The notes beneath the pieces are model-generated. The model was not told where the DNA came from. It searched no databases and saw only the letters and a list, made by a program, of their open reading frames with translations. Below are positions 1 to 40,650 of a DNA stretch of 40,650 nucleotides, piece after piece. Position 1 is the first letter of the stretch. Every line of letters starts with the position of its first letter. This DNA comes from an uncultured Actinomycetes bacterium. GTDB taxonomy: Bacteria > Actinomycetota > Thermoleophilia > Gaiellales > Gaiellaceae. Made by a program: the position numbers and the translations under genes. The DNA lies in NCBI GenBank assembly GCA_903915545.1, contig CAIWTI010000199.1, positions 1 through 40,650 on the forward strand. Direction: 5' to 3'.

Positions 1-138
1 GCCGGTGCTGCTTGAGGTGCGAGACATCCCAGGCCTCCCAGGACGGGACGTCGGTTTCGAACGTTGCGAAGCCTGTCGCGATGCCAGCGGCGTAAATGCG
101 GGCGACCTCCGGCCAATGTTCAGGCCGGAGGTCGCCCA
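1..138 (-). CDS. GNAT acetyltransferase, phosphinothricin N-acetyltransferase (PAT)-like, N-terminal fragment running off left edge
   Basis: Not in ORF track (short, non-ATG start, runs off edge). Minus strand reads ..LGDLRPEHWPEVARIYAAGIATGFATFETDVPSWEAWDVSHLKQHR.., typical of the GIATGxATFETxVPSWExWD PAT-like GNAT subfamily. TTG at 138 is the best start candidate; exact start uncertain. Confidence 0.82.
100..137. repeat. Perfect 15-bp inverted repeat (gggcgacctccggcc-aatgttca-ggccggaggtcgccc)
   Basis: Direct reading: left arm 100-114, 8-nt loop, right arm 123-137. Lies just downstream of the glnII stop and over the first codons of the GNAT ORF. Confidence 0.95.
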
Positions 139-165
139 AGGCGACAGACGGAATGTTCGTATTCG

Positions 166-1188
166 TTACGGGGTCGGAACGGTCGCGATCGTCTCGAGAA
201 TGCGACCCGCGATTGCGTACGGATCACCCTGCGAGTTCGGACGACGATCTTCGAGGTAGCCCTTGTAGCCGTCGTTCACGAAGCTGTGGGGCACCCGCAC
301 CGACGCGCCACGATCGGCAACGCCGTAGCTGAACTTGTCGATTGACTGTGTCTCGTGGAGACCCGTGAGGCGCAGGTGGTTGTCCGGCCCGTACACGGCG
401 ATGTGCTCTGCCTTGTACTTGTCGAACGCCGCCATCAGTGCCTCGAAGTACTCCTTGCCACCGGTTTCGCGCATAAACGTCGTCGAGAAGTTGGTGTGCA
501 TGCCGGAGCCGTTCCAGTCGACATCGACGCCGAGCGGCTTGCAGTGCCAGTTGACATCGACGCTGTAGGTCTCGCAGAGGCGCAGTAGGAGGTAGCGGGC
601 GACCCAGACCTCGTCGGCGGCACGCTTCGAACCCTTGCCGAAGATCTGGAACTCCCACTGACCCTTCGCCACTTCGGCATTGATGCCCTCGTGGTTGATG
701 CCGGCCTCGAGGCAGAGGTCGATGTGCTGCTCGACGATCTCGCGGGCGATGTTGCCGACGTTCTTGAAGCCGACGCCGGTGTAGTACTCACCCTGCGGAG
801 GCGGGAAGCCGCCTTCGCCCGGGAAGCCGAGTGGCGCGCCGTCCTGGTACAGGAAGTACTCCTGCTCAAAGCCGAACCAGGTGCCGGGATCGTCCGGGAT
901 CGTCGCGCGCGTGTTGCTCGCATGCGGTGTGCCATCGGGGTTCATGACTTCGCACATCACCAGCACGCCGTTGTCGCGGGCCGGGTCGGGGTACGACGCG
1001 ACCGGCTGCAGCAGACAGTCCGAGTTGCCGCCTGGGGCCTGGCGTGTCGAGCTGCCGTCGAAGTTCCACACGGGCAGATCTTCGAGCGCCGGGAAGGCGT
1101 CGTAGTCCGCAATCTTCGTCTTGCTGCGCAGGCCTGCAACGGGCTCATACCCGTCGAGCCAGATGTATTCGAGCTTGTACTTCGCCAT
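166..1188 (-). CDS. glnII: Glutamine synthetase type II (GSII, eukaryotic-type)
   Basis: ORF protein MAKYKLEYIWLDGYEPVAGLRSKTK...WNFDGSST...WHCKPLGVDVDWNGSGMHTNFST...RGASVRVP; start MAKYK preceded by a GGGAGGAG RBS. Confidence 0.95.
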   Translation of the reverse strand: MAKYKLEYIWLDGYEPVAGLRSKTKIADYDAFPALEDLPVWNFDGSSTRQAPGGNSDCLLQPVASYPDPARDNGVLVMCEVMNPDGTPHASNTRATIPDDPGTWFGFEQEYFLYQDGAPLGFPGEGGFPPPQGEYYTGVGFKNVGNIAREIVEQHIDLCLEAGINHEGINAEVAKGQWEFQIFGKGSKRAADEVWVARYLLLRLCETYSVDVNWHCKPLGVDVDWNGSGMHTNFSTTFMRETGGKEYFEALMAAFDKYKAEHIAVYGPDNHLRLTGLHETQSIDKFSYGVADRGASVRVPHSFVNDGYKGYLEDRRPNSQGDPYAIAGRILETIATVPTP

Positions 1189-1220
1189 TCGGTTCTCCTC
1201 CCGTCGCCAAAAAAGCAAAC

Positions 1221-1254
1221 AAAAAAGCCCGACTCCCCAGGTGGGTTGTCAGGC
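1221..1254 (-). terminator. Intrinsic terminator/attenuator in glnII leader
   Basis: Minus strand GCCTGAC-aa-CCCACCTGGGG-a-GTCGGGC followed by TTTTTT, upstream of the glnII RBS. The GCCT arm can instead pair with upstream AGGC (1264-1261). Confidence 0.75.
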
Positions 1255-1265
1255 TTCGTCGCCTC

Positions 1266-1291
1266 GGATGCTCGCTCCTAGCGAACGATCC
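1266..1291 (-). promoter_or_regulatory. glnII 5' leader hairpin 1 (GGATcGTTCGCT-AGG-AGCGAGCATCC)
   Basis: Complementary arms on minus strand directly after the predicted TSS. Confidence 0.7.
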
Positions 1292-1300
1292 TGCGGGAAG

Positions 1301-1328
1301 GGTATAGGGGGTCCGTGAGGGCCGTCAA
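1301..1328 (-). promoter_or_regulatory. Sigma70-type promoter for glnII: TTGACG-N16-TATACC
   Basis: Minus strand: -35 TTGACG (1328-1323), 16-nt spacer, -10 TATACC (1306-1301); predicted TSS near 1294. Confidence 0.7.
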
Positions 1329-1358
1329 ATACGACCGGTTCGATCGTTTGAACGGGGC

Positions 1359-1640
1359 CTAGAGGAAGGTGCGGATCGACTCGCGCTCGACGCGCAGCCC
1401 GATCACTCGCGTGCCGCCATCGATCTGCTCGATCGACTCGGCGGGCACAAGCCGCAAGCGGCGCGGCAGGAAGCCGGAACGAACGGCGAGCGCATCGGGT
1501 GTGTTCGGCGACGAGCCGTACATCGGTGCCTCAACCTTGCCGACGACGCGGCCGCGCGCATCTGCGACGAGGAAGCCTGCGGTGCGACGGAGATCGATTG
1601 CCAGGGCGCTCACGGTTGCAACGCTAGTTCCCGATTGCAT
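1359..1640 (-). CDS. PRC-barrel-like domain protein
   Basis: MQSGTSVATVSALAIDLRRTAGFLVADARGRVVGKVEAPMYG...; GKVE/LVP features typical of PRC-barrel; RBS-like aagggg upstream. Confidence 0.6.
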   Translation of the reverse strand: MQSGTSVATVSALAIDLRRTAGFLVADARGRVVGKVEAPMYGSSPNTPDALAVRSGFLPRRLRLVPAESIEQIDGGTRVIGLRVERESIRTFL

Positions 1641-1689
1641 GGAATTCCCCTTCAACCGGTAAGCATTTTGCAAGTCCGATGTGCTCTTG

Positions 1690-1711
1690 CTCTTGATCTT
1701 GAATTCAAGAG
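1690..1711. repeat. Nested palindrome CTCTTGAtCTTGAATTCAAGAG with perfect core CTTGAATTCAAG
   Basis: Direct reading; about 50-70 nt upstream of the PRC-barrel start. Confidence 0.85.
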
Positions 1712-1777
1712 GGGGCTCGGCGACTCATGCTTCGTCGACAGGACGGGCCAGGGTGGTGTCAGGCAAGGACGCAGGAA

Positions 1778-1802
1778 GTGTCGATAGCAGCGCTATCGAC
1801 AC
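1778..1802. repeat. Perfect 11-bp inverted repeat GTGTCGATAGC-agc-GCTATCGACAC
   Basis: Direct reading; in a 233-nt non-coding gap. Confidence 0.95.
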
Positions 1803-1816
1803 GACCGAGGACGCCG

Positions 1817-1840
1817 CATGACGACGCCCTGGACGTCATG
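1817..1840. repeat. 7-bp inverted repeat CATGACG-N10-CGTCATG
   Basis: Direct reading; next to the 1778-1802 repeat. Confidence 0.85.
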
Positions 1841-1873
1841 GCGACACAAGACCATGTGTTGCCGTGCCCCCGT

Positions 1874-2296
1874 CTACGAGCCGGGCTTCGCTGACATGAC
1901 CCACCAGGCCGCGGCGAGCGCGACGATGTAGGCGAGCGTCAGGAACATCACGGCGCGTGACTGCCAGGGGCCGCGCGGTGCTTTCGTCCAGGCGTAGGCA
2001 GCACCGACGGCAGCGAGCAGAACGAGCACGGTGCCGGTGCCGAGCGAGGCGCCGATCTTCAGCCAGCGCTCGGTGTTCGGGACGTCTTCTTTGTGCTGTG
2101 CCCATGTCCCGAAGACGACGAGCAGCAGCCACGACGGGAGTGCGACAAGGAGCAGTGAGCGGAATGTCGCGCGGGCGAAGAGTTCGGGGTGCTTGCCGGA
2201 GGTGCCGGCGCGCGACAGGATCAGCGCGGTGAGCACGGCACCGAAGAGCAGCGTTGCCGTAAGGACGTGGATGAAGACGGGAAGCTTCGCGCTCAT
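1874..2296 (-). CDS. Small four-TM integral membrane protein
   Basis: MSAKLPVFIHVLTATLLFGAVLTALILSRAG...; start overlaps the upstream gene's stop by 4 nt. Confidence 0.65.
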   Translation of the reverse strand: MSAKLPVFIHVLTATLLFGAVLTALILSRAGTSGKHPELFARATFRSLLLVALPSWLLLVVFGTWAQHKEDVPNTERWLKIGASLGTGTVLVLLAAVGAAYAWTKAPRGPWQSRAVMFLTLAYIVALAAAWWVMSAKPGS

Positions 2297-2751
2297 TGGC
2301 CGGGCTTCCAGACCATCAGGGCGAGGATGATGATGACGAGTACGCCGCTGCCCCGCGAGAGAATGAGGTTCTTCGGGTTGCGCAGGCGAGCACTGAGTTC
2401 GGCACTTGGCTGGTCGCCTTCGCTCGCGAGGCGTTCGGCGAGCTGGCGGGTCTCCCGGTCGGCCTTTCCGCCGATGCCACCAAGTGCCATCGCGGCAATC
2501 CACAGGATGATCGCGAGCAGAACCCACGGTGCGCTGAGCCGGAACTCATGTCCGTGACCGACGAGAGCGAACCCGAGCGTGAGCGTGAGGATCGCGCCAA
2601 CACCGACGAGCGGGACAGCGATTCGGGCGATGCGAAGTAGCGCGGCAATCTCGCTGGGCTTTGTCTGTCCGCGGGCGATCACGCTGACGATGGCCGCGAG
2701 CACTCCGCCTCCGAGGAAGAGAAATGCCCCCGTCACATGCAGGGCGAGCAT
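2293..2751 (-). CDS. Small four-TM membrane protein, DUF2269-like
   Basis: MLALHVTGAFLFLGGGVLAAIVSVIARG...; alternative GTG start at 2772. The longer tracked ORF N-terminus is antisense to the kinase gene. Confidence 0.65.
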   Translation of the reverse strand: MLALHVTGAFLFLGGGVLAAIVSVIARGQTKPSEIAALLRIARIAVPLVGVGAILTLTLGFALVGHGHEFRLSAPWVLLAIILWIAAMALGGIGGKADRETRQLAERLASEGDQPSAELSARLRNPKNLILSRGSGVLVIIILALMVWKPGQ

Positions 2752-2799
2752 CCATTCGTACGCGACGATCACGAGGGCGCAGCGTACGCTTCGTCGCGG

Positions 2800-4233
2800 A
2801 TGGATGTTCGAGAACGTCACCTGCGGTTGCTGACCGACACGATCGAGGCGGTCAATTCGACCCTCGATTTGGAAGAGGTGCTGTCGCAAGTTGCGTCGAA
2901 AGTCGCGAACGCGCTGCACGCTGACGCGTGTTTTGTCTACCTCTACGACGAGCGTGCGGGCGAGCTGGTGCTTCGGGCGACCCACGGCACGAGCGTCGAC
3001 GAGATGAGCCACCGGCCGCGGATGCGGCCAGGGGAGGGCATCACGGGTTCGGCGGCTGCGCAGCGTGGGCCAGTGATGATCGCGACGCAGGCGCACCTCG
3101 ACCCTCGTTTCAAGAACTTCCCGAATCTTCCGGAGGACGAGTACGAGTCGATCCTCGCCGTGCCGATCCTTGCCCGCGGGGAACGGCTCGAGGGCGCACT
3201 CAACGTGCGGACGAAGACCGCTTACACGTTCACCGATGCCGAGATCGAGCTGCTCCTTGCGATCGCGGCGCAGGTTGCCCAGTCGATCGAACACGCGAAG
3301 CTCTACGCCGAGGCACAGCGGCGTGTCCAGGAGCTTGAGGCGCTTGCGCGGATCTCGGAGGCGGTCTCAGAGTCGCTCTACCTCGAGGAGTCACTCGAGG
3401 CGGTCGTGAAGACGACGGTGGATGCGCTCTCGGCGACGGGTGCCGCGCTCGTCCTTGAGGACGGCAAGATCGCGTGGCCTGAAGGTACGGCTGATGTGTA
3501 CGCAATCCGTTCGCCCCTGCGGTGGCGAGGCAGGACGATCGGTGAGCTTGTTGCCGACCGTGCGACGCCGTTCAACGACGACGACGAAGAGATGCTCGCC
3601 TCGATCGCACAACACGCTGCTGTCGCGCTTGAGCATGGTCGCGCGGTACTGCGCGGCGTACTCGCCCAAGAGATTCACCACCGTGTGAAGAACAACCTCC
3701 AGACGGTCGCATCGCTGCTCCGCTTGCAGGCGCGTCAGCCGGGCGTCGACGCACGCAAGGCGCTTGAGGATTCGGTCAATCGGATCCTCGCGATCGCTGC
3801 GGTTCACGAGGTGTTGACCGAGCGGCGTGACGACGATGCTGACCTGTCAGAGCTGCTCGAACGGCTTCGAGCAACGCTCGTTCAGGGCGTTGGTGCTGGT
3901 CGAGAAGTCGAAGCGAACCTCGCGACCGTCTACCTCGCCGGTCAGCGGGCAACCTCGCTGGCGCTGATCTTCTCGGAGCTGCTCGGTAACGCGATCGAGC
4001 ACGGCGGCCCTCACATCCGTGTCGATCTCACAGCCGCCGATGGTGCCGCCGAGGCACTGCTCACCGTGTCTGACGACGGACCCGGCCTGCCGGCCGAGCA
4101 GGTCGACGGCACGGGCCTCTCAATCGTGAAGGCTCTTGTCCGCGACGAGCTGCGCGGCACACTCGATTTCATTTCAGGCACGGGGCCAGGCGACGCGGGG
4201 ATGCGCGCCGAAGTTCGATTCCCCTTGGGCTAA
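2800..4233 (+). CDS. GAF-domain sensor histidine kinase, HisKA_2 type (PdtaS-like)
   Basis: Soluble; GAF segments then EIHHRVKNNLQTVASLLRLQARQ (HisKA_2) and HATPase motifs ELLGNAIEHG, DDGPGLP. Confidence 0.88.
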   Translation: MDVRERHLRLLTDTIEAVNSTLDLEEVLSQVASKVANALHADACFVYLYDERAGELVLRATHGTSVDEMSHRPRMRPGEGITGSAAAQRGPVMIATQAHLDPRFKNFPNLPEDEYESILAVPILARGERLEGALNVRTKTAYTFTDAEIELLLAIAAQVAQSIEHAKLYAEAQRRVQELEALARISEAVSESLYLEESLEAVVKTTVDALSATGAALVLEDGKIAWPEGTADVYAIRSPLRWRGRTIGELVADRATPFNDDDEEMLASIAQHAAVALEHGRAVLRGVLAQEIHHRVKNNLQTVASLLRLQARQPGVDARKALEDSVNRILAIAAVHEVLTERRDDDADLSELLERLRATLVQGVGAGREVEANLATVYLAGQRATSLALIFSELLGNAIEHGGPHIRVDLTAADGAAEALLTVSDDGPGLPAEQVDGTGLSIVKALVRDELRGTLDFISGTGPGDAGMRAEVRFPLG

Positions 4234-4237
4234 CGCC

Positions 4238-4513
4238 CTATTCGCCCTGGGGCAGGAAACCGAAGTGGAAGTGGTCGCCGTGGGCTTCCACATCCAGAAT
4301 CTGGTCGTCGAGCAGCTCAGCGGCTGCGGGATCGAGGAAGACCCGGGCGCCGTCACGTTCGACGACAACGTCGCCGTCGGCAGGGCCGTCGGCTTCGTCG
4401 ACCTGGATCTCAGCCTCTTCTTCGCCCTCGTCGATCGCGGTGAAGCGGAGTCCGCCACCGTCCTCACAGATGGGGCGGAGCGACTCGACGGCTTCGTCTG
4501 TGAGTTCAAGCAT
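4238..4513 (-). CDS. HesB/IscA-like domain protein with degenerate Cys ligands
   Basis: MLELTDEAVESLRPICEDGGGLRFTAIDEGEEEAEIQVDEA...ARVFLDPAAAELLDDQILDVEAHGDHFHFGF; IscA-like layout but no C-terminal CGC. Confidence 0.6.
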   Translation of the reverse strand: MLELTDEAVESLRPICEDGGGLRFTAIDEGEEEAEIQVDEADGPADGDVVVERDGARVFLDPAAAELLDDQILDVEAHGDHFHFGFLPQGE

Positions 4514-4593
4514 GGCGCCCACCCTAGCTGAGGGTGAGGGGGAATCGTGCGCCTGGTGTGCGGGGGCGTACGGGCCGCTCCTACACTTCGGCC

Positions 4594-5163
4594 GTGCGCA
4601 TTCTGATTGCTGAAGACGAGACGATCATCCGGCTCGACCTGCGAGGACTTCTCGAGAAGGCGGGTTACGAGGTTGTCGGTGAGGCGCGTGACGGCGAAGA
4701 GGCTGTTGCGCTCGCTGCCGAGCTCGAACCGGATCTCGCGATCATGGATGTGAAGATGCCTCGACTCGACGGAATCGAGGCGGCGCGTCGGATCCTTGAG
4801 GCGCGGCCGATTCCGGTTGTGATGCTCACCGCGTTTGGCCAGCCCGATCTCGTCGCGCGGGCAGTCGAGGTTGGCGTGTTCGGGTACCTCGTCAAGCCGT
4901 TCCGTGAGCAGGATGTCGTCCCGGCGATCGAGGCAGCACGTGCGCGGTACGAAGAGCTCGCGGCGGTGCGCGGAGAGGTCGACACGCTCAACGAAGCGTT
5001 GATTGCGCGCAAGGCGATCGAACGAGCCAAGGGGCTGTTGATGGAGAAGGAGAAGCTCAGTGAAGGGGATGCGTTCGCGCGACTCCGTAAGGCGAGCCAG
5101 GTCTCGGGCCGTCCGCTTCGGGTGATCGCTGAGGCGGTCATCGCGACGCTGGAGGTGTCGTGA
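4594..5163 (+). CDS. Response regulator with C-terminal ANTAR RNA-binding domain (PdtaR-like)
   Basis: Receiver ILIAEDETIIRLDL..IMDVKMPRLDG..LVKPF plus ANTAR LIARKAIERAKGLLMEKEKLSEGDAFARLRKASQ; GTG start. Confidence 0.92.
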   Translation: MRILIAEDETIIRLDLRGLLEKAGYEVVGEARDGEEAVALAAELEPDLAIMDVKMPRLDGIEAARRILEARPIPVVMLTAFGQPDLVARAVEVGVFGYLVKPFREQDVVPAIEAARARYEELAAVRGEVDTLNEALIARKAIERAKGLLMEKEKLSEGDAFARLRKASQVSGRPLRVIAEAVIATLEVS

Positions 5164-5450
5164 GCACGGCTATGCCACCGCTTGAGCGCCTCGACACTGG
5201 GTCGGGGACGGGCCTTGGTGCTGCGTGGCGGGTGATCGTCTTGAACGACGATCACAACACGTTCGAGGGTGTTGCGTTTGCGCTCGCGCAGACGATTCCC
5301 GGTGTCGATTACGAGCGCGGCTTGAAGTTCGCAAACCAGATTCACGCGTCCGGTCAGGCGATCGTGTGGTCGGGCCATCAGGAGCTTGCTGAGCTGTATC
5401 ACTCGGAGCTTGAGGCAAAGGGCCTCACGATGGCTCCGCTAGAGACCTAG
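5160..5450 (+). CDS. clpS: ClpS-like Clp protease adaptor
   Basis: WRVIVLNDDHNTFEGVAFALAQTIPGVDYERGLKFANQIHASGQAIVWSG; GTGA overlap with upstream gene. Confidence 0.85.
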   Translation: MSTAMPPLERLDTGSGTGLGAAWRVIVLNDDHNTFEGVAFALAQTIPGVDYERGLKFANQIHASGQAIVWSGHQELAELYHSELEAKGLTMAPLET

Positions 5451-5477
5451 GCGCCTGAGTCCTAGGAAACAGCGCCG

Positions 5478-7340
5478 CTAGCTCGCGGCAGCCTCCTGCT
5501 CGGCAAAGAGCGTCTCCCACCGGTCGAGTAGCTTCTCGAGTTCTCCGCGTGCGCTGGCGTGCTCGTTGAGCAGCTTGGCGTCTGACCAGTTCTCGGCAAG
5601 CTGGCGCTCGAGCTCCGCGACGCGCGCCTCGGCCTTCTCGATGTCGCGCTCGACGAGCTCGACGGGGGTGGCCTTCGGCTTCCCTGGTCGGGCTGCGGGC
5701 TTCGGGGGTTTTGCAGGCTTCACGGCGGCGGGAGCGGTGGCCTCCTCGTCACGGTCGCGGTATTCAGCCCACCCGCCCATGTAGGTGTTCAGCTTCCCGC
5801 CCTCGAGTGCGATCAGGCGACCCGAGACCGCATCGAGCAGTGCGCGATCGTGCGTGACGAGGAGCACAGCGCCAGGGAAGGCGTCGAGCGCCGCTTCGAG
5901 TGACTCGCGGCTCTCGAGGTCGAGGTGGTTCGTGGGCTCGTCGAGGACGAGGAAGTTGGCGCCGCTTGCGACGACGATTGCGAGGGCGAGTCGCCGGCGC
6001 TCGCCGCCGGAGAGCGCCGTGACCGGCTTCTCCTGCTCGTCGTAGCCGGAGAAGAGGAAGCGGCCGAGGAGATTCTGGGCTTCTGGTCGACGTAGCCCGG
6101 TGCCCGCAACCGTGGCGTCGAGGACGGTTCCGCGCTCGTCGAGCTCAGCTTCGTGCTGCGAGAAGTAGGCGATCTCGACGTCGTGGCCGGTTCGGATGAC
6201 GCCTGCCGTGGGCTGGCGACGCCCGAGGATCGTCTCGAGTAGCGTCGTCTTGCCCGCGCCGTTGTGGCCGACGAGCGCGACATGCTCGCCTCGCTCAATT
6301 GCGAACGAGCCGCCGGTGATCAACGTCTTGTCTCCCGCGGTGAGCGTGATGTTCTCGGCCTCGAGGACGACCCGGCCAGAGCGCTTCGGCTTGAGGAACT
6401 CGAACCCGAGTGTCTTGCGCTCTTTCTTGGTCGGTTCCACGCGCTGGTCTTTGAGCCGGTCGATCTGCTTCTGCTTCGACTGCGCCTGGCGTGCCTTGCT
6501 CGCCTTCGCGCCGAAGCGGGTGACGAAGCGCTCCAGTCGTTCGATCTCCTCGCTTTGGCGGTCGGCGGTGCGTTGCAGGTGTTGCTGCCGTGCCGCCTCT
6601 TCCCGCCGCCACACATGCCACTTGCCGGGGAAGTACGTCGACTTGCCGCCTTCGAGTTCGAGCACGGCGGTGGTGACGGCCTCGAGGAACCAGCGATCGT
6701 GGGCAACGAGAATCACCGCCGCATCGATCGTGCGAAGCATCTCCTCAAGCCACTCCATTGACTCGATGTCGAGGTGGTTGGTCGGTTCATCGAGCAGCAA
6801 GAGGTCGGGCTGGGCCGCGAGTGCGCGGGCGAGTGATGCGCGTGTGAGTTCCCCACCCGAAAACGTCGAGAGCGGCCGATCGAGGTCGTCGTCGGTAAAC
6901 CCAAGGCCTCGCACGACAGCTCCTGCGCGCGATCGCCAGTCGTAGCCCCCCGCGTGCTCGAGGCGAGCTTGCGCTTCGGCGTAGCGACGGAGCGTCGCGG
7001 GGTCGTGTGTCCCGGTCGCCATCGCCTGTTCGAGAGAGCGGAGCTCATCCTCGATCGCGGCGAGGTCGGAGGTGCCCGCGAGGACGTAGTCGCGCAGCGG
7101 ACGCGGGCTCGCGGCAGGAGGCCGCTGATCGTGCAACGCGACGCGGGCGCCCTTCTCCCACGCGAAGTCGCCCATGATCGAGGCTTCGCCGGCAATCCCA
7201 CGCAGGAGCGTGGTTTTGCCGGCCCCGTTACGACCTGCAAGCGCCAAGCGGTCGCGGCGTTCGACCTTGAAAGACACGCCGTCGAACAGGGGCGACCCTG
7301 CTAGTTCCTTGCGGAGATTTGATGCGATCACGATGGCCAT
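5478..7340 (-). CDS. ABC-F family ATPase (two ABC domains, C-terminal coiled coil)
   Basis: Two Walker A motifs (GRNGAGKTT, GHNGAGKTT), LSTFSGGE and LSGGERRRLAL signatures, two DEPTNHLD; no TM segment. Confidence 0.92.
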   Translation of the reverse strand: MAIVIASNLRKELAGSPLFDGVSFKVERRDRLALAGRNGAGKTTLLRGIAGEASIMGDFAWEKGARVALHDQRPPAASPRPLRDYVLAGTSDLAAIEDELRSLEQAMATGTHDPATLRRYAEAQARLEHAGGYDWRSRAGAVVRGLGFTDDDLDRPLSTFSGGELTRASLARALAAQPDLLLLDEPTNHLDIESMEWLEEMLRTIDAAVILVAHDRWFLEAVTTAVLELEGGKSTYFPGKWHVWRREEAARQQHLQRTADRQSEEIERLERFVTRFGAKASKARQAQSKQKQIDRLKDQRVEPTKKERKTLGFEFLKPKRSGRVVLEAENITLTAGDKTLITGGSFAIERGEHVALVGHNGAGKTTLLETILGRRQPTAGVIRTGHDVEIAYFSQHEAELDERGTVLDATVAGTGLRRPEAQNLLGRFLFSGYDEQEKPVTALSGGERRRLALAIVVASGANFLVLDEPTNHLDLESRESLEAALDAFPGAVLLVTHDRALLDAVSGRLIALEGGKLNTYMGGWAEYRDRDEEATAPAAVKPAKPPKPAARPGKPKATPVELVERDIEKAEARVAELERQLAENWSDAKLLNEHASARGELEKLLDRWETLFAEQEAAAS

Positions 7341-7365
7341 AGCGTTTAGCCGCCACAATGAGGGT

Positions 7366-9228
7366 ATGCGGCACGGACTTCGCAGGAGAATGTTCTTCGC
7401 CAGCGCAGGCCTTGCCGCGCTCATCGGCGCTGCGTTCGTCATTCTGATCGTTGCGATCGTGAACCTGCGGTCGCAATCGCGCACCGAGCGTCACTCGGAA
7501 GAGGTGATCGCAACCGCGAACAAGCTGGAGAAGCTGGTTCTCGACCTCCAGACCGGTGCGCGCGGGTACGTGATCAGCCATCACGGCGTCTATCTCAAGC
7601 CGTGGCAGAACGCGAACGCCGCGTTCCCGGAGATCGCGGCGAACCTCCAGAGGCTTGTGAAGTCGAATCCGACGCAGGCGAAGCGCGCAAAGAACATCAT
7701 CGCCGGGATCAAGGATTACGAGGTCACGTGGGCCGACCTCGTCATTCTCACGGCGGCTGAGAACCCGACCAAGGCGCGGGCGCTCGTGATCACAGGGGTA
7801 GGCGAGCAGAAGGTCGACCGCCTCCGCCGCCAGTTCGACGCGTTCGTCGCTGCGGAGCAACTGCAGTCGGACAAGCTCCGGCAGCGAGCCGATCGGCAGG
7901 AGACCTACGCGATCGTGCTTGGTGCGTTCGGCCTTGGGAGCTCGCTGCTGCTGATCGCCGTGTTTGGCGTGTACGTCGCACGCCGCGTCGTCGGGCCGAT
8001 CCGTCGCGTGGCTGGTGCGACTCAGCGTCTCGCGGCAGGCGACTTGAGCGAGCGGGTCGGCGAGGGTGGGAGCGACGAGATCGGGGAGCTCGGCCGCAAC
8101 TTCAACCGCATGGCCGAATCGATCGAGACCGCCCAGGAGGAGCTCGCCGGCCAGAACAACGACCTTGCGCGCCTGACGACCGTGCTGCGCGGCGTTCTCG
8201 ACTCAACGGTCGACGGGATCGCGCTCACGGACCTCGACGGGAACATCCAAATCGTCAACCGACCGCTGCAGAAGTTCGTCGACGAACTCGGGCTCGAGGA
8301 GGGCGGCAACGTCGTGGAGCAGCTCCTCTCGGCGCGCGAGAAGCTTCGCGATCCGGAGAACTTCCAGGAGCTGATCGAGCGGCTCCGCTCGCACCCCGAC
8401 GAGCCGTCGGCCGACGAGTTTGAGTTCCTCGATCCGTACCGGGTCTTCGTTGAGTACACCGCGCCGGTGCGGACAGACAACGGCGAGCTGCTTGGCCGGA
8501 TCTGGACGCTCCGCGAGGTGACGCAGGAGCGTGAGCTTGACCGACTCAAGGATGAGTTCGTCGCGACGGTCTCGCATGAGCTGCGGACGCCGCTGACGTC
8601 AATGATGGGCTTTCTCGAGATGCTCCGCGAAGGGGAGGCGGGCGGCCTGACCCCCGAGCAGTCGCGCTTCCTCGGCATCGTCTACCGGAGCTCCGAACGG
8701 CTCCAGCGGCTTGTCGGCGACCTGCTCTTTGTTGCACGACTCGACGCAAGCGGCCTGCAGTTGCACCTCGAAGACGGCGTTCGTCTCGACGAGGTCGTCA
8801 CCGATTCGATCGAATCCTCGTCGGCACTCGCTCGCTCGAAGGACATCGAGCTGACATTCGCCTGCAACGAGCCGAACGGTGTCGCCGTTCGCGGCGATAA
8901 GGAGCGTCTCGCGCAGGTCACCGCGAACCTCCTCTCGAACGCGCTCAAGTTCACGCCAAGCGGCGGCAAAGTCGGCGCCCGCGTGTTCATCGAGGGCGAG
9001 GACGGTGTACTTGAGATCGAGGACACGGGCATCGGTATCCCCGAGGCAGAGCAGGAACGGCTGTTCTCGCGCTTCTTCCGCTCGTCCACGGCCACGAGCC
9101 AGGCGATTCCCGGCACGGGCCTAGGACTCGCAATCGCTCGGGCGATCGCCGAGGCACACGGCGGGTCGATCACCGTGAAGTCCAAGGTTGGCGACGGAAC
9201 GTGCTTCCGCGTCGTCATCCCGCTGTGA
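7366..9228 (+). CDS. Sensor histidine kinase (CHASE3-like sensor, HAMP, PAS-like, HisKA, HATPase)
   Basis: N-terminal TM, TGARGYVISHHGVYLKPW (CHASE3-like), RRVVGPIRRVAGATQRLAAGDLSERV (HAMP), ATVSHELRTPLTSMMGFLEML, GTGLGLAIARAIAEAHGG. Confidence 0.9.
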   Translation: MRHGLRRRMFFASAGLAALIGAAFVILIVAIVNLRSQSRTERHSEEVIATANKLEKLVLDLQTGARGYVISHHGVYLKPWQNANAAFPEIAANLQRLVKSNPTQAKRAKNIIAGIKDYEVTWADLVILTAAENPTKARALVITGVGEQKVDRLRRQFDAFVAAEQLQSDKLRQRADRQETYAIVLGAFGLGSSLLLIAVFGVYVARRVVGPIRRVAGATQRLAAGDLSERVGEGGSDEIGELGRNFNRMAESIETAQEELAGQNNDLARLTTVLRGVLDSTVDGIALTDLDGNIQIVNRPLQKFVDELGLEEGGNVVEQLLSAREKLRDPENFQELIERLRSHPDEPSADEFEFLDPYRVFVEYTAPVRTDNGELLGRIWTLREVTQERELDRLKDEFVATVSHELRTPLTSMMGFLEMLREGEAGGLTPEQSRFLGIVYRSSERLQRLVGDLLFVARLDASGLQLHLEDGVRLDEVVTDSIESSSALARSKDIELTFACNEPNGVAVRGDKERLAQVTANLLSNALKFTPSGGKVGARVFIEGEDGVLEIEDTGIGIPEAEQERLFSRFFRSSTATSQAIPGTGLGLAIARAIAEAHGGSITVKSKVGDGTCFRVVIPL

Positions 9229-9340
9229 CCACTCTGTAGCTCGGAACGCCGATCCCAGGCAGGACTCTGCCGGTATCGTCGAATCCAGAGCGGATGCCGC
9301 ATGTCGCGGTGAACGCACGATTCGACGAGGGAGTGAGCAC

Positions 9341-9790
9341 GTGAAGATCGCCGTAGCCTTTGACCACCGCGGAGTCCACCTGCGCGAAGCTGTTCTGGAA
9401 GTCCTTGCCGGTCACGACGTGATCGACTTCGGCACCCACAACGACGAGGTTCGGGTCGACTACCCGGACAAGGCTCGTGAGGTTGGCGAGGCGATTCAGC
9501 GAGGCGACGCAGAGCGGGGGATTCTCGTGTGCGGTTCGGGTGTGGGTGCGTCGATCGCGGCCTGCAAGCTCACCGGCGTACGCGCAGCGATCTGTCATGA
9601 CCCCTATAGCGCGCATCAGGGTGTCGAGCACGACGATCTGAACGTGCTGTGTCTGGGCTCGGAGATCATCGGCCCGTCGGTCGCACGCGAGCTCGTTGCG
9701 ACGTTCCTTTCGGCGGCATTCGACGGCGGCGAGCGGTACGTGGCGCGCCTCGACAAGGTTGCTGCAATGGAGCGTCGACTCGGCACGTGA
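9341..9790 (+). CDS. rpiB: Ribose-5-phosphate isomerase B
   Basis: VKIAVAFDHRGVHLREAVLEVLAGHDVIDFGTH...GILVCGSGVGASIAACKLTGVRAAICHD; GTG start. Confidence 0.9.
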   Translation: MKIAVAFDHRGVHLREAVLEVLAGHDVIDFGTHNDEVRVDYPDKAREVGEAIQRGDAERGILVCGSGVGASIAACKLTGVRAAICHDPYSAHQGVEHDDLNVLCLGSEIIGPSVARELVATFLSAAFDGGERYVARLDKVAAMERRLGT

Positions 9791-9894
9791 TCACGGTGGC
9801 TCACGGAGATCGGTAGGGCGGCGATTTCGGGAACGCAAGCAGCGAGCGTGTCGTTAACCCGAGAGAGTCCCCATACGAGAAGAAGGTGGTAGAC

Positions 9895-10995
9895 ATGTCA
9901 CGGCTCACAGCACTTGCGGAACACGGACAGTCGGTGTGGGTCGATCTTCTCTCGCGCGAGTTCGTTTCGTCGGGACGCTTAGCTGACCTCGTCACGAGGC
10001 ATGGAGTGATGGGGCTGACCTCGAACCCCGCGATCTTCCAGGCTGCGATCTCCGGCTCGAGCGCCTACGACGCGCAACTTGCCGAGGTCCTGGCGACGGG
10101 TGCTGACGAACGCGAGACGTTCTTCGAACTTGCAATCGCGGATGTTCAGGCGGCCTGTGACGTGCTCCGCTCGGTATTCGACGCGACGGCCGGCAACGAC
10201 GGGTTCGTCTCGCTTGAGGTCGACCCAGGGCTTGCCTACGACACCGTAGGGACAACGCGACAGGCACTCGAGCTTGCCGAGCGGGTCGATCGGCCGAATC
10301 TGATGGTGAAGATCCCGGCGACGGAAGCCGGTCTTCCCGCGATCGAAGAGGCGATCGCACGCGGGGTGTCGATCAACGTGACGTTGATCTTCTCGCTCGA
10401 GCGGTACGCAGCTGTGGTTTCGGCCTACCTCGCCGGTCTGGAGCGGCTTGTTGCTGCGGGTGGCAACCCGGGGCAGTTGCGATCTGTCGCCTCGTTCTTC
10501 ATCAGCCGTGTTGACTCCGAGGCCGATCGCCGCCTTGAAGCAGCGGGGCGTCCAGAGCTCGCGGGCAAGCTCGGGATCGCCAACGCGAAGCTCGCCTACC
10601 GCCACTTCACCGAGGCCTTCGCGGGTCCGCGGTGGGAGGCGCTCGCCGCCCGTGGAGCAGTTGCGCAGCGCCCGCTGTGGGCGTCGACGTCGACGAAGAA
10701 TCCGGCCTACCGGGACACGATGTATGTCGAAGAGCTGGTTGGGCCGCAGACGGTGAACACCATGCCCACCGAAACGATTGAGGCGTTCGAAGATCACGGC
10801 GTCGTTCGCGGCAACACCGTGTGCGACGGGTGGCACGAGGCAGACGAGCTGTTCGCGGCGATCGCTGCCGCAGGAGTCGACGTCGTCGATGTGACCCGCG
10901 TGCTCGAGGATGAGGGCGTGAAGAAGTTCGCAGATGCCTTCGACGCTCTGCTCGATGTGATCCGTGCGCGGCGCGGAGAGATCTCACCCGCGTGA
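9895..10995 (+). CDS. tal: Transaldolase
   Basis: SVWVDLLSREFVSSGRLADLV..GVMGLTSNPAIFQAAI..NLMVKIPATEAGLPAIEEAIARGVSINVTLIFS. Confidence 0.93.
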   Translation: MSRLTALAEHGQSVWVDLLSREFVSSGRLADLVTRHGVMGLTSNPAIFQAAISGSSAYDAQLAEVLATGADERETFFELAIADVQAACDVLRSVFDATAGNDGFVSLEVDPGLAYDTVGTTRQALELAERVDRPNLMVKIPATEAGLPAIEEAIARGVSINVTLIFSLERYAAVVSAYLAGLERLVAAGGNPGQLRSVASFFISRVDSEADRRLEAAGRPELAGKLGIANAKLAYRHFTEAFAGPRWEALAARGAVAQRPLWASTSTKNPAYRDTMYVEELVGPQTVNTMPTETIEAFEDHGVVRGNTVCDGWHEADELFAAIAAAGVDVVDVTRVLEDEGVKKFADAFDALLDVIRARRGEISPA

Positions 10996-12374
10996 CGCGC
11001 GAACCTCTCACTCCCGCCGAGATCGTCGAGCGAATTTGGGCGCGTGATCCGATGCTGTGGACGGGCCGCGACGAGGGTCGGTGGCTTGGGTGGCTCGACG
11101 AGCCAAAGCGGGGCGAGCAAGAGGTCGATGCGCTCGCGGAGCTGGCCGATGGTGTCGCCGGACTTACCGACGATGTCGTGCTCCTCGGCATGGGTGGGTC
11201 GTCGCTGGCACCCGAGGTGCTGCGCGTCGCGCTTAACGCCAACCGGTTTCACGTGCTCGACACGACGCATCCCCGCGCGATCCGTGAGCTCGAGGCACGC
11301 ATCGATCCGGGCCGCACGCTGTTTGTCGTCGCGTCGAAGTCCGGTTCGACGCTCGAGACGCGTTCACACGCTGAGTACTTCTGGTCGCGCGTACCCAAGG
11401 GCGACAAGTGGATTGCGATCACCGATCCTGGTTCCGACCTCGAACGACTCGCGCGTGAGCGAGGCTTTCGGGCGGTCATCTCGGGCGAGCCTACGATCGG
11501 GGGCCGCTATTCGGCGCTCTCACCGTTTGGTCTCGTGCCCGCCGCACTGATGGGCATGGACGTGATGCGGCTGCTCGTCCGCACACGCGAGATGTCCGAC
11601 GCGACGCGTGGGGTTGTTGGGAATCCCGCCCTCGACCTTGGGCTGGCCCTTGGCGAGGGTTGGCATGAGGGACGCGACAAGGTCTGCATCAGCGGCAACG
11701 CAGGCTCGTTTGGTCTTTGGGCCGAGCAGCTACTCGCCGAATCGACAGGCAAGCTTGGCAAGGGTTTGATTCCAGCCCCTGGTGTCTCTGGGGCAGGAAG
11801 CGACCGCCAGCACCATACGGTCGATATTGCCGACCCCTACGAGCTCGGGCAGGAGTTCTTCAAGTGGGAGTTCGCGACGGCCGTTGCCGGCGCGTTGCTC
11901 GGCATCAACCCGTTCGATCAGCCCGACGTCCAGGCGGCGAAGGATCGAACGAACGAGGTGTTGAAGGCGGGCGACGCAGCCCTTGAGATGGAAGGTTCGA
12001 TCGCCGAGATCGCGGAGTTGGCAGCGCCCGGCGACTACATCGCGATCCAGGGGTTCATCGACCCGACCGAGGCGGCAACCGAACGTCTCTGGTCGGTCGC
12101 CCGGTCGCTTGAACAACGCACCGGCTGCGTGCCAACGGTCGGCATCGGGCCCCGGTACCTCCACTCGACAGGTCAGCTCCACAAGGGCGGCCCCAACACC
12201 GGACTCTTTATCCAGGTGCTTGATGATGTGGGCGACGAGCTGCCGATTCCGGGGCAGCCGTTCGGGTTCGGGCGCCTCATTCGTGCGCAAGCCGCTGGCG
12301 ACTTCGCCTCGCTCAAGGAGCGCGGCCGCCGTGTTGTGCGCGTCCACCTCAACGACCTCGAGGAGGTCTCGTGA
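10992..12374 (+). CDS. pgi: Glucose-6-phosphate isomerase
   Basis: VVLLGMGGSSLAPEVLR, ASKSGSTLET, FGLWAEQLLAESTGKLGKGLIP; GTGA overlap with tal. Confidence 0.9.
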   Translation: MTREPLTPAEIVERIWARDPMLWTGRDEGRWLGWLDEPKRGEQEVDALAELADGVAGLTDDVVLLGMGGSSLAPEVLRVALNANRFHVLDTTHPRAIRELEARIDPGRTLFVVASKSGSTLETRSHAEYFWSRVPKGDKWIAITDPGSDLERLARERGFRAVISGEPTIGGRYSALSPFGLVPAALMGMDVMRLLVRTREMSDATRGVVGNPALDLGLALGEGWHEGRDKVCISGNAGSFGLWAEQLLAESTGKLGKGLIPAPGVSGAGSDRQHHTVDIADPYELGQEFFKWEFATAVAGALLGINPFDQPDVQAAKDRTNEVLKAGDAALEMEGSIAEIAELAAPGDYIAIQGFIDPTEAATERLWSVARSLEQRTGCVPTVGIGPRYLHSTGQLHKGGPNTGLFIQVLDDVGDELPIPGQPFGFGRLIRAQAAGDFASLKERGRRVVRVHLNDLEEVS

Positions 12375-13255
12375 AGCTTGGCATGATCGGACTCGGACGG
12401 ATGGGTGCGCGCATGGCGGAGCGCCTGCGTCGCGCAGGTCACGACGTCGCAACCTACGACCCGCAGGTCGAATCGTCGGCGTCTTCCGTTGCCGAGCTTG
12501 CGACGCAGCTCGCCTCACCTCGCATCTTCTGGCTGATGGTTCCTGCCGGTGAGATCACCGAGTCGACGTTCGACGCGGTTCTCGCCGTGGCATCGACGGG
12601 CGACATCGTGATCGACGGTGGCAACTCGAACTTCCGCGATTCACAGGCCCGGGCGCGCCGTGCCGCAGAGCAGGGTGTTGCGTTCATCGACGCGGGCGTT
12701 TCGGGTGGCGTCTGGGGACTCGACAACGGGTACTGCCTGATGGTCGGTGGCGACAGAGCGGCGGTCGAGCTTGTTGAGCCGATCTTCCGCGATCTGGCTC
12801 CAACCGATGGTTACGCCCATGTTGGGACGGCGGGTGCCGGTCACTTCGCGAAGATGGTGCATAACGGCATCGAGTACGGCCTGATGCAGGCCTACGCCGA
12901 GGGCTTCGAAGTGATGCGCAAGTCGGAATTCGACTTCGACCTTCACGAGGTCGCGGGAATCTGGCGCTACGGATCGGTTGTGCGCTCGTGGCTCCTCGAC
13001 CTGCTCCACAACGCGTTTGAGCAGGAGGGTTCGGGGCTCGACCGGATCAAGGGCTACGTCGAAGATTCGGGCGAAGGGCGTTGGACGATCGCCGAAGCGA
13101 TCGCCGAGGATGTCCCCGTTCCTGTCATCTCGGCTGCGCTCTTCGCGCGCTTTGCCTCCCGCGAGGATGAGTCGTACGCGGCGAAGGTCAACGCGGCGCT
13201 CCGCGCCCAGTTCGGTGGTCACGCAGTCAAGTCGAATGATGAGGCGGGTTCGTGA
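12371..13255 (+). CDS. gnd: 6-phosphogluconate dehydrogenase, decarboxylating (short form)
   Basis: MKLGMIGLGRMGARMAERLRRAGHDVATYD...DGGNSNFRDSQ...GAGHFAKMVHNGIEYGLMQAYAEGFE. Confidence 0.92.
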   Translation: MKLGMIGLGRMGARMAERLRRAGHDVATYDPQVESSASSVAELATQLASPRIFWLMVPAGEITESTFDAVLAVASTGDIVIDGGNSNFRDSQARARRAAEQGVAFIDAGVSGGVWGLDNGYCLMVGGDRAAVELVEPIFRDLAPTDGYAHVGTAGAGHFAKMVHNGIEYGLMQAYAEGFEVMRKSEFDFDLHEVAGIWRYGSVVRSWLLDLLHNAFEQEGSGLDRIKGYVEDSGEGRWTIAEAIAEDVPVPVISAALFARFASREDESYAAKVNAALRAQFGGHAVKSNDEAGS

Positions 13256-14763
13256 GCGCGCACGCCGAAGAGAATCCGCTGCTTGAGGGGCTCGATCTCG
13301 GACGTCGTCCCGAGTCGTGTGCGCTCGTGATCTTTGGTGCGTCCGGCGACCTCACTCAGCGCAAGCTGATGCCGGCGCTGTACTCGCTCGCGATCCGCGG
13401 CCTGCTGCCCGAACACTTCGTCGTCATTGGCGCGGCGCGCACCCCGGGCACAGACGATGAGTTCCGCGCGAAGATGCGCGAGGCGATCGAGAAGTACGCG
13501 CGTGACCCGTTCCGGGAGGATGTGTGGGAACGACTTGCCTCGGGCATGCGCTACGCCGCGCTCGACTTCTCCGACGAGACGAGCGAGAACTCGCTCGTCC
13601 GGATCCTCTCGACCGTCGATGCTGAGTACGGGACACAGGGCAACCGCGTCTTCTACTTCGCGGTACCGCCGAACGCGATCGCGACGCTCGTCAGCGAGCT
13701 CGCCGCACGTCGGGCCGCCGAAGGTTGGGTGCGACTGATCATCGAGAAGCCGTTCGGGAACGACCTAGCCTCGGCACGCTCGCTCAACGAGCTGATCGCC
13801 GACCGCTTCTCGGAGCGCGAGGTCTATCGCATCGATCACTACCTCGGCAAAGAGACCGTGCAGAACATGTTGGCGTTGCGTTTTGCCAACGGCATCTTCG
13901 AGCCGATCTGGAATCGCCAATTCGTCGACCACGTCCAGATCACCGTGGCCGAGTCGATCGGCATCGAAGGGCGCGGCTCGTTCTACGAGCACACCGGCGC
14001 GATCCGCGACATCTTCCAGAACCTCCTGCTGCAGCTGGTTGCGATCACCGCCATGGAGCCGCCGAGCGACTTCACCGCCGACTCGGTACGGAACGAGAAG
14101 GTCAAGGTGCTCCGGTCGTTGCAGACGCCCGACCCAACATCTGTCGTGCGGGGCCAGTACGGCCGCGGCTTCGTTGAGGGCATCGAGGTTCCGGGCTATC
14201 GCGAAGAGGATGGCGTCGACCCGGCGTCGATGACCGACACCTACGTCGCCGCCAAGCTCTACGTCGACAACTGGCGTTGGGCGGATACGCCGTTCTACGT
14301 ACGCATGGGTAAGCGGCTGGGTCGCCGCGAAACCACGGTTGCGATCCAGTTCAAGCGGGCACCGCACCCACCCTTTGCCGAGGCAACCTCGGACAGCCTG
14401 CGGCCGAACGTTCTGTTGATTCACGTCCAGCCCGACGAGGGCATGTCGCTGGCGATCGGCGCCAAGGTCCCAGGGCAGGGAATGTCGATTCGCACCGTTC
14501 ACATGGACTTCCTCTACGGCAGCGCGTTCCGCGAAGGTCTTCCCGAGGCGTACGAGCGGCTGATCCTCGACGCGATGCTCGGTGACGCGACGCTGTTTAC
14601 GCGCTCCGATGAGATTGAGGAGCAGTGGGCGCTCGTCGACGCGATCACCTCGGCGTGGGAGCGCGATCGCACGGCGTTCCCGAATTACGCCGCCGGGACG
14701 TGGGGGCCGCCATCTGCCGACGAGCTGCTGCATCGCGATGGCCGCTCGTGGCGACGGCACTGA
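13252..14763 (+). CDS. zwf: Glucose-6-phosphate 1-dehydrogenase
   Basis: LVIFGASGDLTQRKLMPALY, IIEKPFGNDLASA, YRIDHYLGKETVQNMLALRFAN. Confidence 0.96.
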   Translation: MSAHAEENPLLEGLDLGRRPESCALVIFGASGDLTQRKLMPALYSLAIRGLLPEHFVVIGAARTPGTDDEFRAKMREAIEKYARDPFREDVWERLASGMRYAALDFSDETSENSLVRILSTVDAEYGTQGNRVFYFAVPPNAIATLVSELAARRAAEGWVRLIIEKPFGNDLASARSLNELIADRFSEREVYRIDHYLGKETVQNMLALRFANGIFEPIWNRQFVDHVQITVAESIGIEGRGSFYEHTGAIRDIFQNLLLQLVAITAMEPPSDFTADSVRNEKVKVLRSLQTPDPTSVVRGQYGRGFVEGIEVPGYREEDGVDPASMTDTYVAAKLYVDNWRWADTPFYVRMGKRLGRRETTVAIQFKRAPHPPFAEATSDSLRPNVLLIHVQPDEGMSLAIGAKVPGQGMSIRTVHMDFLYGSAFREGLPEAYERLILDAMLGDATLFTRSDEIEEQWALVDAITSAWERDRTAFPNYAAGTWGPPSADELLHRDGRSWRRH

Positions 14764-14776
14764 GCCCGGAGGGATC

Positions 14777-15637
14777 ATGAAGACGCTTCTGCATCACGAG
14801 ACGTGGACGGGCACGGACGTGACGATTCGCGACATCGAGCGCGAGCTGCAGCGGCTACGGAGCTCCTCCGCAGCGTCGGGGTCGATGCATTTGCGCACGA
14901 GCGTGCTGACGCACATCGCCTGGGTTCCACGGGAGTGGCGCGATGCCGCCGAGGAGACGCTCCAGGGGCTCGCCGAGCGACATCCATCGCGAACGCTGAT
15001 CCTCACGCCCGAACCGACCGGGGCGACGGGCATTGATGCCGAGCTCGCGCTGCGATCGTTTGCCGCCGGTCAGCACGCCGTCTACTCGGAGGTGATCTCG
15101 CTCACGCTGCGTGGCGCGACGTCGCTCGCACCCGCCTCGATTGCGCTGCCGTTGCTGATCTCTGACCTGCCGGTCTTTCTCCGTTGGCGTGGCCGACCCG
15201 ATTTTGGTGGGCGTCAGTGGCGCCAGCTCGTTGGTGTTGCCGACCGCGTCGTCATCGATACAAGCGAGTGGGATGAGCTGCGGCCGAATGAGCTCTGCCG
15301 GGAGTTCGAAAAGACCGCGCTCTCGGATATCGCCTGGGCGCGAACGGTGGAGTGGCGACGGGTCCTTGCGGGGACCTGGCCCGAGATTCGGGATCAAGAG
15401 ATTCGCCTGGCAGGGCCGCCTGCCGAGGCCGAGCTGCTGCGGGGCTGGCTGGTTGCTCGCCTGGAACGCGGCGTCCGGGCCGTTGCGCCAGCGGCGGAGA
15501 TCTCCGTGACCCTGGACGGGGTGCCTGTGACGGCGCCAACAATGTTCGCCGTCACATCAAGCGATCGGCTCTCAGCCGAGCTTGACCGCTTCGCGCGCGA
15601 TCCGATCTACGAAGCTGCGGTTCGGGCGACGGCCTAG
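14777..15637 (+). CDS. opcA: Glucose-6-phosphate dehydrogenase assembly protein OpcA
   Basis: Directly after zwf; MRTSVLTHIAWVP..RHPSRTLILTPEP..LLISDLPVFLRWRGRPDF typical of OpcA. Confidence 0.88.
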   Translation: MKTLLHHETWTGTDVTIRDIERELQRLRSSSAASGSMHLRTSVLTHIAWVPREWRDAAEETLQGLAERHPSRTLILTPEPTGATGIDAELALRSFAAGQHAVYSEVISLTLRGATSLAPASIALPLLISDLPVFLRWRGRPDFGGRQWRQLVGVADRVVIDTSEWDELRPNELCREFEKTALSDIAWARTVEWRRVLAGTWPEIRDQEIRLAGPPAEAELLRGWLVARLERGVRAVAPAAEISVTLDGVPVTAPTMFAVTSSDRLSAELDRFARDPIYEAAVRATA

Positions 15638-16386
15638 CCGTGCCCGAGCTCGGCAAGGACGAGCTCGTGGATCGAACCGTTTGAGCTGAGAAACGACTGG
15701 CGATGCCCCGTCGCGTCGCCCGTGAGTGTGGTGCAGCGACCGCCAGCCTCCTCAACGAGGAGCTGAACGGCGGCGAAATCCCAGAGCGCGAGTTCGCGCT
15801 CGCCTGCGAAATCGACGGCGCCTTGCGCGACGAGGCAGTGCTGCCAGAAATCGCCAAAGCCGCGCTCAGTCCACGTGCGGGCCGTGACCTTGCGCCAGGC
15901 GTCGGTCATATCGCTCGACGATGTCGTCGATGAGACGGCATCTTCGATTCGCGTGACGTGCGACACATGGCAGAGCTCGCCGTTTGCAAACGTTCCCGAA
16001 CCACGGGACGCCCACCAGCGCTGACCGAGCGCGGGTGCGGAGACAACGGCGACCTGAAGCTCTCCTTCGACTTCGAGGGCAAGGAGCGTCGCCCAGACAG
16101 GAACGCCTCGGACGTAGTTGCGTGTGCCATCGATCGGATCAACGATCCAGCGTCGGCTGTGTTCGCCGTCGTCACCGAACTCCTCACCGAAGACGCCTTC
16201 ATGACGACCCGACGCAGCAACGAGTCGACGGATCGTCTCTTCGGCGCCCTTGTCCGACTCGGAGACGGGAGTGAGGTCGGGCTTCGTCTCGATCCGCAGA
16301 TCAGTTGCGCGAAACCGCGGCAGGGTGATTGCATCCGCGGCATCGGCGAGGTCGTGCGCAAAGCGGAGATCGGCTTCGATGCTCAT
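15634..16386 (-). CDS. Inositol-monophosphatase-family phosphatase (possibly HisN-like)
   Basis: FGEEFGDDGEHSRRWIVDPIDGTRNYVRGVPVWATLLAL and LWDFAAVQLLVEEAGG. Confidence 0.88.
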   Translation of the reverse strand: MSIEADLRFAHDLADAADAITLPRFRATDLRIETKPDLTPVSESDKGAEETIRRLVAASGRHEGVFGEEFGDDGEHSRRWIVDPIDGTRNYVRGVPVWATLLALEVEGELQVAVVSAPALGQRWWASRGSGTFANGELCHVSHVTRIEDAVSSTTSSSDMTDAWRKVTARTWTERGFGDFWQHCLVAQGAVDFAGERELALWDFAAVQLLVEEAGGRCTTLTGDATGHRQSFLSSNGSIHELVLAELGHG

Positions 16387-17531
16387 GGCGCGACGGTAGC
16401 GGAGAGCGCGGCTTCGAGCGCTGCTGCCGCGGCGAGCACGAGCGAGTCGGAACCAGGCCGTCCTGCGATCTGAATCGAGGCTTGGAGGCCATCGGTTGCG
16501 ACACCGCACGGAAGGGCGATCGTTGGCCAGCCGAGGACGTCGAACGGATACGTGAAGCGGACGACGCTGTCGCGGATCTCTAGCTCGTCGGAGTCTGCCG
16601 GTGGTGCGACGAACGCGAGTGTTGGCGTTACCAGCACGTCGAACCCTTCGAGCGCGGCGATGGCTGCCTCGGCATACCGAGCCCGTTCGACACGTGCGAG
16701 CGTCGCCTCCGCCTCCGAGACGTTGAGGCAGCGCTCGATCTTGACGCCGATCGACTCGCCGTAGAGCTCACCGAACTCGGCGTAGAGGTCACGATGCACG
16801 TCGGCAATCTCTTGCTGGAATGCAGGCAGTGTTCCGTGCGGCTCCGGAAACGCCACCGGCGACACGTCTCCGAGGAGCGCGGCAGCCTCCTCGACACGGG
16901 CGCGGACAAGCGGCTCGGCGAGCTCCGACCACGTGAGCGCAACGCGTAGCGACCCTGGCGCAACAGTCGTGGTCCACGACTCGTTCGGACACAAGACGCG
17001 CATCAGTTCGAGGCAGCCGGCCACGTCACGCGCCATCGGCCCGGCATGGTCGAAGCTCGGTGCAAGGGGAAAGACCCCATCGATCGGGACGAGTCCGAAG
17101 GTGGGCTTGAAGCCGACGATGTCGCAGCAAGCCGCCGGTATCCGAATCGAACCACCCGTGTCGGTCCCGAGCGCGACATCGGCGTATCCACCTGCGATCG
17201 CTGCTGCGGAGCCTCCGCTTGAGCCACCCGTCGAGCGGCCCGGTGCTGCAGGGTTCGGAACCGTGCCGTAGTGGTCGTTCTGGGACGTGATGCCGTAGGC
17301 GAACTCGTGCAGGTTCGTCTTGCCGACAACGACGTAGCCTGCGTCTTCAAGGAGCGTTACTGCCGACGCCGACGACGCCGGAACGTGTTCGCCGAAGACG
17401 GCCGATCCGTACGTCGTGCGGATACCCGCTGTATCGAAGAGATCCTTCACCGCTAGGCGGCGTCCCGCGGGAACCGGGCCTACGACGGGGATCTCGGTGA
17501 TGAAGATGCCGGGCGGGGCCGGATCGACCAT
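16383..17531 (-). CDS. Amidase-signature family protein
   Basis: LAVKDLFDTAGIRTTYGS, VVGKTNLHEFAYGITSQN, GRSTGGSSGGSAAAIAGGYADVALGTDTGGSIRIPAACC. Confidence 0.92.
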   Translation of the reverse strand: MVDPAPPGIFITEIPVVGPVPAGRRLAVKDLFDTAGIRTTYGSAVFGEHVPASSASAVTLLEDAGYVVVGKTNLHEFAYGITSQNDHYGTVPNPAAPGRSTGGSSGGSAAAIAGGYADVALGTDTGGSIRIPAACCDIVGFKPTFGLVPIDGVFPLAPSFDHAGPMARDVAGCLELMRVLCPNESWTTTVAPGSLRVALTWSELAEPLVRARVEEAAALLGDVSPVAFPEPHGTLPAFQQEIADVHRDLYAEFGELYGESIGVKIERCLNVSEAEATLARVERARYAEAAIAALEGFDVLVTPTLAFVAPPADSDELEIRDSVVRFTYPFDVLGWPTIALPCGVATDGLQASIQIAGRPGSDSLVLAAAAALEAALSATVAP

Positions 17532-17556
17532 GGCCGGCGTCTACCCGTGTGCCGGG

Positions 17557-17712
17557 TTAGGAGAGCCAGAGGTAGGCGAGACCAACGCCGAACGTTCCCC
17601 CAAAAAGCACGAGGAACAGCGCGAACAGGCCGAGACCAAAGCGCACGTTCTTGCGATCGAGCTCGGGTGTCGTCTCAACCGGATCGTGCAGCGAATCGGG
17701 TGCGTGGCTCAC
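17557..17712 (-). CDS. 51-aa single-TM small protein coupled to ctaB
   Basis: Not in ORF track (under 60 aa). Reads VSHAPDSLHDPVETTPELDRKNVRFGLGLFALFLVLFGGTFGVGLAYLWLS*; GTG start overlaps the ctaB stop (GTGA). Confidence 0.7.
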   Translation of the reverse strand: MSHAPDSLHDPVETTPELDRKNVRFGLGLFALFLVLFGGTFGVGLAYLWLS

Positions 17713-18914
17713 AGCACCACCGCGTCGATAGCCATCGCAACGAAGAGCAGTGCGAGGTAGAGCATCGAGTAGTGGAAGAGGCTCACCGCACGCTCGCGAA
17801 TGGGATTACGGCGGAGTTTGATCGCGTAGAACATGAAGATCGCGCCGAGCAGCAGCGCCAGTGCGCCGTAGACGAGGCCGAACACACCAAATGCCACCGG
17901 CACCAGGGTCAGCGCAAGCATCACCCACGAGTACAGAACGATCTGGCGGGTCGTCTCCTCATCGCCCTTGGCGACCGGAAGCATGGGCACGTTGGCGGCT
18001 GCGTAGTGCTCCTTGATCATCAGCGCCAGCGCCCAGAAGTGCGGCGGTGTCCAGATGAACACGATCAGGAACATCACGATTGCGGCCGAGCCGAGGTGAC
18101 CCGCTGTTCCGGCGTAGCCGACGAGCGGCGGCACCGCGCCTGCTGCGCCACCGATCACGATGTTCTGCGGCGTCGAGCGCTTCAGCCAACGCGTGTAGAC
18201 GAAGACGTAGAAGAGGTTGCCGGCGAGGGCGAGCGTCGCAGTCGGCAGGTTCACGAGCGCGTCGAGCAGCACCCAGGAGAGCGCCGAAAGGGCGAGCCCG
18301 AACTCCAATGCCGACTCGGGTGAGACGCGGCCAGCGGCCACGGGGCGTGCCGCAGTGCGGTCGCCCATCAGCGGGTCGATGTCGCGGTCAAGGTAGTGGT
18401 TCAGCGCTCCCGAACCACCACAGGCAAGAGCAAGGCCGACCATCGTCAGCACGAAGACGCTTGCCTGCGGGACTCCGCCCGCACCAACAAACGTCGCGGC
18501 AGCTCCTGTAAGCAGCAGCAGGCTCATGACCCGCGGCTTCGTCAGCTCGACGTAGTCGGAGATGCTTCCGTGAACCGTGTTGTGGCCTGAGCGGAAGCAC
18601 TGCGCGCACACCCAGACTGTCGCGGCGAACGCGACGGAAGCAGCGGCGAGATGAACGCTACGGCTCGTCAGCAGCGCGGCGAGACCAAAGGTCACGAGCG
18701 AGAAGAGGGCGCCTGGGAGCAGCCGCCGCGCCGAGATCCAGGCGATGATCGCGAGTGACGCGAGTGGTGGTAGTGCGACGGCCGCAAGCACGCGGTGCGT
18801 CGTGCCCCAATCGGCAGCACCCGACACGACGGCGAGGCCCGTTGCTCCAACGGCAAAGAGCGCTGTCAGACGGCCAAAGAGCTCGACGGCACCTGTATCG
18901 GTTTTTACTTCCAC
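17709..18914 (-). CDS. ctaB: Protoheme IX farnesyltransferase (heme O synthase) with N-terminal 4-TM CtaA-like extension
   Basis: CtaB core DYVELTKPRVMSLLLLTG..NHYLDRDIDPLMGDRTAARPV..WTPPHFWALAL; about 130-aa N-terminal TM region with CtaA-like His motifs. Confidence 0.92.
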   Translation of the reverse strand: MEVKTDTGAVELFGRLTALFAVGATGLAVVSGAADWGTTHRVLAAVALPPLASLAIIAWISARRLLPGALFSLVTFGLAALLTSRSVHLAAASVAFAATVWVCAQCFRSGHNTVHGSISDYVELTKPRVMSLLLLTGAAATFVGAGGVPQASVFVLTMVGLALACGGSGALNHYLDRDIDPLMGDRTAARPVAAGRVSPESALEFGLALSALSWVLLDALVNLPTATLALAGNLFYVFVYTRWLKRSTPQNIVIGGAAGAVPPLVGYAGTAGHLGSAAIVMFLIVFIWTPPHFWALALMIKEHYAAANVPMLPVAKGDEETTRQIVLYSWVMLALTLVPVAFGVFGLVYGALALLLGAIFMFYAIKLRRNPIRERAVSLFHYSMLYLALLFVAMAIDAVVL

Positions 18915-20563
18915 TGCTCAGCCTCCAATCGCCGCCGTACGTCACGCAACGGGCGGGCATTGGAAATGTACGGGAGACGGTCGAAGTTCCAGGCCGGTGG
19001 CGGCGACGTCGTGTACCACTCGAGCGTGTCGGCCTGCCAAGGATCGTTCGAGGCGCGGCGTCCTGATCGTGCTGTGACGATCACGTTCAGCACGAAGACG
19101 AGCATGCCGACGGCCATGATGAACGAGCCCACGGTGGAGATCAGGTTGTAGACCTCCCAGATGCCGCCCGGTTGGTAGGTGTAGACGCGCCGGGGCATGC
19201 CGAGCAGACCCAGGAAGTGCTGTGGCAGGAAGGTCGCGTTGAATCCGATCAGCACCAGCGCGAAGTGGAGCTTCCCGAGGCGCTCATCGAGCAGGCGCCC
19301 GAACATCTTCGGCCACCAGTAGTAGAGACCACCGAAGACGGCGAAGATCGAGCCACCAAACAGCACGTAGTGGAGGTGGGCGACGACGAAGTACGTGTCG
19401 GTCAGCTGCCAGTCGATCGGGAACGCTGCGAGGAAGATGCCCGAGAGCCCGCCGAGCGTGAACACGCCGATGAAGCCGATCGACCAGAGCATTGGCGTAT
19501 CGAACGAGATGTTTCCGCGCCAGAGCGTTGCGAGCCAGTTGAAGATCTTCACGCCCGTTGGGACGGCGATGATCATCGAGCTGAGCATGAAGAACGCGTC
19601 GAGGCCGATCGGCAGGCCGACCGAGAACATGTGGTGGGCCCACACAAGCAGCGAGAAGAACGCGATGCCAGCGGTCGAGTACGCGACGGCCTTGTAGCCA
19701 AAGATCGGTTTCCGTGCGAACACGGGGATGATCTCGGAGACGATCCCCATCGCGGGCAGGATCATGATGTAGACCTCGGGGTGCCCGAAGAACCAGAAGA
19801 CGTGCTGGTAGAGGATTGGGCTGCCGCCGTGCGCGGGATCGAAGAAGTGCGTGCCCCACTGGCGGTCGAGCAGCATCATCGTGAGGCCAGCCGAGAGCGT
19901 CGGCAGCACGATCACGAGCAGCCACGCGTAGGTCAGCATCGCCCAGACAAACAGCGGGATGCGCGTCCAGGTCATGCCCGAGGTGCGCATGTTGTGGATC
20001 GTCACGATGAAGTTGATCGCACCGACGAGCGACGAGATCGAAAGGATGTGCAGGCCGAGGATCCAGAAGTCTTCGCCGTGTCCGGGCATGTGCAGCGTCG
20101 AGAGCGGCACATAGGACGTCCACCCGGCGGCCGCGGCGCCGTGACCTGCCCAGAAGCTCGAGAGGAGCACGATGCCACCAAGGAGGAAGAGCCAGTAGGA
20201 CAGAGCGTTCAGTCGCGGGAAGGCCATGTCGCGTGCGCCGATCATCAGCGGCACGAGGAAGTTTCCGAAGCCCGCGAGGATCGGAACGATGACGAGGAAG
20301 ATCATCGTTGTCCCGTGGATCGTGAGCACCTGGTTGTAGGCGCTTCGCGTGAGGAAGTTTTCGTTGGGCGTCGCGAGCTGGGTGCGCATCATCAGCGCAA
20401 GGACGCCCCCGAATGCGAAGAAGCCGAGCGTCGTCCAGATGTAGAGGAGGCCGATGCGCTTGTGGTCGACCGTGGTCAGCCAGGCCGTTACACGGCCCGC
20501 ACGCCAGTCGGACTCAAAGCGCGGTCGAGCGACGCCTGGCACGTGCTCAGCTCCGGAAGCCAT
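18905..20563 (-). CDS. ctaD: Cytochrome c oxidase subunit I
   Basis: TTVDHKRIGLLYIW, FWFFGHPEVYIMILPAMGIVSEI, VWAHHMFSVG, VVAHLHYVLFGG. Confidence 0.97.
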   Translation of the reverse strand: MASGAEHVPGVARPRFESDWRAGRVTAWLTTVDHKRIGLLYIWTTLGFFAFGGVLALMMRTQLATPNENFLTRSAYNQVLTIHGTTMIFLVIVPILAGFGNFLVPLMIGARDMAFPRLNALSYWLFLLGGIVLLSSFWAGHGAAAAGWTSYVPLSTLHMPGHGEDFWILGLHILSISSLVGAINFIVTIHNMRTSGMTWTRIPLFVWAMLTYAWLLVIVLPTLSAGLTMMLLDRQWGTHFFDPAHGGSPILYQHVFWFFGHPEVYIMILPAMGIVSEIIPVFARKPIFGYKAVAYSTAGIAFFSLLVWAHHMFSVGLPIGLDAFFMLSSMIIAVPTGVKIFNWLATLWRGNISFDTPMLWSIGFIGVFTLGGLSGIFLAAFPIDWQLTDTYFVVAHLHYVLFGGSIFAVFGGLYYWWPKMFGRLLDERLGKLHFALVLIGFNATFLPQHFLGLLGMPRRVYTYQPGGIWEVYNLISTVGSFIMAVGMLVFVLNVIVTARSGRRASNDPWQADTLEWYTTSPPPAWNFDRLPYISNARPLRDVRRRLEAEQWK

Positions 20564-21545
20564 TGGCCTTCTGCTTCGGGAAGGTGCTTGTGTACGCGAT
20601 CAACGCGTCGATCTGCGCTTCGGTCCAGGTCTCGCCCACTGCGGGCATCTGGCGGAGTCCATGTCGAACGAGATTGGTGATGCCTTCTCGGTCGCGGAGC
20701 AATGGATTGCCGCCGAGGGCAGGCCCGACGTAGGTCTCCGACAGGCGGTGACAGGAGGAGCACACGTTCAGCCACTCCTCCTTGCCGACAGCGAGGCTTG
20801 ACGGGGCTGCGGCCCGCGCCGCGATGAACGCTTCATATTCGGCGCGCGGCACGACCTTCACGGTCGCGTCCATCAACGCGTGCTGGATGCCGCAGAGCTC
20901 AGCGCAACGCGCGACATAGGTGCCAACTGGGGCTTGGAACCAGCTGTGGTTTGTCTGCCCCGGGATGGCGTCGGTCTTGCCGCCCAGTTCGGGCACCCAC
21001 CAGCTGTGGTTGACGTCGGTCGCGGGTGCGGTGATGTCTTCGTGGACGACCTCGCCAGCAGGCGCGATCATCGTGCCAACCGTGATCGCACCGTTCGGGT
21101 ACTTGAAGAGCCAGTAGAACTGGTGACCTTCAACCGTGATCGTTGTCTGCTCAGCGGCGGCCGCGGGCGGCGCATCGCTGATGCCGGGGAGCTTGTAAAA
21201 GATGTAGCCACCGATCGCGGCGAGCATGATCACGGGCACCACAGTCCAGAGGATCTCCAGGCGTGTCGAGCCGTGGATCTGCGGGCCTTCCTGGTAGCGG
21301 CCGCGCTTCCCACGTCGGTAGCGGGTGATCAGTACGAGCAGCGCGCCTTCGACGATGATGAAGATGATCGCGGCGAAGATCGTCACGAAGACATATGCGT
21401 CACGAATGCGATGGGCATTCGGCGAATGGGCAGGCAAAGGCAGCAGTCCGCCGTTTCCCGCAAACGCAGTCGTAGCGGGCACCAGCAGGACCGCGACTAC
21501 TGCAAATGCGACTACGGCAGCTCTCCGACCCACGCCAGCTGGCAT
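20547..21545 (-). CDS. ctaC: Cytochrome c oxidase subunit II with C-terminal cytochrome c domain (caa3-type)
   Basis: Signal peptide, two TM, CuA motif RCAELCGIQHALM, then CSSCH and GLRQMPAVG. Confidence 0.95.
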   Translation of the reverse strand: MPAGVGRRAAVVAFAVVAVLLVPATTAFAGNGGLLPLPAHSPNAHRIRDAYVFVTIFAAIIFIIVEGALLVLITRYRRGKRGRYQEGPQIHGSTRLEILWTVVPVIMLAAIGGYIFYKLPGISDAPPAAAAEQTTITVEGHQFYWLFKYPNGAITVGTMIAPAGEVVHEDITAPATDVNHSWWVPELGGKTDAIPGQTNHSWFQAPVGTYVARCAELCGIQHALMDATVKVVPRAEYEAFIAARAAAPSSLAVGKEEWLNVCSSCHRLSETYVGPALGGNPLLRDREGITNLVRHGLRQMPAVGETWTEAQIDALIAYTSTFPKQKANGFRS

Positions 21546-21554
21546 GGTATAGGC

Positions 21555-21863
21555 GTGGAAGGAACGACGCGCCTAGAGCTGCCGGACTACGTCACCCGCC
21601 CGTTTGAGGTGTACGTCAATGGCGTGCTGCAGACCGAGGGGCCGGACTACTCGGTCGATGCGGAGCGTTCGCTCGTGTTTCCGCGTGAGCTTGCTTCCGA
21701 GGGATCACTGAGCAAGCTGCGGTGGCTCTCGATCTTCCTCGGCGTGGCTGGCACGTACCGAAAGAACGAGTCGGTCGATGTGGCGTGCACCGTCAACGGC
21801 AAGCCAGTTGTCGCAAGCTTGACGTCGAAGGCGTCGCACGCGGCGTTCCCGCAGCAGGGCTAG
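21555..21863 (+). CDS. Conserved-looking hypothetical protein (102 aa)
   Basis: VEGTTRLELPDYVTRPFEVYVNGVLQTEGPDYSVDAERSLVFPRELASEG...; GTG start, C-terminal part of the tracked 20880-21863 ORF. Confidence 0.65.
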   Translation: MEGTTRLELPDYVTRPFEVYVNGVLQTEGPDYSVDAERSLVFPRELASEGSLSKLRWLSIFLGVAGTYRKNESVDVACTVNGKPVVASLTSKASHAAFPQQG

Positions 21864-21899
21864 CTCAATGGTCGCCCAGCTCGATGGTGCGGGCGACGC

Positions 21900-23492
21900 A
21901 TGCTGAAGGTGACGAGCGTTCGCGCACTGGCCACGCGGGTCGGGGCCGAAAATCTTGGGGTGCTCGAGACAAGTGGGCTTCAGGCAGCGCTGCTGATCGC
22001 CGCGCTCCTCGCGCTCTCCGTTGTCCTTCGGACGATGGCGCTTGGCGGGTCGTTCTGGATCGATGAAGGGATCTCGGTGGGGATCGCGCACCATTCACTT
22101 TCGGCGATTCCGAACGTGCTGCACCAAGATGGCGCGCCCCCGCTCTATTACCTGCTCCTCCATCTCTGGATGGGCGTTTTTGGCGATTCCGAGCGTGCGA
22201 CGCACGCGCTGTCGCTGCTCTTCTCGTCGGCGTGTGTTCCCCTTGCCTATTGGGTTGGACGTCCACTCTTTAGCCGCGCCGTCGGGCTTGTGGCCGCGAC
22301 GCTCGCCGCGCTCGACCCGTACCTCACGTACTACGGGCAAGAGACGCGGATGTACACCCTGGCGGCGTGTCTCTCGTTCGTCGTTACCGGGGCCACGATC
22401 CGCGCGATCATTCTGCGCCGCCGACGCTGGCTGCCTGTTCTGGCGCTTTCGATCGATCTTGTCGCACTGACCCACAATTGGGGGCTGTTCCTCGCGATTG
22501 GTCTGGGTGTCGCGACCGTCGTCGCTGCTCGCGATCGCCTTCGCTGGGACGGCGTCCTCGTCGCGATCGGTGCCGGTGTGATCTATGCGCCGTGGATTCC
22601 GACGCTGCTGAAGCAAGCGGCGCACACAGGGGCGCCGTGGACGACGAGTCCCAACCTCCACGCACTTGTGCTCGCGCCCGGTGCGGTCTTGGCCGGTGAC
22701 GGCCCACTTATGGCGTTCGCGGTGGCCGGTTGTATCGGTCTCGCCGCTGTCGTGCGCGGGGGCGGGCCTCAGGCGACGACGGTCAGGCTGCTTGCGGTTG
22801 CAACGGCCGTGGCGATCCTCGTCGCCTGGACCGGATCTCAGTTCACACCGGCGTGGACGGGCCGCTACCTCGGCGTGGTCGCGGGGCCTCTGCTGCTCCT
22901 CGCTGCCGTTGGCTTCGTGAAGGTCGGTCGCCCGGGGCTGATCTCGTTCATCCTCGTGCTCTTTCTCTGGGGCGGTTTCTCGGTCAAGGACGAGAAATCG
23001 AACGCCAAGGCACTCGCTCGAGCAGTCGCGCCCGTGCTTCGGCCGGGTGATCTGATCCTCACCACGCATCCTGAGCAGACACCGGTACTGCGCTACTACT
23101 TCGGCCCCGATTACCGATACCTGACGACGCTGGGTCCGGTTGCCGATCCGCGCGTGATGGATTGGCGCGATGCCTTGAAGCGGCTGAGGGTTGCGACGCC
23201 TGCGGCTGACCTTGCGCTCCTCGCACAGATCCCAGCGGGACAGCGCTTTGCCGTCATCACTCCCGTCTTTCGCGACTACCACGCGTGGGATGCGCCGTGG
23301 ACAAAGCTCGTCTACACCACATCGAACCGCTGGCTTAACGCGATCGCCGCTGACAGGCGCTTCGAGCGCGTCACGGTGGTCCGCAGCGACGAGATTGCGT
23401 TGAAGAAGAACTACTGGAAGCCCCTTCAGGCATTCATTTTCGTTCGTTCGTCTAGCATCCGGGGCGCGGCACGGGGCAACACTTCGAGATGA
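21900..23492 (+). CDS. Multi-TM glycosyltransferase, GT39/ArnT/PMT-like
   Basis: RTMALGGSFWIDEGISVGIAHHSLSAIPNVLHQDGAPPLYYLLLHLWMGVFGDSERATHALSLLFS...YYGQETRMYTLAA. Confidence 0.85.
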   Translation: MLKVTSVRALATRVGAENLGVLETSGLQAALLIAALLALSVVLRTMALGGSFWIDEGISVGIAHHSLSAIPNVLHQDGAPPLYYLLLHLWMGVFGDSERATHALSLLFSSACVPLAYWVGRPLFSRAVGLVAATLAALDPYLTYYGQETRMYTLAACLSFVVTGATIRAIILRRRRWLPVLALSIDLVALTHNWGLFLAIGLGVATVVAARDRLRWDGVLVAIGAGVIYAPWIPTLLKQAAHTGAPWTTSPNLHALVLAPGAVLAGDGPLMAFAVAGCIGLAAVVRGGGPQATTVRLLAVATAVAILVAWTGSQFTPAWTGRYLGVVAGPLLLLAAVGFVKVGRPGLISFILVLFLWGGFSVKDEKSNAKALARAVAPVLRPGDLILTTHPEQTPVLRYYFGPDYRYLTTLGPVADPRVMDWRDALKRLRVATPAADLALLAQIPAGQRFAVITPVFRDYHAWDAPWTKLVYTTSNRWLNAIAADRRFERVTVVRSDEIALKKNYWKPLQAFIFVRSSSIRGAARGNTSR

Positions 23493-25018
23493 ACGACGAC
23501 TCCAAACAAGCTGGACGCACCGTCGTCCTCGGTGGTGGGCCAGCTGGCCTGACGGCCGCCTACCTCCTGACGAAGGTTGGGCGAAACGTCACGGTGCTTG
23601 AGGCCGAAGATCAGATCGGCGGCCTCGCAAAGACCGTCGAGTGCGATGGCTACCGGTTTGACCTTGGTGGGCATCGCTTCTTCACGAAGTCGGTCGAGGT
23701 CGACACGCTGTGGCATGAGGTGCTCGGCGACGAGTTCTTGAAGCGGCCGCGCATGTCGCGCATCTACTGGAACAACCGCTATCTCGACTACCCGTTGCGC
23801 GGACCCGATGTGATCAAGAAGCTCGGGCCAATCGAGCTGACGCGCTGCATCGCCTCGTACGCCCGCGCCGCGTTGCTGCCTAAGCGCCGCGAGGAGTCGT
23901 TCGAAGATTGGGTATCCAACCGGTTTGGCCGACGCCTCTTTGAGCTGTTTTTCAAGTCGTACACCGAGAAGGTGTGGGGTGTACCGACGACCGAGATCCG
24001 CGCCGAGTGGGCGGCACAGCGAATCAAGGGCCTCTCATTCTTCTCAGCGGCCAAGGCGGCGTTCTTTGGCAACAAGGGCAACAAGGTGAAGAGCCTGATC
24101 GGCGAGTTCAACTATCCGCGGTTTGGGCCGGGCCAGATGTGGGACGCCATGGCGGGCGCGATTGAGCAGGCCCATGGCGAGGTGTTGCTCGAGTCGCCAG
24201 TCACGAGCATCGAGATCGAGTCGGGCAGGATCGTCGCCGTCGAGACACCCGGCGGAACCTTCGCGAATCCCGAGTACGTGATCTCCTCGCTCCCGCTGCG
24301 CGAGATCGTTGCGATGGCGCGACCCGCGGCTCCCGCTGAGGTCGTCGAAGCTGCGCGGGGCCTGCGCTACAGGGACTTCCTCACGGTCGCGCTCGTCGTC
24401 GACGGCGAAGATCTCTTCCCTGACAACTGGATCTACATTCACGAGCCCGCGGTGCAGGTTGGCCGCATCCAGAACTATCGGTCTTGGAGCCCGTGGATGG
24501 TTCCCGACCCGACCAAGGCATGTGTTGGGCTCGAGTACTTCTGCTTCGAGGGTGATGAGCTGTGGGAGAGCGACGACGACGCGCTCGTCGAGCTCGCCGC
24601 AGCCGAACTGGAGAAGCTTGGGCTGTGCACGCGAGACAAGGTCGAGCGCGGGTTCGTCACCCGGGTGCCCAAGGCGTATCCGATCTACGACGTCGATTAC
24701 GCGAGTCGTGTCGAATCGATTCGAGGCTGGCTCGCAACGATCGAGAACCTGCAGCAGGTCGGACGCAACGGCCTGCACCGCTACAACAACTCCGATCACT
24801 CGATGCTGACCGCGATGCGTGCCGTGGACAACCTGCTTGCAGGGGCCCATCACGACATCTGGGAAGTCAACGCCGAGAGCGTCTACCACGAGACCGACGA
24901 GGTCGATGAGCAGCCCTACCGCGCTGCACCGGTGACGCCAGCGCTTGAAGCTGAGCTTGCGGCAGCGTCGAGGGACGAGGACGAAGATCCAACTCCCGCC
25001 GCTGCGGCCCGCGGTTAA
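23489..25018 (+). CDS. FAD-dependent oxidoreductase, UDP-galactopyranose mutase/protoporphyrinogen oxidase-like
   Basis: VVLGGGPAGLTAAYLLTKVGRNVTVLEAEDQIGGLAKTVECDGYRFDLGGHRFFTKS. Confidence 0.85.
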   Translation: MNDDSKQAGRTVVLGGGPAGLTAAYLLTKVGRNVTVLEAEDQIGGLAKTVECDGYRFDLGGHRFFTKSVEVDTLWHEVLGDEFLKRPRMSRIYWNNRYLDYPLRGPDVIKKLGPIELTRCIASYARAALLPKRREESFEDWVSNRFGRRLFELFFKSYTEKVWGVPTTEIRAEWAAQRIKGLSFFSAAKAAFFGNKGNKVKSLIGEFNYPRFGPGQMWDAMAGAIEQAHGEVLLESPVTSIEIESGRIVAVETPGGTFANPEYVISSLPLREIVAMARPAAPAEVVEAARGLRYRDFLTVALVVDGEDLFPDNWIYIHEPAVQVGRIQNYRSWSPWMVPDPTKACVGLEYFCFEGDELWESDDDALVELAAAELEKLGLCTRDKVERGFVTRVPKAYPIYDVDYASRVESIRGWLATIENLQQVGRNGLHRYNNSDHSMLTAMRAVDNLLAGAHHDIWEVNAESVYHETDEVDEQPYRAAPVTPALEAELAAASRDEDEDPTPAAAARG

Positions 25019-25071
25019 CTCTTCGGGTTTTCTCGGAGCCGTTGTCGCCCCGTCGCGGCTAGGCTTCTGAC

Positions 25072-25677
25072 ATGCCGCTCCGGCGCGCACGCGGTGTTCT
25101 TGCTGGTCGCGGCCTCTTGCTGCTGCCTTTGGCCGCGCTTGCGGTGCATCAGCTGCGTTACCTCCTCGCGTACGGATCGTCGGCGGGGCATGCGCTCGCC
25201 GCACAGGGCCATGGGTACGTGAACTCGCTCGCCCCGTGGCTTGGTGTGCTGCTCGCCCTCGGAGCTGGAAGGCTGATCATGCGTGTTGCGGCGGGGCTCA
25301 ATGGTCACGCTGTTCCCACACGCCGTGCATTTGCCGTCGTCTGGGCGGTTGCCGTGGTGGCGCTGCTTCTCTTGTATGTCGCACAGGAGACGCTTGAGGA
25401 GCTCTTTGCCACCGGGCACCCATCAGGTCTAGCCGGTGTGTTCGGCCATGGTGGCTTGTGGGCCATTCCGTTGTCGTTTGCCTTTGGCGCAATCGTCGCC
25501 GCCTGCGTCAGCGTTGCCGACGACCTCGTCGAGTTTGCCATCGCAGCTCGCGGCCGCCTGACGTGGCTTGCGACCGCCGTTCTCGGTTCCACTCCGACGC
25601 ACGGTGCCGTGTCTCACGGCACCGTGTTTGCGTGGCAGGGTCGCGGCCCCCCGCGTGCGTTGCACGCCGCGGTCTAG
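25072..25677 (+). CDS. Multi-TM membrane protein of unknown function
   Basis: Four or more hydrophobic segments; LAVHQLRYLLAYGSSAGHALAAQGHGYVNSLAPWL. Confidence 0.65.
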   Translation: MPLRRARGVLAGRGLLLLPLAALAVHQLRYLLAYGSSAGHALAAQGHGYVNSLAPWLGVLLALGAGRLIMRVAAGLNGHAVPTRRAFAVVWAVAVVALLLLYVAQETLEELFATGHPSGLAGVFGHGGLWAIPLSFAFGAIVAACVSVADDLVEFAIAARGRLTWLATAVLGSTPTHGAVSHGTVFAWQGRGPPRALHAAV

Positions 25678-25705
25678 TCGAGCTTCGCTCCACGGGCCGC
25701 GTCGC

Positions 25706-25730
25706 CCGGTCGTCTGACCGGCGCTCTTTT
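25706..25730 (+). terminator. Hairpin CCGGTC-gtct-GACCGG followed by CGCTCTTTT
   Basis: Direct reading; between ORF 25072-25677 and the 25755 gene. Confidence 0.55.
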
Positions 25731-25754
25731 CACTCGACCCAACAAGGAGCTTTC

Positions 25755-26246
25755 ATGCGCAACGTTGCCTGTGTTGTCGCCGTACTCGGCGTACTCGTAG
25801 GTTCTGGCTCGGCGTTTGCCGCCGCGCCGCTTACCCAGAAGACCGCTTCCTACAGCATTGCCCTCACGCTTGGTCCGAAAGAGGCGATGGTGACGCCAGC
25901 GGAGGTGAAGGCCAAGCACCTGACAACCGGCGAAGTAATGGTCGGCGGCTCGATGGCAATGGACATGAGCTCAGGGATGGGCGGCGCCGTGCGCCACCTC
26001 GAGGTGCACATCACGTCGCTTGCGACGGGGAAGCCCGTACTGAGCCGCATCCCGAAGATCACGGTCGCCGACCAGACGGCCAAGTCGCCTGCCGACCCGA
26101 TCACCGTTGTGAAGATGCAAGGCGTTGGAGCGCCGGCGTCCGACATCCACTTCGGCAACAACGTCGACCTCCACGTCGGTCACTCCTATGCCGTCTCAGT
26201 GGCAATCGGGTCGGAAAAGACCGTCTTCCAGTTCACTGCGAAGTAG
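25755..26246 (+). CDS. Secreted Met/His-containing putative metal-binding protein
   Basis: Signal peptide MRNVACVVAVLGVLVGSGSAFAAA, then GGSMAMDMSSGMGGAVRHLEVHI; AAGGAG RBS. Confidence 0.6.
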   Translation: MRNVACVVAVLGVLVGSGSAFAAAPLTQKTASYSIALTLGPKEAMVTPAEVKAKHLTTGEVMVGGSMAMDMSSGMGGAVRHLEVHITSLATGKPVLSRIPKITVADQTAKSPADPITVVKMQGVGAPASDIHFGNNVDLHVGHSYAVSVAIGSEKTVFQFTAK

Positions 26247-26247
26247 C

Positions 26248-27228
26248 GTGCGGCGAGCTCTTCTGATTGCTGGGCTTGCGGCGCTTGTTGGCGCTCCATC
26301 GGCGCTCGCCCACGGGCGGACACCGACTGTCGCGCTCGACTATCGCCTCACGCTTGACGCGCCAACCGCGCTTCTGCACGGCGTGCACCTCCGCATCCTC
26401 GACGGCGATCGGTCGCTCCAGGTGTCGGCCGACAGCGGCGTCGTCGTTCTCGTGCGCGGCGTGCTGCGGGAGCCGCTGCTGCGGATCGACAGCGGCGGGG
26501 TGTGGGTCAACGCCTCGTCGCCGACAGCGACTGCCGACAAAGTGATCGCGCCTGGGCGAACCGGGTGGGTACATCTCTCGGGCGGGCGTACCGTTGCGTG
26601 GCACGAGCATCGCTTGCAGCCACCGCCTGTGCGTGTTGCAGGGCCTGCTGGTCGGTTCGCGATTCCTGTCGAGGTCGATGGCCACGCAGCAACCGTCGCA
26701 GGAAGCTTCGTCCGGGTCGCCCGTCCCGCGACGTTTGTGTGGCTCGGTGGGGCGATCGTCGCCGCGGGAGCGTTGCTGGGAATCGCGGCATTCAGGCGGA
26801 GGGCGCGCGATCTACTCACCGTGGCGCTTGGAACGGTTGGCGGAGCTGCCGCCCTGATCGCTGTGACGACGTTCGCTGCTCGGGATGCGCCCACCGGTGG
26901 TGTGGGGTGGTTGCAGATCGGTTCCGGTGGGGTGATCGGCGTCGTACTCGCTGTGATCCTCGTGCGGTCAGCGGGCCGTCGCCGTGTTCACGTCGCGGGC
27001 GTCATTGGTGCCATCGCTGTCGCTGCGTCCCTCGGTTCGCTTCCCGTCTTCTGGCACGGGGCCGTGATCTCGGCGCTCCCCGGTGTCGCCGCCCGATCCG
27101 CGTGTGCCGTTGCGATCGTCGGTGGACTCGTTGCGGCGCTCTTGAGCTTCTCGCCCGACGAAGCCGTGTCAGCGACGCCAACACGCCGTCCGGCGAAGGG
27201 GCCTCGTCCGAAAGGTGCCCGCGCATGA
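26248..27228 (+). CDS. Secreted/membrane-anchored protein with predicted mature N-terminal His
   Basis: VRRALLIAGLAALVGAPSALA|HGRTPTVALDYRLTLDA...HLSGGRTVAWHEHRLQPPP plus several C-terminal TM segments; GTG start. Confidence 0.65.
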   Translation: MRRALLIAGLAALVGAPSALAHGRTPTVALDYRLTLDAPTALLHGVHLRILDGDRSLQVSADSGVVVLVRGVLREPLLRIDSGGVWVNASSPTATADKVIAPGRTGWVHLSGGRTVAWHEHRLQPPPVRVAGPAGRFAIPVEVDGHAATVAGSFVRVARPATFVWLGGAIVAAGALLGIAAFRRRARDLLTVALGTVGGAAALIAVTTFAARDAPTGGVGWLQIGSGGVIGVVLAVILVRSAGRRRVHVAGVIGAIAVAASLGSLPVFWHGAVISALPGVAARSACAVAIVGGLVAALLSFSPDEAVSATPTRRPAKGPRPKGARA

Positions 27229-27716
27229 TCGCGGTCCTGGCAGCGGCGGCTCTTGGCGGCGACCCGTCGGTGGTGGCGATTCCGATCGGCCCTGGGGCGC
27301 GCTTTCGTCCCGTCGCGAAAGCTGCGGCGGCCCCGACGCTCACGTGCGGTGGAGGCAAGCCCCTCTTCCGCGTGCACCTGGAGCTGTTTGCGAAGGGCAA
27401 GGTGATCGTCGTGCCTGCGGGAATCGGTCGTGGCAACGCAGACTGCGTCCCACTCACAAGGACGACGACTCCCGGCGGCATCGTTGAGGTCTCGCGCCGT
27501 GGCGTCACGCTGGGCGATCTCTTTCGCGTTTGGGGCGAGACGCTGTCACCCCGCCGCCTGCTCAGCTTCTCGGGAGCTGTTCGCGTCTACGTCGCCGGGC
27601 GTCTGCTCACCCGTGATCCACGCGACGTCGTCCTTACGCCGAACGCCGAGATCGTTGTCGAGACCGGCCCTGTGATTCCGCCTCACCGCTTCTTCCTCTT
27701 CCCGAAAGGATCGTGA
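27225..27716 (+). CDS. Hypothetical extracytoplasmic protein
   Basis: FRVHLELFAKGKVIVVPAGIGRGNADCVPL..IVEVSRRGVTLGDLFRVWGETLS..VRVYVAGRLLTRDPRDVVL; ATGA overlap with upstream gene. Confidence 0.6.
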   Translation: MIAVLAAAALGGDPSVVAIPIGPGARFRPVAKAAAAPTLTCGGGKPLFRVHLELFAKGKVIVVPAGIGRGNADCVPLTRTTTPGGIVEVSRRGVTLGDLFRVWGETLSPRRLLSFSGAVRVYVAGRLLTRDPRDVVLTPNAEIVVETGPVIPPHRFFLFPKGS

Positions 27717-28573
27717 TGCACCGCCGCACCCTCCTTCTGCTCGGCTCCGTATTGCTCGCAGCGACGGTACTCACGGGCTGCGGCGGATCGTCTTCGCCCT
27801 CATTCCCGACGATCGGAGCCGCAAAGACGTACGAGGTCGCCGACTTCACCCCCACCGTGATTCCGACGGCCGGGAAGCCGACGACAGTCTCCTTTGGCAT
27901 CCAGCAGCCCGACGGAACGTTGATGACGAAATTCAAGAAGGGACCGGGGCCTCATACCGGCGTCCATCTGATCTTCGTGCGATCAGACCTCGGCTACCTC
28001 ATTCACCTACACCCACCCGTTGGTGCAGACGGGAAGCTTTCCATCCCCGTCACGTTCCCGGCACCTGGGAAGTACCGGGTCGTCATCGACGTCTACCCCG
28101 CCGACGCGACGATCCAACCGAACTTCCAGCTCTTCCGAACGATCACCGTTCGTGGGGCGTATTCGCCCATGGCGCTGCCAGCTCCCGGCGGCACGGTCAC
28201 CGTCTCGGGCTACCGCTTCGCGATGTCGATCACCGGCAACCTCAAGGCGATCCAGGCGGGCTACCTGAAGATCACGGTTACCGCACCCGACGGCAAGCCC
28301 GCCGCGATCCAGCCGTGGCTTGGCGCGCTCGCACACGCGATCTTCTTCCGCAAAGGCTCGCTCGACTACTTCCACACGCACGTCTGCGCGCCGGGTGCCC
28401 AAGGGTGCACGTCGATCCTCGGCGGAGCCAACGTCACGGGCAAGCAGACAACGCCGGGGGTGCTTGACGTCGGTGTGCTCGTTCCAGCCGGCGGAACTTG
28501 GCGGCTCTTCCTGCAATGCCAGATCAACGGTCGTGTGTTGACCGTCCCCTTCACCATCCCCGTCGCCTCCTGA
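27716..28573 (+). CDS. Lipoprotein with two His-rich repeats, putative metal-binding
   Basis: Lipobox LTGC; repeat motifs HTGVHLIFVRSDLGYLIHLHP and LAHAIFFRKGSLDYFHTHVC. Confidence 0.7.
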   Translation: MHRRTLLLLGSVLLAATVLTGCGGSSSPSFPTIGAAKTYEVADFTPTVIPTAGKPTTVSFGIQQPDGTLMTKFKKGPGPHTGVHLIFVRSDLGYLIHLHPPVGADGKLSIPVTFPAPGKYRVVIDVYPADATIQPNFQLFRTITVRGAYSPMALPAPGGTVTVSGYRFAMSITGNLKAIQAGYLKITVTAPDGKPAAIQPWLGALAHAIFFRKGSLDYFHTHVCAPGAQGCTSILGGANVTGKQTTPGVLDVGVLVPAGGTWRLFLQCQINGRVLTVPFTIPVAS

Positions 28574-28587
28574 AAGGAGTCTGTTCG

Positions 28588-29175
28588 ATGAGAGCAATGC
28601 CACGTGTGTCTGTCGTCGCCGCTGTTGCTGCTACCGCGTTGATCGCTGTCGCAGCCGCCTCTGCACACGCCGTGCTGAGCCCCGTCACGGCTCAAGCGAA
28701 GGTGCTTGAGTACTTCACGCTTGCCGTGCCGACCGAGAAGGACGGCGCGACGACGACGAAGATCGTTCTCACGGTGCCGAGCGGCTTCGCGATCGACTCG
28801 TTCCAACCCGCCCCGGGTTGGAAGCGCGACGTGCAAGCGACGGGTTCGGGTGAAGAGGCGATCGTCCAGAAGGTGACGTGGACGGGTGGTGCCGTGCCGA
28901 CCGCCGAGGATTCGGTGTTCGGCTTCCTTGCCTCAACCGACAGCACCGGCGCGTACACGTTCCAGGTTGAGCAGACGTACTCCGATGGCACGGTGGTCGA
29001 CTGGAACGGTGCCGAGAGCTCGGACACGCCAGCGCCGGTCGTCACAGCCGTTGCCTCGCTCGGCGGGGGTAGCTCAAGCAAGACGCTTGAGTACATCGCG
29101 ATCGCGCTCGGTGCGCTTGGCCTCGTGGCTGGCGGCGCAGCGCTCGCCTCCCGTGGAGGGCGCTCGCTCGCATGA
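28588..29175 (+). CDS. YcnI-domain (DUF1775) copper-associated protein
   Basis: Signal peptide ending ASA|HAVLSPVTA; YFTLAVPTEKDGATTTKIVLTVPSGF..PAPGWKRDV; C-terminal TM. Confidence 0.85.
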   Translation: MRAMPRVSVVAAVAATALIAVAAASAHAVLSPVTAQAKVLEYFTLAVPTEKDGATTTKIVLTVPSGFAIDSFQPAPGWKRDVQATGSGEEAIVQKVTWTGGAVPTAEDSVFGFLASTDSTGAYTFQVEQTYSDGTVVDWNGAESSDTPAPVVTAVASLGGGSSSKTLEYIAIALGALGLVAGGAALASRGGRSLA

Positions 29176-30887
29176 TCCGCCGCGGCCGCATCGTGGCGTG
29201 GTTGGCCGCTGCTGCGGTTGCCTTGGCCTGCCCGCTGGCGGCATCTGCGCACGCGTACCTCGTGCGTACGGTGCCGTCAGCGAGCGGCCTCGTTGACGTT
29301 GCGCCAACGTCGGTGCAGCTCACCTACGACGAGGTCGTCGAGCCGCGCTTCGCGATCGTCTCGGTGACGGACGCGCAGGGGACGCAGGAGGTTTCCGGAA
29401 AGCCGACGCGTTCTTCGACTGACCCGCGAACGATCGTCGTGCCGATCAAGCATGTCAGCGAAGGCTGGTACTTGGTCTACTGGCGCGCAATCTCAGCAGA
29501 TGGACATCCCGTACGAGGTGCGTTCACGTTCGCCGTGGGGCCAAATCCCGGGCCAGCACCACAGTTCGCCGTGCCCTCTGTTTCCGAGTCGGTAGCGACA
29601 CCCGGGCTCGTCGGATTTCGCTTCGTCGTGTTTCTTGCGATCCTGCTCTCGCTCGGGCTGCTCGCATTCCGACTTGCTCTCGTTCGCTCAGTCGTCGATC
29701 GCATCCCCGAGCTTCCCCTGCGGCGATTCGCGATTGCCTTCTGGGTTGTGACAGCGGTGGCGCTTATTGCGACACCGCTCTATGTCGACGTCGCGACTGC
29801 ACGCTTCGCGTTGCGTTCGCCCTTTGATCTGGGGGCTGTGCTCCCACTTGTCCACGCGTCGGCCTTCGGCCGATCCTTCCTCGACCTCGAGCTCTGCATG
29901 GCGCTATTTGCGGTCGCTGCTGCGGCCGCGCTCTGGGTTGATCGGGCTGGACGCGGTGGACGAACGATCGCCGAGCTGCTCGCAACGGCTGGCGTTGTGC
30001 TTGCCGCGGCGGCGGTTCTCTTCGTGCCTGGCGCAGCCGGCCATGCGGCGCAGACGGCGCCCCGCGGTGTCGCGGTCGCGCTGGACTGGATCCATCTGGC
30101 GACGGCGGCGCTTTGGCTGGGAGGGCTCATCGGCCTATTGCTGCTCTGGTCGACGCTCACGAGCGAGCGTCGACGCGAAGGGTTGGTGATTGTCGTGCCG
30201 CGCTTCTCCGTCATGGCTCTGATTTCGGTCACGCTGCTGCTCGCGACGGGCGTTTGGTCCTCGATCCTCCATCTCCCAACGCTGTGGGCGCTCTGGCAGA
30301 CGTCGTACGGTCAGACGATCATCGTCAAGTCGGCGCTCCTTGCCATCGCGGTGATGGCGGCTGCGTTCAACCTTCTTCGCGTACGGCCGCGCCTTGCGTC
30401 ACGCCCGGTGGGTCGCGAAGTGCATCTGCTGCGCCAGCTCGTCGGTGGAGAGGTGGTGGCGGTTGTCGGCGCAGTTCTCGGGGCGGCCGTCCTGACGAGC
30501 CTCGCACCTCCCGCCAAGGCGTTGGCGCTCGAATCAAAGGCACTCGCGCGCGTCGGCCCCGGCGCGATCGCGAGCACCGTGAAGGTGCACGGATACACCC
30601 TGCGCCTCGTTGTTGGGCCTAACCGTGCAGCGGTGCCGAACGACTTCTCGGTGCTCCTGTCACGCAACGGCGCGCCCGTACGTGGCGCGGAGGTCAAGCT
30701 TGCATTTGACATGCTCGACATGGAGATGGGTCAGCAGCAATACGTCCTTGCCGAAACCTCCGCCGGGACATATACCCGCGCGGCTCCGGCGCTCGTGATG
30801 GTCGGTCACTGGGGTCTCGACTTCACCATCACGCCCAAGAACGGGACACCGTTCGAGGCATTCATCGTCGACCGGGCAGGCGGCTGA
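29172..30887 (+). CDS. CopC-CopD fusion with C-terminal YtkA/FixH-like domain
   Basis: CopC: HAYLVRTVPSASGLVDVAPTSVQLTYDEVVEP..YLVYWRAISADGHPVRGAFTFAV; multi-TM CopD; C-terminal VHGYTLRLVVGPNRAAVPNDFSVLLSRNGAPV..LDMEMGQQQY. Confidence 0.9.
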   Translation: MIRRGRIVAWLAAAAVALACPLAASAHAYLVRTVPSASGLVDVAPTSVQLTYDEVVEPRFAIVSVTDAQGTQEVSGKPTRSSTDPRTIVVPIKHVSEGWYLVYWRAISADGHPVRGAFTFAVGPNPGPAPQFAVPSVSESVATPGLVGFRFVVFLAILLSLGLLAFRLALVRSVVDRIPELPLRRFAIAFWVVTAVALIATPLYVDVATARFALRSPFDLGAVLPLVHASAFGRSFLDLELCMALFAVAAAAALWVDRAGRGGRTIAELLATAGVVLAAAAVLFVPGAAGHAAQTAPRGVAVALDWIHLATAALWLGGLIGLLLLWSTLTSERRREGLVIVVPRFSVMALISVTLLLATGVWSSILHLPTLWALWQTSYGQTIIVKSALLAIAVMAAAFNLLRVRPRLASRPVGREVHLLRQLVGGEVVAVVGAVLGAAVLTSLAPPAKALALESKALARVGPGAIASTVKVHGYTLRLVVGPNRAAVPNDFSVLLSRNGAPVRGAEVKLAFDMLDMEMGQQQYVLAETSAGTYTRAAPALVMVGHWGLDFTITPKNGTPFEAFIVDRAGG

Positions 30888-30994
30888 TGAGCGGCCGCGT
30901 CGGACTGATGCTGGCCGCCGGTATCGTCGCGCTTGCCGCGGGGTCGGGTGCGCTCATCGTCGCCGTGTCACTGCTTCGGAGTGCAATTGGCTAG
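30887..30994 (+). CDS. 35-aa single-TM small ORF
   Basis: Not in ORF track. Reads MSGRVGLMLAAGIVALAAGSGALIVAVSLLRSAIG*; ATG overlaps the copCD stop (TGATG) and the 3' end overlaps the next gene's start. Confidence 0.5.
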   Translation: MSGRVGLMLAAGIVALAAGSGALIVAVSLLRSAIG

Positions 30995-31631
30995 ACGTCT
31001 CCTCACATCCCTCGCTCTCCTCGTGACTGTCACGGCGTGCTGTCTCGCCGTTCCTGGGGTTGCGCGCTCGGATGGCGATCCGGCGAGCGACTACCTGCTC
31101 GGCTCCGATGTCTTCTTGCCGTTTGACCTGAAGATCGACAAGGCCGACACCGACACGCTGAAGGGACTCGTCGCGAGCGCTGCGAAGCAGGGCCTTCAGA
31201 TCAAGGTGGCGGTGATCGGCACGCGCTACGACCTCGGTGCCGTGCCAAGCCTGTTCGGCAAGCCCCAGACCTACGCGCACTTCCTCGCCCAGGAGCTCTT
31301 CTACTACATGAAGCGCGAGTTGATCGTCGTGATGCCAAGCGGGTTTGGCCTCTACTCGGTGAAGGGCGTTCCACCCGCAGATCACGCCGCGATCGCAGCA
31401 CTCGCGCCCCCAGCAGCTGCCGATGGAGCGTCGCTCGTGCAGGCTGCCTCGACGGCCGTTCGTTCGCTCGCGGCCGCCCATGGCTTGGAACTCTCGGCGT
31501 CAGGTGCATCCCCGGCCAGCTCGCACACGATGCGTGATCGCCTCGTGATCACGGGTGGAGCGTTGTTGATCGTTGCGCTTGGCTTCGCAGGGTTCGTGGT
31601 GCGTCGGCGACTACGGGGAGGCGCCGAATGA
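30981..31631 (+). CDS. TPM-domain-like membrane-anchored protein
   Basis: Signal-like N-terminus; DLKIDKADTDTLKGLVASAAKQGLQIKVAVIGTRYDLGAVPSLFGKPQTYAHFLAQEL..RELIVVMPSGFGLYS; C-terminal TM. Confidence 0.6.
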   Translation: MQLARRLLTSLALLVTVTACCLAVPGVARSDGDPASDYLLGSDVFLPFDLKIDKADTDTLKGLVASAAKQGLQIKVAVIGTRYDLGAVPSLFGKPQTYAHFLAQELFYYMKRELIVVMPSGFGLYSVKGVPPADHAAIAALAPPAAADGASLVQAASTAVRSLAAAHGLELSASGASPASSHTMRDRLVITGGALLIVALGFAGFVVRRRLRGGAE

Positions 31632-32212
31632 GGTCGCTTGGGCGCGTCATCCTGCTTGTGGCGTTCGCTCTCAGTCTGGCGGGCTGTGGGAGCAAGCCCA
31701 AGCCGTCGTTCGAAGGCACCGCGCTGGACCCGGCGCCAGCAGCCCCGAACTTCTCGCTCCACGACGATCACGGCAACCCGGTGACGATGGCGGCCAATCT
31801 CGGCCACCCCGTAGTCGTCGCATTCCTCTATACGAAGTGCCCTGACGTCTGCCCGGTGATCGCCCAGAATCTGAACCAGGCGCTCAAGCAGACAGCAGCG
31901 AAGACCGCCGACCTTCGGGTGATCGGTATCTCCGTCGACCCCAAGAACGACACCCCTGCTGCAGTGCGTCAGTACGTGTCGGTGCACCGACTGGTTTCAC
32001 GCTTTACGTACGCGATCGGCAGCCGCGCCGAACTCCTGCTGGTCTGGAAGGGCTACCACGTAGCCGTCACACCTGGGGCCTCTGGCACCGTCACGCACTC
32101 GGCGTTCGAGATGCTGATTGACGCCAAAGGGAACGAGCGCGCCGTCTACGGATCCGACGTGACGGCCGCACAGGTGCTCCATGACCTCTCCGAGCTCTCG
32201 AAAGGAGCCTGA
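31628..32212 (+). CDS. Sco1/SenC family copper chaperone lipoprotein
   Basis: Lipobox LAGC; VVVAFLYTKCPDVCPVIAQNLNQAL (CxxxC), RVIGISVDPKNDTPAAVRQYV. Confidence 0.92.
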   Translation: MRSLGRVILLVAFALSLAGCGSKPKPSFEGTALDPAPAAPNFSLHDDHGNPVTMAANLGHPVVVAFLYTKCPDVCPVIAQNLNQALKQTAAKTADLRVIGISVDPKNDTPAAVRQYVSVHRLVSRFTYAIGSRAELLLVWKGYHVAVTPGASGTVTHSAFEMLIDAKGNERAVYGSDVTAAQVLHDLSELSKGA

Positions 32213-32214
32213 GC

Positions 32215-32961
32215 ATGACACCCCCATCGTCACGCGCGGCTGACATGAAGAAGAAGGTCCTCGTCGTCACACTCGCTGGCGCGATTGCGGTTGTCGTAAT
32301 CGTCGGCGTGATCATTGCGACGCAGGGTTCAACGTCGGCCCCCAAGGCCGTCGGCACGTTGGGATCCGATGCAAACGCCCCCGCGTCACTCGTGAGCGCT
32401 GCGCAGGCCGTCGGTTTTGCGCCGATCGTCGAGCCGGGCGTCGGGCAGGCCGAAGATAAGCCTGCGTCCGCTGGTCAGCCGCCGTCGGCGACGACGTTGC
32501 TTCCGGTCGGCGCAACAGCGCCTGCGTTCGATCTGAAGACGCCACTTGGCGACTCCGTGAGTCTCGCGTCGTTCAAGGGCAAAGCTGTGCTCGTCGAGTT
32601 CTTTGCGACCTGGTGCCCGCACTGCGATGCCAACGCTCCGTACCTCGAAGCGCTTTACACGTCGCTACCCAAGTCGAAGGTTGCGTTCGTCGCAATCAAC
32701 GCCGACGGCGAAACGGCTCCAAGCGTCTACGCCTACCACGTCTACTACGGGATGACCTATCCGGCGGTGCTCGATCCGAGCTCGAAGCCTGGCGACTTCC
32801 ACAACCCTGGTGCGGCCGGTCCGGTTACGACCGCGTACGGGATCGAGTACTTCCCGACCTTCTACATCGTTGATGCGAAGGGCAAGGTCGCCTGGCGCGG
32901 TGACGGGGAGCAGCCGGACGCCCTCCTCAAGCAAGAGCTCTTGAAGGCGGCCGGTGCCTGA
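32215..32961 (+). CDS. TlpA-like membrane-anchored thiol-disulfide oxidoreductase
   Basis: Signal anchor then VLVEFFATWCPHCDANAPYLEALY and GIEYFPTFYIVDAKGKVAWRGDG. Confidence 0.92.
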   Translation: MTPPSSRAADMKKKVLVVTLAGAIAVVVIVGVIIATQGSTSAPKAVGTLGSDANAPASLVSAAQAVGFAPIVEPGVGQAEDKPASAGQPPSATTLLPVGATAPAFDLKTPLGDSVSLASFKGKAVLVEFFATWCPHCDANAPYLEALYTSLPKSKVAFVAINADGETAPSVYAYHVYYGMTYPAVLDPSSKPGDFHNPGAAGPVTTAYGIEYFPTFYIVDAKGKVAWRGDGEQPDALLKQELLKAAGA

Positions 32962-33448
32962 GCGCCTTCGCCCGCACGTTGGCTTTGCGATCCGCATGGT
33001 CGCGGCCGCCGTCTGGCTGACCGCCGGAATCGCGAAGCTCGCTGATCTCGCTCTCTTCAAGGAGCAGGTCGGAAAGTACGACCTGCTCCCGCACGTCCTC
33101 GTCGCGCCGTTCGCGTACGGGTTGCCGTTTCTTGAGACCGGTGTCGGTCTGTACCTCCTCGTCGGCCTTCTCGTTCGCGGCACCGCCTGGGTGTCGACCG
33201 GGTTGATGGTGATCTTCCTGATCGCGCAGGGGCAGGCGTGGGCCCGAGGACTGCGTCTCGACTGCGGCTGCTTCGGGTCGCTTGCACCCGAGCAGGGTTC
33301 GCACGTGGGGATCTGGACGATGTTGCGCGACATTGCGCTTGGGGTTCCCGGGGCTCCGCTGATCGTTGCTCCCGCTCGTCAGTGGTCGCTTGACGCACGA
33401 CTCTTCAACCTGCCTGACTGGTGGTCGCGGGGTCGGCACGCCGAGTGA
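32954..33448 (+). CDS. MauE/DoxX-like membrane redox protein
   Basis: FAIRMVAAAVWLTAGIAKLADLALFKEQV...RLDCGCFGSL; overlaps tlpA end. Confidence 0.8.
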   Translation: MPERLRPHVGFAIRMVAAAVWLTAGIAKLADLALFKEQVGKYDLLPHVLVAPFAYGLPFLETGVGLYLLVGLLVRGTAWVSTGLMVIFLIAQGQAWARGLRLDCGCFGSLAPEQGSHVGIWTMLRDIALGVPGAPLIVAPARQWSLDARLFNLPDWWSRGRHAE

Positions 33449-33885
33449 GCGTCTTTCGCCCGTACGCCGTCATTGACGGCCCACGCGGGCAGCGGTGGGA
33501 GATCTACGTGTCGCGGATGCCGCCACCGCAGTGGCGTCGACCCGCACGGATCGAACGCGAACGCTACGGGCGATTCGCGACGCTTGTAGGTCTTCCGCGG
33601 GCAATCCTCAACCGTCTTCTGTGGCCGCTCTTCGCATTGCCGCTTGCTGCTCTGGCGGGCATGCGCTCGCCAACCGTGAGGGTCGAAGCGATGACGCACC
33701 TGCCTCAGCGCGAGATCTTCCTATGGACGACAACGCGTGGTCGCGAGCGCTACGTCGCCGACGAGATTGCCGCAGGACTCGCCGTTGGCGCGATTGCTGA
33801 GCCTGCTGGTGCCCGGTACCACGGAACGGCCGAGTCGAGGGGCCTGATCCGGGCGCCGGACGGCCCGCCCGATCCCCGAGCCTGA
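33445..33885 (+). CDS. Hypothetical protein
   Basis: VSVFRPYAVIDGPRGQRWEIYVSRMPPPQWRR...; GTGA overlap with mauE-like gene. Confidence 0.55.
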   Translation: MSVFRPYAVIDGPRGQRWEIYVSRMPPPQWRRPARIERERYGRFATLVGLPRAILNRLLWPLFALPLAALAGMRSPTVRVEAMTHLPQREIFLWTTTRGRERYVADEIAAGLAVGAIAEPAGARYHGTAESRGLIRAPDGPPDPRA

Positions 33886-33922
33886 TCGCGCTAGGCCAAG
33901 TCGGCGCGGTACCGTAGAACGG

Positions 33923-35749
33923 ATGCCTGGGCCACGAGGAGCGTTCTCACCACGCGAAGACGTCGTACGTCCGGCCGATCCTGCGGTTCGGCGCGCGAAT
34001 CTCCGTCGTGTCGGCAAGCTCTTTCGCGCCTATTGGGGAAAGCTTGGCGTCGTTGCCGCGCTGATCGTCTTCTCGTCCGCGCTTGGTGTTGTGTCGCCGT
34101 TCCTGCTGCGGGCGATCCTGAACAACGCGTTCGATACGAAAACCCATCCCCCGTCGGTTCACGTGGGGCTGCTTTCGGCACTCGTCGGTGGGATGATCGC
34201 GATCTCGATCATCTCAAGCGTCATCGGCGTGATCCAGTCGTACATCTCGACGGAGGTCGGGCAGAGCGTCATGCACGACTTGCGCACCTCCGTGTATCGC
34301 CACCTCCAACGTCTGTCGCTCGCGTTCTTCACGAAGACGCGCACCGGCGAGGTGCAGAGCCGCATTGCGAACGACATTGGCGGCGTCGACAACGTGCTCA
34401 CCTCGACCGCGACATCGGTGATGTCCACGGTCACGACGGTGATCGCCACCGTGATTGCGATGTTCCTGCTCGATTGGCGCCTCTCTGTTGTCGCGCTCGG
34501 GTTGCTCCCGATCTTTGTTCTGATGGCCCGGAGAGTCGGTGCGCAGCGACGCAAGATCACGTCGGTGAGGCAGCAGTCGATGGCGGATATCGCCGCCCTC
34601 GTCCAGGAGTCGCTGTCGGTTTCGGGGATCTTGCTCGGCAAGACGATGGGCCGTTCGGCGGAGCTTGCTCAGCGCTTCGATGGCGAATCGCAGCGGCTTG
34701 CTCGCCTTGAGGTGCGTAGCCGGATGGCTGGGCGGTGGATGATGTCGTCGATCGGCATGGCGTTCGCGATCATGCCGGCCGCGATCTACTGGTTCGGCGG
34801 GTACGCCGACGCGCACGGGTTTGCGACGATTGACATCGGCACGCTCGTTGCCTTCACGACGCTGCAGACGCGCCTCTTCGCGCCTGTCGGCAGTCTCTTC
34901 AGCATCTCGATCGACGTGCAGAGCTCCCTTGCGCTCTTCGATCGTGTTTTCGAGTACCTCGACGAGCCGATCGACATCGAGGAGGGGTGGAAGAGTCTCG
35001 ACACCGTGCGCGGGGACGTGACATTCGAGAACGTCTGGTTCCGCTACGGCGACGGTGCCTGGGCCGTTTCGGGGATCGACCTGACGATCCCTGCGGGGAC
35101 AACAACAGCAATCGTCGGCGAGACGGGAGCGGGTAAGACGACACTCGGCTACCTCGTGTCGCGCCTCTATGACGTCACTGACGGCTCGCTCAAAGTCGAT
35201 GGAGTCGACCTGCGCGAGCTGACGTTCGATGCGCTCGCTGACACGATCGGCGTGGTGTCGCAGGAGACCTACCTTTTCAACGCGACGGTGCGTGAGAACC
35301 TCCGGTTCGCGAAGCCGAACGCGACCGACGAGGAGGTCGAGGAGGCCGCCAAGGCGGCGCAGATCCACGCGCTGATCTCATCGCTCCCTGAGGGCTACGA
35401 GACGAAGGTCGGCGAGCGTGGCTACCGGTTCTCGGGCGGCGAGAAGCAGCGGATCGCGATCGCACGCGCCATCCTGCGGAACCCGCCGATCCTCGTGCTC
35501 GATGAGGCAACGTCGGCTCTCGACACGCAGACCGAGCGCGCGGTGCAAGAGGCGCTTGCCGGGCTCGTCCGCGGACGGACGACGATCGCGATCGCGCATC
35601 GCCTGTCGACGATTCGGGAGGCCGATCAGATCGTCGTGCTCGACGGAGGACGCATCGCCGAACTCGGCTCGCATGACGAACTCGTTGCGCTCGGCGGCAA
35701 GTACGCCGCTCTCGTCGCGCGCGACGCTGACACCCTCAGCGCGGTCTAG
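33923..35749 (+). CDS. ABC exporter, fused permease-ATPase
   Basis: Six-TM region then GETGAGKTTLGYLVSRLYD, RFSGGEKQRIAIARAIL, LVLDEATSALD. Confidence 0.95.
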   Translation: MPGPRGAFSPREDVVRPADPAVRRANLRRVGKLFRAYWGKLGVVAALIVFSSALGVVSPFLLRAILNNAFDTKTHPPSVHVGLLSALVGGMIAISIISSVIGVIQSYISTEVGQSVMHDLRTSVYRHLQRLSLAFFTKTRTGEVQSRIANDIGGVDNVLTSTATSVMSTVTTVIATVIAMFLLDWRLSVVALGLLPIFVLMARRVGAQRRKITSVRQQSMADIAALVQESLSVSGILLGKTMGRSAELAQRFDGESQRLARLEVRSRMAGRWMMSSIGMAFAIMPAAIYWFGGYADAHGFATIDIGTLVAFTTLQTRLFAPVGSLFSISIDVQSSLALFDRVFEYLDEPIDIEEGWKSLDTVRGDVTFENVWFRYGDGAWAVSGIDLTIPAGTTTAIVGETGAGKTTLGYLVSRLYDVTDGSLKVDGVDLRELTFDALADTIGVVSQETYLFNATVRENLRFAKPNATDEEVEEAAKAAQIHALISSLPEGYETKVGERGYRFSGGEKQRIAIARAILRNPPILVLDEATSALDTQTERAVQEALAGLVRGRTTIAIAHRLSTIREADQIVVLDGGRIAELGSHDELVALGGKYAALVARDADTLSAV

Positions 35750-35758
35750 CGCACCGGT

Positions 35759-36136
35759 TTAGCAGGAGAGCTTCTTGCCGGTCTTAGCGTCGGCGCATGC
35801 GACACCGGTCGTTGACCAAGTGAAGCCGGAGATCGACCCGCCCTTCCCGGACTTGTAGGCGACCTTGACGTAGTAGATCCCAAGCTCCCGTGCCTTATCG
35901 ATCTTCCAATGCGCCTGGCAGGTCGCCTTCAGCGACGAGACGCTTGGCAGATGGCAGCGCACGGTGGTGAAGACCATGCCGGATACCTGCTTCCCGAGCT
36001 TCGCCTGAATCTGTGTCTTGAGCTCGCTCGCGAGGATCGACTCCTCGGCGCTCGGGCCGACGGCGTTTGCGGCTGAGGCGATCGGTGTGATCGCAAAGGT
36101 CAGCGTGAGAGCGGTGAGCAGGATCAGGCGGTGCAT
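35759..36136 (-). CDS. Small secreted protein, possibly DUF4333-like
   Basis: Signal peptide MHRLILLTALTLTFAITPIASAAN; cysteines in VRCHLP..KATCQAHW..GVACADAKTGKKLSC. Confidence 0.5.
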   Translation of the reverse strand: MHRLILLTALTLTFAITPIASAANAVGPSAEESILASELKTQIQAKLGKQVSGMVFTTVRCHLPSVSSLKATCQAHWKIDKARELGIYYVKVAYKSGKGGSISGFTWSTTGVACADAKTGKKLSC

Positions 36137-36291
36137 CGGATCTCCTTCGGCGAGACAGAGCGGACAGTCAAACCCGTCATTCGATGGTAGAGCGGGTCGA
36201 GCTCTTCAGGCGGTTTACGGCCGGATTCTTAAGTGATCTTCAGACGAACAACCCCGCAGTACGAGAAGTGGGGGTGTCATGGCGGCCGAAA

Positions 36292-37605
36292 ATGCACTAC
36301 GATCGCAGCGTGGCTGCCGTACCGGTCTACTCGGGGGCATTCGGCAAGGTTCAAGCCGAGCGTCTCCTATGGCGGGCAGGCTTTGGCGCTCGTGAGGGTG
36401 AGGCTGAGGCGCTTGCCAAGCTCGGCCTGAAGGCGGCGGTCGCTTCGCTCGTGCAGCCAGCCTCGACCGATCTCGTCGGCCCAGCCCCTGTTGACGAAAA
36501 AGGTCGGGCGATCGCGCCTGCCGATGCGTATGGCCACGATCACCTGTGGTTCCTCGACCGGATGATCCGCAGCAAGGCGCCGCTTGTCGAGCGGATGACG
36601 CTGATCTGGCACGACTGGTTTGCGACCTCGAACGCGGGTGTCGCCTCGCAACAGCTGATGCTCAATCAGAACCAGCTTTTTCGCCAGAACGCGCTCGGCT
36701 CGTTCGCCGACCTCTTGACAGGGGTCACGCAGGATCCGGCGATGCTCGTGTGGCTGAACGGGAACCAGAATGCGAAGGGGCGCCCGAACGAGAACTACGG
36801 GCGCGAGATGATGGAGCTCTTCACGCTCGGGGCCGATCGTGGTGCCTATACCGAGACCGACGTGCGCGAGCAGGCGCGGGCACTGACCGGCTGGACGGGC
36901 TCAGCGGCGAAGGGAGCGACGAGCTTCGTCTACAACGCGGCGCTGTACGACACGGGCACGAAGACGATCTTCGGCAAGTCGGGCGCCTACGCGTGGCAGG
37001 ACGCGGTGCAGCTCTGCCTCTCGCATTCGCTGCACCCCTCGTTCTTCGTGACGAAGCTCTGGAGCTACTTCGTGCCAACCGCCCCCGACGCCGCCACGCT
37101 CGCAGCGCTCCAGGATCTCTACGGCTCACGTCAGATCGCGCCCGTTGTCTCGGCGATCCTCCAGCATCCCGACTTCTACAACGGGCCGCGCATGACGAAG
37201 CCACCCGTCGTGTTCAATGCGGGTCTGATGCGCATGCGTGGGCTGTACGTCACCACATCGCAGTGGTGGTCGCTTGGCAAGTCTGCGGGCCAGCAGCTTT
37301 TCTACCCGCCTGACGTTTCCGGGTGGGACGATACGAAGTGGCTCGACACCGGCACGTTCCGTGCGCGGTGGTTCATCGCCACGCTCACCCAGGGTGGTGG
37401 AGCGCCGACCGACTCGCCTGCCGATCCCGCCAAGCTCGTGAAGCGCGCGCTCCAGTTTTGGGGGTATCCGACGCTCACCGATCGCACAACGTCGCTCGTC
37501 CTCGCGTTTGCGAAGGCGCAGCTCAAGCGGGGTAATGCACCTGCTCTTGTCGAGACCGCCCTCCGTCGGCTGATCGTCACGTCCCCCGACCTCCAGACCG
37601 TATGA
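36292..37605 (+). CDS. DUF1800 family protein
   Basis: AERLLWRAGFGAREGE..MTLIWHDWFATSN..NGNQNAKGRPNENYGREMMELFTLG..EQARALTGWT. Start codon uncertain. Confidence 0.88.
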   Translation: MHYDRSVAAVPVYSGAFGKVQAERLLWRAGFGAREGEAEALAKLGLKAAVASLVQPASTDLVGPAPVDEKGRAIAPADAYGHDHLWFLDRMIRSKAPLVERMTLIWHDWFATSNAGVASQQLMLNQNQLFRQNALGSFADLLTGVTQDPAMLVWLNGNQNAKGRPNENYGREMMELFTLGADRGAYTETDVREQARALTGWTGSAAKGATSFVYNAALYDTGTKTIFGKSGAYAWQDAVQLCLSHSLHPSFFVTKLWSYFVPTAPDAATLAALQDLYGSRQIAPVVSAILQHPDFYNGPRMTKPPVVFNAGLMRMRGLYVTTSQWWSLGKSAGQQLFYPPDVSGWDDTKWLDTGTFRARWFIATLTQGGGAPTDSPADPAKLVKRALQFWGYPTLTDRTTSLVLAFAKAQLKRGNAPALVETALRRLIVTSPDLQTV

Positions 37606-38987
37606 GCTGCGACGACTGCACCCGCAGCAATCTCCTTCGTCGCGCTGTCGCCGAAGCCGGGCGGGGACTTCCCGAGATCGAAGCGGGAATGCCGATTCCG
37701 GCAGGTACCGGTCTCTCGCGGCGGGAGTTTGTCTCGCGAACAGCCGGACTTGCCCTTGCGGTGTATGGCGGCGCACCACTCGTCGCCCAAGCGTTCGACG
37801 AGGGAATTGCGAATGCCGCGGAAGCAGCGGCCGCATCGGGACGCATTCTCGTTTCGGTCTTCCTGGCGGGCGGAATCGACTCCCTGTCGGTGCTCTTCCC
37901 CGCAGGCGAGTCGAACTACTACAGCCTTCGACCGACGCTCGCGCTTGGTCAGGGCACGGGGATCGCCTACACCGGCGACTCCCGCCTGCGTTGGAATTCC
38001 GCGGCTTCAGGACTGGCGACGCTCTACGGCGAGGGCAAGGTTTCGGTCCTGCCCGCCATCGGCTACGCGAACTCCGACCAGTCGCACTTCACCTCACGCC
38101 ACTACTGGGAGGTCGGGGCGACCGATCCGACGTTGCGCTCGGGGTGGCTCGGGCGGTTCCTCGACTACGCCGGAACGCCCGACAACCCGCTGCAGGGACT
38201 CTGTCTCGACACCGCGCTGCAGCCATCGCTTGCCACCACGAAGGTTCCTGTTGCAACGATTCAAGCCGCCGACCAGTACACGTTCTCGTACGCGGGGCTT
38301 CCGACCCATCCCCTCGAGAGCTCGATCTTCCAAGAGGCGGCAAATATCGGCGCCGCCCATGCCAAGGCGGCCACTGACCCGGGCCTGGGTGGTGCGGGCA
38401 AGATCGCATTGACTTCACACGAGCTCGCGTACAGCTTGAGTCCGTTCGGCTACGGCTTCAAAACACCGGTCGCCTATCCCGCGTCGAGCGACTCGTTCCC
38501 GCATCGCCTCGCGAGCCTCGCGGCGATGATCGCAGCCGGACTTCCACTGAAGGCCGTTTCAATTACCGCCCCTGGGTCGTACGACACGCACGCGACGCAG
38601 GCGTCGTCGCTCACGAAGAATCTGCAGTTGACCTCGGACTCGCTCCTCTCGTTCCAGCGCGATCTCGAATCGCGGGGTGTCGCCGATCGTGTGCTCGTGC
38701 ACGTCTGGTCGGAGTTCGGGCGGCGCGTTCAGGAGAACGGGTCGCAGGGCACCGACCATGGTTCGGCTGGACTGGGATTCCTGATCGGCACGCAGGTCAA
38801 TGGCAAGCAGCTCGGGGCCTATCCTGGTCTCACGGGCGGCGGTGTTAATAGCTCTGGCAACCTCAATCCGACCGCTGACTTCCGCGCGATCTACGCGTCG
38901 ATCTTCGAGCAGTGGTTTGGTGTCGACTCGAACCAGTTCCTGCCGAACGTGGGCGCGTTCGAGCGGCCCGTGCTGTTGAAGTCGTGA
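37602..38987 (+). CDS. DUF1501 family protein (Tat-type secreted)
   Basis: LSRREFVSRTAGLALAVYGGAP, VFLAGGIDSLSVLFP, HVWSEFGRRVQENGSQGTDHGSAG; ATGA overlap with DUF1800. Confidence 0.9.
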   Translation: MSCDDCTRSNLLRRAVAEAGRGLPEIEAGMPIPAGTGLSRREFVSRTAGLALAVYGGAPLVAQAFDEGIANAAEAAAASGRILVSVFLAGGIDSLSVLFPAGESNYYSLRPTLALGQGTGIAYTGDSRLRWNSAASGLATLYGEGKVSVLPAIGYANSDQSHFTSRHYWEVGATDPTLRSGWLGRFLDYAGTPDNPLQGLCLDTALQPSLATTKVPVATIQAADQYTFSYAGLPTHPLESSIFQEAANIGAAHAKAATDPGLGGAGKIALTSHELAYSLSPFGYGFKTPVAYPASSDSFPHRLASLAAMIAAGLPLKAVSITAPGSYDTHATQASSLTKNLQLTSDSLLSFQRDLESRGVADRVLVHVWSEFGRRVQENGSQGTDHGSAGLGFLIGTQVNGKQLGAYPGLTGGGVNSSGNLNPTADFRAIYASIFEQWFGVDSNQFLPNVGAFERPVLLKS

Positions 38988-39337
38988 GGATCGTCATCGC
39001 CGTAGCCCTGCTCGGGGTCATCGGTGTCTCAATGGCACGAGGCGCGAAGCCAGCACCGACCCGTCTTCAGGTGACAGCGAAGGAGTTCGCGTACGTCGTG
39101 TCGCGCCATTCAGTGAAGGCAGGGCCGGCGATTGTCGAGCTCGTGAACTTTGGTGAAGACCCCCACGACCTACACCTGCAGCGGCTCGGTGGCGGGCGGG
39201 TCTGGAAGACACCCGACGTGCTTCCAGGCGACCACTTCGACCTGGCTGTCACGCTCGTCAAAGGGCGCTACCGCCTTTGGTGCGCGATCGCTGATCATCG
39301 TGAGCGCGGCATGACGGCAATCCTGACCGTCACTTAA
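38984..39337 (+). CDS. Cupredoxin-like type-1 copper protein
   Basis: EDPHDLHLQ and LWCAIADHRERGM (C-x4-H-x4-M); signal/anchor N-terminus; GTGA overlap. Confidence 0.8.
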   Translation: MRIVIAVALLGVIGVSMARGAKPAPTRLQVTAKEFAYVVSRHSVKAGPAIVELVNFGEDPHDLHLQRLGGGRVWKTPDVLPGDHFDLAVTLVKGRYRLWCAIADHRERGMTAILTVT

Positions 39338-39345
39338 AAGGGAGC

Positions 39346-39388
39346 GCCGCCGACGGTCTCCAAGGTGCAGGAGACCGCCGACGGCGGC
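39346..39388 (-). terminator. GC-rich hairpin GCCGCC..CGGTCTCC-N8-GGAGACCG..GGCGGC
   Basis: Between convergent genes; minus-strand TTTT run at 39339-39336. Confidence 0.6.
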
Positions 39389-39406
39389 GGGGCCGGAGGA
39401 ACCGAC

Positions 39407-39994
39407 CTACATCAGGAAGGGCGTCACCGCGGCAGTCGCCTGCGCAGCGGTCAGCACCTTCGGCAGATCCGGGGCCGGCACGATCGCGCCGGAGCCGATG
39501 TTCGTGAGCACGCTCAGGTGGCGGGACTCGCACGCGCCGATCTCGGCAGCAACACCCTTCAGCTCATTGCTCTTGAGGGCCGTGACGGCGCCCATGTACG
39601 CGCCGACGAACGCGGTCTCGAGCGCCTCGCCGAGCATCCCGATGCTCTTGCGCGAAGCGAACGAGCCGGCCGGGTACTTGAACTTCAGACCCGACGGAGC
39701 GGCCGAACCAAGCACACCCTTGAGTGCGGCGTAGTGCGCCTTCTCGTTCTGGAGAGCGCCGACGAGATACGCAGCCTCGTCGCCCTTCAACTTCTTCGAC
39801 GCGATCGCCTGCGTGTAGAAGTCGATTGCGAGCAGCTCGGCCGTTGCGGCGAGCTTCGCGATGTCGGTGTCGCCCGTTGTCGATGCGCCAAACGCCGTGC
39901 CCTGTGCCAGCGAAAGCACCGAGCCGCCAGCGACGAGTGCGACGCCGCCCTTGAAGCCGCGAGAAAGGAACTGTGCGCGGGATGTCTCGATCAT
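39407..39994 (-). CDS. Ferritin-like domain secreted protein
   Basis: N-terminal export signal; AELLAIDFYTQAIASKKLKGDEAAYLVGALQNEKAHYAAL..EIGACESRHLSVL. Confidence 0.78.
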   Translation of the reverse strand: MIETSRAQFLSRGFKGGVALVAGGSVLSLAQGTAFGASTTGDTDIAKLAATAELLAIDFYTQAIASKKLKGDEAAYLVGALQNEKAHYAALKGVLGSAAPSGLKFKYPAGSFASRKSIGMLGEALETAFVGAYMGAVTALKSNELKGVAAEIGACESRHLSVLTNIGSGAIVPAPDLPKVLTAAQATAAVTPFLM

Positions 39995-40041
39995 GGTGGT
40001 GATTCCTCCTGTAGTGACGGTGTGCAGTGGTGTGGACTCGT

Positions 40042-40069
40042 CTCACCGGAGCTGCTTCAGCTTGGTGAG
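40042..40069. repeat. Interrupted palindrome CTCACCggAGCTG-ctt-CAGCTtGGTGAG
   Basis: Direct reading; ferritin-like/ECF sigma divergent intergenic region. Confidence 0.8.
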
Positions 40070-40098
40070 TCGGTGCGTATTCGTCGGGTTGGGGAATC

Positions 40099-40125
40099 CG
40101 GTTCGGTCCAAAAAAATCCGAACCG
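40099..40125. promoter_or_regulatory. 8-bp inverted repeat CGGTTCGG-tccaaaaaaat-CCGAACCG upstream of ECF sigma gene
   Basis: Direct reading; 11-nt A-rich spacer, about 30 nt before the sigma ATG. Operator role is inference. Confidence 0.6.
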
Positions 40126-40155
40126 ATCGGGGCACTGGCGCGAACAAGGAACGTC

Positions 40156-40650
40156 ATGTCGATCTCACGTCCTCGCCTGGTAGCTTCATCCCGACGCTCG
40201 GGAAGGACACGCACGCTGCCTCGCGATCTCGCTCACCTCTCAGACGAAGCCGTCGTCGCTCTCGCAGCGCGATCGGACGAGACGGCACTGGCCGAGCTGT
40301 ACGACCGCTATGGCCGTGCGGCGTACGCCCTTGCCCACCGTGTTCTGCGCGACGAGTCGCTTGCCGAGGATGCGGTGCAAGAGGCCTTCCTCGCTGTGTG
40401 GCGCGGCGCCCACCACTTCCTGCCCGAGAAGGCGAAGGCGAGCACCTGGATCCTGACGCTCGTCCATCGACGCGCGGTCGACCTCGTTCGCCGCGAACAG
40501 CGTCGGCGTACCGATCCGCTTGACGATCACGACGCTGCTACGCCTGACGGGTCGGCGGAGGACGTCGCATGGCTGCGCCTTGAACGGGAGCGCGTCCAGG
40601 CCGCGTTGAAGCAGCTCCCAGACCAACAACGTGAGGCGATCGAACTCGCC
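40156..40650 (+). CDS. ECF RNA polymerase sigma factor, truncated at window edge
   Basis: Not in ORF track (no stop in window). LSDEAVVALAARSDETALAELYDRYGRAAYALAHRVLRDESLAEDAVQEAFLAVWRGA..STWILTLVHRRAVDLVRRE..LKQLPDQQREAIELA. Confidence 0.9.
   Translation, partial: MSISRPRLVASSRRSGRTRTLPRDLAHLSDEAVVALAARSDETALAELYDRYGRAAYALAHRVLRDESLAEDAVQEAFLAVWRGAHHFLPEKAKASTWILTLVHRRAVDLVRREQRRRTDPLDDHDAATPDGSAEDVAWLRLERERVQAALKQLPDQQREAIELA

Follow-up and report, generated by a model that had tools for sequence, protein, structure and literature searches.

The window, as the whole stretch of 40,650 nucleotides analysed here is called, belongs to a fragmented assembly (G000) with a completeness of about 91%. 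On its minus strand, positions 1188 to 1328 hold a promoter, two hairpins (P1 and P2) and an intrinsic terminator upstream of glnII, and the terminator and P2 have one arm in common (Table 1). These elements and a ribosome binding site had been reported in a preliminary description of the sequence, and all of them were found. The leader extends for about 105 nt downstream of the promoter, which is the only evident one by its sequence and is placed upstream of the terminator. For the first hairpin, to which an AGG loop had been assigned, the hairpin itself was retained, and the loop was refined to either 5 nt (TAGGA, with a C-G closing pair) or 3 nt (AGG), a hexaloop in neither case. Between the full P1 stem and P2 there is a single unpaired nucleotide, the terminator begins within the P2 loop, and G1278 in the P1 loop is located 21 nt 5' of G4 of the P2 loop, in a register set by comparison with relatives. 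A REC-ANTAR response regulator gene lies 3.4 kb from the leader, with a GAF sensor kinase gene nearby. The 3' end of the regulator gene is overlapped by clpS (5160-5450), which suggests that the two are co-expressed.

Table 1. Features of the glnII leader and of the neighbouring candidate regulators in the window.
Feature	Position	Strand	Basis
-35 box TTGACG	1323..1328	-	sequence; same in L003 and L103, the two nearest glnII relatives
-10 box TATACC, spacer 16 nt	1301..1306	-	sequence; kept in L003 and L103
P1 hairpin GGATcGTTCGC-TAGGA-GCGAGCATCC, pentaloop variant	1266..1291	-	folding; compensatory stem changes in L003 and L103
P2 hairpin AGGC-GACGAA-GCCT, hexaloop with G1 and G4 (G4 = G1257)	1251..1264	-	folding; loops of relatives
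Intrinsic terminator; P2 3' arm contained in its 5' arm; T6 (1226-1221) comes next	1221..1256	-	folding
Ribosome binding site GGGAGGAG	1195..1202	-	sequence
glnII, type II glutamine synthetase (PF00120, PF03951), ATG at 1188	166..1188	-	Pfam domains
GAF / HisKA_2 / HATPase sensor kinase, PdtaS-like; candidate signal input	2737..4233	+	Pfam
REC-ANTAR response regulator, PdtaR-like; candidate antiterminator	4594..5163 (listed ORF from 4534)	+	Pfam, structure match

The 112-nt leader was more stable than 200 of 200 dinucleotide shuffles (z -4.6). Its lowest-energy fold combined P1 with the terminator (-41.0 kcal/mol), and forcing P2 to form gave -32.2 kcal/mol, a penalty of 8.8 kcal/mol, so that termination is the predicted default fold of the leader and the holding of P2 must be paid for. 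A leader-peptide ORF was sought, and no ATG, GTG or TTG was found between 1300 and 1225. This lack of a start codon ahead of the T run is evidence against a leader peptide, and a leader-peptide attenuator was rejected on this ground.

The glnII leaders of relatives were compared. All 21 distinct Thermoleophilia glnII leaders had P1, a P2 whose loop reads R-N-Y-G-N-N, and a terminator that overlaps P2, and a covariance model (R1), which was built on the glnII leaders of 14 relatives with the window left out, recovered the window leader with an E value of 4.7e-9 in a genome-wide search of its own genome. Because of this shared layout and this recovery, the recurrence of the arrangement is far above chance. 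At E<=0.1, R1 matches were found in 93/103 genomes of the window's Thermoleophilia family, many of which have no glnII. Outside the family, matches at E<1e-6 occurred in only three genomes of a class sample (G184, G291 and G166), and one of about 294 genomes of a phylum sample had a match at E<=1e-4, which was partial.

Among 91 distinct R1 matches, 96.3% of cells were paired, two-sided changes were seen at 14/16 pairs across P1, P2 and the terminator (7/7 pairs of the upper terminator stem covaried), and the covariation score was 0.498 compared with 0.136 in shuffled alignments (0/500) and less than 0.07 in slid controls, in an alignment that had been fitted to the structure and whose figures favour it. 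An independent MAFFT/RNAalifold analysis of 21 leaders likewise yielded P2 together with the upper part of the terminator (8/11 pairs with two-sided changes) but did not recover P1. The covariation that the preliminary description had asked for is present. Together with the conservation of the layout, it strongly supports the suggestion made there that termination is conditional, with P2 and the terminator excluding each other. In the P2 loop, position 4 was G in 91/91 distinct leaders, and position 1 was A in 58 and G in 30. The P1 loop was a hexaloop in 76/91, with G4 in 74/76 and, at position 1, G in 66 and A in 7. The spacing between the P1 and P2 loops was 21 nt in 13 of the 15 glnII leaders with a canonical P1 hexaloop; the exceptions had 20 and 22 nt (L104 and L005), and 19 nt was found in L117, in which P1 is atypical.

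To describe the genes behind the leader, 96 R1 matches were used (91 distinct sequences, a few loci occurring twice), which were picked by model score and not by gene and were checked with Pfam. The first recognised gene was glnA in 26, glnII in 24, PII-amt in 15, amt in 12, a second glutamine synthetase (GS)-like gene in 10, a response regulator in 6, a 5-FTHF-ligase/NMT1 operon in 2 and an ATP-grasp gene in 1. The first six of these categories account for 93/96 matches, a gene content that is correlated by descent. An extra ORF lies ahead of PII in L104 and L159, which represent one place, and in several genomes glnA or glnII precedes PII-amt behind a like leader. In the window's own genome, the motif was found before glnII, before PII-amt (L148) and before the 5-FTHF-ligase/NMT1 operon (L149); a further weak match (G000:C131:15745, E 0.024) resembled an ordinary terminator right after a coding region and was rejected. 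Behind the leader at L149:2031-2107 lie a gene resembling 5-FTHF cyclo-ligase and an ABC transporter of the NMT1 type, which suggests a nitrogen-containing substrate for this transporter operon. Just one further GS gene was found in this genome, and it adjoins a permease-like ORF and an ORF that by inspection resembles PuuD. As far as an assembly of about 91% completeness indicates, most glutamine may therefore be formed by glnII.

Two variants of the layout were observed. Tandem P1-P2-terminator modules, two each, occur before amt or response-regulator genes (L165:2868-3016, L176:298-446, L185:3492-3640 and L184:2394-2540). The second-GS leaders have P2 and no clear P1; in four of them (L195:5250-5329, L192:6858-6926, L206:6057-6125 and L207:9354-9428), the -10 box TAGACT apparently stands right before P2, so that the RNA would have no P1. 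The second-GS leader RNA, with P2 and the terminator, is a possible natural single-hairpin target.

Several features of the window leader are those of ANTAR-target RNAs. The stem-loops are in tandem with a short linker, P2 overlaps an intrinsic terminator as in the antitermination type, the P2 loop is a hexanucleotide with G4 (GACGAA), and ANTAR proteins are encoded in the genome (two REC-ANTAR proteins in G000). The P1 loop is not a hexanucleotide, and A is missing at loop position 1 (G1 in P2), so the leader was classed as a variant of ANTAR RNA that most likely works in the same way. The missing A1 had led the preliminary description to call the ANTAR link speculative. The A1 objection is weak, because G1 is common in this leader family and A1 makes no specific protein contact in the EutV-RNA crystal structure (PMC8934654).

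The association with ANTAR genes was quantified across the family. PF03861 was present in 96/103 family genomes, and 27 of 121 motifs lay within 10 kb of a PF03861 gene compared with at most 1.7 expected, an enrichment of about 16-fold. The expectation is a simple one, the observed count is a lower bound owing to fragmented contigs, and the loci share descent. Genomes with an ANTAR gene more often had a strong motif match (70/96 versus 2/7, Fisher p 0.025), a weak association that is confounded by MAG completeness; in a few genomes, which are incomplete MAGs (G239 and G025), the motif was present and an ANTAR gene was not found. At L230, two response-regulator genes follow the motif, and the second encodes a REC-ANTAR protein; this is the only locus for which we claim that the motif stands before an ANTAR gene. 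The response regulators behind several other motifs were considered as ANTAR proteins and rejected, since most consist of REC and a different short C-terminal stretch. In PdtaR-like receivers at L153, L165, L184 and L230, the ANTAR domain is replaced by such a stretch with the pattern G..W.PLR..R..DG. These receivers are encoded in operons that also contain amt or ANTAR genes, and they group in a supported clade of their own. They might serve the ANTAR regulator as a decoy or as a partner.

Among solved structures, the window regulator was nearest to Rv1626/PdtaR (PDB 1s8n, E 2.8e-53) and EutV. The EutV residues reported to coordinate G4 (Arg142, Lys149 and Glu160; PMC8934654) are conserved in the window protein, as is Arg168, whereas Tyr164 is replaced by Phe and the methionine plug Met172 by Gln; the numbering was matched by locating Tyr164 and Met172 on the EutV chain.

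Taken together, we consider it probable (roughly 0.83) that the leader of glnII acts as an antitermination attenuator of the ANTAR type, at which an activated REC-ANTAR dimer lets transcription into glnII, that it belongs to a wider nitrogen regulon, and that its cognate protein is most likely the PdtaR-like protein of the window. The preliminary description had regarded the element as uncharacterised and as a candidate riboswitch; the architecture, the invariant G4, the near-fixed G4-to-G4 spacing, the regulon and the ANTAR linkage point instead to an ANTAR target. The blocking of a terminator by an activated ANTAR dimer on P1 and P2 is established for EutV/NasR (PMC3369931, PMC8934654). What the present analysis shows is how the RNA is built, that it covaries, which genes it precedes and that it is linked to ANTAR genes; the binding of the protein, the direction of control, which of two paralogues acts and the signal are inferred. 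On this reading, with no activated regulator, RNA polymerase starting from the promoter at 1328/1301 would make P1, the terminator would then capture the 3' arm of P2, and transcription would end at the T run. Upon activation, the response regulator would bind as a dimer to the P1 and P2 loops via G1278 and G1257, 21 nt apart; the bound dimer would keep P2 and prevent the terminator, and RNA polymerase would continue into glnII. A like switch would control a broader nitrogen-assimilation regulon in this Thermoleophilia family, with the regulator at 4594-5163 as the most likely cognate protein and the nearby GAF kinase as the probable sensor. Against this reading, the 5-nt P1 loop and the missing A1 could mean that ANTAR binding is weak or lost, and the methionine plug of EutV is a Gln in the window protein.

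Of the alternatives, the best placed is that ANTAR control runs via the second paralogue (G000:C76) and not via the window's protein. Both REC-ANTAR proteins of the genome have the same G4-contact residues, but close relatives of the window protein adjoin motif-bearing glnII or glnA in G019, G335 and G053, and the C76 contig carries no motif, which leaves the second paralogue a modest chance. The PdtaR-like protein of the window is retained as the preferred regulator. A second alternative is that the window copy is partly decayed, its pentaloop P1 making a weak or constitutive attenuator, or that P2 alone acts. The window, L003 and L103 do have P1 pentaloops in place of the hexaloop (TAGGA, CTGGA and TAGAA), and the apparent lack of P1 in the second-GS leaders indicates that a P2-only mode may exist. 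However, the P1 stem and its bulged C are preserved in the three species, the stem through compensatory changes, and all three have a G exactly 21 nt ahead of the P2 G4. Decay of the window copy is rather unlikely on this evidence.

It is improbable that a metabolite riboswitch, responding for example to glutamine or another nitrogen-status compound, governs the terminator. The mutually exclusive fold, the terminator before a nitrogen gene and the conserved structure would suit one, but an Rfam scan of the leader at gathering and relaxed thresholds returned nothing relevant. Moreover, the conserved part amounts to two small hairpins with one nearly invariant base per loop, conservation of a junction or pocket is absent, and the motif is strongly linked to ANTAR genes. 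That the terminator only closes transcription of the upstream 104-aa ORF (1359-1673, same strand, ending about 100 nt before it) and has no regulatory role is very improbable, since the promoter sits between the two and the P1-P2-terminator module is kept before various nitrogen genes in varied contexts.

The glnII upstream regions of Verrucomicrobia and Rhizobiales (L023-L102) were also analysed. A sigma-54-type signature (TGGCAY-N6-TGC, -24/-12) was present in 61/74 of them compared with 0.13 expected in shuffles, and the P2 core was present in 0/74; in the 21 Thermoleophilia glnII leaders, the P2 core was present in 21/21 and the sigma-54-type signature in 0/21. On these counts, the Verrucomicrobia and Rhizobiales regions were rejected as homologous leaders. 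R1 gave weak matches in their loci (best E 2e-4), the stronger of which did not stand before glnII. Sigma-54 itself (PF04552) was found in 0/103 genomes of the Thermoleophilia family. A simple reading is that glnII joins whatever nitrogen control its host has. The ANTAR leader may do the job of other regulators in the nitrogen genes of this family. We give about even odds to a broader proposal, in which this family, in whose genomes sigma-54 was not found, keeps its core nitrogen regulon mainly under ANTAR antitermination. The ANTAR proteins would read a changed loop code, with G1 in P1 and with Gln for the methionine plug, and would accept even a P1 with a pentaloop, and glnII, which has sigma-54-type promoters in Verrucomicrobia, would have come under the leader.

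The antitermination principle is already known, as is the control of genes of this kind by ANTAR proteins in other bacteria. According to the main texts of the papers cited, whose supplements could list a Thermoleophilia match, the new elements are the lineage, the loop variants and, for actinobacteria, a nitrogen regulon of the terminator type. The ANTAR RNAs known from actinobacteria are scattered, and not many of them overlap a terminator; the present set is a coherent group of terminator-type ANTAR targets, backed by covariation, at the genes for glutamine synthetases, PII, ammonium transporters and response regulators of an actinobacterial class that is deep and poorly cultured. The set provides a predicted target set for PdtaR-like proteins beyond mycobacteria, and its natural loop variants (G1, pentaloop, apparently P2-only) bear on what ANTAR proteins require.

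Compared with the targets of EutV (Enterococcus faecalis eut), NasR (Klebsiella nasF) and AmiR (Pseudomonas amiE) described by Ramesh et al. 2012 (PMC3369931), the Thermoleophilia leaders are alike in the two small hairpins with loop G4, the 3' arm of P2 in an intrinsic terminator, the constrained linker and the nitrogen genes. For other bacteria, the same text reports matches upstream of PII, ammonium transporters and glutamine/glutamate synthases. The leaders differ in that the P1 loop of those targets begins with A, whereas the first base is mostly G in Thermoleophilia (66/76) and the window P1 is a pentaloop, and in an inter-loop spacing of 21 nt versus 24 nt between the eutP loops in the numbering of that paper. 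The actinobacterial ANTAR RNAs in the main text of Mehta and Ramesh 2021 (PMC8164766), which does not mention Thermoleophilia, glutamine or ammonium, come from the same phylum and have relaxed loops, with A1 and G4 only >50% conserved; many overlap the ribosome binding site, start codon or ORF, and few lie upstream of a terminator, unlike the glnII leaders. The mycobacterial PdtaS-PdtaR system resembles the window pair in having the closest solved structure to the window regulator (Rv1626) and in the GAF / HisKA_2 kinase nearby, but the window pair differs in lying near a nitrogen regulon with terminator-overlapping targets.
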